Positions 1-64,000 of a DNA stretch of 64,000 bases are shown in pieces. Each line of letters opens with the position of its first letter. Positions within the stretch are counted from its first letter, which is position 1. The notes beneath the pieces were generated by a model. That model was not told where the DNA came from, ran no database searches, and was given only the letters and a program-made list of their open reading frames with translations. Source of the stretch: Bidens hawaiensis (taxonomy: Eukaryota > Streptophyta > Magnoliopsida > Asterales > Asteraceae); contig JAIQDT010002059.1 in the NCBI GenBank assembly GCA_021521415.1, positions 343,275 to 407,274 of the forward strand, read 5' to 3'. The translations under genes were made by a program, and so were the position numbers.

Positions 1-1241
1 AATCTTGAAGAAAAATATGAGTTTTGGTAGCTAAAAACACACTTGTGTGTCTTAAGCGAGTGAACTCGGTTTAGTTCGGTTTTTGGTTCGGTCCTTGACT
101 CGGAATAAGACCGAGGATGGTTACCACATACCCAATTACCATGGAACTTGTAAAATAACTTATAAATAATAATACTCAAGTTTTACATTCAAAATGTTAA
201 CAATAAAGCTTTTAAACAAAAGTTCGGTTTTTGGTTCGGTCCTTGACTCGGAATAAGACCGAGGATGGTTACCACATACCCAATTACCATGGAACTTGCA
301 AAATAACTTATAAATAATAATACTCAAGTTTTACATTCAAAAAGTTAACAATAAAGCTTTTAAACAAAAGTTCGGTTTTTGGTTCGGTCCTTGACTCGGA
401 ATAAGACCGAGGATGGTTACCACATACCCAATTACCATGGAACTTGTAAAATAACTTATAAATAATAATACTCAAGTTTTATATTCAAAAAGTTAACAAT
501 AATGCTTTTAAACAAAAGTTCGGTTTTTGGTTCGGTTCTCAACTCGGGATGAAACCGAGGCTAGTCACCACATACCCAATACCATGGAACTTGACAAATA
601 TGAACAATAAACTAAAATACGTAGAAGTTAAGCAAGTATAACAAGTTATATGGTTAGATTTTTTAAATATATAAACAAGGACTACAAAGTCCTCCATGTA
701 ACATTGCCTTACTAGCCCGACATTTCAACCGGCCGAGACCGGAGAAATGAAAGACCGAAGGTAAACAAGGAGTGTATATTATATATATGTTGTAACATCA
801 AGCTTTAAGTATTGAGAAGCTAGTTAAAATGAAAGATTAGCTTATGAAAAACAACCTTAAAATTCAAGAATTTGATAGAGAAATGAAGAAATGAGCAAGC
901 ACAAATGAAGAAGATGGGTGTGTATATATAGAGTAAGTTGAATGGGTCTTTCATAAAGGGTGTTTCATGAAAATGGGTTGGTTATAGACCCAAGAAGCAC
1001 AAACTACAAATGGGTCCTTCAAGTCTCCATTTTGGTAGTTTTAGTCCCTGGAGTTCGTTTTGAGCGTTTTCGGGGAATTTTAAGAACCGAAAAGGGTGTT
1101 TTTTTTAACCAACAACTATAAAACAAATATTTAACATACAATTCATCATTTTGATAATATCGAAAGGTTCGGGATACAAAACGGTTCGGGTTTACATTAA
1201 GAATACAAGTATAAAATAACTCGCAATTGACAAATGTCACA
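1..1241 (+). mobile_element. LTR fragment, same family as the solo LTR at 24961-27361
   Basis: Read on +, this stretch aligns by eye with the minus strand of the solo LTR at 24961-27361: the same CACACTTGTGTGTCTTAAGC block, the same TTCGGTTTTTGGTTCGGT subrepeats, a TATATATAG box near 931 and the same terminal GACAAATGTCACA ending at 1241. Its beginning lies outside the window. It contains a 148-bp tandem array (73-595). No primer-binding site follows 1241, so it may be a 3' or solo LTR. A Ty3/gypsy origin is inferred only from the long LTR and the TGTCACACCCC start of the sister copy. Confidence 0.75.
73..595 (+). repeat. 148-bp tandem repeat, about 3.5 near-identical copies
   Basis: Units begin at 73, 221, 369 and 517 with AGTTCGGTTTTTGGTTCGG, exactly 148 bp apart. 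The first three are almost identical and the fourth is diverged and partial. Diverged versions of the same unit sit in the sister LTR (about 25620-26000), so this is an LTR subrepeat that was recently amplified or homogenised here. Confidence 0.92.
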
Positions 1242-2150
1242 ATCACGCAGAGAAAGTCCAAGGCTTGAACAAAAGAAAGAAAATAAAACAAAGCAGAAGA
1301 TTCAGGGCCTTAACAATCAGGTCGGATAATACCATATTATCACGCAGGAGAAAGTCCAAGGCTTGAATCAAAATAAATGAAGAAATAAAGCAGAAGTTAA
1401 AATTCCTAGAACTGACTCTTTTTCTGACTCTTTTTCTTGATTTTTCTTTTTCTTTTCTGACTCTTTTATTTTTCTTTTTCTTGCTTTTCTTGACGCTTTA
1501 CTTGACTCTTTTCTTGACTCAATAAAAATTAAAAATGACACTGATTTTTCATAAGACAACTGTGATAAGGTAAAGAGAGGCTTGGGTATGACATGTTTAA
1601 TTGCATTTTAGCCTTCATTAATATGACTTTAGTTGGAGTCGGCAACCGCTTCATAACGTGTAACCACTAGCATAGGCAGATATTTATGTTTATATCAATA
1701 TGACACTTACTCATTTGTCAAGCCTATCTACACATCACGCAATGATCTTGTTGGCTTTTTATCTACTCTTTTCATGTGCTAGAATCGTTAGAGATAATTT
1801 CTTATCATATTCCAATGGTCGGATCAATTTCTCAAAATTTTAAATATCCGACTCCCTCTAAGCAGGAGCTCCATCTAAACGGGACAATTCCGTTTAGATT
1901 TTCTTAAAAGTAAGATAAAATCTTTTTGGTAAATATCCGACTCCCTCTAAGCATGAGCTCCCTTTAAACGGGACAATTCCTTTTAGATTTTCTTAAAAGT
2001 AAGATAAAATCTTTTTGGTAAATCGAATGATTTGTTTTTGCTTTTCTTAAGATGAATTGAAAATCTTTTTGGTAAGTTAAACTTAACTCATTTTCTCCCT
2101 CTAAAATTGTGACATATTTGAAAAATATTTACAATTTTATATACAAAAAG
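1242..2150. other. Intergenic stretch with local duplications, no gene seen
   Basis: It holds a ~97-bp spaced duplication (CACGCAG(G)AGAAAGTCCAAGG at about 1244 and 1340), a pyrimidine-rich simple stretch with repeated GACTC(TTTTTCTT) words (1410-1525), and a ~90-bp tandem duplication (about 1845-2022, CTCCCTCTAAGCA(G/T)GAGCTCC). The latter probably belongs to the 3' non-coding part of the adjacent copia-type element, because a purine-rich AGAGGGAGAAAATG tract lies on the minus strand near 2095. No coding sequence is supported. Confidence 0.6.
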
Positions 2151-2399
2151 ATAGATAGTTTGTTTTAATCAAAATTGATCATGCCGATCTATTCGACCCG
2201 AAATTCAAATCGAGCATGATCGATGGTTGTAGTGAAAATGTCAGCAAAGTTGTTGTCAGATAGACTATCTTAAGCATGCATTATCACATTGTATGACAAA
2301 GTTGAAGAGATTCAAACCGAGATCCAATAGCTGATGCTGGATCCATCACTTGAGAGAAGCAGTTGGACGAGGTTGGTTTGAGAAACGCTCGAAAAGTTG

Positions 2400-4680
2400 T
2401 TGTTGAACCATTTAAACAAGGCTTCCCTTCCATGAAGTTTGTCCTCCCATGTCGCTTTTGAAATACTCGAATCCGCCATCAAATGGTTTAACATCAAATA
2501 GCAAGAGTTCGTTTCCCATCATATGCCAGGTGCAATCACTATCTAAGTACCTAATACTATTGATAGTCCTCCTTGATTGACCCTGCATGCACTAAGCTTT
2601 CAAATAGACATGGGTTCCCGGGATACTTTTGTCCCGGGAAGGTCAACCGTAAATCGACCAAACTTGATTTTATTTCCTGAAAACCATTTATTTCTTGTTG
2701 GAGCCTCACTTGATGAAGAGCGCTCCTTAGGAATCCAAGCAAAAACTTGTTCCTTGGTTTTGGCAATTTTGGACTTCTCTTTTCTAGCTTTTGAAATTGT
2801 TTTTGGTAAATCCTCAGACTTTACAGTCTTTGGATCATTTTTGATTTTATCCTTCTTGGTTTTCCAAAAAGGTTTCTTTTTGTGTTTTAATTTATTTACT
2901 TTGGATCTCACATCCACTTCACTAGGTTTACTATCAGCTTGATCAGTCCTTGAATCAGGGCTACTAAAAGCTCTTTTTGGGGACTGACTAAGCCGCCTTT
3001 GAATATCAAGTTGTTGCTTGAACCAGTGCTTGCAATGTCTTGCAAGGTGAGAAGAGTGACCACACACAAAACAACACTTTCTCCTGGGAGTGCCAAAGAA
3101 CTCATCTGAACTATAATGTGGTTGGTGTGGTGGGAAAGGTGATCCATGGAAAGTAACATGATTATAAAACACATTTGTATAATATGGATCAACAAAATTT
3201 TGTTGATAATGACCATAGTAGTTGTTATCACAGAAGTTGTATGACTAAGGGTTTCTTGATTGATTGGTTGTTTGAGAAAATGATCGTTTATTTGGTGGAA
3301 CATATTTACACGACGTACTTGTCTTTTCATTTTCAAAAACTTTGCTTTTACATGAATTATCCTCAGTCTCACAACTTGATGATGAACAACTTGATATGTT
3401 CACCTCAACATGCCTACTTTCGTTGACACATTTTTCAACAAAAGTTTCATCACAAACGGTTTCATAATCTGAGTCAGAAGAAGAACATTCACTTTCATTA
3501 CGTACATCATTACAACTGTCTTCGCTAGTGGTTTCGTAAAATACAGTTTTTGATTCCGACATCAAACATCCTAACATGGATTCACAAACTTTATTACAAA
3601 CTGGATTGTTAATAGTTTTGGTTAGATCCACACATGATTCAAAACGTGGTTCTAACTTTCTTTTTAGCTTACAACCCAGGTTAACCGTCGCACATTCACC
3701 ACCATTTACATCACCAGCTGCTACACAAGACACATTGATGTCAAATTTATCAGATGATGGGACTGGAGCAGCAGTTTGAGAGGCAGCAGGAACAAATTTC
3801 ACAGGCGTTGGTATTCTACCAACCCTGTATTCTATTTCTTCCTCTGGAAAAGTATTATAGCTAAAGTGGGGCAAACTGGTGTAGTTATCATTGAATGGTG
3901 GTGGTACAGCAGTGTAATCGTACCCCAACCCCGCTTTAACATTAGTACTTCTCTGGGATCCAATAAGATCATCTAACTTCTCAGATGATGCCTCAAATCT
4001 TTCGACTTGTTTTTCCTTTTCTTTCTTATCAGAAACTTCGAGTTTTAATTTCTTAATTTATTCTTTTAAATCATTAATTATGTCTTTATAATAAATGACA
4101 TTATGCTTTTCTCGAAAAATTTCAAGTCTAAGATTAGCTACATCATCGTGATGAGTTTTAATCTTTTCAACGTAGATCTTGTCAGCTTTTACATATTCAG
4201 CATTTAACTGACGAAGTTTTGCATTTTCTTTCAAAACTTCGTCTTGATGATATCTATAGTATGTGACTTTGTTGATGAATGCTTAAGAACAAAGATTGTG
4301 ATTTACCTCATCAGCTGGTGATGTGTCGGGAATGATAGGACATGCATGACTACTTTTACCGGCAGCACTTGTCCCAACTTTATTTTCTTTGAACTGATTG
4401 TTCATTTGGAGCTTATCTTCCATTATTTCAAAAGACTTGATGGTAGAAGCCAACTCTGAGAGTGTCATGGTATGCAAATTTGTGGTTCTTTTGATGGTAA
4501 CCACATTGATGCTCCATGTATAAGGCAGTGAACTCAACAGCTTCATGTTGATCTGAAACAAACCATTGATGATACCAACACTTCTCATTTTGGTGACGAG
4601 TGACTAAAATCTGTTGATGAGAGAGGAAATCGATTCTCCTTTAATATGTGTAAACATGTAAGACATTTTTTTTAACTTGA
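2400..4680 (-). pseudogene. copia gag-protease remnant with CCHC zinc knuckle
   Basis: Reading from 4680 downward, the first block (about 4670-4283) resembles the UBN2-type gag domain. A coiled-coil-like stretch (about 4280-3930) follows, then a Ser/Cys-rich linker (3928-3245). In 3172-2600 there is a C-X2-C-X4-H-X4-C knuckle (CFVCGHSSHLARHC) followed by a Lys-rich tail. Downstream (about 2580-2500) lies a region similar to the copia protease/pre-integrase junction: a LDSDC word stands where LDSGC is usual, and a HMMG word follows. Several stops and frame changes separate the blocks, so it cannot make a full Gag. The N-terminal part of gag is replaced by the minisatellite at 4700-4940. Confidence 0.8.
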
Positions 4681-4699
4681 TTATATATATATATATATT

Positions 4700-4940
4700 T
4701 TTTTGCTACAGTACCGAGTCGCTACAGTGTTTCGCATGAGTTGCTACAGTACCGAGTCGCTACAGTGTTTCGCATGAGTTGTTACAGTACCGAGTTGCTA
4801 CAGTACCCCCCGATGCGAAGCGGTTGCTACAGTACCCCCGTGCGAAGCGAAACGATTTGTTACAGTACCCCCCCCCCCCCCGCGCGCGCGATTGCTACAG
4901 TACCTCGGAAGCGACTGCTACAGTACCCCGATGTGAAATT
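4700..4940. repeat. GCTACAGTACC minisatellite inside the copia element
   Basis: About eleven occurrences of G(C/T)TACAGT separated by short GC-rich spacers (CGAGTC, CCCCGATGCGAAGC, CCTCGGAAGCGAC), with a homopolymer C run followed by (CG)n near 4868-4890. Flanked by an (AT)n tract on the left and (TTTA)n on the right. The word GCTACAGTA is close to its own complement (TACTGTAGC), giving local hairpin potential. Confidence 0.85.
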
Positions 4941-5234
4941 ATTTATTTATTTATTTTATTTTTTTAAAAATATAGCACCCAAACTTCCAAAAAGTCAAAA
5001 AGACTTTAGTATAAAAATCAATAATTCGGCCTAGATCTGAGTTTTAAGCCGAATCTGAGCTCAGACACAAAAACTTAAAATACTAAAAACTTGGATTTAG
5101 TGATTCTCGTGTATTTCCAAGGTGTAAGGGACTCCAAAAGAGATGAGTAACACGAAATCAACCTCAAATCCAACAAAAACTAAGATCAAAACCCGAGAAG
5201 TTTGACCCGAAAACCACAAAAAGTCGAGCCGAAA

Positions 5235-5246
5235 GCTCTGATACCA
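5235..5246 (-). other. tRNA-iMet primer-binding site of the copia element
   Basis: On the minus strand TGGTATCAGAGC follows the LTR end (CCTACA) after two bases (AG). It is an exact match to the usual 12-nt complement of initiator tRNA-Met, which fixes the LTR boundary and the element's orientation. Confidence 0.93.
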
Positions 5247-5248
5247 CT

Positions 5249-5634
5249 TGTAGGTCCTCTAAATGGATCTCAAGACTTGACTCGGATCAATCCGTGTTGT
5301 TGGTTAGCGGAAATCACCAACGACACTCGGATCTCGGATCTTAGTTTGTTATTACAAAAGAGAGAAAATAAGAGAGGTTTTTGAAGAGAGAGAGAGAGAA
5401 ACTTTTATTTCTTTGAGTGAAAGGGTTGGAGTTAGTTGGATAAATGGGTTAAGTGGCACTTTTATAGGGTCCCCATTTATCCAAAACTTACAAAATAAAC
5501 GTACAAACTAAACGTACCGAGTACGTACTACACCGACTAAAAGCAAACTAAAACGACATATACAATCCTAAAAACAATATAGAATATTGACCCTATAGTA
5601 GGTTAGAATGTGGGATGTTACTTGTCCCTATACA
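5249..5634 (-). repeat. copia 5' LTR, 386 bp
   Basis: Minus strand reads TGTATAGGGACAAG at the start and ends CCTACA two bases before the primer-binding site, so it has TG...CA ends. A TATA-like CTATAAAAG lies near 5461-5470 on the minus strand. The flanking 5 bp outside is ATTAT, but the opposite end of the element is not seen, so no target duplication can be confirmed. Confidence 0.85.
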
Positions 5635-7921
5635 ATTATATATTCATAACAAAAAATTGGTAACACAACACTAACTTATATAAGAGCCACATAAATAACA
5701 AAATAACTAAGATAATATATCGGAACTAACTAGATAAACATCAAAAGGTGCTAAAGGTTTGATAAGTTTATTGGTTTTTATATAAAAATATACATTATAT
5801 AAACGTTTTGAAACTATTACTCACTTTTGGAAAAATATGCTCGATGTAATCTCGAGTTATGGAAATTAGGGTTCTTAAGCCTAGGCTCGTTGCTCGTTCG
5901 ATAAAAGCTCGAATAAAACTATCTAAAAAAACATGATTTGAAACATCCTAAACTAAGTTGGCTCATTTTTGTAACTGAGCCAAAATCGACCTAGGCTCGG
6001 CTCGCTGGCTCGATCTTAATCTCTTTTTAACTTCAAAATCGAGCTAGAGTCTTAGCTGAGTTGCCTCGTTTAATTTCAAGCCCGAGCTCGAAACCGTTGG
6101 GTTCTACTCGTTAACAGCCCTAATGAAAATCGGGTTAATTAATTACTCAATCATGCATAAATTAAATGAGTTGTATTTAAATTATGATGGCTAATTAGAT
6201 AAAAAGATACACATGTTTGTTTATTATTAATTAGGAGTTTAGGTCAATCTCCAACTATATGGAGTCATGGTCTATTTAACCTAATCAAAGCTATAATTAT
6301 GATTAGATGAGCTTGTAATAAGTTCTATTGGTCATAAGATCTAGAGTTATTCAATTCAAATTCATCGTATATTTTTGTTTTAACGAGTTATATTAATTTG
6401 TTCTTGAAACTATACATAATAGGTAATAAATATTTTGAAACATCTAAAAATAAAAATCATTTAAAACCCAACAATACGGCAAGTTAGATTTTAAAGTAAA
6501 TAGCACGTTGATATTATAATGAGATGTGTCAATATGCCAAAACAATTGTTGGACGTATGGTCACCGTCTCTTGATTTGAGTCCTTTCACAACGACTTTTA
6601 GAGTGTCAAATGGGCAAATTTTATATTTTTATTATTTATTAAATTTTTGTTTTATAAATTTTTTTTACTAATTTGTAAATTTTATCAATCTATGAGAAAA
6701 AACAAACAAATCATTAAAGAAAATACAATATAAAAAGAAAATACAATATAAAAAAATAATTGAAATGAGACTTTATACACTCCGTATAGCTCTATACTGG
6801 ACGTGTAGGGGGTGTCCCTAGTAAGAAAAAAAAGCACATACAAACAAATTAGTTTAATGGTGTTTTTTTTATTGTACATAATATAAGCATTCATATATAT
6901 GAAGTAAAAAAGTTTAAAAATAATATATAAACCTTTTGAAAGAAAAAAAAAGATAGCGATTTAATTTCATAATATTCTTCGTAATAATTTAGTTTTTTGT
7001 AATGATCATCTACACATGAGCACACATGTAAATTGCATACACATGCGTGTGTGTGCGTACATGTAGATATGATTATTACAAAAGCTAAATTATCATGAAA
7101 ATATAGAGAAAAAAAACTGAATCCTTTAATTTTTTCAACCAAAGGTCTATATTTTTTAAAACAATTAAAATAACTTGTTCATATATAATTGTTTTTTTCA
7201 TTATAAACATTACCTACATGAGCATAGATTATGTTTAGTAAATATACTTACACATGATTACACAAGTTCTATAACTCACGAATGTGCACCGTTATAGTGT
7301 CATACCATCAAGCACCCAATATGGCAATATACCATTCTACCTACAATCATCGATCTCACCTCCATTGACTCAATCTCCATCCTAATCGAGTCGCAAGACT
7401 AATCATCGCCCATTATCCTGATCGACCACCCACTTTTCACCGCCACAAGCACAACAACCTATGCTACCCACAATTGCTTGATAAACCATGCACAACCGCT
7501 CGACCATCATAATTACCACCACAGACGTTCACCATTGTATGCACCGTACTAGGCATCAATTTACGGAACATTTTGTAATTTGAGATAGATATTGATTTGT
7601 ATGACTTGATTATATTGATTGTTTATATGGATGTATATGGATTTGGTGACATCACACTAGATATATCATTTACATGCTTTTGGTGACATTTGGTTCTATG
7701 AGTACATTATCCTGATTGTGCAAATATGTAACTTTTTAATATGGATGTTGTATACACATTTTGCATGTTTGATTTTACATGACCTAAATGTTAAGTTTAA
7801 CCTCTTTTTAAAATGATCACACACAATAATGGTGCCTGGTGGCACCATAGAGTAATCATACCAAAGTCTTGTTTCATCAGTCCTTTGTGTTATTCATGTA
7901 TGAGCGCATGCGATACAGAAG
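5635..7921. other. AT-rich intergenic stretch, no gene seen
   Basis: No exon-like reading frame with recognisable protein similarity. 5871-6124 looks like a decayed member of the GAGCTCGAGC-type element family (begins CTTAAGCCTAGGCTCGTTGC and ends ACTCGTTAACAGCCCT). 6600-7140 is A/T-rich simple sequence containing an alternating (AC/GT)-like patch near 7000-7060. 7280-7560 has a CACC/CATC-rich stretch without coding signals. Confidence 0.6.
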
Positions 7922-8160
7922 TGTAACACCCTAGTAAATCCCATATCGGCTGCAGACAGGAGAGGTTTGGTTCATAAGAAATTGTCTCGTCTCTTAAGTT
8001 AGTAACGTGTTTTAGGCTTAATGCTAATAAATGAGATGACAGCTCCACAGTTAACTATGCTTAGATAGGAGTAGTACTGGGAAGTATCTACCCAGCAACC
8101 AAAAATGAGCAACCAATAACAAATTCATGAGCTCTTCGTGGGCAAAGCGGACAATATTGG
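7922..8160 (+). mobile_element. Cassandra-like TRIM LTR carrying a 5S rRNA-derived block
   Basis: Starts TGTAACACCCTAG and contains, around 8047-8103, TTAACTATGCTTAGATAGGAGTAGTACTGGGA-like sequence that resembles the internal promoter part of plant 5S rRNA (the AGGAGTAGTACTGGGA word is very close). It ends at AAAGCGGACAATATTGG, followed at about 8160 by TGGTATGAGAG, a one-mismatch version of the tRNA-Met primer-binding site. Cassandra elements have this structure. The second LTR is not seen, so this is a fragment or one end. It is not a functional 5S gene: the 5' half and box details are lost. Confidence 0.6.
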
Positions 8161-8320
8161 TGGTATGAGAGATCGAATACTACAAGAAGAAGATGGAAGC
8201 TAAGCTGATGAGGATGCAACTGCTTCCAGCATCATAAAAAAAGAGTTGTACTGAAAGGGTCATGAAGGTCAGCTCGATTTTTCTCTTGTATATAACCTTT
8301 TATTCTAAAAAGATTTTGAC

Positions 8321-8747
8321 TAAATTGCGGTTTCCGTCCCTATGGTTTGTCCAAATCTGCGGTTTTAGTCCGATAGTTTCAAATTTACGATTTTCATTCC
8401 TGTGGTTTCATTTCACTTCCGAATTCACTAATCCCGTTAAGTCTGGCCGTTAAACCCATCAGCGTGTCCTTCACGTGAAGGGCAGTTTTGTCATTTTTCT
8501 CTCCAAATAAACCCCGGTCCTAATTCCCCACGTGAGGGGCTGGGGTGTTTTTTTTGGGGGGGGAGCGGACAAAGCTGCCCCTCACGTGAACAACACGCTG
8601 ATGGGTTTAACGACCAGACTTAACGGGATTAGTGAATTCGGGTTTAATTACAAGTGAAATGAAACCACATAGACGAAAATTGTAAATTTGAAACTATTGG
8701 ACTAAAACCGCTGATTTTGACAAAACACGGGGACGAAAACCCCAGTT
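8321..8747. mobile_element. Foldback/MITE-like element with ~180-bp inverted arms
   Basis: The left arm (TTGCGGTTTCCGTCCCTATGG..., GTTAAGTCTGGCCGTTAAAC, TTCACGTGAAGGGCAG) returns in inverted order in the right arm (CTGCCCCTCACGTGAA, GTTTAACGACCAGACTTAAC, GGGGACGAAAACCCC). The centre (8505-8570) is GC-rich with a CCACGTGAGGGG word. No coding sequence. A poly-T run (8751-8774) directly adjoins it. Confidence 0.85.
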
Positions 8748-8774
8748 CGATTTTTTTTTTTTTTTTTTTTTTTG

Positions 8775-11189
8775 GCACACAATCTCCTTTTCTATCATCT
8801 GTGTGTCATCCTTTACTAGCGATATTTTTTTACAACTTCATTTTTCTATACAATAAATCACATTAAAACTGGTTGCAGATTCATGTGTAGAAGTCATGGT
8901 CATGCCGAATGCTAGATCTATTATGCATTGACATGTGCATACATGTTGACGTATACCAAGTGACATATGCATTTAGATTCATCGTACATTTCAAATCAAA
9001 TTAATGTTTAAAGAAAACCCTTTCACAGTTTTAAAGACGCGCTTTAATTGTTCGGTTCGCATGTTACTGGTAAGGTACTGACACCCATATAAATATCGTG
9101 TAACTTATTACTAAAAAATATCGTATTTTGAATAAAACTCTGTTTTCAACAAAATTAGCACCCGAATGTCTATATAAAAACAAGCACGGTTGTGAATTAT
9201 GTAAGAAGGTTGATGAGCGCACATTGTTAGAGAAAAAATCAAGTTGCACAATAAAATAAATGGATTAAAGGCGTGTTTAAACCATAAAAACAAATACATG
9301 TCATATGCTGTTTGGTTATAATCGGTTCGGTTTGTGGTGGTACCAATACGATACGGTACCAACACATGTATAAGCTTACCATACCAAAGGAATACGATAT
9401 TTTGAATAAAACTCCGTTTTCAACATATTTATACTGCAATGCCGAGTAAAAAAAATTTTAAAAACAACTGTATATTAAGCTTTTTTTGTTAACAAATGCA
9501 AGTTATTAAAGAAAAAAATGTGCGTAAAGGAGTACAGAGTCCCGACAAAGATCATATAACATTAGTAAAGTACAAAGATCATATAACATTAGTAAAGTAC
9601 AACGAGCAAAGGTTAACTTCGAAACGAAATCTAAACAGAGTGCTTCACGACCCTAACCTGATGCGTTACGTTACATAACTATTTTTTTTTTTCACAAAAC
9701 AAATTCATACCCAACATCCAAAACATTCAAACAATTAAACATATACAAGAAACTTGCACTGGGCCATATGGATCCAAACTGCATTCATACTAGCCCACCA
9801 GAGCCCAATATTGACCAATCCTCTTTGTTTATTAATCCAAATATTTGGGGCTAGAAGTCTAGAATATCTTTTACGAATATTTATTAATAAGATTTATTTT
9901 ATCCAGCTATTTTGTTTCTTTGGGCCTGCCTTTTCTTGTTTCCAGCATTTCTTATCTGGGCCCAACTTCATATTAACTTGTTCTTAAAAATCTTTTCCAT
10001 TTTAGCCCAATTGCTCTCATTACAACCGACTTATTTGGGTCTTGGTGTAACAGACTTAGAGGTACACAAAATACCCGGTTCCTGAAAATACCCGGTTTGT
10101 GCACCTCTATAGACTATAACATGCTATATTCTCAAATAGCATCCAGTCTTAACCCGAAGAAATGAATTTCTTGCCTTATTTCATAGATTAAAAGGTTCGA
10201 GATCCATTTTGTTCTCCAGCATACTAGCGGGTCTGGTCTTGATTGCCTAAAGCAAATATTTTGTCATTAGGGTGCGATGCAGCTGCAAGCAGGTAGCAAA
10301 GATTTTACATTCGCTGTGAAAGGAACGTGGAAATGATTCACGAGTTGATGCTCATAAGCGTATTTGAGTCTTTTCACACACTTAACTGAAAAATCTAATG
10401 ACCATCCATGTTAAAAAGCACTAATGTTGTCCGCTTCAAACTATTGAAGTGCATACCTGTAATTTAAGAAAAGTTTAAGTATATGTGCAACCTGAGACCA
10501 TAGGGAGCATACTTGTTACATTCTTTCTCATATAATAAAAATACTAAATAGAATATAAAGTCAAATATTTCATCAAGCATCAATAGTAATGTACTAAATA
10601 TAATTAAAGACATTAACCTATCGGTATCAGAGTGTTGAACAAAACTTTGTATTTTAAAAATGATACGGAGTTTAAGTCTTGTATTATGCATTGTAAAAAA
10701 GTGTGTAATTTATGAAAATACTCATAGTGTAAGTTGTGGTTCAAAAGGAATTAACTAAATTATATGTAACATTAATCTTGCATTTTTGTGGTTTGTGTCC
10801 AAAATTATTTTTATTTTTGTTTTCTTATTAACATTTTAATTAATTAAGTTGTAAATAATAATTTCAAAACATGATTAGATTCGTCACGGTATCAGAATGA
10901 TACCGGCACTTGCGATATCAATCTGAAAAGCAAAGCCCAAAATAAATAAACCGTAATACGTCTAAGAGGAAAATTTTGTATCACTTTCTTTTGACTACGC
11001 CATGGGTTTTTCGACACGCACAGCCGAGCTGCCGTCACAATGTACCGAACACATGCATATTTTTATATACATTTTGATATAAATTGTACTCGATCCATTT
11101 TCGTCTCTTTACACACATGAGTTATCATTGCACTTCAGCAAGCTTTATCATTTAGTCAAGACAGATCCAAAACATTTCTTAGAAAAAGC
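8775..11189. other. Intergenic stretch, minor repeats only
   Basis: No gene seen. It contains a 27-bp tandem duplication AAAGATCATATAACATTAGT... (about 9548-9601), a ~30-bp block ATTTTGAATAAAACTC(C/T)GTTTTC present twice (about 9124 and 9399) within what looks like one degraded repeat (9050-9450), and a 52-bp hairpin-like unit at 10060-10112. Confidence 0.55.
10060..10112. repeat. 52-bp miniature inverted unit (AGAGGTACACAAAATACCCGG)
   Basis: AGAGGTACACAAAATACCCGG is followed by a short loop and a TACCCGGTTTGTGCACCTCT right half. The ends AGAGGTACACAAA and TTTGTGCACCTCT are inverted copies. It looks like the minimal form of the longer elements at 43741-44796 and 48889-49126, whose ends are the same words. 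Confidence 0.55.
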
Positions 11190-12007
11190 TCAAATTACTA
11201 TATATAATAAATAAGAAGTTTTGTGACACAACCACGTAATTGGTCCATGCGGCCTCACGTGGTAGGTCTACCTTTTTATTTGTTTTTCGTTTTTAAATTT
11301 GTGTCGGTTCGCCACAGTAAATACGAGTTTTTTTACCGTTGACACCGTTAAATGGTTCCGGCCAAATTCGCGTAAGTCACGATCGCAACCTAAGGCTTTT
11401 TCCCCGCAAGTTTTTTAGTCCATCGATTCTGGGCGAATTCACGTCAGGTCACAGCCACAACGCACGTATAGATTTGGTTTTCGTCACTGTCTTTTTTATG
11501 TAAATATGTTAATTTGTTGTATTTTGAGTGTGGACGAATTAACTTATTGCTATAATTTTTATGTCGTAACCCGATACCAGCCGAACTCGTGTCGGTTCAC
11601 CACTACAACACATGATTTTCTGTGTACGATTTAGTCTTGAAAACGTCGATTCCGACTGAATTCACGTTAGTTAGCAAACGGAAGACGCGGTTTTTTATCA
11701 CTTTTTTCCCTGGATTCAAGAATCAACAAAGCGTATCAGTTCGAACTGCAACGCTCGTGTTTTTTTTGTTCGCCGTAACCAGATACTAACCGAAGTGTCA
11801 TAGGTTCGTAACCGCAACGCATGTTTTGTTATGTTAATTTTGTAGTTTAGCGTTAACAGTTTTTTTTGGGGAGGAGGGGGGTTGCTTATTACTGGTTTCA
11901 TAACCCGGCATCGACCAAGTCACCTCGACTCGCAGACGCACTACACGATCTGATAAGTTGTACGAGGAATAACATCAACCCGGCACAACGCACGGGAATC
12001 TTCCTAG
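11190..12007 (+). mobile_element. Probable non-autonomous Helitron with degenerate internal repeats
   Basis: Left end TC followed by AAATTACTATATATAATAAATAAG resembles plant Helitron 5' ends. The right end is CCCGGCACAACGCACGGG (short stem-loop) a few bases before CTAG at 12004-12007, with T following, as expected for a Helitron 3' terminus. The base before TC is C, not the usual A, so the 5' end is less sure. Internally it repeats a degenerate ~110-130-bp theme (TAACCCGATACCAGCCGAACTC..., CCGCAACGCA) at about 11341, 11421, 11565, 11640, 11770 and 11897. No coding capacity. Confidence 0.5.
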
Positions 12008-12033
12008 TTCCACATAAATTTCATTTAACAAAA
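11884..12033 (+). repeat. Left ~150-bp direct repeat flanking the endogenous virus
   Basis: GCTTATTACTGGTTTC at 11884 to CATTTAACAAA near 12033 is repeated in the same orientation at 19404-19556, with about 20 differences over 150 positions by eye. The copy includes the Helitron-like 3' end (CTAG at 12004-12007) plus about 26 bp of flank, then abuts the viral primer-binding-site end. Confidence 0.9.
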
Positions 12034-12034
12034 T

Positions 12035-12047
12035 GGTTCTGATACCA
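12035..12047 (-). other. Second primer-binding-site copy at the 3' end of the viral insert
   Basis: The minus strand reads TGGTATCAGAACC, 12 of 13 positions matching the tRNA-Met complement TGGTATCAGAGCC. With the copy at 19388-19400 it gives the insert a ~17-bp terminal redundancy (GG(T/C)TCTGATAC(C/T)AGAAG on +). This is what is expected if the captured molecule had ends at the minus-strand discontinuity of the viral genome. Confidence 0.88.
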
Positions 12048-12440
12048 GAAGTGTGGATATCTTGTTTTCATGATTTTTTGAAAATTATTTCAAAGATTAT
12101 AGTTTTTTGATTTAAGGAAAAACGAGTAAAATCATTGAAGTATAACAGTTATGAGACAGATATACCTTAGATCTCCATTGTCTCTGAACCTTTGTGATGA
12201 GTGATCAATCCAATCATTATCTTCCTATGGCCTCCTGCCTTGACGGAAATAAAAATGACTCCAGGACTCCAGATTTCATAACAAAAATCAGAGATGTTGA
12301 TAAAAAGAAATATTTTATTTCATAACTGTTTTTTCCGGAGGAAAACTTCTAGATATTTACATCATTTTCCCCTAAAGGGGAGCTTACTCACACATAGCTA
12401 AGATTACAAGGAAATTAAATTTTTCGGGAGAGTTTTCGAT
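12048..12440 (-). other. Viral intergenic leader with poly(A) signal
   Basis: About 400 nt between the predicted pregenomic transcription start (near 12435) and the primer-binding site. An AATAAA (rev. comp. at 12314-12319) sits roughly 120 nt after the predicted start, matching the caulimovirid arrangement in which the poly(A) signal lies shortly after the cap site and is bypassed once. Short purine/pyrimidine-rich blocks suggest structure, but no large stem-loop was verified. Confidence 0.6.
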
Positions 12441-12465
12441 GCCTCTATCCCTTACAATTCTTACA

Positions 12466-12523
12466 TTATATAGGAAAAACAATGAACATAAAGTTCTTTT
12501 TGTTTACGTAAGTGATTACGTAA
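12466..12523 (-). promoter_or_regulatory. 35S-like viral promoter: TATA plus as-1-like element
   Basis: The minus strand carries CCTATATAATG (TATATAA at 12472-12466). About 32 bp upstream lies TTACGTAATCACTTACGTAA (12523-12504), two TTACGTAA half-sites 12 bp apart. In the cauliflower mosaic virus 35S promoter the as-1 element (paired TGACG sites) sits at a similar distance upstream of TATA and binds TGA-type bZIP factors. The match here is by architecture and half-site core. Activity is unknown. Confidence 0.75.
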
Positions 12524-12622
12524 TTATCTTCATAATTGAACCCGTGTGGGGTCCTAATTACGTGTCCTCCATTATTTGACCGAGAGGTTGTCGCTTTGCC
12601 TGCTTTATTCACATGCTTGCTT

Positions 12623-14072
12623 TTAATCAATGAACCCATGTGTAGGGTCCAATCCATGTGTATCCTCCATCATTTCGTCTGAGAGGATGTCACTTTCTCT
12701 GCACTCTTCACATGCATGATTTTCTATTATGCGTGCCAGTTCTTGACATAATAATTTTCTAGTGGCCGGACCTACATCAAGTTGATTGAGAACGATTCGT
12801 TGCTCAATGGTCTCTATTGCATTTTTTTCATGAACAGGTAGGGGGGTTCCACTGTAACTAGTAATTATGCAGTTTTGGCTGCAGTAATTAATTTTCTTAA
12901 AACTTCCAACTTTAATCTGCTGAAGAGTCTTTAAGATTTTTAGATACCCATTAACTCTAATGGAGACCCAATTGCTGACATCTTCTTTTTCTTCCATGAC
13001 TTTGGAAGATTGGACATTTCTTGTTTTAGCTAAGCCAACCTCTAATAAATGTAAGGCGGGAAAGCTTTTTCCTTGATACCAATCTGGTATCGCAGAGGTG
13101 CATTCAATATAAATGTTAGCATCTTTGGCAGCTGCAATCTTCTTTCTGAAGGTTTTTATAGCCTTCTGTGAACAAGTTAATTTCTTGTAAATTAGCAGAA
13201 GGATATATACATTTAATTAGTCCAGCAGAAAATGCAAGAGAAACTAAATGAGGATCAGATCCTGGACAGAAGTTGTATAGACTTTTTGATGTCTTGTCTT
13301 CTGTGTATATATTTTCGACTTCAAAGTCGTCCGGGCTAAGAGCCCTAGCTTTAGACCAGACTGATCGGAATTCGTCCAAACTTATTATGTCGATTTCTTC
13401 ATTCTGAATCTCTATTCTTTTTTCTGATTTTCTTTCAAATGGTGAATTAGAAAAGTTAACCGGTGATATTCTTGTTGTCTTTACTACAGGTGTAGGAAAG
13501 ATAGAAATTCTTAATGGAATTTCTTTTTTCCCAAATTCTGCAGAAAATCTTGTGGCTTCTTGTTGGGCTTGTAACAAGGAGCTGAATTTTTTGTAGGGAG
13601 CTGATGTATTCTGGACATATTTTGAGACAATAGCCCAGTCTGCATAAATTCCTCTGTGGTCCCCATAAAAAATGACGTAGAATCTTGAATTTTGATTTCA
13701 TGGAGATGTCACCTTTTGAGCATAGGTTGTTTTAATAGTTTTTGGCAAACTATCAGCCATAAACGGATTTGAGTATTCTTTACCGGAGCCGTTTGCTTCC
13801 GGACTAAAAGATGATTGTGGCTCATCTTTTGCCTCATGTATGCTTTTTCCCAAAGCATCAGGGATCAACGGACTTGATTTTTCTTTACCTTTAGCCGTTT
13901 GTAAAGGAATAGATTCTGTTTTTAGACTTTCGTCTTCCTGTACAGAATTTACAGTTTTGGTGTTAAGCAATTCATTGTATAACACAATTTGCTGTTGCAC
14001 AGCTCGTAATTCTATTAAAAGAATTTTTTCTTTTAGGCATAGGGCCTTGATTTTTTCTTTTTCTTCTTCCAT
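12623..14072 (-). pseudogene. Transactivator/viroplasmin (ORF6) of the endogenous virus, broken
   Basis: In caulimoviruses this protein builds inclusion bodies and permits reinitiation of translation on polycistronic RNA. The start is placed at ATG 14072: it lies ~50 nt beyond the 19S-like TATA and opens a Lys/Glu/Leu-rich N-terminal coiled-coil-like segment. The upstream ATG at 14123 in the same frame adds 17 residues but overlaps the promoter. A Caulimo_VI/RNase H1-N-like patch (FYVIFYGDHRGIY) is readable at about 13680-13640, and a Cys-containing acidic tail ends at 12623. Breaks: an in-frame TGA at 13698-13700 just before the viroplasmin patch, and a frame change near 13116-13160. Overall span fits the family's ~500 residues. 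Confidence 0.85.
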
Positions 14073-14125
14073 CACAATTCTTTTTCTAAATGAGGGTGTG
14101 ATGAACTTTCGAAAGAGACGCATTC

Positions 14126-14160
14126 TATTTATAGAAAAAGATTACGTCATTGCTTACGTA
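14126..14160 (-). promoter_or_regulatory. 19S-like subgenomic promoter: TATA plus as-1-like element
   Basis: The minus strand reads TACGTAAGCAATGACGTAAT (14160-14141), a paired TACGTAA/TGACGTAA motif of as-1 type, followed 7 bp later by CTATAAATAG (14134-14125). It lies just upstream of the transactivator gene, where caulimoviruses place the 19S promoter. The stop codon of the polymerase gene (14154-14156) falls inside the as-1-like motif, so coding and promoter functions overlap. Confidence 0.72.
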
Positions 14161-16169
14161 TTTTGAAAGTCACGTGTCAAGCTATCAGCTAGCACGTTTT
14201 TTGGTCCTTCAAGATGTTCATTATTAAAGGAATATATTGAAAACCACATTTGCCATCTGACTAGGCGTCCTTGCTTATTATCTCCTGAAATTTTTGGTTT
14301 TTAGGAAATAAGTGAAGTTTTTATTATCTGTCCTGACTAGGAATTTTACAGGGGTTAGATAAATAGAAAACTTTGAAATGGTGTTTTTTACCGCCAGTAA
14401 TTCTTTTTCATTACTGTGGTAGTTTCTTTCAGCTGGTTTAAAACTTCCAAAGGTGTATTTACAAATTTCCTCTCTATCAGCTGTTTTTGCCTTTAAGACC
14501 CCACCCCAAAAGTCATTTGAGGCATCAGTTTCAATTATAAGAAAATCTTCTTCTTTTGGAAGATAAAGTCTAGGAAAACTTTTTAAGTTTTTTTTTATCT
14601 TTTTAATATAATCTGTATCGGCTTCTTTCCAATCCCATACATATTCCTTTTTTAATTTTACCTGTAGCGGCTTTCTGAGCTCTGCAAGCTTCGGGATGTA
14701 GCTTTCGGCATAAGTTAAAACACCAAAAAATCTTTGCAGATGTTTTTTGTCTTCTAAAGTATTTGGAAATTTATGTAAATTTTCCAAAATATGTTTTTGT
14801 GGACAATGAGTTCCTTGATCTATTTCAAGACCTAAAAAGTTTATCTTTGTTTTAAAAAGATTTGCTTTCTTTTTTGACAAAATAATTCCATATTTTTCAA
14901 TTGTTTTTAAAACAGATAAAACATGAAAATAGTGATGTTCCTCAGAGTTAGAAAATATTATGATATCGTCTACATAGACGGTATAATAATCTTCTAATCC
15001 TCTTAAAGCATTCTGCATATGTCTTTGAAATATACTAGGTGCTTGTTTTAATCCGAAAGGAACTACCTTCCATTGATAATGACCATCAGGACATGTGAAT
15101 GCAGTTAGTAACTGAGATTCTTCATCTAATAGTACCTGCCAGAAACCACTTTTGCAGTCGAAACTAGAAAATATGGTTTTTCCTCTTAAGAGGGTTAGTA
15201 ATTCTTGCATACACGGAAGATTATGACTATCTCCTATTGTTGCTAAATTAACCGCTTTATAATTTACTACCATTCGCTTTTTTCCTCTTCTTTTTTCAGC
15301 TTCATTTTCAACTAGAAATGCTGGTGACATATGAGGTGACTTACTTGGAACAATTAATTTTAGCTCAAGCAACTCTTTAATTTGTTTACTAAACTCTTCT
15401 CTATCTTGTGGACTGTATTTCATTGGTTTTACCCTGATTACAGTCTTAGGATCTATTAATTTTATTGACGCTTTCATCCAGTTTTTGGATTTTTCTAGGT
15501 CAATGGGATTTTCTGAGCATACTTTTTCAAGTAGTGCTTCTATTTTTTGATATTTTTGTATTTCTATGAAATATTTTTCTTCTGGTTTTATAACTTCTTG
15601 AGTTATATTAGTACCAGGTATTTGCTTTGTTTTTGAATCTTTTTTCATTGACTCAAGAAAATCGGGGTTCCCAACGCGAAGTGCTTTGGTTATTTTCTTA
15701 ATCAGAATCATTTCTTGATTAAGGTGAAAACATATTCTGTCTAACCATTGTGTAAAGGTCCATAAAGCTGACAGAAATTATTTCCAATGAGTAAATCTAT
15801 TCCTGATTCCTGCCGATAAATGGTAGGAATAGGAAATGGTTCTCCTGAAAAGTAAACTATAAGATTTCTCCAAACCTTATTTAGTTTGATTGTTTCTTCA
15901 TTAGCTATAGTTACTTTAATGTCCTTGGGTGTGTTTTCCCAAAGTTCTTCAAGGATAACGTACTTACTTGCTAGACAGAGGCTTGCTCCGGTATCAACAT
16001 AGCAATGTAAAGTTATCGTTTTATATCCTTTTAGAAAAACTTTTCCTTTGATATAAATAGAGTTGGGATTGGTTATATTAGCATAAACCAATTCCTCTTG
16101 TTTTAAAATATTTTGATAAAAATGTAATTTGCCTAATTCATTTTCTTCCCGCTTATGAGTTGTAGTCAT
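14154..16169 (-). pseudogene. Viral protease-reverse transcriptase-RNase H polyprotein (ORF5), broken
   Basis: It starts at ATG 16169, overlapping the coat protein stop as ATGA. The N-terminal ~140 residues contain the aspartic protease active site YVDTGAS. The RT part (15711 downward) shows FDCKSGFWQV (motif A) and YVDDIIIF (catalytic YxDD), followed by the connection region and RNase H residues: IETDAS, SNEKELLAV and RTDNKNF. A final NVLADSLTR patch lies past a break. Breaks: frame change between 15741 and 15770, separating protease from RT, and another near 14278-14295 just before the RNase H end. Span equals about 670 codons, the usual size for caulimovirus P5. All catalytic Asp/Glu residues visible are retained. 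Confidence 0.92.
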
Positions 16170-17555
16170 TCTGAGTCAGTAGAATCGTCAGAAGAGTCGT
16201 ATTTGACTGTTAATGAATATACCTGAGTATACCCATCGTAAATGTTTTCAGAAGGAAAATATCCTTCTTCTTCAGCTTCTAAAATGAGCTTTGTTTTTTC
16301 TGGGAATTTTTGTCGGTTAGGACATTCGTTGGCATAATGTCCTTCTTCAGAACATATCCAACATCTGCATTTTTTCTTTCCTTGCGGGCAGATTTTTGGT
16401 TTTTCTTTTGAAAAATATTTTCCTGGCGTAAATTTTTTCTTCTTGGTTTTCCAGAACCTTCTTTTTGTATATTTTCTTTTATATTTCTTTTTGAAGTATT
16501 TTTTTATCTTTGGGTGGGTCACATCCAAAGGATAATTGAGGTATTTCAGTTAAAGTACTCCAACATTTTTTGTTAAATCTTTTTAACTGTTTTTGTTTAT
16601 TGGAGAAATCACAATAGACTGCTATTTCTTCTTTAACAATTCTTGTAGCAAATCCGATGGAATACATAGTAAAAGAATTCTTTTCTTTATTCCATATTTC
16701 TTTGGCTTTTTCTCCTACTACGGGGATTTTCATTAAGTAGGTTTATATCCATGAATGATATTCACCCGTACTTAATTTGTACAAGTTTTGCTCAAATAAG
16801 CAAGTGAAATCGTCTAAAAGACATATATCACATAATTGTGCTTTCGTAAGATTTTGTCTTGCTTTTTCCAGCAATTTTTGATTTTCTTGATCTTTATTTG
16901 TAAGAAAATCAAGACCTAAAAACATCATATACATGGCGTTTATTAGTTCATCAAAGAGGTCTATACCATTCATATTTTCATTCCAGGTTGTACCTTTAAT
17001 GAAATCTTGAATATTTCCGGAAGATTTATGTTCTCTTAGTAATAAAACTGCTTTAGCATTAGAGAACTCTTCTGGATTGGATTGGATAATGAGACTAATC
17101 TCAGTATTCCATTTGTCTATAACTGATTTTCTTTTTTCAAGATCGAAGATACAGTCTATTTTAATAGTGTCAATTGTGGTTGAACTTCCATTATTAGAGT
17201 TTTGTATACCTTTGTGATAAGGCATAGAAAATTCTACATTTTTCTTTTTGTGGCTAGTATAACTAGTACTGGCCCTATTTGTTATACTATTGTACATAGG
17301 AGTGTATTCTTCAGAAGAACTTTCATCTTCAGTTATAGGTTCTAGTGTTATATCTTTTTCATTTTTAGGTTCTTTGAATGTAAAAACCTTTTCTGGAAAA
17401 TATTTGTCTCTAAGGCTTTTATTTTCCGCAAATTTTTGTTCGCATTATTTATCACTTAGTGACATTAGTTGAACTAGTTCATGTATTTGTTCAGCTGAGC
17501 CTGTCTCTAACTGATTGTCAAATATTTGTTCTAGCCTTTGAGAGATAGAACTCAT
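16166..17555 (-). pseudogene. Viral coat protein (ORF4), broken
   Basis: It starts at ATG 17555, overlapping the preceding ORF's TGA. The acidic N-terminal region (Glu/Asp/Ser-rich, about 17380-17300) is followed by the conserved core and then a Lys/Arg-rich stretch with a zinc knuckle C-X2-C-X4-H-X4-C (CWICSEEGHYANEC, around 16360-16310) and an acidic Ser/Asp tail ending at 16166. Precapsid and capsid proteins of caulimoviruses have this layout. Breaks: in-frame TAA at 17445-17447, in-frame TAA at 16743-16745, and a frame change near 16500-16530. Length (~463 codons) fits the family. Confidence 0.9.
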
Positions 17556-18102
17556 TTTTTTGTTTTGTTAAGCTCTTGAATTTCTCTTTCAAGTTTTAAC
17601 TTTTGCTTTAATAACTCGGATAGAGTTTCTAATTTGTCACCTGGGTGCATACTCCAGTCATCCTGAATTATGCTGAATTTTTGAATTATGTGACACTTTT
17701 GTAGCTCAATTTTAATAATTTAGACATCTCACATGGGCTTCTTTTCTCTTTTAAAAGGTTATCACATGGGCGTTCTTTTAAAAGATTATCACATGGGCGT
17801 TGTCCTTTCATGTCAGTTTTTTTTTTTTTTTAAGAAATGTATTTTTTTTTTAATATTCTATGGTTCTTTCGTACCAAAAGGCCATTTTAATGCATTTGGA
17901 CATTTAGAACTTCCTAATGACGGAAGATTTTTGTGTGTTGTTCCATCTTTTGAGGCTTAGCTTCCTCTATTTTATCAATCTTTTCTGAGACATCCTTAAT
18001 GATCTTTGCAGCTATAGTCTCTAGATTTTCATTGGTAGATAATTTTTCTACTTTATTAGTTAAATCTCTAATTAATTCTTCTAACTTTAGAAGAGAACTC
18101 AT
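17552..18102 (-). pseudogene. Virion-associated protein-like ORF3, with insertion
   Basis: It starts at ATG 18102, overlapping ORF2's stop as ATGA. The first ~50 residues form a heptad-like coiled coil (LLKLEELIRDLTNKVEKL), as in the tetramerising N-terminus of caulimovirus VAP. Reading is lost after 17914 by a frame change. A second coiled-coil-like segment (LETLSELLKQKLKLEREI, about 17650-17590) runs to the TGA at 17552. Between them 17720-17870 carries poly(A)-rich DNA and three ~27-33-bp repeats, making the gene ~150 bp longer than the usual ~130 codons, so an insertion is inferred. Confidence 0.7.
17722..17815. repeat. Three short tandem repeats inside the viral ORF3
   Basis: The word (A/C)TCACATGGGC(G/T)T recurs at about 17729, 17762 and 17789, with TCTTTTAAAAG between copies, followed by poly-T runs to 17852. 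Unlike viral flanks it has no reading frame, suggesting insertion or replication slippage after integration or in the parent virus. Confidence 0.7.
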
Positions 18103-18329
18103 GTTGTGGTTATTAGAGTTCTTCTCGCTTTAAGATTAGAGAGTTTCTTTTTAGCAACAGCTAATTCTTGTTTGAAGAATCTTATATTCTGAGCTTTTAT
18201 GTTATCCTGTAACATAAAGTTATATCTAGTTTGGTTTATTTGGCCTTCGTATCTCAGAATTTCACTTTTTTCAAAGTTAATTGCATCATCTAGAGCTTTA
18301 ACTGCTTCTATGATTGGCGTTAAAGGCAT
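18099..18329 (-). CDS. Small viral ORF2, 76 aa, intact
   Basis: The ATG at 18329 overlaps the movement protein stop (TAATG), and its stop overlaps the next start (ATGA), the close packing typical of caulimovirid polycistronic RNA. The protein is Lys/Leu/Asn-rich and predicted mostly helical (EILRYEGQINQTRYNFMLQD, KKKLSNLKARR). Its position matches the aphid-transmission-factor ORF of caulimoviruses, but it is half that length and I see no specific motif, so the function is not assigned. It is the only main ORF in the insert without a visible break. Confidence 0.6.
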   Translation of the reverse strand: MPLTPIIEAVKALDDAINFEKSEILRYEGQINQTRYNFMLQDNIKAQNIRFFKQELAVAKKKLSNLKARRTLITTT

Positions 18330-19307
18330 TATATTCCTATAACCTCTTTAAGAATTTCTCCATGCTTATCTATTCTTTCTGACATAGATCGTATTAATTG
18401 TATTTCTGTAGAGGTGGAAGTTGGTTCTCTAGTTCTTAGAGTGTGTCCAGAAAAACTATGTCTAGGTCTAGACTCTAAAATTTGTTTATCTCGAGCTATG
18501 TTTATTGCCCAATTTTCTTGAAGTTGTGAAGGTTCAGTGAATTTACTTTCTTCTACTGTTCCTATATCTGAGAATACATCTTCGATTGTTATACTCTCTT
18601 TGTCTTTATACTCTATTGAATGAGTATTGTTGGTAATAGCATACGATATTAGATAATTAATCGTAAATACTTTATTTCCTGGTTCCATTAGATCAGTTCT
18701 TTCGCATTGATGTATGAAACTAAGAGTTTTGTCGAAATCTCTTGAATCTCGATGTAAAGCAAAAATACGGTAAACATAAATTTACCATAAGCTAAATTTC
18801 CTTGTACTGCCCCTAAGAGAGCATCTTGTCTGTTAATGATTCTATTATCAACAACAGCCATTTTTATAGGAAAATTAATTCCATCTCTAAACTGTGCTTT
18901 TAGTAAGATTTTTACCGCTCCTATATGCACCATGTTCATTGATTTTCTTAATTCGGGTTTAATAGTCAAAAGTCTTTTTGCTATTTCTTCTTTAGTTAAG
19001 AGTGGCAAAAATACTTTTCCCGATGTATCCTTTATGTCTACTGAAAATTCTTCAGTATTAAAGCAGTAAAGGATTTTATTTTTTCTTGAAAAAGCCTTTG
19101 AAACTAGGCTTTGCAAACTATTAGGTTGATTAAAACCTGTCTATTATCAAGCTTGAACTTAAGCTTGCTTATTTTTGTTAATTGGTCAAAATTAATCATG
19201 TAATCTGACTGAAAACCTCTTTCATTTTCACTAAAGTTGATAACTTCAGTATTTTGTTTGTATGATTCTTCAGAATCATCTTCAATCAGAAAATTTTTAT
19301 TTTCCAT
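18329..19307 (-). pseudogene. Viral movement protein (ORF1, 30K-like), broken
   Basis: Movement proteins of this family form tubules through plasmodesmata. The first ATG after the primer-binding site is at 19307. The reading then passes through three frames: 19307 to about 19104, about 19140 to 18688, and about 18710 to 18329. Two frame changes therefore break it. The middle block, with KIL, GAVKILLKAQFRDGINFPI and NRQDALLG patches, fits the 30K core; the last part is the Ser/Glu-rich C-terminus. Combined span of ~327 codons equals the usual caulimovirus length. It is assigned from position, size and general pattern; a profile search would settle it. Confidence 0.78.
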
Positions 19308-19310
19308 TTT

Positions 19311-19400
19311 AACTGAGCCTAAGGCTTAGTGTTTAATTATAGCTGAGCACAAGGCTCTGACATTAATTTTTAAAAAGCTGAGCACAAGGCTCTGATACTA
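19311..19400 (-). other. Viral 5' end: primer-binding site and repeated GAGCCTTGTGCTCAGCT
   Basis: The minus strand starts TAGTATCAGAGCC (19400-19388), one mismatch to the tRNA-Met complement. AGAGCCTTGTGCTCAGCT then occurs at about 19393-19376 and again at 19358-19341, and a diverged third copy (AAGCCTTAGGCTCAG) precedes the movement-protein ATG. The repeats lie in the short leader between primer-binding site and ORF1. Confidence 0.8.
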
Positions 19401-19403
19401 GAA

Positions 19404-19556
19404 GCTTATTACTGGTTTCGTAACCCAGCACCGATCGAAGTCACCTCGACTCGCAGCCGCACTACACAATTTAATAAGTTATACGAGTAATAACATCAAC
19501 CCAGCGCAACGCACCAGAAACCTAAACCTAGTTTAGCATAAATTTCATTTAACAAA
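19404..19556 (+). repeat. Right ~150-bp direct repeat flanking the endogenous virus
   Basis: Same orientation and extent as 11884-12033, including the Helitron-like CTAG (19528-19531) and the shared CATAAATTTCATTTAACAAA. Most differences between the two copies are transitions. It separates the virus end from the PSRP1 upstream region. Confidence 0.9.
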
Positions 19557-19855
19557 CATGTAACAATGTCCTAAAACCTCATAAAATCCTTTCCATGTTT
19601 TTGTCCTAATTAATTCAATGTCATCCATTCCACACTACAAACCAATGTCATCATGGCCCAAAATGGACCAGTTTCCAATAAAATCTGCCACCATTCTGCA
19701 TATTATCCACATCCAGATAATAATAATAAAATTAATAATTCAAAAAGACCCACAAAAACTACATTGTCCACTGAGTAAAAACCTTCATCTTCTTCCCATT
19801 TAATATCTCATCTCACATACCCTAAAAACTCAAAATCTGCAAATTACTACTAAAA
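19557..19855 (+). promoter_or_regulatory. Upstream region of PSRP1 left between virus flank and start codon
   Basis: The 299 bp between the right flanking repeat and the ATG is all that can be non-repeat promoter plus 5' UTR. It is A/C-rich with CATCC/CACAT words. A TATA box could not be assigned with confidence (candidates TATTATC at about 19700 and TTTAATATC at about 19800). Confidence 0.4.
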
Positions 19856-22800
19856 ATGGCAGCTTTTTATGCATCACCAACTCCAACCATACAATTAACC
19901 AAAACCCATTTGCCCAAATCATCTCCTGTCTTGTTTTCTTCAAGCAAATCCAGTTTCTTGAAATCTAGTTCATTTTTCAAGATTGCTGTTCTTGATGTAC
20001 CCAGAAGCTGCATCATCAAGCAAAAGACTTATGGGATTAAGATGTCATGGGATGGGCCTTTGTCATCTGTGAAATTGATCCTTCAAGGCAGAAATCTTGA
20101 GGTAGTTTACTTAGTTTTTTTTTTTTAATTTAATTTTTCATGAAAAATTGGATAAAAGAGTAGTGTTTTAATGTTATCATTCATAGATCTTTATAGCCCT
20201 TTTTGGATAGTAAAATTAAGTCTTTTAAAAATTACATTTATTTTTTTAATATTTAAAAATAATTTGCTTAGTTTTTGGACAGAAATCTTGAGGTAGTTTA
20301 CTTAGTATTTTTTTTAATGTTATTTTTTAATTTACTTTTTCATGAAAAATTGGGTAAAAGAGTAGTGTTTTAAAGTTTACACTCATAGATCTTCATAACC
20401 TTTTTTGGATAGTAAAATTAAGTCTTTTAAAATTTACATTTATAGATTAGGGGTGATAAGTCTTGGGGTGTGCACGGTTCGGTTTGGTTATCATCCTAAA
20501 CTGAAACCAAAGTTATAGGTTAATCTATTTTATTAATCAATAGGTTTTAGGTTAATTGGTTTGGATTATTTGGTTAGTTTGTTGATTTTCGGCTGGAGCC
20601 GAGGTTAATAACCAAAAGTTCAAAACCAGACTTGGGAATGCTTAGAAATATATGAAGTGGAGATATAAAAGCTAGAATTATATTAAAGTATGAATGGTTC
20701 GGTTCGCTTAAGTTAACTGAGGGTAAAAAAAACTGATAACTGATTTTCAGTAATTTCTGTTCGGTTAACAGTTTGGTTATTGCTCACCATACTCATAGCA
20801 TTACTATTCATGACTCGTTGGACTCAACTAAATAGCCCGATAGTCTCAGGCACGAGGGAAGCAAAAGTATCAAATGCAAATAAGATTTTGGAAATTTGTT
20901 GTAAAAAAAGAGTTATTTATATATTTATTTATTATTATTATTTTTGGCTGTTTAAATTTGAGCTAATTTGATGATTGTATGAAACAGTTGTCTGAATCTG
21001 TGAAGAATCATGTGGAAGATAAAGTCGGAAAGGCGATTCAAAAGCATAGTCATCTTGTTAGAGAAGTTGATGTTCGGCTTTCTGTTAGAGGTGGAGAAAT
21101 TGGAAAAGGCCCTAAAGTTCGACGAGCTGAGGTCTGTTATTATTATTTTGTGTAATTTTCTTTAAAATTAGGGTTGATTTCTCGAAAGAGAAGATAATAT
21201 CCTCGTTTTACTGATCATAAGACTGGAAACGAACCGAAATTTTGGCAAATTGTTTGTTTATGCTCGTTCGTTTAACAAATGAAAGAACATGGACAAGTAA
21301 TTTCGTTCTGTTAACTAAATAAACGGACAGTGTTCATGAATGTTCGATAACGTGTTCGTTAATGTTTGTTTGTTTATGTTTGTTAATAAGATTTTTAATG
21401 ACTTTTATAAGTTTATCATATAGATTAAGCTAAATAATTAACTATAAAACAAAAATATATATAGTATTATGTAATTAAGTAATATGTAAAATTAACATAT
21501 GAATTTGAATGTTAAAGAAACACCACCACAAACTTGGTAGCGAGACCGAACGATTGACACTGACCATTCCCGGTTAGCCAAATCAAATAAAACATTGTTT
21601 GTCAGTTGTTCGTGAACCGTTCGCGTCGGTTCGTTTATAGGTCAATCTATGTGGTTATTGTCTTAATTTTGATGAAGTTACTTTAAAAACATAGGTTACA
21701 TTATTTACCAAGAAACATGGAGTTATTCGGGCCGAAGAGGAAGCAGAAACATTGTATGCAAGTATAGATTTAGTATCATCTGTGATTCAAAGAAAACTAA
21801 GGAAAATCAAGGAGAAAGATTCAGATCACGGTAGACACATGAAGGGATTCGATAGGCTGAAAGTTCGGGACCCACAAATATTAATAAATCAAGATTCAGT
21901 TGCGGTTCCGCAAGAAGAAGAAGATGATGTTACAAGTGAAGGCTTTACAGAAGATCTTGTCCCAAAGGTTAGCATATGGTTTTTAATTTGAATTATGATT
22001 TTCCAATTATATATCTTTATCATTATTATTATTATTGTTGTTATTATTATTATTATTATTATTATGATGTGTAGCTAAGTTGTAAATAATTTTTATTAGA
22101 TCGTTCGAACAAAATATTTCGATATGCCCCCGTTGACTGTTGAGGAAGCGATTGAGCAACTAGAGAATGTTGACCATGACTTTTACGGCTTCCGAAATGA
22201 AGAAACTGGTAAGACTTTTCGCTATGTTTCTCGACTTCACTTTGCTTTAGTGTCGATTTGGGTAACGGGTCAACCCACAAAGACTGTTTGTTGACTTTTT
22301 TTGGAACTTTATAATTAGTTTATGTGCTATACATGCTTACAAAAAGTTTATTAACCCAAACCATTTCTTTTTGTAAATGATTTAAGAGTGAGTTATGCAT
22401 TTTTTTTTCTTTTTTACATTTTGGATTTAAAAACTGATAGTTTCTAAAGAATGTGACCATAACTTTATCCTTTTTTGTAGAGTTTTTTCAAACTTTTTGA
22501 ACCTTTTTTTTTTTTAATGAGTTAGGAATAAGGAATTAGTTATGCACTTTTTTAACATTTTGTATAAAAGAATGGTAATTCCTGTAGAATGTTGGCCATG
22601 GCTATTTACATTTTTGTTGACTTTCAATCCGTTGACCCGTTGGATAAAAAACATAATACAAATCGACCCATTTAGCTGCTACCCGCATTTTGTATTATTT
22701 GGTGTAAATTACTAAATATTAATGATGTTTTTTGATTCCAGGTGAAATTAATATTTTATACAAAAGAAAATCAGGAGGATACGGGATAATAGTTCCGAAA

Positions 22801-22860
22801 GAGAACGGGGAAACTGCAAAAATAGAGGATGTGAATGCTGAAATTCTAAAGCAGCATTAG
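19856..22860 (+). CDS. PSRP1: Plastid ribosome-binding/hibernation factor PSRP1 (long HPF type), 5 exons
   Basis: Exons 19856-20101, 20988-21131, 21695-21967, 22100-22208 and 22742-22860 join to 296 codons without a stop, all at GT-AG borders. Residues 1 to ~65 are Ser/Thr/Lys-rich and acidic-poor, a chloroplast transit peptide ([20 protein letters not shown]). About 70-180 is the S30AE/RaiA-YfiA fold ([50 protein letters not shown]). About 225-285 is the long-HPF C-terminal domain ([42 protein letters not shown]), which mediates 100S-type dimers in bacteria. PSRP1 of spinach has a similar length (~300) and binds the decoding region of the plastid 30S, blocking tRNA sites. Codons 81-82 end at a donor that is duplicated 191 bp downstream in intron 1. 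The gene looks intact. Confidence 0.95.
20089..20470 (+). repeat. 191-bp tandem duplication spanning the PSRP1 exon 1 donor
   Basis: CAGAAATCTTGAGGTAGTTTACTTAG at 20089 recurs at 20280 with similar following sequence (TTTTTCATGAAAAATTGG, AAAAGAGTAGTGTTTTAA, TAGTAAAATTAAGTC). The second copy thus carries the last 13 nt of exon 1 and a second GT donor at 20293. Confidence 0.9.
20462..20792. repeat. GGTGTGCA...CGGTTCGG-type element in PSRP1 intron 1
   Basis: It begins GGGGTGTGCACGGTTCGGTTTGG and ends near GGTTATTGCTCACCATAC, filled with (A/T)(A)CCGAA- and GGTTTGG-like words on both strands. One of several similar intergenic or intronic copies (32433-32945, 39806-40255, 61984-62463). Ends are not sharply defined. 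Confidence 0.55.
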
Positions 22861-23645
22861 TTTGAAGACTCATGAATATGTTTTGTAAAAGAAGAAGATG
22901 ATTACTTGCATATGTGTGGTTGTTCTTTATTCAAGATTAGCTCAAGTTTGAATCTTTACGTATTCTTGATTCAAGATTCGCTAAAGTTTGAATCTTTACG
23001 TGTTCTTGATTCAAGATCAACTAAAGTTTGAATCTTTACGCACCCAAATATGTGAAAATGATGTATACTGTGTTTTGTTGTCATCCAAGAAGTAGGAAAA
23101 CTGAGTCTGTAATCTTCCAAGTCATGGAGTAAGTTAATATGCTATTTTTGTGCTTTCATGATCTGTCTAATCTTGATATTGGTTAGGTAAATAATGGTTT
23201 TTAGTTATATGCTAATAGATATAAGCAATACTTTAGTTCTTCTCGTCTTACTGTGAGGTTTTTTATTGTTCTTACTTAAGTTGACATCTATCTCCTTCAG
23301 GGCCGTCTTTGAGATTTCAAGTGCCCAAGACTAGATTTAATAAATGGTCCTATTTTTTTTCCAAAACTAATTGTAAGTTACTGATTTACAAGCCCAATAA
23401 CATTTTATTATATTATTTAATTTTTAATGAACTTGTTCATATTTCTTGGCACTTATTGGTGTTTTTTATCAGTCATTTTTAAGTCTAGCTCATTAATAAC
23501 AGTTATAAAAATTATATACATAACTTTTTAAAAAATCATGCCTTTATAAAAACGGTGCCCTTGACAACGGGCACATTATGTATGAGGTCTAAAATAGCCC
23601 TAATCTTCTCTATACATAGCTAAACCATCTCAATCTTTCATGAGT
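22861..23645. other. PSRP1 3' region with 40-bp tandem repeat, then unassigned sequence
   Basis: Three 40-bp units TTCAAGATT(A/C)GCT(C/A)AAGTTTG start at 22930, 22970 and 23010 within the probable 3' UTR. After about 23290 the sequence shows a stretch starting GGGCCGTCTTTGAGATTTC and ending ...CTTGACAACGGGCAC near 23573, likely a degraded repeat. No gene. Confidence 0.6.
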
Positions 23646-24323
23646 CTAGGACTGTGCAATTGTTCGGAACCGTGAGAACTGAACCGGAACCAAACCAGAA
23701 CCGAAAATGCACGAAAAATAGAATCGGAACCGGAACCTGTTATGGTAAACCGGTTCGGTAAAGTCGGTTTTTGCTAATCGGGGTTAGTCATTTATTTATC
23801 AAATGGGTTGCGCAAACTTTGCAAATTGCAAAACAAGTTCATATAATTATATGCCTTCTTTCACAATAAAATTAATTTAGATTACAACATGAACATCAAT
23901 TATTTTTTTGATCAAAACCTAACTGTTAAAGTTAGATAAACCATTAATGATGATAAATTAAATGAAGATTATATTATTTTATATTATATTACCATTAAAG
24001 TATGAATCAAAATTTATCTTGGCTGTTAGGTATTGAACTCAAGAAAAAATATTCAAATTAAAGAATGATTGAATAGATGCTGGCTAATAAGTTACTCTAT
24101 AAAAATGGGGATTGATAAATTTATTTAAAAAGTTTTTAATATTCCTGTTCTTCAGTTCCATGTCTATAACCGTCAGTTTTACCTGGAATCGAACAGGGAA
24201 CCATTTAATGCAAAATCTGAGAACTGAGAGCAAGAAGGTAATACACGTTAACAGTTCTAAAACACTGGTTAAATTCCGGTTCTTCGATTCTGACGGTTCC
24301 AAAACGCTTTTTTTGCCCACCCT
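23646..24323. repeat. Foldback-like element with GTTCGGAACCG / GGTTCCAAAACG ends
   Basis: Left end CTAGGACTGTGCAATTGTTCGGAACC and right end GACGGTTCCAAAACGC...GCCCACCCTTAC are loosely inverted. The flanks are rich in CCGGAACC words while the 400-bp core is plain AT-rich. It resembles the other CCGGTTC-type elements of the window. No coding region. Confidence 0.5.
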
Positions 24324-24955
24324 TACATGTGTCATGGACCATACTAAATTCTACAAGGAGGCCCCACACTTCATCCCACCACAAACAGATTTGTGAATAA
24401 CATTCAGAGGACCAGTGCAATGCGTCGTCATCCGCCACGTAGCGTCCACGTGTCACCCAATCGGATCTTCTAGGAGCTTTGAAATTGCTTATTGAAATTG
24501 TTTTGTTTTGTAACTTTTGTTTAGTATTTGTTTTTGTTTTAATTAAACAGTTAAAATTGGAGAAAATTCTTAAAATAATATAATTATAGAGAGAATCTTA
24601 AATTGATTTAAAGTTTAAAATCATTCCATTAAAGTTTTAGTGAAAACAATTGGAGGAGACACATGAAATCGTGTCGATGGATTTCAAGATCCAATAACAT
24701 TATGCAACATGTTTGAATCAGACAAAGCTCACACAAGAACCGTTGGACCCGTTAAAGTTGATATGAAAACCGTCTAAATCAAAAGTCTAGGGAGATGGGT
24801 TTTAATATAATATTATTGTTCGCTTGTTGCTCACTTGCCTTCTGTTTCGATGTAATCATAAACAATTGGAGATTAAAACTTATAATTTAAATTTCTTGAT
24901 GTATGTAGAAGTAAAAATATTATTATATTTAATTTTGCTCAATTTTTCTTTCATA
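24324..24955. other. Intergenic stretch, nothing recognised
   Basis: Contains two ACGTG-type words near 24438-24453 (CCACGTAGCGTCCACGTGTC) that could be promoter G-box-like elements, but no gene follows. AT-rich otherwise. The solo LTR begins at 24961 after the ACTTT duplication. Confidence 0.5.
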
Positions 24956-24960
24956 ACTTT

Positions 24961-27361
24961 TGTGACATTCGTCAATTTCGGGTCTTGTTTGTATTCGTTT
25001 TTGTATTTGTTTATTATGTAAACCGACCCGATTTGTAAACCGAAGCTTATGTTATAATCAAAATGATGGATTTATGTTACAATATTGTTTCACACTTGTT
25101 GGGTCTTGAAAACATCCTATTTTTATTTTTATTTTATTTATTTATTTATTTATTTATTATTATTATTATTTTGTTTTGTGTTTTTGTCTTGATCCATTTT
25201 GCATGAAAACTCTTGTGTCTCACACTCATATTTGACCACCAACATTACCCTATATATACACCACCTTTCCTCTTCATTTTCCCTTGCTACAACTCCAAAA
25301 AAGAAAAAACTCTCTCAAACATCAAAGATTCAAGGTTATCTTCTTAAGTGTTCTTGAAGGTTTTTTAGTCTTTCATCTTAATTAGTTTATGTAGCCTTAT
25401 TAATACTTGTTTATGGTTGTGCAAAATATATATAATATACACCCCTTGTTTACCTTTGGTAGTTACTTCTCCGATTCCGGTCGGTGAGGTTTCGGACCTC
25501 ATAAGGCAAGGCTTCATGGAGGACTTCGTGTCCTTGATATATATACATCTATATAACGTGTTCATACATATTAATCTTGCTTATTTTAGTTTGTTGGTCA
25601 TGTTTACAAGTTCCATGGTTATGGGTTTTTAAGAGTCTATGCTTCGGTTTAACCGTAAATAGCTCTAAACCGTAAACCAAACTTTGTTACTAGTTTTGTT
25701 AAATAATTGTTTAAACATACTTATTGTTAGATCTAAGTTTCTAAAATCATTTTTACAAATTCTATGGTTATGGGTTTGTAGAATCTTACCTCGGTCTTAA
25801 CCCGAAACACGATCCGAACCGAAAACCGAACTTCTGTTTAAAGACTTTATTGTTAACTTTTGGTTGTAAAACTTAAAGTATTTTTATTTGTACATTATTA
25901 TACAAGTTCTTTAGTGTTTGGACATGTGGAAACCATCTATGAACTTGTTGTGAGATGGAAATCGAACCAAACCGATGCTTACTCGCTTAAGACACACAAG
26001 TGTGTTTTTTTTAGCCATCAAGACTTGTATATTTCTTTAAAAATAGTTACAAATTGATTTTTAAATATTTTCTTAAGTACTTGGAAATGTTGGATCCAAC
26101 TTGATCTCATAACAAAGTTTGGACCGACAAAACCGAACACTCGCTTAACGTGCGTTGTTAGTTCTAAAACAATGGAACTACATACTTGGTTAGGTCTTAT
26201 TAAATTTTATTGAGTTATCTCATAACATTCAATATTTTGGAAAGTTGACTTTGGCTTTGACCAGTTATCAAGACCCGAACCGACAACCCGAACACTCGAT
26301 AAAAAAAAACCGTTTTAGTATCTTTATTCCAAAGGGATTTGCATTCTTGCATTTTACCCACCTTATTACTTAACATAGGTTGAGTAAATATTAAGGTTAG
26401 ATACTTTAACCCGGTTTCGAGCAAACTTACATTTTTAAAGGGTTATTATTATAAATTCTTAAATAGTTACATTTTAAACCTTTAACTTTAAGTATTTACA
26501 TTTCTCAACATTTATTTTGTTTAAAGACCTTCAAGACAACCTTTCTAAATTCAAGACTTCTTTTCTTTTTAGGCATTGTGCGTTAAACTCGTCGTTCCGA
26601 CAAATCTCCAAATTATCATCTTTCAAGTTTACTACTTGAAGGTGAGTACTTCATACCCCATTTTCCATCTTTTATTTTGGGGTGACATTTCATACATATT
26701 CAACAAAATACTTTATATTTGAATCTTAAACCACAAACGTAGTTGTATACTTTACCTAAATAATTGCTCGATTTCGTGTTCTATGCTTATATGCCTATGT
26801 GTTTATCGCTTTTGGTTGGTGGAACTATAAAATCTTAGACTATTTGGCATCCCCTTATAGCAAGGTGTTGTTAACGTAATGCAATTAACGATAACTATAA
26901 AATCCTAGACTATTTGGCATCCCCTTATAGCTAGGTGTCGCTAATGTGTTTAGCGATATCTATTTATCCAAATTACCACTTTTATTTTATTGTTTCGTAT
27001 GCAAGTTTTGTGGTTATCTTTATTATATACTAATATGATTAAACTTATGAATTGCTCACCAACCTTTGTGTTGACAAACTTTATTTTATGAAATGTTGCA
27101 GGTTTGCATCTTGGTTGATTTATGATTGTGAAGAAAACGACATCAAAGACCTTAGGATATTAGTAAAAATGAACAATATCAAATTTGCCATATTTTGTGA
27201 TATCTTGTTTATGGTTATTTTATGGATAATTGTTATGTGACATTTTCGATGTTGTGAAATGAAATGAGTTTATTAAATACTGTCACTTTAATTAGTGTCA
27301 TGTGCTTATGGACAATCGTTACACCTCGGCGTGTTCCGCCGCCTTTGGTCGGGGTGTGACA
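24961..27361 (-). mobile_element. Solo LTR, 2401 bp, with 5-bp ACTTT target duplication
   Basis: On + the LTR runs from TGTGACATTCG (24961) to GGTGTGACA (27361); on the minus strand it starts TGTCACACCCCGACC and ends TGTCACA, i.e. TG...CA. It is bracketed by ACTTT at 24956-24960 and 27362-27366. No internal domain is present, so it is the product of LTR-LTR recombination. It contains a TATA-like box near 25250 (minus strand TATATAG), diverged ~150-bp subrepeats at about 25620-26000 and a duplicated TATTTGGCATCCCCTTATAG block (26840, 26911). Length and start suggest Ty3/gypsy, but the family is not certain. Confidence 0.92.
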
Positions 27362-27366
27362 ACTTT

Positions 27367-28850
27367 TAAACTATAAACTTTTTTAAAAAATTTTAAATAT
27401 GAGACGAGCTTATTTTTATCTACGTGCGATATAAATTTTACTCAAACCGACTCGAGTCAAATTTATGTTGAAATTGTATATATATAAATCTATGCTGCAA
27501 TTGTTTTAAACATAGTTTGGAACATTTCAATTTCAAAACTTTATAATTGAGTTTGGAATACAATACCCGAACCATTTTTAACTGGAACAAAGAAAAACTT
27601 AACCGAAACCGACCCATACCTAACGGTTAACAAAGCTATGTGTGGAGGTAGGGTACTAATCCACTAAGCGCGAGGAAATAACTTATCCACGATCGCGGAG
27701 AATTCACAGTAATAAAACAACCGCAGGAAACATGAATATAACCACTCGCAGGAATAGTACCTTCCGTGGTAAGATACATAAATCTTCTGTGGAGTTAACA
27801 CATCGTAATCACAACGAAAGAAATCCAGCATAGGACTTGTCGTGACTAAGCACATGTTAGCACGTGATAAGGAAGTGAAGAGCCAATCACAGGCTAGGAT
27901 ACCTGTACTATCCACAAACACACGATGGACTAATGAGAAAGTCCAACACCATACTTGCCAATGACAAGAATTTCCGTACGCCAGCTGTCCGACCAATCAG
28001 GAGTCGCTATCATGCACAACCATAAGAATAGAAGGTTCCATTGAGTGGGACAGCTGGTCCAATCGTTCTCTCTCCCTTCGGCTATAAATACCACTTGAGA
28101 AACAATAGTAAAGGGATCCGACTCGCTCTCATCTTCTACACATCACTTACCATACTGATTCTTACGTCGGAGGGTGGTTACGAGAAGACCTCCCAATCCC
28201 CCTTCTCGTAGCGGACTCACGGTGTTCTGTTTTGCAGGTTAACGGTCGTCAGAGACTTGAACAGTTGTTATAGCGATCTCCGGAGAACATCAAGCTAAGC
28301 CCACCCGAGGTTAGGTTGGTGTTAATCCATTCTCGGTCGAGACATGGAACTAAGCCTACCAATAGTTAGTTTAGTGTTTCTTCACTATGGTTAACCGATT
28401 ACTTAAGGCCCCCATAATTAAACCAAACAGGCTTTGTACACCCGTTATCAAAACCCTAAAAAGGTAAAACTAAAATAAAAACCATGTGAGAGGAGGTTAC
28501 ACATATGCCTAACATTTACATGTAAATTGACCAAAACCCACCTTGGATTCATCGTCTCTTCCACCGTTGATTTCAATTCAACGGTCACGATCATCTTTCC
28601 AGCCTCACTCACCGTTGGCGGTTTTTAATCCAATCCCACTCATTTCATTCGTTCATCCTTATCTTTCTAGCCTCATTGCATTGTAAGATAGCTAGCTGCC
28701 TGTAACACCATACAATACAACTCTCCTGCCTAAATAATAATAATAATAATATCATTAACATTTTTCTTCGCTATTTTTACACAAATATTAATCTTTTTCA
28801 CATACCCATTTCATAATTCCCGTAAATACATTCATAGTTGTTGTAAAGCT
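27367..28850. other. Repeat-rich intergenic stretch with an LTR-like block at about 27640-28440
   Basis: From 27641 (TGTGGAGGTAGGG) the sequence has a plausible LTR layout on +: a CTATAAATA box at 28082, then ~60 nt on a CTTACGTCGGAGGGTG word and a pyrimidine-rich block CCTCCCAATCCCCC, reminiscent of R/U5 regions of plant LTRs. Ends and target duplications could not be fixed. 28441-28850 has a short (AAT)n tract at 28733-28750 and no gene. Confidence 0.4.
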
Positions 28851-29203
28851 TGAATCTTGTTGAGTCTTTGTTTGAGATTTTAAGGGTTTTCTGAATTTTT
28901 AAGGTTGTTTTTTTCTCTCTCTGAATTTTTAAGGTTTTCTGAATCTTGTTGAGTCTTTGTTTTTTAAGGTTTTTCTGAAATTTTAAGCGTGTTTTTTTTC
29001 TGAATTTTTAAGTTTTTCTGAATCTTGTTGAGTCTTTGTTTTGAGATTTTAAGGTTTTCTTGGATTTTAAGGTTTTTCTTAGATTTTTAGTGTTTTTTTT
29101 GTTTTTGTTTTTTTGTTTTTCTGAATTTTTAAGATTTTCTGAATCTTTGGATTTTAAGGTTTTCTGGGATTTTAAGGTTTTCTGAAGAATCTTGTTACAA
29201 AGC
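28850..29203 (+). repeat. Degenerate TTTTAAGG(T)TTTTCTGAAT repeats before the START gene
   Basis: About ten degenerate units built from GAATCTTGTTGAGTCTTTG, TTTTAAGGTTTTCTG and GAATTTTTAAG precede the start codon and probably form the 5' UTR. The minus strand is open for 130 codons only because the repeat lacks stops in that frame. The last unit runs into the first codons (GCATGAATCTTGTTGAG at 29202), so the coding start itself derives from the repeat. Confidence 0.75.
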
Positions 29204-32200
29204 ATGAATCTTGTTGAGACTTTTTCTGAAATTTTAAGGTTTTCTGAGATATTAAGGAGACCAACAAGTGATATAGAGATGTTGGTGTATCTGGGTTGTG
29301 TTGCAACTGGTTTCTTGATTGGGGTTATGGTTGGGTGGGTGTGGAGACCTAAGTGGGCTGGGTTTAGTGTTAGTAACATATTTGATGGGTTGTTAGTCAA
29401 GAATCAAATAGTCGAGTCTAACCCGAACCTGAATCATTCGGTTCGGGCCAACGAGGGTTTCAAGTCGCAATCGATTGATCATCCGAGTTGCAGGTAGGTA
29501 CAAGATTATTGGTATATTTTAGGGGGGGGTGTTTGGGGATAAACAAGTCGCAATCGATTGATCATCCGAGTTATGATTGTGATATATTTTAAGGGGGGTG
29601 TTTGGGGATAAACAGTATGTTAATTTATCTGTGAGTGTTTGGGAGTTAGTTTAACGTACATGAACACTTAAACGAACGGGTTTTCTTGTTCATGTTCTAC
29701 GTTAATATTATAGTCGAACTGTTCACGAACATAAACGAGCATAAGCGGACATAAACAAATTTTTTTTAGTATTAGTAAAAGTAGTGGTATTCCCAAATTA
29801 AAGTCTAAAATAAAGATTTCAAAAGTGAACAAAGATATCTAATAAAGGTTTTTTAATATCTGTTCAGATTGATTTAAAATTAATATTAGTAATAAATAAT
29901 TTGAACAATTATTTAAACGAGCGAACAAAGATGAATGTACACGAACGCAAATGAATGGATGGGACATTTGTTCATGTTTATTCGTTTAACCGAATGAACA
30001 AAAATTTGTATTTATGTTCGTTCACTTATTAAATAAATGAGCATAAACAAACTTCTTGTTGAACAGTTCACGAATGGTTCACTGAACGTTTTAGCTCACC
30101 AAATTATGTCTATTTTATCATCAATATTAATTTTATTGATATCATGTGTATAGTTCATTGGTTACCAGAAAAGAGGATGATCATCTTCCGAAAGATGAAG
30201 ACTTGAAACATTTATGGCAACTTGTCGAAAGGAAAGACAACGGTCCACCATGGAAACATATGATGGACCGCTCAACTGATACAATGACATACCAAGCATG
30301 GCAAAGAGATCTACTGGTACTTACATTTTTTTAATTATATGTTTATATTGCTGATATGGCACGGTTGATGCCACGTCAGCTCACATGTCACATGTCGTGT
30401 CCCATTTATTTATTATGCTCGTTTTTCGTTACGGTAGACGGGTCCTCCACAATATTGTAGCAAGACTGTTTATGAAGATGCTGCACCTGAATTATTAAGG
30501 GATTTCTTTTGGGATGATGACTTGAGATTGAAATGGGATGATATGTTGTTACACGCGGCCATACTCGAAGAGTTTCCCGACATAGGAGCCAGTGTTGTGC
30601 ATTGGATACGCAGGGTGAGTTAACGGGCCGAGTTTGGTTGATCTTTCTTATTTATATCTGTGGTGTTACTGATCTTTTGCTTGTCGATCCAGTTTCCGTT
30701 CTTTTGCAGTGATAGAGAATACATAATTGGCAGACGGATTTGGGAAGTCGATGGATCCTATTATTGCGTGACAAAGGTATGGCAAAGCTTTTTAAATCCT
30801 GCAAGGTGCTGACATGTCTAGTTACTAAAAGTAGATTAGGAGCCGTTAAAAAAAAACTTATTTATTTAACGGGCCTTCCCTGGTACACGTAGCTAATTAA
30901 AAGTTGGATGTAAACGGCCAAGTTGAGTCCAAGATCGACAAAAAAATAAAAAATAAAAAAAAACCTATTTATTTAAGAAACGGGCCTTCCCTGGTACACG
31001 CAGCTAATTAAAAGTTGGATGTAAAAGAGCCAAGTTGAGTCCAAGATCGACCCAAAAAAAAAACTATTTATTTAAGAAACGGGCCTTCCCTGGTACACGT
31101 AGCTAATTAGAAGTTGGATGTAAACGAGCCAAGTTGAGTCCAAGATCGACCCAAAAAAAAAACTATTTATTTAAGAAACGGGCCTTCCCTGGTACACGTA
31201 GCAAATTAGAAGTTGGATCTAAACGAGCCAAGTTGAGTCCAAGATCGACTAAACTCGAACCTCATCTCGTTTATTTTAAAAAGAGCTCAAGCCTAAGCTT
31301 GTGACCTTGTGTTAGCGAAATTTTATTTAGACGGCGAGTGTAAATTTGGGTCTTGAGTAGATTATAGACTTTGGTCATAAGTTTGAAGGTGTTATAAGTT
31401 TAAATACAATTTTCTTAAATATATACAATATATATATTAAAATTTAAAAATTTTTGGGCCTACACGGTAGTCGGGCCTGTGGCCGTCGATCCCTCCGCCA
31501 TGGCTCATACCGGGCCTGCTTTTAACATTCGATATCATTACATACAACTTGAAAATACAAGCTTTTTTTAACCTCATTGTTCTTGATGTAGGGAGTCCCA
31601 CACTCTTCGGTCCCAAGAAAGCAGAAGCCACGGCGTGTTGACCTTTATTACTCAAGTTGGTTCATTAGACCAGGTATTATGTTGTTCATACATAAACCGA
31701 AAATTTTAAAATTTGTAGTTGTAGATTTGTTAAGACTTTAAAGCCGAATGATATGATGACAGTTGAATCAAAGAAAGGGAGCAACCGACCGGCATGTGAA
31801 GTAACATTCTTCCATTATGAAGACATGGGCATCCCTTGGGAACTCGCAAAGTTTGGAGTCAGGCAAGGAATGTGGGGAACGGCTAAAAACATCGAGCGAG
31901 GTTTTCGTTGGTACCAAAAGGAACGAGCTTCTGCGAAAACAATATCGCACCATGTGACCATGGCTCGAATGAGTACCAAAATTGATCAAGACTGTTTGGC
32001 TCGGTTAGATTTGATTGAAGATAACGAAGTTGTGGCGCAGACCCAAGTGATGGCCAGTGAAGAGAAACAAGGAGGGATAGATATAAACTTGCAGAAGCTT
32101 TTGGTTGTCGGTGCAGCGGTTGCTTTCGCTTGCAGTCTTGACCGTGGGCAGCTAACGAAAGCAGTTATATTCGGAGTTGCAAAACGATTTGAGAATATTG

Positions 32201-32232
32201 GACGGCGGGCATTTCCGGCACCACAATTATGA
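29204..32232 (+). CDS. CP5-type membrane-anchored START-domain protein, 6 exons
   Basis: Exons 29204-29493, 30154-30316, 30438-30614, 30693-30776, 31592-31673 and 31763-32232 join to 421 codons, all with GT-AG borders. The start at 29204 is preferred over ATG 29279 because the family has a short helix ending in RRPT before the membrane segment. Residues ~25-50 are a membrane segment (LVYLGCVATGFLIGVMVGWVW) followed by RPKW. The START lipid-binding domain spans roughly 105-310 (WQRDLL, GPPQYCSKTVYEDAAPELLRDFFWDDDLRLKWDDM, PFFCSDREYIIGRRIWEVDG, PCEVTFFHYEDMGIPWELAKFGVRQGMW). The C-terminus has a second hydrophobic run (LLVVGAAVAFACSL). Arabidopsis CP5 and relatives are similar in size, and their ligand is not established. 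Intron 4 contains four ~100-bp tandem repeats. Confidence 0.92.
30845..31255 (+). repeat. Four ~99-111-bp tandem repeats in intron 4 of the START gene
   Basis: The word GGGCCTTCCCTGGTACACG begins at 30871, 30982, 31081 and 31180. Each unit continues with AAGTTGGAT(G/C)TAAA and CCAAGTTGAGTCCAAGATCGAC and then a poly-A run of variable length. Copies 3 and 4 are nearly identical. Confidence 0.93.
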
Positions 32233-33072
32233 TGTGTTAATTTCTTATAAGTGTTCTTTGATCTTTTTAAAATATACGGAACTTGAATATAGAAACTGAA
32301 ATTACAATGTATACATCTTTCATCTGTTAATAAACAAATAAGTTGATAAATTATGGTTTCAAAATCAATTATTAAGCACTCTTAAATGCATATGATCTGC
32401 AAGCATTCTCTCTACATATATTAGTAGCGGGAAGCTAAAATCAGACCATTAACCGACAAAACTGAACTGAAATCATCCAAAAATCGAATCAACCATCAAC
32501 CAACAAAACCGAACCCTAATTAACCGAAAACCAAATCAACTAAAAAACAGTAACCGGTTTATTTTTGTATACAGCCTACAGCATTACAACAATACTAGCA
32601 TATAGTTAAACATATGCAAGTAGCAGTAAGCAGAAACTGACCCACAGAAGCGAACTCAGATAAACCAAAAATCGATTACTGATTCAATTTTGTGTTCTCA
32701 CTTTCTCAGTTAACCAAAAATAGCCAAAACCAAACCAATTTCTTGCATTTCATGTCTTTTACAGCCACTTCTTGTTAGTTTCATTTTATGCAATTCTAAG
32801 CAAAATTTTTACCCCAAATTTTGTTTTAGTTATTAACCAAACCAAAAACAAACCAACCAAATAAACCAAATCGATTAATAAAATATATATATTAAACCAT
32901 GGTTTCAGTTCAGTTAAAGCGAATAACCAAACCATGCACACCCCAGATGAAAACCACTGGTTTCATTTTTTCCAACAAGTAACTTGTTTGATATTCAACA
33001 ACAAAATCTAATTATCAAATAAGTTCTCAAAATCTGGTACAAGAACCTTACAAATTGAAACCAAAAAAAAAA
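32233..33072. other. Interval between two convergent genes with an AACCGA-type element
   Basis: After the START gene stop there is ~200 bp of 3' UTR-like AT-rich DNA. From about 32433 to 32945 the sequence is dominated by AACCGAAAACC- and AACCAAACC-like words, ending CAAACCATGCACACCCC, the inverted form of the GGGGTGTGCA end seen elsewhere. No coding sequence. Confidence 0.6.
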
Positions 33073-34542
33073 CTAATCGAACAAGCTGAATCCCATATCG
33101 TCATCACTTTCTTCCTTTGCTTCCTCCTGCAAAAATCCAAACCAAATTAATTTTACAAACTAATCATACTTTATTTGAACATCTGTTCCTACAGTATTCT
33201 ATTATGTGTTTTTGCTTTGGCCACTAAAGTGTGATAAACCGCAAAAGGGCCCTTACACATGTGGCGTTACCCCATTAATTATACTACAAACGCCTAGCTG
33301 AGACTTCATTCATTTAATGAATTACACAACCTTGAACCAAGCTTAGGCTCATTTATGTATTTGTCAAAAAATATATTAAATAGTTAAAGATGTATTTAAA
33401 TTATTGAAAATAACTTATCTCAAGCCGAACCTGAGCTTAAAAGGTTTACAGTATTTGACTTGCTTATATTTGATTTTCACTTAAATTTTTTTTAAACTAC
33501 CGGGGTCACATAAATTACATCTTAGTTTTCCTTCACTGACAACCTTAACACCATCAAACATGAATATGACTCGTTTATATGTCATGATGATAAAACAATT
33601 TTAAGTTTCATGTACCAAAAAGAGAATGACAAAGTCTAGCATACCAATTTCAATTAATTAAGAAAATAAAAATATTTACATACCACACTCTATTTATTAA
33701 CAGGTCCTGCCTATGGGTGCAATCAAGCCAGGCCACTCATGAGCTTCGCGAGCTACTCATAATCGGATCGTTAAAAGGCTTGATCAAGCCGAGCTTAATC
33801 GAGCCCGAGCTCGAGCCTAAAAGTAAGCTCGCATAATAAGCGAGCCCGAGCTTCACTTATCAGGCTCAAGCTGGCTCGCAAGCCTAAACAAGCCTGTCAT
33901 TTTTATAATTTTATAAAATATATTTAGATAAAATATATATTTAGTAATTATTAATTAATATATATAATGTTGTAAAAATAACTAAATAACAAATATTATT
34001 TTAGACACAAAATTATAATTATAAAAAATATTTATAAACAATTACAAACATATTAAAAAAGATTAGTAAATAATAAACCCTCGCGAGCTTGAAAATCTAC
34101 TCACAAGCTCCGTGTAAGTTAAACAAGCTGAGCCCGAGTTTACACCCCAAGTCTTATCATATCTTAAACATGTACTCAATTGCCAGCTGTCTATCTCTAA
34201 ACTCTAAACATACAATTGTGGCATACTCACTTCTACCTACGATTCGATATAAATTTTATTCAAAACCGAACCGCTAATAAAACAAATACCTTCTTCTCTT
34301 CAGCAGCGGGAGCATCGGCAACCGCGGCACCACAACCACCACCAGCACTAGCAGCAACAGCCACCGCGGCACCACCGCCAACAGCTCCAACATTCATTAC
34401 CAAATCATCCAAATTCTTCTTCTCGCATAGCTTAGCGAATAAGCTAGGCCAGTACGATTCAATTGCCACGTTAGCTGCGCTTACAAGTGTAGCAATCTTC
34501 TCAGCCTAATTTCATGAATCAATTAGAACTTAAATGAATGAA

Positions 34543-34579
<37 letters not shown>

Positions 34580-34652
34580 TTACGGTGATTGAAATGCCGT
34601 CGTCGTGGAGGATTAATGAAGCGTAGGTGCAAGCGAGCTCGCTAACCGCCAT
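33073..34652 (-). CDS. RPP1: Cytosolic large-subunit stalk protein P1, 3 exons
   Basis: Exons 34652-34584, 34505-34290 and 33126-33073 (minus strand) join to 112 codons. The protein starts [20 protein letters not shown], carries the helical dimerisation domain ([43 protein letters not shown]), then an Ala/Gly-rich hinge and ends [17 protein letters not shown], the acidic tail shared by eukaryotic P0/P1/P2 that recruits elongation factors. Length equals the P1 norm. The hinge has [10 protein letters not shown] with a cysteine, which is unusual but harmless. Intron 1 is 78 bp and largely (TAA)n. Intron 2 (33127-34289) contains a GAGCTCGAGC-type element. Intact. Confidence 0.95.
33712..34149. 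repeat. GTGCAA(A/T)C...GAGC-family element inside the P1 gene intron 2
   Basis: It begins ATGGGTGCAATCAAGCC and ends GAGTTTACACCCC. The ends consist of GAGCCCGAGCTCGAGCC-like words and the middle is (AT)-rich (33900-34070). Same structure as the copies at 35391, 40349, 54670 and 58074. Confidence 0.75.
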
Positions 34653-35390
34653 TTGTACGGAGATCTGGTTGTGATATTGTGTTGTATTGTGCGGCGTTGA
34701 GTGTCAATGTGAAGAGAGTGGGGTATATAGGTTGAGATTTAGGGGTTTTGTATTGTATTGGGCTTGCATTTTAGCCCAAAAAAACATTTTGGGCCTAATT
34801 TCATTCTTAATGTGAACAAATTGGGTTTTTCTGATACTCGGTTCTAGGTATAGAATATGGTTCCGGTATGATCGGGTATTGGAAAATCGGATAAGATCAA
34901 TACCTGGGTCGGGCTCGGTTACGGATATTGTCTCTAAAAACCATACCCTAAGCATTGGGTTGGGATCGAGTATAGAACCGGGTATTTGAATACCTTATTT
35001 TCGGGGTTTTCTGTGTATTTTTCGGGTATAGATTGCGTTTTCTAAGGGGCTACACTTTGTTGGGGTATTTTCCGGGTATTTTCAGGCATATATCGGATAT
35101 TTGAAATAACCTGTCTCGGGTATTGAAAAAATCTGGTTTCGGGTATGGAACCGGTTCCGGTTTTCGGGTACTATCGGGTTCGGTTCCAGGTACGGGTTTT
35201 TGTAATGAAATGCATGTCTTATCCGTACCCTACAAGTCCGGTACAAGTTCGGGTAGTAAAAAACCGGGTCTAAAAAAAGACCGTACCCGGTTTTTTTCCA
35301 GGACCGGTTCCGGGTTTTTTGTCACCTCTTTATGCTAATATAGCTGAATTGGTTACACAGTTAAGTTTTAGATTGTGCATTTGTGCATAT
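34653..35390. repeat. Promoter region of P1 followed by a CCGGGTA-rich element
   Basis: 34653-34790 is the immediate upstream region of P1. 34800-35335 is filled with TCGGGTA, ACCGGTTCCGGG and ACCGGGT words on both strands with little inverted-end definition. It matches the theme of the elements at 43741-44796 and 48889-49126. No coding evidence; open frames here arise from the repeat's lack of stops. Confidence 0.6.
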
Positions 35391-35861
35391 GAGTGTAAAC
35401 GAGCCGAGTCAGAGCTCGACTATGCTTGAGTTCGGCTCGTTTACTTACAAGAGCTCAACCTAAAGTTAGGGTCGGTTTGAGCTCTCGTTTCTAAAGCTCA
35501 AGCTCGGCTGGTAATATGTTTTTCTTAAGCTTGGGCTCGGCTCTTTATTATTTATTAACTAATTAATATACAGTTTTAAATATATTTTGAAAAAAACTTT
35601 AAATGAGCCTAAGCTCGACTCAAGCTCAGTTGTGAAGTTGAAACTAATACATAGAAGTCCACAAATATAAAGCATAAAATCGCATCCGTTTTGACGAGCA
35701 TAAATTTGCTTCCAATACAAGACTCGAGCTCATGCTCGATAAGTAAAAATAACTTTTCTAATGCTCGGCCCGAGTTTAAAAAAAATAACATCAGGTCATT
35801 AGAGGTTTTTAACGATCCGAGCTCGAGTAGCTTGTGAACAAGGCAGCTCGTTTGCACCCCT
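35391..35861. repeat. GAGCTCGAGC-family element with GTGTAAACGAG / CTCGTTTGCACCCCT ends
   Basis: Starts GAGTGTAAACGAGCCGAG and ends CAGCTCGTTTGCACCCCT, inverted ends that pair for about 12-15 bases. The core is AT-rich, as in the sister copies. No coding sequence. Confidence 0.8.
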
Positions 35862-36124
35862 ATTCATAGCAGTTAATTAAAACTGATATACAAACAATAA
35901 AAATGTGATAAAAACACTTTTCAAGAGCATAAACAGACAAAAGTGAGTTGTCAAGTCTGATTGAAACACAACTAGAAAATCTGATAAGTAGCACAAACAA
36001 ACAAGACCAACAGACACATTACATACGGTTCAGATGTCTAACTGCATCATTCATCAAACAAGTTCCTACAACATATTAATCCCTAATAAATAGGCTGCAA
36101 AACGCAAACGGAGCTATCATTGAC
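35862..36124. other. 3' flank of the SR gene
   Basis: Probably contains the 3' UTR of the minus-strand SR gene. On the minus strand AATAAA-like words (rev. comp. TTTATTAG near 36087 region) are possible poly(A) signals. Nothing else is recognised. Confidence 0.4.
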
Positions 36125-38433
36125 TCAAGGACTTAACACCTGAAAATAAAATAGGATACAATCAAAATATATCATAGACGCGGCACGACTTCATTCATGC
36201 GTAAAAGTAAGCATGCCATACCTTACGAGGCGATTCTGACTTTGACCTTGACCTGTCCCTGCACCAACGTTGTAGAAAACGATGAGTTTGTCACGAACAA
36301 TTACTATTTTAGCCTCTGTATATACATGCATGTGGTGTGTGTAGGCGATATTAAAATACCTCGGTGACTTCACAGGAGATGCGGATCTGGACTTTGGTGG
36401 TGATTTTGACACAGAGCGGTCCAATGATTTGCTGGAAAAAGAAAAGGCAGATTCCAAAATTAAATGAATTATAAAACAACCAGAATTAAATAATTTGTAA
36501 TACCTCCTGCTGCGGCTCCTGCTTCGGCTGCGACTCCTGCTTCTGCTACGGCTCCTGCTTCTGCTTCTTGACGGACTCCTATCATACTCCCTTACCTGCA
36601 CAATAAACATTATGTAATTGCATACAACCTTTTAAATCATTTTGTTCAAAATTTCTAAAATGTTAGCGTAACAAAAATAAACCCGTGATCATGATTAACC
36701 TATTAAGTATACGCCATGCTTATATTAGGAAAAAGAAAAACCACCTCGATGTAGGTTCTTGTCCATGGATTTCGAAACTCGGTGTCATCAAGCTTCCTTA
36801 TCTAAGATACAAAGTACACATCAGATGTTTAATGGACTGAATAAATATGTTAAACACGCCATAGCGACTCTGAAATAATATTTCATCAACTTACAGCATA
36901 TTTCATGTCATCGTAGTTGGTATAGTCAACAAGACCAAATGTCCCTGAATATGAACTTTTGTTAGGATACGAAATCCATGTTAATTGATAAGAGTAAATT
37001 CATAACAATGTTAAAACTTATACCCTTGCTATCACGAGAAACTTCAGCAAAACATACATCTCCAGCCTTACGCATGTGGTCCTGGGAAAAAATGTTACAT
37101 TTTTATTTTTATTTCAGTTAACAGAGCAACAAAAATATAAAATATATATATATATATATATATATAAAAGCTAAAAGCATCAGTGTTACCTTAAGATCCT
37201 GCCAAGAAGCAGATGATGGTAGCCCTCGAACAATAACTGCACATAAAAAAAATAAGAAAAAAATAAGGAACTTGCCAAAAAATACAATTGAGAAAATGCA
37301 TTCATTAAGTTATAGTTTATAATTAATCTATAAATGTATATCTCGAGAGGCACCTCGATACTCGGTACGTTGTGAAATGCCAAAACGTCCACCACCTCCA
37401 CGGCCACGTCCACCGCCGCCATAGCTACCGCGGCCATCACCTGAGGATGATTGTCCACGGCTGCCATGAGCAAGCTCAACCTGCACAACAAAGCATATCA
37501 AAGATTTTTTTTACTTTTTAATAATATAAAAGCAAAAGCATTAGTTGAGGCGATAAAAAAGCATATAACTGTGTTACCCTCAGGCGGCAACCATCAAAGT
37601 TATAGCCATCCCGACCCCTGATAGCATCTTCAGCGTCTCGAGCATTTGCAAACTACAAATTTAAACAACCGCAAGCAGTTAATTATTGTCGAATTTCATT
37701 CCTCCAGACATATATTTCATACAATCAGAGAACGAAGTTGGACTACAATAAGTTACCTCCACAAAACAATAGCAAGGAGGACGAGGTGGAATCTTCAATT
37801 CTATGTCCAATATGCGCCCATACTGCACAAAGCAAAACCATCTTAAGAATGCTGAACATATCTTCCAGCTTAAAAATTTAGCATACAACACTAAAAGTTC
37901 AGATTCATAATTTGCAAAACTCCAGTAATATAATCAGGAATGATACTACAAAAACTTGATTCTAACCAGCATAAAAGTGTGTTACTCAAAACTGTAGTTT
38001 TATCAGATTATTTAGGAATCTTGAGCAAGTGCTGCCATAATCTCTTCTGATGCACAAGGAAACAGCATATGTGTGCCAGGCATGTAATTTGCATTATTCA
38101 ATATAGGTATATAATATATAGGTATATAACAGATGCTATATGTTAGCAACTTAGTATTGTAAATGATATCTGATAAATGTTTTTTATTATAATGCCAAAA
38201 TGATTTAAAAAACGGCTCAACCCTGGTTATTCTTTGAATATTTTTGAAAAAGTGACTTCACATTTTGGTAGTTTAACTAGTTGACTAAAACTAAAAACAA
38301 TTATATGAATCTTTAATTTTATTAAAAGGAGACAAATGACACACACCTTGTAAAAAAGATCTTCAACTTCCCATTCCTTAATATCCAGGGGGAGATTCCC
38401 AACATAAATCATGCGTGAGAAACGGCTACTCAT
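36125..38433 (-). CDS. SR34: SR splicing factor of the SR34/SR30 (SF2/ASF-like) type, 12 coding exons
   Basis: Coding exons on the minus strand: 38433-38347, 37822-37757, 37652-37578, 37480-37354, 37236-37190, 37081-37024, 36944-36895, 36801-36745, 36595-36504, 36431-36360, 36258-36222 and 36139-36125. They join to 260 codons. RRM1 (residues ~7-75) has RNP2 IYVGNL and RNP1 YCFVEFA. A Gly-rich hinge ([14 protein letters not shown]) leads to the pseudo-RRM with the hallmark SWQDLK and then an RS tail (SRSRSR... from ~210, followed by [16 protein letters not shown]). This equals Arabidopsis SR34/SR30 in layout; which paralogue is not decided. The last exon adds only four residues. Plant SR genes are heavily alternatively spliced, and retention of the short introns here would give early stops. 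Confidence 0.93.
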
Positions 38434-39805
38434 TTTTCAGTTCCAAGGAGACAGCTAACTGAAAACTGCAAAAAAAAACTAAACAAATAAATAACCTATA
38501 AAAACAAAAATAAAAAAGAGATCATGAAGTGATGTTTCCTAGTTTATCAAAAGAGCACTCCCAGTGTATTGTGTAAGTCACACATCTTTAACTGTCATGT
38601 GGTATCATGCAATAAAAAATATGAAATAAAACAAAATCATGAAGCAAACCAAAAGAGCACTCCTCGTGATGAGCAGTGCTTCATTAGCTCCAATGCTCAT
38701 GCAATCCATGAAGCTCCAAAGCAATAATATAATGAAATAAAATTCCCAAATCCTCTATATTGCTCATAAGCGCCAATATGCTCCACAGCTATGCATTTTG
38801 GCAATAAATTTGAGGTCCAACTATATTTTATTTAACCACAACTCCAAAAGATATTCCCTAAATCCCCATTTACATCCCTATGTATGATTCCAAAGCTCAT
38901 ACTTGTCCAAGCGGTTGACATCTATCATAAACAAAGCATCTCAGTCATAAGATGATGTAAAATTACCATATGTTTTTACTCTACTGCGACTCTGTGAGAT
39001 AGCCACCCCAGTTAACACTTTTAAGAGCCCTCCGTGTCATAAAACGATTTAAAACTACCATTTTAGTGTATTTACCTTACTCTTAACACTTTTTTTACTG
39101 TACTGTGAAATATCCAACCCAGGTATCAATTTTAAGACACCTCTCATTCATAAGATGTAAACCTTGCTCTTGACACTTGTTTTACTGTAGCTGTGAAATA
39201 TCCACCCTAGTTATCACTTTTAACATCCCTGAGTGATGTATTTTTGAAGTGAACATAAACTCATAAGTCATATCAGCTGCTCAATTTCTAATATCTTAAA
39301 AGGTGCATCACTTTTGAAACTTAATATTCAACAAGTTCGAATAATTATGTGTTTGTTTCAAGACAATGAAACAACTAGTTTTCCCCTCTCACCACTTGGT
39401 TCTTTTTCAGGAAGCTGCAAGAACAAACTAAAAGCGGCTCTCGATAGACTGTAATTAGGGTTGCCAATTTCAGACACCGTGACACAGACCTGTTAACACG
39501 ACACGCAACTACACGAAGTTAAACAAGCTTGGGTTTGAGCTCAACAGGTTTCTGCGTCTTGAACAGGTCAACATGTTCAAGACAGTTAAATTTTTGTCCA
39601 AATACTTGGATTTTTTATTCAAATTACATTAAGGATTATGTATTAATTAAGAATTTATAAACTTTTGGCAACTTCTGTTTCGCCACATAGTACATATGGG
39701 ATATTTATTGTGTGCCATAAACAAGTCGTGTCGTGTAACCTATATCTAAACAGGTTTGTGTTCGTGTTTGAAAAAAAAACAATACAATTAGTTATCGTGT
39801 CATGT

Positions 39806-40255
39806 AGGGGTGTGCAACTGAAACAAAAACCGATGGTTTGGTTTTCTGTTTTTGTAAATAAGCGAAGTTACGGATCAGTTTTTGGTTTTTCATGTAACAA
39901 AAACTGAAAAATAGGAACCGAACCAAATTTATAGATTTTATTTTTTTTTCTTTTTGCAAGTAATTTATATAAATTCTATAAATACGTAACTCAAATACAT
40001 TAGCTAAATGTATAATAACCACCTAATTATAAATCAACAAAATGATTGAGACCCAAGTTCATTAATTTAGGCCAGTTTCTTTACACAAAATTTCCAAGCT
40101 CAATTGAAAAAACTTAAACCAAACCCTAACAGAACCCAAACTGACGACCAAAAACCAAAACCCAACAGTTTTTAAAAAGTCAAAATCAAAGTTTCGGATT
40201 TTGGTTCGGTTTTAGCCCAAAACCGACCCCAATCGATCTATGCTCCATGTCTAAC
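39806..40255. repeat. GGTGTGCAA...AACCGAAA-type element in the SR leader intron
   Basis: Begins AGGGGTGTGCAACTGAAAC and ends CCAAAACCGACCCCAATCG...CTCCATG, with a TTTGGTTTT/AACCAAAAAC self-complementary word set at both sides and a plain AT-rich centre. Same family as 20462, 32433 and 61984. Confidence 0.6.
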
Positions 40256-40348
40256 ACCAAATGTCGTGTCTGACCTATTATCCCAACCCTTATTGTAATT
40301 CATGCATCTCCTTCATGTATACTAGGATAAATGTTTGTTATAGTGAAT

Positions 40349-40844
40349 AGGGGTGCAAATGAGCCAGAGTCTAAGCTTTACTTGTCGAGCTCGTGAAGAA
40401 AGCTTGATCGAGCATATCGAGCCTAAAAGTAGGCTCATTTAATAAGCGAGCCCGGGTCCAAGCATCACTTATCGAGCTCGAGCCAGCTCACGAGCGTAAA
40501 GAAGCCTATAGTTTTACAAATTTTATAATGTATACTTTGATATTTATAATTGTATATAATGTTTTAAAAACAATAACTAATATAAATATATATTACGTTA
40601 AATACAAAAATAATTATAAATGTCTAAAACTAGTTAATTACAAAAAAAAAATATATAGTAAACAAACCAAGCCCAAGCCGCACTCGAACTTGAGAAACTA
40701 CTCACTAGCCGAGCTCAAGCTTGAGAAACTACTCACGAGCCAAGCTCGAGCTTTAAAAATAGGGATGGAAACAAGCCGAGCTCGAGCTCGAGCTCCGTGT
40801 AAGTTAAACGAGCAAGCTCGAGTTCGGCTCGGCTTGCACCCCTA
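40349..40844. repeat. GAGCTCGAGC-family element in the SR leader intron
   Basis: AGGGGTGCAAATGAGCC at the left and CTCGGCTTGCACCCCT at the right are inverted ends (about 12 paired bases). Inner sides are rich in CTCGAGC/GCTCGAG words; the centre (40510-40670) is AT-rich. Confidence 0.82.
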
Positions 40845-41042
40845 ACTTACTAAAGCACAATAATAGCAATAATAATTCAACTATATAAGCTATAACTTCA
40901 AATTAGGGTCTATAAATAAGTGAAATCACAAATTAACAAGTTAACTGTTAACACATGTAGTGATGAATTGTTCTTACTGTGAATGACGGTGAAAACTGAC
41001 TCCGGCTAGGGTTTCAGATTCCGATTGTTTAGCTGTAACGTA

Positions 41043-41094
<52 letters not shown>

Positions 41095-41232
41095 CTTGCG
41101 ATTCAAATCAAATAGAAGACAAAATTAAGCAAGGATTTGTTGAAAATTGATTAAATTATGATTTGGTGAATCACATACCTGAATGGAATTGGAATTGAGC
41201 GATGCGAAATAGGCGTCTCGTTGTGCTTTTGA

Positions 41233-42911
41233 TTGTACCAGATATGTAGCATGCGTTGGGCTTATTGGGCTTTGAAACAGGTTTTTTTACCAAGTTACAA
41301 TCGGTTTCGTTTCGGGTTTTGTACGGTTTCAGTTCGCTTAACCGGTTTTGAACTGGTTTTGATGGAGAAAATTAGAAACCGGTTTTGCATCTATGGTTTC
41401 AATCAGTTCCAAACCGGTTTCTACATAATCGGTTTCAAAACGGTTTGGTTTCGATTCGATTTTCGGGTAAGTTCGGTTAACCGGTTTATTTGGCCACCTC
41501 TCTGTGCTGATGCTGGTATGATTGTATATATGCGTTGGGGCGACGGATAACAAAATTCTAGAAAATAAAGTCGTAATATGATCGAAAGAATATATGTGTT
41601 TGTTTCGTTGTGACGGTTTAATAAAGTCGTAATACACTTACTATTTAAGTTGTAGTTTTTCATTTGTTTTTTTGTTTCTTTTTTTTCAAGTCATGGTATG
41701 CCATATAGCTCACTCAAAACTCTTTTCCATCATTAGAAGTTTGACAAATTCTACACCAGTAAGTGTCGAATTAGTAAGAGGTCTGAATGATTAAAAGTCT
41801 CTAAGCTAGTTAGTGCTAACTGTTGGGTACACTGATGTGGTGGTGACTAGTGGCGGAGGAGGAAGTGGTATGCTAGTGGCAAACTCAGGGTTATGAACAC
41901 ATATTAAGGGATAATGGGGTACAAATTTTATTCAGCATCATTTTGAAGCTTAATAGGTAAAATATTTGTTGGCCAATTCAGATATGTCATTTTGTGAACT
42001 AAACACACTTAATGTTGACTGATTCGTATGTGGCATTATTAAGAGACTACCAAATATAACACCATTTATGCATTTTAAAACATGATATTATATAACATTT
42101 TGAATGTGCTACTGCGGCATGCTTGTCTTGATATAAATGTTATTAAAAATCGAAGAACAAACATATAAATTGTCTAAGCTACTTAAAGGTTTCGATGCAA
42201 CCTTTAATAGGTGCTTTATAAAATTCAATTGTTGTCATTGTTTTATATTTACTTTTAACAACGTTTTGACATAAATTTTTTCCACATGGCGAATACTTTT
42301 TTTATTAACTTTACATTCATGTATTTTCTTTCTCTTTCGGAAAAGAAAATTTCATTCAACCACCAACAACAACAAAACAGCTGGACCCTCCACTGATCAA
42401 AGAGGGCCAGTGCAAAAGAAATCAAAGTATTTACATTTATATTTTATTGATACACATGTTTTGTTTTATTCTTGTTTATAAAATAGTTCATAATATGCAA
42501 ACTCATTATCTGTAATAGAACGTATGTTATCACCACCTGCTTTAACATAATCTTCGGTTATGTCACTATTTATTGTTACTGATACTTCACCAATATTTGT
42601 ATAATATATTTTGTTCCCTATATATGCCTTGGGCTTTTGTATCGTAGCTCGAACGATTGGGCCAACTAGTCCTACCTATTTTCTTAAAATGTTGCCAGAG
42701 GTGAAGAGGGTGTTGTTTGTTTTTCTAAAAAAGGTATGTGCAGGCTCTTTCGTCTGCGCCGCGCAGGCCACGCGCAAACATTTTCCATCTACAAATTATT
42801 TGATTTTTTGAAAACGTTTCATTTAAAAAACTTCTGGCGAACTCCTTTTGGTGCAGACTTGGCTCATTCACTTCTAAGATCTTCTAAGGTATGCAGAGAG
42901 TTAAACACCAC
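41233..42911. other. Gene-poor stretch upstream of the SR gene
   Basis: 41280-41500 is an AACCGGTTT-type repeat (GAACCGGTTTTG words). 41700-42900 shows no coding region with recognisable domains. A GTGAAGAGGGTGTTGTTTGTTTTTC block near 42700 leads into TCTGCGCCGCGCAGGCCACGCGC, a GC patch that is probably transposon-derived. Confidence 0.5.
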
Positions 42912-43178
42912 TAGGGATGAGATTGGGATGGTACCGGTACCGATCCCGAAAATCCCGATCCCGAAATTTGGAAATTGTCGGTACCGGTACCGAAATGTTC
43001 GGTTCGGTACCGGTATTACGTGTAAAATTCGGGAAATACCGGTACTGGTACCGGTACCGTACCGATACCGAAAACTCAAAACTTGGTACCGACGGTACCA
43101 AATCGGTACCGAATTCGGTACCGGCACCGGTACGGTACCGATACCAATCGCTACCCGTACCGAAAACGCTCATCCCTA
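42912..43178. repeat. TAGGGATGAG...GGTACCGG foldback element
   Basis: Left end TAGGGATGAGATTGGGATGG and right end AACGCTCATCCCTA are inverted. The interior is dominated by GGTACCGGTACCG words in both orientations, so the whole unit can fold. A related one is at 48672-48888. Confidence 0.8.
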
Positions 43179-43740
43179 AACACCACCATTTACCAACACC
43201 CAATGTCCACCACCATTGTCCACTGTCCACTACCACCCACCACCGCCGTCTACCACCGTCCACCACCACTATCCACCACCATCCACTACCACTACCACCG
43301 TCCACCACCACCACCACTATCCACTACCACAATTCATACATAACCACCAGTTTATTTAGCATTCTATAGACGTTAAAAAACAAATAGTCCTGTTCTTGCG
43401 GACTACAGAGATTTTGGTCCATCCTTTCTTTTACAGATTCTTTTACAGATGTCTGCAGATTTGGTTCACAGATTGCATACATTTTACCTCTGAAAAACAA
43501 ACAACATTTTATAAAATAGACAATATGTATTTAACTAGTGTATGTAACTAGTATAAGAGTCAATTGTCCGTACCCATAGGCCATAGATCCTAGGAATCAT
43601 TCTTAATACGAGGTACGAGTCACGAGAGGCATAACTATGGAAAATGAGCACTTACTGTATACCATTGTGGACTATATTCGCATCACAACTTTGACCCCTT
43701 ATTATTTTCTTACGTAACATTGTAATGAGACACGAGCTAA
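43179..43740. other. (CCACCA)n-like microsatellite and unassigned sequence
   Basis: 43185-43340 is an ACC/CCA/CAC-rich degenerate simple repeat. 43341-43740 has nothing recognisable. Confidence 0.6.
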
Positions 43741-44796
43741 AGGTGTTGTATAAACCGTATTTTCATAAACAGGAACCGGGTATAAACCAGTTTCGGGTAT
43801 GGTCAACAAAAGTCAAAACCGGGTCTGAGTAGATACCGGTTCCGGGTAGGGGTGTTCTTCGGGTTTGTTTTTCGGGTCGGGTTCTTCGGGTTTCAAAGTT
43901 TTAAATCTTGACCCGAAACCCAACCCAAATCTTTCACGGGTTTTTCGGGTTTCGGGTAATTCAGGTTCGGGTTTTTCGGGTTGAGTTAATCGGGTTTCGA
44001 GTATCCTAGAAAACAAACAAACAAAAGAAAAAAAACACAAAAACAAAAAAAAATTAAAAACTACAATGCTAAAATTAAAACAATATATAGTTTTTTGCTT
44101 ATAACACAAATAATCAAATAACAAACCAACATAACTTGATAAAACAATTCAATAAAAGAGTAAAACTAACTCGTGTCTTAATCGTATTCAATCGGGCGTG
44201 ATTTGGTTATTCGATTTTGGTTGCTATTAGTAATAAACGAAAAACATAAATTAATAATAAATAAGTTAGAATGACAACATAGAGCTAGATTATGATAACT
44301 TTAGTGGCTAAGACTTAGCTTATTATACCTAAAAATATATTTAATTTTAAAACTAAAGTTTATTCAGGTTGACCCGAAACTTATAAATCAAACCCGAGAA
44401 CCAACCCAGATTACTTCGGTTCGGGTTCGGGTTAGTCTTTTCTCGGGTTCGGGTTCTTCGGGTCGGGTTAGTTCGGGTTCGGGTTCGGGTTTTTTCGGGT
44501 CAGGTTTCGGGTTTCGGGTAAAAGTGACAGCCCTAGTTTCGGGTATAGTCGGGTATTTGACTGGATTTTCCGGATTTTTTTTGGGTTTCGGGTAGGGTCG
44601 GATCGTGTTTTGACCCGGTATTGATGGAACCGGTTCCACCGGCTCCGGGTTGGTTCCGGTTCTGGTACAGTTCCGGGGAGAAACCCAAAGCCCGGACCCC
44701 GATTCGTAACCACGGGTAGGGTAGGGTCAAGTCCGGCTCCGGATAGAAACCGCTAGGTCAGGTCCATAACAGGGTTTTTTTTTTTGTTTCACCTCT
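43741..44796. repeat. CGGGTA-type element with a nested second element
   Basis: The outer unit begins AGGTGTTGTATAAACC...GGAACCGGGTA and ends CAGGGTTTTTTTTTTTGTTTCACCTCT. Inside, about 43849-44536 is a second unit opening AGGGGTGTTCTTCGGG and closing GGGTAAAAGTGACAGCCCT, rich in TTCGGGTTCGGG. Long open frames on the minus strand here reflect that repeat, not genes. Confidence 0.65.
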
Positions 44797-47700
44797 AACA
44801 CGAGCCATGGTAAAAATGGTAATTATAAGTTATAACATAAAGCAATACTTTTTCCATAATTCCTTTTGTCTATATACCATAAACTCTTTTTAAGTGTTTT
44901 TATTATTTAATTATATTATTATACCGTACTAGCAAATATCGATATCCTGAAAATTGGGTAATTATTAGTTATATTTTTCTGCTAAATTGTGTCTAACATC
45001 TAACTTCAACGGAATGTGAATCAATAACGGAAGATTGAGCATACACGAGTCCATGACTTTATCGCAACTCTTATGACAACCTCGGTTTCCCTAGTGAGTA
45101 GAGATTTGTAGAGTTCTTATTTCAAAATAATCGACTTCTAACCACGTCTTTCATTCAATCCATCGTCATCGAAAGAGTGAATTTTATGTTTCTTTGTGGT
45201 CCAAGTTCTTTTAGTTATCTTGAGCGCCACGCTAATTTGTAGTCTGAAAATTAACGTTGCTACAACTAATACATGATAATTGTATGAGTTTGAATACAAT
45301 TATACATTTGTTACAAAAGTAATTAACTTATTGGTGTATAAATGCATAATTACACAACATATTATACAAGAAGTCACATCTAAAAGAACTTGTGTAGCCT
45401 GCCTACCTCTGTCATTTTCTTATTCTCCATAATTATTTGTTGATACATCAGTAAATTAATTAATGTATGAGAGCGATTAGGTCCAATAGTTGTCACGAGA
45501 GCAATTAGGATTACATATACATATATGTACATATAATACTTAATATTAATCTTAATCTTAGTCGTCTGTATCTACAGTGATTTTCTATCGATCATTTTCT
45601 TTCATTTGCACCATGTTTAATTATGTAGGTCATTCTTTTTCCCCATGTCTAAATTTTTCAATTTTTTAAACAAATTTATATCATCTGGGAGACTTTGCTT
45701 ATACATTGCTTATGCGAAACTCGCTTTCGCATCACTCGCTAAGACGAAACTAGCACAACTTTGTCAAACCCTTTAGGTAAATCGTACGTCTTTAGCTCCT
45801 TTAGCTTGTAACTAAAAGCATTCTCAGCCGAAACATTTAATATGCAACAATCTCATATAACTCTTAACAACTCCATCCGATCTAAATTCGTCCACTGAAG
45901 TCATGTTTCTCACATCCTCCATAACAAAGTTTTAGAAAGTCACGAATACGGAGCCGATTGATTAAGGTAACTCGACTGCTCTTTCTTATTTTCGATTCCG
46001 ATTATTCAGTTTCAATGCCCTTTCAGTTTCGTTCAATGTTAGCCTAGGATTTAGTTATCGTGTCGAATATGCTTCTTTCTCTTTGGTTATATGTTTAGTT
46101 CTTTCTATTTGTATTTGGCATGAAGTGACATATATCAATCTTATACGTCTAGAGGTTGAATCAGGCATGAAATTTTAAAACTTGAATTCATTTGTATGCA
46201 ACATTTTCCTTTTTTACCTTATTTTAGTGTAAAGTGTGCAAATTTGGAAATATGCATCACACTTTCCAAACATCCACAAGCACATGTTATCAAGAACATG
46301 TCTATGAAAGCCTGTCATTTATATTTATTCGACATCAATCTAGCTACTTAGGCTATGTGTAGTCTGCAAAAAAGGAATTGTTGATTAAGGAGTGTAGTGG
46401 TATGTGTATGTGTGTGTATGCTACACATAAAAGAATTAAAATAATATTATTTTCAAACATGTAACAACGATAAAATTACGCTCCCCTAGTCGCCCCTTTT
46501 ATCGCCGGGGGAGGGAGGGTGGAAGGGTGTTCCTATTGAATATCGTTCAAAATGGTCAGAAATTGTAATTGTGGTCCAGTATACACAGCCTAAAATAAAG
46601 TTAAAGCTTCCTGAAACGTATGCAGTTTGTTTGATATAGATTTACTTGTCAGAAGAAGATGATTACTTAAATTTTATGGAATATTCTCAAAGTTAGAGCT
46701 TGCTATCTTAATTTGACTAAATGCAATAAAAAGGCAAGTCTCATTTAATTCTGAAGATAAAATTAAATATGAATATTGAATACTAGAGAACTCCAAGGTG
46801 AATTCAACATGAATAGGAAATTATAACTCAACAGATGTCATAAAAGTCTTATAACATTCTCAGCCTATTTCCTTAAAATATGTAAGGAGTATTTGTAAAT
46901 TATATTGTATGGTCATGAGTGGTTCTGAGTAAAGGAGAGAAAAATGTTATAAGAGAAAGTTAAATTTGACGAGTCACTATTCATACCCTATAATTTTTTA
47001 ATATTTTTGAAAAGTGGATATGAGTGGAGAAAAGAGAAAAAATAATGATAAAGGTATAAAAAAAATATTATTTAATTAAATAAAAGAAAAAACAGTAATT
47101 TGTAATGTAATTATATGATATATATAAATATAAGGTAGGAAATGGATTGGGAATACTCAAAAATTAAAGGAAATTGATTAAATGGTCGGAAAACATGATA
47201 TTTATATATTTACAAAACTTGGAAGAGTTGGCATTAGAGATGTGTACATTAAGCTTCATAGTTTGTAGTTCATTTTATCCTTTTCTTTTCTTTTTTTTAA
47301 TACTTTGAGCACCGACACTTTTCATAGTTTACAAATACATACAAAATATTTTTTAGATTTAGCCGCCAACATTTTTCTACTTTTAACTTTGATCACATAT
47401 ACTTTTCGTCTTTCACAATTTTTTTTTAAGATTTAAGTATAAATTTAATGTGTTAACACGCTGCAACGTATGTGTGTAGTTAATGTTTTTATGTATATTT
47501 TCCCCGTTTAACGGCCCCGTCGCAACGTTTAGTTTTTTTTTTTTCTGTATTTTATGTTTCGCTCTAATTTTGTGTGTTAACACAATGCAACGAACTTGTG
47601 TGGTTCAACGTTTTTACGTCTACTTCTTATTTATTTGTTCAATTTCCTTAATGGTTAATGTTAGTTATTTGGCCATGGGAGAGGGGATGACGGATGGTGG

Positions 47701-48400
47701 TGGTAACTTCATGTTTTCGAGTGGAGTTTAAATGTAATAAATTACTCACCCTTCGCAGCGGGAGAGGTGTTAATACTAGTTTTGAATATGTATGGATATA
47801 CAAACAAGTTTTTAATTGTAAAACTCATCGTTTAAGAACTCAAAGCCGCCTCACATTGCAAGTAGGAAACCTTTTTAACGTCATCTCCTTTCTACGCTAC
47901 GGCATGACATTTATGCAGTATAGTTTTGACGATCTAACATCTTAGATGCTAGTACCAACGTATACATCGTTGCATTTGTTATAAATTTATAACCCACTTA
48001 AAGTTTTATTTATTAGCCAAACTAAAACCTTTAGCTATCACATTAATGAATACATGTAAAAAAAAACGTTCCATGATTATTAAATTACATAACTAACACT
48101 TTTTAGTTTTTACAAGTACTGTAAACACACATGTTATACCCTTTTTTATAACCAATTAAAAAACTATAAAACCAAATTGTAATTTTTGGTTTAACATTAC
48201 ATTATTAACCCAACTACCACTTTACACTAAACAAGAAAGTATCTGAATATAAAAAAGATCTTTTATAAAACTTTCCATGATTAAAACGGGTCCGAGTGGA
48301 TGATGATCCCACCATTTTTGGCATCATTATATTAAACAATTAAATATATTAAAACCCAATATATTAAATAATTAAATATATTAAAACCCAATAAAATAAA
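44797..48400. other. Gene-poor AT-rich stretch
   Basis: No exon structure with protein similarity was found. 45690-45770 has imperfectly repeated TATGCGAAACTCGCTTTCGC-like words, 46480-46530 a GC-rich hairpin-like patch (CCCCTTTTATCGCCGGGGGAGGGAGG), and 47380-47620 a duplicated AACACA/GCAACGTATGTGTG pattern. 48330-48395 holds a 30-bp duplicated AATTAAATATATTAAAACCC. Confidence 0.5.
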
Positions 48401-48401
48401 G

Positions 48402-48553
48402 GGATTTTTACATATTTCCCCTTCCTAAACAAGGGAAATTACATATTTTTTCAAAATACAAGTTTTTAATGCAAAATGTACAATGCTCTTTAAGCATGGT
48501 TTAGAGAAATATGTAATTTCAAAGTTTAGAAAGGGGAAATATGTAAATGCCCC
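48402..48553. mobile_element. Short foldback MITE-like unit
   Basis: Left arm GGATTTTTACATATTTCCCCTTCCTAAAC returns inverted as GTTTAGAAAGGGGAAATATGTAAATGCC at the right. About 95 bp separate the arms. No target duplication confirmed. Confidence 0.75.
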
Positions 48554-48671
48554 ATAAATAAAAAAACTAAATTATTATCATGAGCTAATCCGTGTTTTCG
48601 TCCCATTTTGTTTTATGCCAGAAAGTTTTGCTCTTGTGACGACACGATTGTCAAGTGGCAGCCACCGATAG

Positions 48672-48888
48672 TAGGGATGAGATCCGTACTGTACCGGTAT
48701 TGAAAATCTCGGTCCCAAAAATCATAAATTATTGGTACTGGTACTGTACTAAACGTAAAAATTCGGGAAATACCGGTACTGAACCGTACCGGTCCCGAAA
48801 CTCAAAACTTTGGTATCAATTCGATACCGATGGTACGAATCAATACCGATTTCGGTACCGGTACCAAATTTGTTTGTTTCTAGCCGGT
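48672..48888. repeat. Second TAGGGATGAG...GGTACCGG element, right end degraded
   Basis: Starts TAGGGATGAGATCCGTACTGTACCGG and contains the same GGTACCGG(T/A)ACC words as 42912-43178. The right-hand inverted end is lost where the next repeat (48889-49126) begins. Confidence 0.7.
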
Positions 48889-49126
48889 AGAGGTGCTCAA
48901 AATGGGTATTTTCAGGAGTGGGAACCGGGTATTATCAATAAAAGTCAAAACCGGGTCGGGTAGGAATCGATTCCATGTATAGTTGGGTTTGACCAGGTTT
49001 TCCGGGTAGGGTCGAGTTTTGACTGGGTATTTCCGGTTCCGGGTACGGTTCCACGGAGAAATCCTGTACCAGGTCATACCAGCGGGGCAGATACTAACAG
49101 GAACCGAGTATTTTGTGCACCTTTAA
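48889..49126. repeat. AGAGGTGCTCAAAA...TTTTGTGCACCTTT element
   Basis: Ends AGAGGTGCTCAAAATGGGTATTTTC and GAACCGAGTATTTTGTGCACCTTT are inverted. The interior is GGGTA/ACCGGGT-rich. It is a ~240-bp relative of 10060-10112 and 43741-44796. Confidence 0.75.
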
Positions 49127-49620
49127 CCGGCGGTACGATTTTCCGGAGAACGTCAAAGTCAAACTCTGAAGTCAGCGTGAGTCCAGTTAAGACAACATAG
49201 TGTAGTCATTTTGGGACAACCCAGATTGTGAAATAGCTGTCTTTCTAAAAATAAATAAAAAAGTAAATAAAAGCATGAAGAAAAAATAAAATAAAGTAGT
49301 GTTGTGCTACATTGAATGCCTTCATTTCATTTCTTCAACATTGACGGATAAATCAATTTCCATAAAAGATTCAATCTTCACACCACACCTCACAAATCCC
49401 CTTCTGGGTTTTCTAATTCGACCCGAATTACAACCGGGTTCGGTTCGATTTTCGGTGAATGTGTGATCTCGTTAGCTCAATTTGAGGTACATATTTTCGC
49501 CCAAAAACCAGTCAAATTATTAATTTTTATTAACTAATTTCACAATCTTGATCAACAGAAGCAATACCCAGATCACAAACATTTGATCTTTCGAATCTTT
49601 GAATCCAATTTCTTGATCAA

Positions 49621-52600
49621 ATGGCTGTTGTTGAAAATGGGTCTGATGTTGACCAGTCAACAAACTCATCCCACCATCACAATCAGCAGCCGGTGAAGAT
49701 GACGTCACTGCCGCCGGCGCCGGAGACGGCTGCCGGAAATGGGTACGACGGCGGTGATGGGTTTAAGAAAGAAATTAAGGATTTGGAAGAAATGTTATCA
49801 AAGCTTAATCCAATGGCTGAAGAATTTATCCCAAATCAAAGACCTGCATTGCTGACGTCATCAGCTGCATATTTTGGTTATGCTGCTGTTAATAATTTCT
49901 TGGTGCAAACTAATAACAATGGGCTTGCTAATGGCAGTCCCACAAGAAGGGTATACACACACACACACATATATATGTCATTACAGAATAATTAACGTTT
50001 TTTATAATTTTTTGTGTATGTTAATGTTATTTGAGGATAGTTTTATCACTTTTTATATCTATTTTTAAGATAACAATTATGAAAACTAGTTTTTACACAT
50101 ATCTAATTTTTTTTACATATATGTAAATTGGTTATTACATAAATTTTACACGTATGTGATTTATATATGTAATCAAAAAGTTATATATAAAATATGGTAA
50201 AACTAGTCTAAAACAATGTTAATATATGAAAATTAAAACAATGTTTGGTTGTTATGGGTTCTTAGAAGTTCTTAACTTTTTTGGAGTTCTAAAATGATAC
50301 CAACCCTATATATATATATGTTTGTGTGTGTTATAAATTTTGTTAATGATCCTGGCTTTCTACTTTTGTTTTAGGGTGTTTGGATAGAAAGTTAGAAACA
50401 AAGTGCTATAGTCTTGATAATAAGTTATAAAGTTAAAAAAAAAAATTATTTTCGACTTTTGGTAATCTTAATTGGGGGTGTTTGGATGGAAACAAACTGC
50501 GATGATCTTGATCATAAATTATGAATTTTTAACAATCTTGATGTTATCTTGATTCGGGGGTGTTTGGATAGAAGCAAACAACAAATAATCTTGATTATAA
50601 GATATAAAGTTTTAAAATTTTCTTTTCCACTTTTAGTAATCTTGGTTGAGGGTGTTTGAATGGAAACAAACTGCGATGATCTTGATCATAAATTATGAAT
50701 TTTTAACAATCTTGATGTTATCTTGATTCGGGGGTGTTTGGATAGAAGCAAACAACAAATAATCTTTGATTATAAGATATAAAGTTTTAAAATTTTTATT
50801 TTCCACTTTTAGTAATCTTGGTTGAGGGTGTTTGAATGGAAACAAACTGCGATGATCTTGATTATAAATTATGAATTTTTAACAATCTTGATGTTATCTT
50901 GATTCGGGGGTGTTTGGATAGAAGCAAACTGCAATAATCTTGATTATAAATTATAAATTATTACTTTTTAATAATCTTGATATTAAAAACTGCAATAATC
51001 TTGATTATAAAGTATGCATTTTTAATGATCTTGATTTCCCCCTTTTAATAATCTTGATTATCTGTTGTTTGGAGGTTAGGGTGAAATAATCAGTTTGGGA
51101 ATTGCCTATCCAAATTGTGCTGGTTACAACTGATTATCCAGACTGTAATTTACCTGATCGTGCTGGCTATTGGTTAGCAGGGTATTTGTGGGCCCGTGAG
51201 TTTATCGATAACGGGTTCTCGTGGTTACAAAAAAATTGATTATCTGCATATAAAAGTTTAACTAAGCATAGATTATGATTATTAACTTGTAACTTACCCT
51301 ATTATTTATGATGTTTATGACCAGAAGGGGAATTTTAGTTATGGGAAAAGAAGGATGAACAGCCGAACCAGCATGGCCCAACGTGACGATGTGATTAAAA
51401 GAACGGTTTACGTGTCTGATATTGATCAGCAGGTAAAGAAGGAATCATATATTTATTTTTATGATTTGTTGTTCTTTTGTTGATTATTAGTCATAACTTT
51501 AGATATATGATGATGTAGGTAACTGAAGAACAACTTGCGGCTCTCTTCGTTAATTGTGGGCAGGTAAACATGCTACGGTTTTGTGAGTTTATTGTATTAC
51601 AACTTGAAAACTGACTGATTTCGTGAAGATCTTACTTTTTTTTTTTTGGAAATTTAAGGTTGTGGACTGTCGTGTATGTGGTGACCCTAATTCCGTTCTT
51701 CATTTTGCATTTATAGAATTTACCGATGAGGGTACGTGAATAATGATTTTAAAATTTAGTATCGAGTAAATACTTAATTTTTTTTCCATTTTTTGTGATT
51801 GTATTTAATGTGTTTGCAGAAGGTGCAAGGAAAGCGTTGACACTTAGTGGAACTATGCTTGGGTACTATCCTGTTAGGGTTCTACCTTCAAAAACCGCAA
51901 TCGCACCCGTAAATCCAACTTTTCTACCCCAGGTGATGCTCTTTTACCTTTGACTTTTCAAGACTTTGACTTTTGTTGACCTCGATAAGCTATGAAATAC
52001 ACGTTTTGACTTTTAAAAAATTTTGTTTTATAGTCTGAAGACGAGAGGGAAATGTGTGCAAGAACTATTTACTGCACTAACATCGATAAGAAGGTAAATT
52101 CATTTACTTTCTTTTCTTTAATGCATATGATGATTAAATTATTTTGGATATACTTTTTTTAATCAGGTCACTCAAGCCGATGTCAAACTCTTCTTTGAAA
52201 CACTCTGTGGCGAGGTATGCGGCTGCCCGTTTTAAAAACTCCAAAAAATATACTCTTATTAGTTATTTCTTAAATTTCAAACCACACGTTGTGGAATTTG
52301 TTATTTTCTAGGTTTATCGCTTGAGGTTGCTTGGGGATTATAATCACTCCACTCGTATCGCCTTTGTTGAGTTTGTAATGGTAAATTTTCATGATACTTT
52401 TAGCGCATTTTTGTTGCTTAAAAAAGGAATTAACTTGAAGCATATAAATACACAAAACTTGATTATTAATCCTTAGTGACGCAGGCCCTACTAAATCTTG
52501 GATCGTATAATATTTTAGTTAAATACAATTTCGTAATTTGAGTGCATGTATCGTATATTTTTTTTTCCGGGTTTATTACACTAAATTGTAACTTTCTTTC

Positions 52601-53674
52601 ACCTTTTTGTCAGTATACGACATACGTAAGAACAAAATTAAATTTTTTTCCATTATATGTGGCATACGTTTAATTTGTTTGCCACTGTATGTGATTAACC
52701 TTCTATAGGAGGTAAAATGACGATGTGACACGCTACATCTTGAAAAACCTGGTGTCACCTCACCGTTTACCTGCTACAAAAGGTTAGTTACGTAAAATAG
52801 TTGACAAAAAAAAGCATGTTGCGAGGAAAATAATTAATTTTTTTACATACAATGACAAAATGTGAAAGTAAGTTACATTTCCGTTTCAAATATATTTTCT
52901 TAAAAATCTTGGTATTTACAGTATTGTTTTTTGCAGGCCGAGAGTGCAATTGCAGCTCTGAACTGCAGTGGCGCTGTGCTGGGAGCATTGCCAATAAGGT
53001 TGAGTGGTCTTTTTCTGTCGTTTTATTTATAAACGGGTCGATGCAGGTTATGTTTAATCTTGGGCAAAATAAAAAAACAGAAAGCTTTAAAGGAAACGAG
53101 GCAAATGGGTCGAAATTTGTCAATAGTGTATATTTAAGGTTAAACCATACGAAATAAAAACAAACTCGACATTTGTTTTCTTCTGATTTTAGTAACCAAC
53201 TTTAAATTAGAAGCAAAATAGAAACCCCTTTATTACAGATTTTAGCTACCATATTACATTTTCATTTTTTGTTGATTTTTCGATAAATACTTATGTGGCG
53301 TCTTATTTGTCATTTTAGTGGTTATGCCATGTGCATCTGATATGATTTCAAATGTATTATTTTTAAATACATTTTAAGAATATTATTTTTCATATTAATT
53401 TATTTTTGTGACGTTCGATGTCCCATGGACATTAAAATCAGTTAAAATGCGTTGATCCGATCGGTTGCTAAAAATCAGTAATTATTTGTTAGCTGGTTTA
53501 TTTACTTCTAAAAGTCAACTTATTTCTAAAAACTTATATAAATATTAAAGCATGTTTACGGTCAACCCGACTTGTCTGACCCGTCCATTTTCTCCCTTGA
53601 TAAATGCTTCTGATTTGGACCCGTTTTGATGCAGGGTGAGCCCGTCAAAGACGCCAGTGAGGCCACGTGTTTGA
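49621..53674 (+). CDS. PABP-interacting RNA-binding protein of the CID8-13 type, 10 coding exons
   Basis: Coding exons 49621-49950, 51325-51432, 51519-51563, 51659-51731, 51820-51932, 52034-52093, 52167-52214, 52312-52380, 52937-52998 and 53635-53674 join to 315 codons with GT-AG borders. Around residues 60-75 LNPMAEEFIP is a PAM2 motif that binds the MLLE domain of poly(A)-binding protein. A basic, NLS-like patch (GKRRMNSRTSMAQRDDVIKR, ~115-135) leads to RRM1 (RNP2 VYVSDI, RNP1 FAFIEF) and RRM2 (RNP2 IYCTNI, RNP1 IAFVEF). The C-terminus is PSKTPVRPRV. This is the layout of Arabidopsis CID8-CID13, nuclear/cytoplasmic RNA-binding proteins of unclear specific targets. A 72-nt 5' UTR intron (49487-49558) is likely. 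Intron 1 carries a ~175-bp tandem repeat. Confidence 0.93.
50470..51060 (+). repeat. ~175-bp tandem repeat in intron 1 of the CID-type gene
   Basis: GATTCGGGGGTGTTTGGATAG starts at 50551, 50725 and 50901, with (A/C)AATCTTGAT(T/C)ATAA words alternating between. A further, shorter unit precedes (50470-50550). The words GTGTTTGGA(T/A)(A/G)GAA are also typical of MITE ends in this window. Confidence 0.85.
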
Positions 53675-54669
53675 AACCTTTAGCTAACTTCATGTCCCAC
53701 TTTTATTTATATTTTCTTTAACCTTCATTTTTTTTTAAAGATTTTATGATAATGCACTTTTCTAATAATACTAATTATTATTATTATTATTATTATTAAC
53801 CACCTCTTTTTTCAAACAAAACATCAAATTTAGTGCAATACTATTTGCTACAAAAATAAACTAATAATTTTAACTCCTTTGAATATCTTTTTTATGTTAT
53901 ATGCTTATCATGTATTGGTTGATTTGAATAATTACTGGATTTATAAGAAAATAATTTATACGAAGTATAATTAGTATATTGGAGTTTTAAAATGGTTCAA
54001 TGCAAAATATAAAATTTATCTTTTATCAAGCATTTATATTTTTTATTAATAAAATTTTAAATTAATTGCTTTATTAAAGAGCTATAAAGTTAAATATACA
54101 TCTTATTTATAAAAAAAATTCAAAAGAAAATCATGAAAATGAATAAATCTTGATAATCAAAATTAGTGAACAGTTGAACACTGATTTAACTATTTACAAC
54201 CCACAAAATATTAGCTTTTTCAATCAAATAACACAAACTACTATTTGGCATCTTTGAGCATAATATACCACGAGACACGTGTTTTTATCGGGTGAAGATT
54301 ATGTCTAATAGCGTCTCATGGTGTAATTTCCACCTAATGAGTCATCACTAACGTATTTTTCGCATAGTTTGAACTAGGGTTGACCCCAAGGTGTGCGAGC
54401 CACACCGCCAAACGAGGCCCTTTCTCCAAGGGCCTAATATTATATATGTATGTATGAAACCCTAAAAAACTTAACGATAAAAGAAAAAAGGGTATATCTT
54501 TTTAATACTATATTTTTTTGCCATTTTTATTGTTATAACGTTAATCATCATTTAAAAAAAATAGTTTGTAAAATTCGTTACTCGTTAGGGTCTAGACTAT
54601 AAATTCTCAGGACCGGTCTGATAAGAACACATGTCGTATTTTGTTAGTTCATTTCATATGCTAACATTT
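53675..54669. other. Downstream region of the CID-type gene, AT-rich
   Basis: It includes the gene's 3' UTR (first ~150 bp), (TTA)n near 53769-53797, and an AT-rich stretch with no gene. 54250-54460 contains GAACTAGGGTTGACCCCAAGGTG and CCAAGGGCCTAATATT, likely degraded repeat. Confidence 0.5.
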
Positions 54670-55086
54670 AGGGGTGCAAACGAACTGAGCTCTCGCGAGC
54701 TACTCGAGATCGGCTTGTTAAAAAACTCGATCAAACCGAGCTTAATCGAGCCTAAGCCCGAGCTCAAGCCTAAAAGTAAGCTCGCTTAATAAATGACCCA
54801 GAGCCCGAGCTTCATTTATTGAGCTCAAGCCGGCTCGCAAGCCTAAACGAGTCTGCCATTTTTATTATTTTTTAAAACATATATTTAATAATTATTAATA
54901 TATACCCTCTATACATAATGTAAAAAATAAATATAAATAACTAAATAATATATATTATTTTATACATAAAATTATAATAAAAAATTATAACTATGTAAAA
55001 TAAATAATTGATACATAGTAAACGAGTTGAGCCCGAGCTCTATAAGTTCAACGAGTCGAGCACTGGCTCGACTCGTTTGCACCCCT
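54670..55086. repeat. GAGCTCGAGC-family element, best-preserved copy
   Basis: AGGGGTGCAAACGAACTGAGC at the left and GGCTCGACTCGTTTGCACCCCT at the right: the outer 13 bases pair perfectly. Inner words CGAGCTTAATCGAGCC and GAGCCCGAGC are self-complementary, and the centre (54860-55020) is AT-rich. About 417 bp, no coding capacity. Flanks CATTT/ACTAA show no clear duplication. Confidence 0.88.
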
Positions 55087-55300
55087 ACTAATAACATTTC
55101 ACATATTTTATACCCAAAAATGATATGTGGAAAAAGGTAAACGTTTGTAAGAATATTTTAACTTAATTTAATCAGTATCAACTAATCCATATTCGTTATC
55201 TTTCAAAATTTGAATGTATATTAATATATTGTTTTATTATACATAGTATACATATATATAAATGTAAACGGGTTCATTAAACATTGAAACCTCATTCAAT

Positions 55301-55375
55301 CATAAACGTAAGATACTTGAATTCATATTCGGCGGCATATAGAGACAAACAAATTATCGGTTTGTCCTTTTCTGC

Positions 55376-55431
<56 letters not shown>

Positions 55432-55506
55432 GCAGAAAAGGACAAACCGATAATTTGTTTGTCTCTATATGCCGCCGAATATGAATTCAAGTATCTTACG
55501 TTTATG
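55301..55506. repeat. Perfect 80-bp inverted repeat around an (AT)n core
   Basis: 55301-55380 (CATAAACGTAAGATACTTGA...CTGCGTGCA) is matched without mismatch by the reverse complement at 55427-55506. The spacer 55381-55426 is pure (TA)n. Just beyond, 55507-55560 repeats part of the arm (GATACTTGATATGAATAATTTG, TTTGTCTCTATATATAT). No protein coding is indicated; as RNA it would form a perfect long hairpin. Confidence 0.95.
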
Positions 55507-55560
55507 ATACTTGATATGAATAATTTGTTTGTCTCTATATATATATATATATATATATAT

Positions 55561-56870
55561 TAATATTATAATAATAATTTTATATTATAAAATTATACAT
55601 GAGTAATTACTTTAGTTCAAAATGTGCGTTTAATAGGTTAACCAGATAACAAACATTTCGTGTTGTATCGGCACGACGATGTGAATTCAGTCGGTATCAA
55701 TTAGTTTCGTAACAGTCTTGACAATAAACCCGGAAAAATAAATGAATAGATTAATATTGACACTCGTATAGCTCGTAATAAAAAAAAACATATTTAAAAC
55801 GACTTGTAGTAGGCCGGTAATGCCCGCACGGTGTGGTTGGAACTTGGAAGTCAGCACAAATTCGGTCGATATCGGGTTACAACATCATAACTAAACAAAG
55901 ATAATTGGTCAAAGATCAAATACAAAAGAATAAGGCTATGTGTTGTGGTCCAGCGAACAATGGCTTCAACAGATAAATTGAGCCAAGTCACTCGCGAAAA
56001 CCGCAACAGGTGCCAAGTGAACGGTGGCTTCAACAGCACACGTGAACCAGCCAGCGGCCGCGATAGGCAAAAAGTGAAGGGACATGGACGCAAATGGCTA
56101 GCGAACCACAGCGGGCTCAAGCGAACTGTGGGGCGGACGACAAAGAGTGAAGGGTTAGGTCCGGTCAGCGCCAATGACGCAATATGATAGGTAGAATCTT
56201 GGTGGTGACTTCATCCACAACAGATAGCCTAACACATTTGAAACAAAACAAAACCTATGGCGAATCACAAACTATACAAACAAAACCCACGTGTTGCAAT
56301 GCCAAACTGACATGAATTCGATTGGAATCGACAATAAATTGTGAACATAAATTAGTAAGCTAAAAAATAACAAGATAAAAAAATGTTAGCGTGGCTCAAC
56401 CATGATCAGCCACCCCAATCACTAGGACCAATCAGCTTCTTACCGTACCAACCGATAGTTATTGATAAGTATAAAATTTCATTTGTGCGGATCCCACCAC
56501 ACTGTAGTATATTATATAATAAGACGTAAGATTCGGGACAAATAGAATTAACATATTAAACACGTAAGAGCATTCCCATCCAATTACCTAACATATATTC
56601 ATATGTATCATATAACTATACTAAAATCAATGTATTTTCCGTTTTATGTTCAATTAAATAATACTTTTTATACCTTTATCGTTATATTTTCTCTTTCCTT
56701 CACTCACAACCACTTTCAGAATATATAAATAAATATACGGCATGAATATTGAAACACCAAATTTAACTTTTCCATATAATATTTTTTCTTTCCTCCACTC
56801 GAAACCACCTATAGCCATACCATGTAATTTATAGATTTCCCCTCACATATTTGTAATACTCTAAGGTAGT
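55561..56870. other. Intergenic stretch, no gene recognised
   Basis: AT-rich at both sides, with a GC-richer block at 55800-56220 (GGCCGCGATAGGC, GCGAACCACAGCGGG) that may be an old transposon remnant. The block has short open frames on both strands but no domain I recognise. Confidence 0.5.
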
Positions 56871-56871
56871 G

Positions 56872-57418
56872 TTTGGTATGCAGGAATGACAGTAGGAATG
56901 GAATGATTCATTACGTGGGAGTGAAAAAAGTGGTGTTTGGTTGTTCAATGGAATGGAATCATCCATTACACATGGAATCTCATTCCATCAAAACCATTCC
57001 TTCCCACCCCCTTCTTTTTTTTTTCATTCCATTCCTTATTCACCATACTTTCTCAACAATACTACCACCTAACTATAACCACCACCACTACCATTGGCAC
57101 CACCACCAACTGCCGACACCACCGCCGCCGCCACCATCGCCACCATTTTCGTCGCCGGAGCTACCACCGTCGCCATTATAGTTTTTTTTTTTTTGGTTAA
57201 AAACTATTTTGAGATATGAGTGTTTTTATTATTTCTATTTCATTTCTACAATTTTTTTGGATACCAAACAATAAAAATTAATAATTGATTTCATTCTCAT
57301 ATGTTAACCAAAAAAGACAAATGAATTGTAATGATCCATTTCATTCTCTTGTCAATTCCATTCATTCTCTCATTCTATTCCTCCTTCATTCCATTACCTC
57401 CAACTAAGCATACCCTAA
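56872..57418. mobile_element. MITE-like GGAATG element with ACC/CCG simple repeat inside
   Basis: The left side GTAGTGTTTGGTATGCAGGAATG and right side CATTACCTCCAACTAAGCATACCC are loosely inverted (GGTATGC / GCATACC) and both sides carry GGAATGGAATG or its complement. The centre (57060-57180) is a CCACCA/CCGCCG simple repeat followed by poly-T. Confidence 0.6.
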
Positions 57419-57472
57419 ATAACTAAACTAGAGTAATTACAGTTTTGAATACGAAAAATAACATAGTTTAAG

Positions 57473-57665
57473 GGGGTGTTTGGGATTCCTTATTTTTACT
57501 TCCTTATAACTTATGACTTATGATAAGTTAAAAAAAAGTGTTAAGGTTTCCTTATTATGTGAGAGGAAATATTGATAAGTTACACATTTATAACTTATGA
57601 CTTCTCCTTATAACTTATAAGTTATAACTATAAGTTGGTGAAAATTATGAATCCAAACAGCCCCT
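57473..57665. mobile_element. PIF/Harbinger-like (Tourist-type) MITE upstream of GIF
   Basis: Ends GGGGGTGTTTGGGATTC and GAATCCAAACAGCCCC form a 15-bp imperfect inverted pair, flanked by TAA on both sides (TTTAAG before, CTAAATAA after), which fits the TAA target duplication of Tourist MITEs. The interior repeats TATAACTTAT(G/A) words. About 190 bp. Confidence 0.75.
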
Positions 57666-57792
57666 AAATAATTTATATTTTATTCTAACCCTATATATAT
57701 GATAATAATAATAAATCTTTGTTTCTTTTAAATTCATTTTTTGTTTGATTTGGTTGCAGGGTTTAGGGTTCTGACGTGTCTCCGGCGACAAA

Positions 57793-57865
57793 ATGCAACA
57801 GCAACCACCGCCGTCGAATACACCTCTCAATGCAATCACCGCCGATCAGATTCAAAAGGTTTAAA

Positions 57866-57905
<40 letters not shown>

Positions 57906-59881
57906 TATTCTCATTACCGTCACCGACTAACGTGCGCCGTTTGTTTCGCTAGCATGCGCCGATCGACGAAATGAATATATTATTTAATTTGTTAAGTCAC
58001 TGATTCATGCATTTTTACGTTTATAGAAGAACACATATTCATTTCATAAATTATGAACAAATTCTGTAACATTAGGGGTGTAAACCAGCCGAGACGAGCT
58101 AGTTTAGGCTCGAGCTTGGCTCGTTTTAGTTGAAGAGGGCGAGAGTTTGGCTAGTTTATTATTTATTAATTATTTTATTATTATTTTTTTGTATAATTGC
58201 TTACATATATATTAATATTATAATTTATATATATAAGACTGAAAAAACGTAGTGTAATTATGTAATTACATCGTAGTGTAATTACACTACACTATAATTA
58301 ATTACACTACTTGTTTCGCACAGTTAACACTTTTTCATAGTTTGTATTTGATCCAAACCATGTATAATATAATATAAAGTATTTTTAATTATTTATTATT
58401 TGTATATATAATAACAATTAACAAATAAATGTATTAAATAAAAGATCGTTTATTCTCAAGAGCTGCCTCGAGCTCGATATGTGAAGCTCGGGCCTAAGCT
58501 CGGTTTGATTCGCGCTTTTAATGAGCCGATCTCGAGTAGATCACAAGCGACTCAACTTGTATGGGCCCATGAAAGCCCAATTTTAAATGAAATCATGCAC
58601 TGCTTATAGTTATATAAACAATTGTTTTTCTAAGTCAAACCTTTAATATTTTTATTTTATAAGTTTAGTGGGGCCCATGGTCATAATAATAATATTGGCT
58701 TTGTTCATGTGAATTGTTGCAGCACCTTGAAGACAACAAAAATCTAATTTTGATTATTTTGGAATGTCAAAACCTTGGGAGGTATCAGGAATGTGCTCGG
58801 TAAGTTATCTCATATTTAGTTAGAAAATATAAAATGGGTAAGTGGGTAACGGGTCAGAACAAGTTCAGCTATAACGGGCCGGGCCTGGTCGGGTTGACCC
58901 GACAAAATTTTAGTCTGTTTTTATAGTTTTTTTAAGAATATAAGATGGGCAACTTTCAGCCCGATAATTTGGTCAGAACAACTTCAGGCTATATCGGGCC
59001 AGGGGGGGGGGTTCAGGTTGGCCCGACAAAGTTTAAGTCCATTTTATAGTTTTTTAAGAATATAAGACAGGCAACTTTCAGCCCGATAATTGGATCAGAA
59101 CAAATTCGGGCTAAAACGGGCTGGGCCGGGGGGTTCATGTTGGCCCGACAAAGTTTTAGTCCATTTTTATAGTTTTTTTAAGAATATAAGACGGGCAACT
59201 TTCAGCCCGATAATTGGGTCAGAACAAGTTCAGGCTATAACGGGCCGGGCCGGGGGGTTTAGGTTGGCCCAAAAAACTTTTAGTCCATTTTTTATAGTTT
59301 ATTCTCAAGAATATACTAAGATGGGCAACTTTCAACCCGTTAATACGACCCACTATAGATTCAAACCGACCTAACGGGCCACTAAATATTGTTAACGGTT
59401 TTAGGTACCAAGCTGTGCTTCAGAAGAACTTAATGTACTTGGCTGCCATTGCTGATGCTCAAACACCAGCATCACAGCAACAACAACAGCCAAATCCGTC
59501 ACAGGCGAGTTCTAGTGATTCAACTTATTTCTTTGTCCTTACAAAAAACAACCATTTTATGTATTTCAATAATAAATGCTTTTATATATATTCTAGGTTA
59601 CGCTAACGCAGCCGAATTCCATGCCTCAGGCGAGTAGTTTCATGCAGCAACCTGGTGGCAGTGGTCAGAATTCGATGTTTCTGGTAAACTCGAGGCAAGC
59701 TCAAGAACAGCAGCAGCAGATGTTGCAGCTGCAGCAACAGCAACAGTTTCGGGCACAGATGGGGTTCAGGGGTGGTGGTCAGAGTGGGTTGTTTGGGATG
59801 CAGTCTGGAGGCAGGTCGGAGGTGGCTTATGGTGGAGATGGAAGAGGCATGTTCTTTGATGGTGGCGGTTTTAGCGATTAA
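57793..59881 (+). CDS. GIF: GRF-interacting factor (GIF/AN3 family, SSXT domain), 4 exons
   Basis: Exons 57793-57858, 58723-58799, 59405-59504 and 59597-59881 join to 175 codons. The N-terminal SNH/SSXT domain (residues ~14-68: ITADQIQKHLEDNKNLILIILECQ, RYQECARYQAVLQKNLMYLAAIADA) binds growth-regulating factor transcription factors and links them to SWI/SNF chromatin remodelling. The rest is Gln-rich and ends in a Gly/Met/Phe-rich tail (GFRGGGQSGLFGMQSGG, FFDGGGFSD). Intron 3 (59505-59596) has no good GT donor; CAG|GCGAGT is a GC-AG intron, the only non-canonical junction among the genes here. Retention would stop translation after 34 codons. A 5' UTR acceptor (TTGCAG at 57759) suggests a leader intron. 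Which GIF paralogue is undetermined. Confidence 0.93.
57865..57905 (+). repeat. (ATT)n microsatellite in GIF intron 1
   Basis: About 13 uninterrupted ATT units directly behind the donor of intron 1. Confidence 0.95.
58074..58566. repeat. GAGC-family element in GIF intron 1, right end degraded
   Basis: Starts AGGGGTGTAAACCAGCCGAGACGAGC and continues with the usual order (GCTCGAGC words, AT-rich centre with a tandem GTAGTGTAATTAC patch at 58248-58310, GAGCTCG words). The right end is CAAGCGACTCAACTTGTATGGGCCC instead of the usual TTGCACCCC. Confidence 0.7.
58835..59375 (+). repeat. ~122-bp tandem repeat in GIF intron 2
   Basis: GGGCAACTTTCAGCCCGATAA recurs with start points near 58948, 59069, 59192 and 59322, each followed by CAGAACAA(C/G)TTCAGGCTATA(A/T)CGGGCC, a G-run, GGTTGGCCCGACAAAG and TTTTATAGTTTTTTTAAGAATAT. 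A first truncated unit starts near 58835. It nearly fills the 605-bp intron. Confidence 0.92.
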
Positions 59882-61743
59882 TGAGGTGTTAGCAAAGCCA
59901 AATATGTTAATGATATACTTTGCTTTTGGTTTAGTTGATTTTGAGTTCAAAAGGTGGGAATATAGAAGAGAAAAAGTAGATTGAATTTTTAACATCTTTG
60001 TTTTGGAGAATGTTTTATTTGAAAGCTATCTAGAAGTTAAGCTCGGCCCGTTTCGAGCTTTATATATTAGAAACTTTAGTTTGGCTCGTGTGAAAGTTTT
60101 GAAGCTCGGGTTCGGGTCATGTTTTGTTTCTCATGGGCCAAATAAAAGAGGGCTATGGTGAAATGGGATATTTTATTAAGTGTATTATTAATGCATTAAA
60201 CCTCTTAAACCATTTTACTAGAAAGGAGCATCTAAATATTAAAATAAAATAACTTTTGTAATCACTTTGTATAAAAAAAAACAAGAAGTTTACAATTTCT
60301 AGAAAAAAGGTTGCAAATATTAGCATGGTATACTAGCTTATAACTAAAATTTTACTGGACTTTATATTTTGTTTGATTTATATCATCATCATGTGACCTG
60401 TTTTTTATAAAATTACTGTTCATTGGTTTTATGTAATTATTTGTATTTTGTAGCCATACTATTTTATCATGTCAGATTGAAATTTAATAATCTCACATTT
60501 TTGTAGTTGGCGGATAATAATCACTTTAGAAAATAGCTGTCATCGGTCACACCTTTCATACTAATTGTTTTCATTGGCATATGTGAAGAAAAATGTAGCC
60601 CGTTAAGGTTTTTTTTTTTTTTTTTTTTGGAATTTCAAAATGAACTTTTAGGGCAACCAAATCACACCAAACTTGATTTCATCTCAAGCCCAAATTGGCC
60701 CACAGGACTGGAACCACAAAAGAATAAATAATTTTTTCTTATTCCGTGAACTGTTTATTTTTTCTTATTCCATAAGTTTTAAGATGAAAGCTAGTTTTTA
60801 TTTGGTTAGAAACTAAAATGAAATTAGATTATTCGTACATTCATATCAACACTTTCAATACTTTATTCCGAAAGGGAAAAAAAAAATTAGACGAAAAGAA
60901 ACACTATCAACTGTCCATTACTCTACACACATCTTGTCGCTTCAAATACGGGTCTTAATAGTTTAATAGTAGGCATGTTAAACCCAACACAAACCCGAAA
61001 ATTTGCCTTGTAAATTTGATTTGACACTAGTTTTCGGTAAACAAGTCTTATCGAATATTATTACTCCAAAATAACAAATTTACAATTAAAAAACTCAAAA
61101 CAAATATATAAAATAAATGCTTAACCAATAAAAACTCATGTTAATTTTATCTTTCCAATTAAACCACTAAAAATATTTTTAGTTTTTTAAAGTGTAATAC
61201 CTACATATTTATTTATACTAACATATGGCAAAACAGGTAGAAAAAAAAGATAGAGAGCACCAAAACGCATACAAAAGATGGCTTTAAAGTCGTTATAAAA
61301 TGGCTAGTATCGACGCTTGACGGTCATAGAACTGATTCCAAACCAGTCCTTGCAACCAGTTCTAAATTACAGTCCCGAACTGACTTTTGGGGTAGAAAAA
61401 AGTACAGAATCCAATGTCAACCCGTCAGCTAGGTTCGAAGCCAAAATGGTTTCTGTAAGGACCGGTTATGCCATCTGGCTGGAGTTTAGAACCTTTCGAG
61501 TTCCAGAACAAGGTTTGGGAGTGGCTTTAATTTAATGAAACCGAAAAAAAAAAACAATTTCTAGCTGCAAGCAACTTGAAAGACACCACACTTTTACAAC
61601 AGAGAAAAAAAGTCTTTTTTAAGTTATAAAAGCAATTCCAGTTTACTTCCAATTCCAATTCAAGTTTAATTCTCATTTCCAGTTTCAATTCCAATCGGAA
61701 TCGTACAAACACCAGGAAACCATCTTAATTAACCACTTCAAAC
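59882..61743. other. Interval between GIF and the last gene
   Basis: 3' UTR of GIF, then a decayed GAGCTCG-type fragment (60035-60110) and AT-rich DNA. 61310-61510 (CAGTTCTAAATTACAGTCCCGAAC...) may be an unassigned repeat or gene fragment. 61600-61700 has AATTCCAATT(C)-like words. No gene with recognisable product. Confidence 0.5.
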
Positions 61744-63893
61744 TCACCGCCTAAACTCATGCTTCCACATCCTTCCAGAATCTCCTGTTGTAAGCATAAA
61801 AACAAAAACAAAAAAAAGAAAGTTACTTGATTGACTAATTTTTACAAGTAAACTTTCACTATTTAATAGCAATGAATATAAAACATCTGATCTTACTATT
61901 TTCGGGAACCTGGTAAAGATCCAGCAGACCTGCCGATAGAAAACAGAAATAACATAAGATCAAGATAACACCAGTCGCGATCATTAGGGGTGTGCAAGAA
62001 ACCAAAAGACCGATCCAAAACCGAAAAATCCAAACCGAAGAAACCAAACCGAAACAAAAACTGGCGGTTTGGTTTTATGTTTTTTGTAAAAACCTGACGG
62101 TTCGGTTTTAGTTTTGCATGAAATAAAAGCCGAAAAACCGAACCGAACCGAATTTCTAGATTTTTATTTTAAGTAATTTATAGGAATTTAATAAATATGT
62201 AACTCAAATACTTTTGGCCAAATATATAATAATCAATTAGTTAACAATTAGCAAAATTATTTATACCTAAATTCATTATTTTCGGTTAAACTTTCTTTTG
62301 GGCCTAAAATTTTCAAGCTCAAATGGCAAAAACCAAACCGAAACCAAAACGAAAACCGAAACACCAAAACCAAATGGTTTCAAAAATCCAAAAACCGAAG
62401 GTTTGGTTTTCGGTTTGGTTTTAGCCCAAAACTGCACCAAGTCGCGCCACGCACACTCCTAGTGATAATCCACTTCGAATACATGTTTTTTTGTACGCTA
62501 AATGTTAATATTACCTGCACTGCTGTTTCCCATGGTAATTTGGACCCGACCTCCCATTGTTAATAACCTTGCTTTGACTCCCCAAATTAGGTCTATTCAT
62601 ATTAGCCCCATTACCGTTTGCCAATACATGTTTCATTTGATCATTGCTTTTGCTCAAAACTCTCACACCTATAGGATTGAGTGAACCACCATTCGGGTTC
62701 TGTGACTCGGTAGACGGGACCCGCTTCAAGCGAGTTTGAGCCATTGGCGTCACAGCAACAGAAGACAACTTTAATGGGTGAGAAGCCGCTGCAGAGGCGG
62801 CAACAGTGGCGGCACGGACCTTTGCACGTGCCACCATGCTAGCTATGATTTCCTGTGCGCCCTCACGCACCTGAATACAATCCCCTTCTATCACAAACAG
62901 CTGAAGCAAAAAGAATAATAAGAACATAAGTCAACTTATTGCCTGTATTTATCTCAGATAAAGTCAAATAGTCAAAGTTACGAAAACAATTGAGCTTACT
63001 TCAGGATGACTGCCCAAAAAAGTATCAAGTTTTCCATGTTTATTCTCATAATCAGGCCAACGAAGTGGTGATAGCATTTTAGTGAGCCGAGTCAGAAGCT
63101 GTCAAGAAGTGTTATACAACAAAACATAACAATTGTTAACATATAAAACTAATCCACTTATTATATGATAAGATATAATAAATGCTACTAACCGTAGAGC
63201 TAATTTGTATCCTTCCACCTGGACCAGGCGGTATTGTGCGAACAACACAAGCTAATAAAGTTTCTTCATCAAATAAAGCCTTTTCTGCAGTCTTTCCTAC
63301 TGAAGAATTATTCTGTGTGACGATGTCCACCTTGTTTGGTAGGGTCTCACCAGCCTTTATTGATTGAATAACTTGAGGTGCAATAACAGCAGATGCCACC
63401 TGTCCTGTATTTGAAATCTGAGCTTCACCTCCATGATTAGACAAAAAGATTGAACTCTTTTCCTGTGTTTTAACATGCAGGATCAATATGCCATAATAAA
63501 AAGTTATAAACCAGTAATCTTGTGAAACAAAACAGTAATTAACACAAACCTGTTGCATAATGCCATTGTCAGATTGATCCAACCTTAGAGAGGCATGGAA
63601 CTGAGAAGAGATTTGTTGCAAACTCTGCCGTGAATTATAATACAAACCAAGAACATCAATGTTAATGTGGATTCATACAAAACAGACTGATGTAAAGTAT
63701 TAAAATTTTAAAAATTTATCATTACCTTTTCCTCCTCAGTTTTGGAAGGAACACCACCCATGAATTCAGAATGCGTAGTTTGTCCATTTACAGATGCTCC
63801 ATAGTCATAATTAGTTTCTTGTCTCATTTGATTTTGGTCACCTTGAGGAGGATACTGTTCATGATTTGGCATCTGTAAACCTTCTGTAAAAAC
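61744..63893 (-). CDS. Conserved plant protein of unknown function, C-terminal part (7 exons in window)
   Basis: Exons on the minus strand: 63893-63726, 63624-63550, 63462-63193, 63098-63000, 62900-62515, 61929-61910 and 61784-61744 (stop). All are in frame (352 codons plus stop) and have GT-AG borders. The gene continues to the left of the protein beyond 64000. The first exons are Gln/Asn-rich. The exon at 63462-63193 ends in PPGPGGRIQISST and is followed by LLTRLTKMLSPLRWPDYENKHGKLDTFLGSHPELFVIEGDCIQVREGAQ, a compact winged-helix-like domain, then an Ala-rich helix and a Ser/Asn-rich tail ending GRMWKHEFRR. I recall this domain from plant proteins listed as DUF7725, but cannot verify it. 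Role unknown. The 20-bp exon (61910-61929) is very small. Confidence 0.8.
61984..62463. repeat. GGTGTGCAA...AACCGAA-type element in the last gene's intron
   Basis: TAGGGGTGTGCAAGAAACC at the left and GCGCCACGCACACTCCTAG at the right are loosely inverted ends. AACCGAACCGAAC- and GGTTTGGTTTT-type words flank an AT-rich centre. It lies wholly between the 62515 and 61929 exons. Confidence 0.7.
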
Positions 63894-64000
63894 CTACCAA
63901 ACAGTAAAGAATATCATATAGCAAAATTGTAGTGAATGCCACCACTTCAGTGGTGGCAATTTCACACCATTTGAACTACAACAGGTCAAATGGTTAAATC

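What the first reader, a model, noticed from the sequence alone, without database searches (positions are those of the whole stretch)
12035..19403. Single, nearly full-length endogenous caulimovirid with all six main genes in order
All cores survive: 30K-like movement protein, coat protein zinc knuckle, DTGA protease, YVDD reverse transcriptase, RNase H acidic residues and a viroplasmin-type transactivator. Roughly ten lesions break five of the six genes, so the copy looks moderately old. The only visible intact ORF is the 76-aa ORF2, which is half the size of the known caulimovirus ORF2. I cannot tell whether this is a known genus; the small ORF2 and the minus-strand layout are worth a phylogeny.
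Basis: partly seen in the sequence, partly recalled or inferred. Interest (0 to 1): 0.9.

Follow-up and report, generated by a model that had tools for sequence, protein, structure and literature searches.

The report
Dahlia-type virus captured in Bidens chromosome
A complete but broken copy of a dahlia-mosaic-type plant virus sits in what is most likely a Bidens (daisy family) chromosome between two copies of a 149-base piece of host DNA, and several related copies carry similar flanking duplications, a clue to how virus DNA without its own integration enzyme gets into chromosomes.

Summary
In detail: window 12035-19403 (minus strand) is one full-length, broken caulimovirid. Polymerase phylogeny joins it to Dahlia's endogenous DMV-D10 within Caulimovirus. 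The assembly matches Bidens hawaiensis by size and contig count.

It is not single: 150 VAP matches were scored in this genome, all over the cut-off. It is not old: about 0.7% private substitutions, roughly 0.4-0.7 My, strict bound 1.9 My. The 76-aa ORF2 is no stump: 119 matches reach down to 29% identity, 53 of them full-length without a stop.

New here: the copy is opened at the tRNA-Met primer site and lies between two 149-bp copies of one host site, a Helitron end plus 25 bp of unique flank. Such duplications, 29-149 bp, flank 4 of 10 testable proviruses; a 381-nt viral fragment has a clean 66-bp one. I infer capture of linear viral DNA at a staggered break, with fill-in copying the target. 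One anomaly remains: the window's two repeats differ about 3-10 times more than the virus copy's own decay suggests.

The parts
12035..19403 (-). full-length broken caulimovirus provirus, opened at the tRNA-Met primer site
19388..19403 (-). viral 5' terminus: 3 nt plus primer-site 13-mer (19388-19400)
   Evidence: 20 other copies compared
12035..12050 (-). viral 3' terminus: second primer-site copy (12035-12047); 12033-12034 are a 2-nt filler
11884..12032 (.). target copy TA: Helitron 3' end (to 12007) plus 25 bp of unique host flank
19404..19556 (.). target copy TB, contiguous with the unique downstream host flank
11278..12007 (.). 3' part of a dispersed Helitron-like element (family unit matched by other genome copies)
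18329..19307 (-). movement protein gene, broken (about 2 frame changes)
18099..18329 (-). ORF2, intact, 76 aa, predicted helical hairpin
17914..18102 (-). open first part of VAP (ORF3, DNA-binding protein); the gene is broken here
17552..17811 (-). extra ORF between VAP and CP (86-87 aa in other copies), broken here
16166..17555 (-). coat protein gene, broken; CCHC knuckle at about 16316-16366
14163..16169 (-). polymerase gene: protease 15744-16169, RT-RNase H frame 14278-15711 open, C-terminal remainder to 14163 in another frame
12623..14123 (-). viroplasmin/transactivator gene, broken (about 2 frame changes)
14127..14160 (-). 19S-type promoter motifs (TATA 14127-14133, as-1-like 14142-14160); motif match only
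12466..12523 (-). 35S-type promoter motifs (TATA 12466-12472, as-1-like 12504-12523); motif match only
19856..22291 (+). neighbouring host gene, S30AE family (plastid ribosome hibernation factor type, name recalled); start codon about 450 bp from the virus; exon borders approximate

Best explanation
A linear, complete genome of a DMV-D10-type caulimovirus, opened at the minus-strand primer site, was captured as filler DNA in a staggered or paired-nick chromosome break, most likely in Bidens hawaiensis and within roughly the last million years. Filling in the stagger copied the 149-bp target onto both sides; the same kind of event left 29-103-bp duplications at other copies. The virus belongs to a lineage in which a 76-aa helical-hairpin protein occupies the gene position of the ~160-aa aphid transmission factor of other caulimoviruses. 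Shown: identity, ends, duplications, copy number, ORF2 conservation. Inferred: the break-and-fill mechanism, the host name, and any function of ORF2.
For: RT frame 88% identical to DMV-D10, 3-row clade with it at 100/99. Of 20 other 5' ends read, all begin at the same base but for one 1-nt shift; 11 of 20 (10 independent flanks) go straight into DNA without an adjacent provirus match. TA and TB share 22 of 25 bp beyond the Helitron end that the 20 other copies aligned do not show. The paralogous locus L060 is virus-free with this flank once, next to the gene region. Target duplications at 4 of 10 testable loci against 60 of 2,325 control points; C1060's filler holds a 16-of-17-nt match to the virus; a viral fragment in C4159 has a 66-bp duplication abutting both sides.
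Against: The window's repeats (K 0.142, CpG-masked 0.106) are far more diverged than the virus copy's private change (Fisher p 1e-8; charging every difference from the nearest copies to the window p 8e-5, with CpG masked 0.009). The host flank beside TB differs from its paralogues by only K 0.05-0.065, less than TA from TB, although introns further on are 74-82% identical. 6 of 10 testable loci show no duplication. In C1060 and C291 one copy lies 29 and 184 nt away from the virus. No significance test was run for the filler match.
Confidence: 0.65

Rival explanations
1. The 149-bp direct repeat is an older host tandem duplication, and the young virus landed exactly at its junction.
For: TA-TB divergence fits 4-7 My, the virus copy roughly 0.4-0.7 My with a strict bound of 1.9 My. 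Tandem repeats occur at random host points (2.6% of 2,325).
Against: Both copies abut the virus, but for 2 nt. The virus-free paralogue L060 has the flank once. Clean duplications occur at other insertions, and spacers in C1060 and C291 do not continue the host repeat.
Confidence: 0.25
2. The duplication was made at integration, but one copy was templated from a diverged homologue or homeologue of this polyploid, or the virus inside an older insertion was later overwritten by a related copy.
For: Explains old-looking repeats around a young virus; the host is hexaploid (title of PMC9113482).
Against: No donor allele with this flank was found in the assembly. Private changes are not piled up at the ends, which speaks against overwriting.
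Confidence: 0.25
3. ORF2 is a shortened remnant of the aphid transmission factor, still doing part of its job.
For: Same gene position; a predicted coiled hairpin such as a VAP-binding part could have (recalled).
Against: No match to PF03233 for ORF2; the same model found nothing in the genome (0 matches, 9 candidates), but no control rang, so its power here is unknown.
Confidence: 0.25
4. A new genus of caulimovirid.
For: No recognised aphid factor and an extra ORF.
Against: Polymerase 88-90% identical to DMV-D10 and P0001 and inside a 12-row clade (100/99) with figwort, mirabilis and dahlia mosaic viruses.
Confidence: 0.02

Closest known systems
DMV-D10 / DvEPRS, endogenous pararetrovirus of Dahlia (PMC9556396, parts 1-2 of 3 of the text read)
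   Same: sister polymerase (88% aa), endogenous, about 7 kb, same coat-protein start
   Different: D10 lacks about 1 kb of coat protein with the zinc knuckle and fuses CP to Pol; the window has that stretch. [quoted passage not shown] whether D10 has the 76-aa ORF2 I could not check.
[quoted passage not shown]
   Same: gene order MP, ORF2, VAP, CP, Pol, TAV (PMC10606001, passages)
   Different: DCMV has a 163-aa aphid factor with its motif; RT identity 74-79%
Endogenous rice tungro bacilliform virus-like sequences (PMC526188, passages)
   Same: junctions concentrated near viral DNA discontinuities or the intergenic region
   Different: AT-repeat flanks stressed there; here exact primer-site 5' ends and long target duplications
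Tandem duplications after adjacent single-strand breaks in plants (Schiml et al. 2016: reference entry and mention seen in PMC8316200; the paper itself not read)
   Same: proposed to work alike: fill-in of a stagger duplicates the sequence between the nicks
   Different: there made by nickases; here natural breaks with viral DNA as filler

Membership tests
Caulimoviridae | 30K movement protein, protease, RT and RNase H without integrase, in this order | tested here: met
   no integrase family in the ten pieces scanned
Caulimoviridae | tRNA-Met primer site in the genome | tested here: met
   13-mers at both ends, each with one change
genus Caulimovirus | polymerase phylogeny | tested here: met
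   with DMV-D10 and P0001 100/99, in a 12-row clade with FMV, MiMV, DMV
genus Caulimovirus | separate CP and Pol frames, VAP (PF03310) and viroplasmin TAV (PF01693) | tested here: met
   intact VAP frames in other copies
genus Caulimovirus | ORF2 coding for an aphid transmission factor of about 160 aa | tested here: not met
   ORF2 is 76 aa with no PF03233 match; 0 genome matches, no control rang. Filed therefore as a D10-type lineage placed in the genus by phylogeny, not as a typical member
genus Caulimovirus | isometric virion and inclusion bodies | not testable with these tools
   no virus particles at hand
species of DMV-D10 | at least 80% nt identity in RT-RNase H | not tested
   only the D10 protein was at hand (88% aa)
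transposon-like target-site duplication | fixed short length at every insertion | tested here: not met
   lengths 29, 66, 99, 103, 149 bp and none at 6 of 10 loci

The most novel reading that the evidence does not exclude
The D10 clade is a caulimovirus lineage that gave up aphid transmission, carries a 76-aa helical-hairpin gene in its place, and persists largely through the plant germ line. It enters chromosomes by capture at staggered breaks that copy 29-149 bp of target, so a caulimovirid insertion can carry its own paired-repeat record of the event, as LTRs do for retrotransposons.
Probability: 0.3. Interest if true: 0.8.

Novelty: new variant of a known kind. Interest (0 to 1): 0.6.

Why it matters
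Reviewers call the integration mechanism of caulimovirid DNA speculative (PMC10377300, section 3.1). Exact primer-site 5' ends, a filler that seems copied from the virus and long target duplications at several independent loci make it testable. The window copy also shows that the coat-polymerase fusion of DMV-D10, called enigmatic in PMC9556396, can be read as a deletion of about 1 kb from a normal layout.

Tried and rejected

Led nowhere: the viral-contig scan with RT (4 pattern matches, none a relative); Foldseek with the ORF2 model (0 matches at E 0.001; J9UN18, a 75-aa uncharacterised Dahlia mosaic virus protein, ranks 9th with TM 0.84/0.85, 22% identity, E 0.35); the host-gene search (best named hits in many plants, at most 64% identity, no host name). 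Of 12 copies looked at for a 3' end at the predicted place, 9 had none there; of 10 later copies, 4 had no 5' end there; one of six copies read for ORF2 (C378) had no viral ORF at the predicted place.

Dropped before the 4-of-10 count: C2405, C14645, C183 and C7028, with viral DNA in a flank, and C69 and C83, which run into inverted viral DNA. C2960 was counted as negative (G-rich match, score 20.5 against shuffle maximum 16.5). The C4159 fragment was found later by another route and is not in the count. Loci were picked because both ends were listed or predicted, not at random.
Full report
Observation. Ten minus-strand pieces scanned in Pfam gave movement protein, A3 protease, RT, RNase H and a CCHC knuckle in the right order; a second scan added VAP (PF03310) and the viroplasmin domain (PF01693). 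The provirus runs from 19403 to 12035. Each end carries a tRNA-Met primer-site 13-mer, with one change each, giving a 16-nt terminal redundancy. I count about ten breaks in MP, VAP, CP, Pol and TAV; ORF2 is intact and RT-RNase H is open for 477 aa.

Identity. The RT frame's closest relatives are P0001 (90%, metagenome contig), DMV-D10 (88%), figwort mosaic virus (79%) and Tanacetum endogenous proteins (77-79% for the two longest). A 34-row ML tree puts window, P0001 and D10 together at 100/99, inside a 12-row clade (100/99) with figwort, mirabilis and dahlia mosaic viruses. D10's protein aligns to the coat region only at 17555-17358 and from 16354 on, so D10 lacks about 1 kb with the zinc knuckle that the window has. 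PMC9556396 (parts 1-2 of 3) calls D10's fused, shortened architecture enigmatic; the window shows an undeleted form. [quoted passage not shown] I could not check which small ORFs D10 has.

Host. G000 has 3,474,515,312 bases in 15,902 contigs. The abstract of the Bidens hawaiensis genome paper gives 15,904 contigs and about 3.48 Gb (PMC9113482, passages). This is a match of size and contig number, in line with Asteraceae-type viruses, not a name given by the tool.

Copy number. With the RT frame 89 matches were scored, many 91-92% identical with open frames up to 678 aa; some stand about 7.3-7.5 kb apart on one strand. VAP's Pfam model gives 150 of 150 scored matches over its cut-off, from 229 candidates. 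These are lower bounds. In PMC9794742 (passages) endogenous Caulimovirus RTs form two clusters in nine species, Lactuca sativa among them; 'Bidens' does not occur in that text.

Age. Against four close copies at each end (about 700 nt each) the window has 4 and 6 private substitutions; two of the 5' copies align poorly in their last part, so the 5' count is a little low. That is about 0.7%, or 0.43-0.71 My at 1.64e-8 or 1e-8 per site per year (Poisson range 0.21-1.31). Charging every difference from the nearest copies (10/710 and 16/686) to the window gives 1.9%, or 1.1-1.9 My. The rate 1e-8, and the Ks and date from which I took 1.64e-8, come from PMC11170221 (passages).

The flanking repeat. 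TA (11884-12032) and TB (19404-19556) align end to end, with 130 of 149 compared sites identical and 4 gap columns, and abut the virus but for a 2-nt filler. The repeat family is dispersed (40 matches scored of 461 candidates). In 20 other copies similarity ends at a hairpin plus CTAG or a variant of it, as at a Helitron 3' end (rule recalled); beyond it TA and TB share 22 of 25 bp that the 20 do not show. So both come from one locus. Two paralogous loci show no match to seven provirus pieces; one (L060) holds the end of a related, much diverged element plus this flank once, contiguous with the downstream gene region.

Other junctions. In the 5'-end search 29 of the 40 scored matches, the window included, reach the last or last but one base. 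I read 20 of them besides the window: all begin at the same base but for one 1-nt shift. Nine have viral sequence in the adjacent flank (L064, L069-L071, L073-L075, L077, L079); the other 11, with 10 independent flanks because L065 and L076 share one, do not. 3' ends are ragged: 40 of 42 matches start within 27 nt of the window's end, the other two at 38 and 51. Ten loci, the window included, could be tested for duplications on both sides. Four have them: window 149 bp, C1060 103 bp (97/103), C1255 29 bp (27/29), C291 99 columns (86/99). Six do not: C5064, C1005, C9408, C46, C501b, C2960. C1060 has a 29-nt filler with a 16-of-17-nt match to the virus itself; the spacers of C1060 and C291 do not continue the host repeat. 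In C4159 a 381-nt viral fragment, 98% identical to copy L102, has a 66-bp duplication abutting both sides, different only in the length of a G run. In the control, 60 of 2,325 host points passed the same test (2.6%; nominal P about 9e-5, though neighbouring control points are not independent).

Mechanism. A fixed 5' end fits linear DNA opened at the minus-strand discontinuity; junctions near discontinuities are reported for rice (PMC526188, passages). A virus-like filler and long duplications fit fill-in at staggered breaks. PMC10377300 (section 3.1 and passages) names repair capture and retrotransposon help as hypotheses, and the term 'target site' does not occur in its text. Judged by titles and abstract starts, searches listed no paper on long target duplications at caulimovirid insertions; that covers the held library and those terms only.

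What does not fit. The window's repeats differ more than the virus copy's decay suggests: about tenfold by private changes (p 1e-8; CpG-masked 2e-5), about threefold by the strict count (p 8e-5; CpG-masked 0.009). The flank beside TB differs from its paralogues by only K 0.05-0.065; it is next to a gene start and may be constrained, since sequence further on is 74-82% identical. An older tandem duplication, copying from a diverged homologue, or later overwriting of the virus are open. The repeats should not be used as a clock here.

Consequence (inference). In this single copy the 35S-type promoter motifs lie near the 3' end and point outward, so by itself it should not give a full pregenomic RNA. 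The virus lies about 450 bp from the predicted start codon of an S30AE-type gene.

Noticed in passing
G000 C339:1371656-1415752: ORF2 matches repeat in two interleaved series, five each at about 3.39-kb steps: a tandem array of a partial viral unit.
   Followed up: no
G000 C13964:330625-352870 and C11526:440-8158: Head-to-tail viral units: ORF2 matches 7,347-7,348 bp apart (four) and 7,512 bp apart (two).
   Followed up: no
L139 (C4159), 495-1010: A 381-nt viral fragment with a 66-bp target duplication on both sides, fused to a host open frame of 159 aa.
   Followed up: yes
window 19856-22291: The neighbouring gene is of the S30AE/S30AE_C type; two paralogues without the virus exist (C17, C1540).
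   Followed up: partly
window 20118-20443: 124-bp direct repeat, 91% identical, 202 bp apart, in the first part of the neighbouring gene.
   Followed up: no
window 17747-17800: Two 27-nt tandem units inside the broken extra ORF between VAP and CP.
   Followed up: partly
window 2600-4057: Open frames with a CCHC-like motif on the minus strand, perhaps a retroelement gag; no Pfam match for the piece scanned.
   Followed up: no
BFVD J9UN18: A 75-aa uncharacterised Dahlia mosaic virus protein has a similar predicted hairpin (TM 0.84/0.85, 22% identity, E 0.35, not significant).
   Followed up: no
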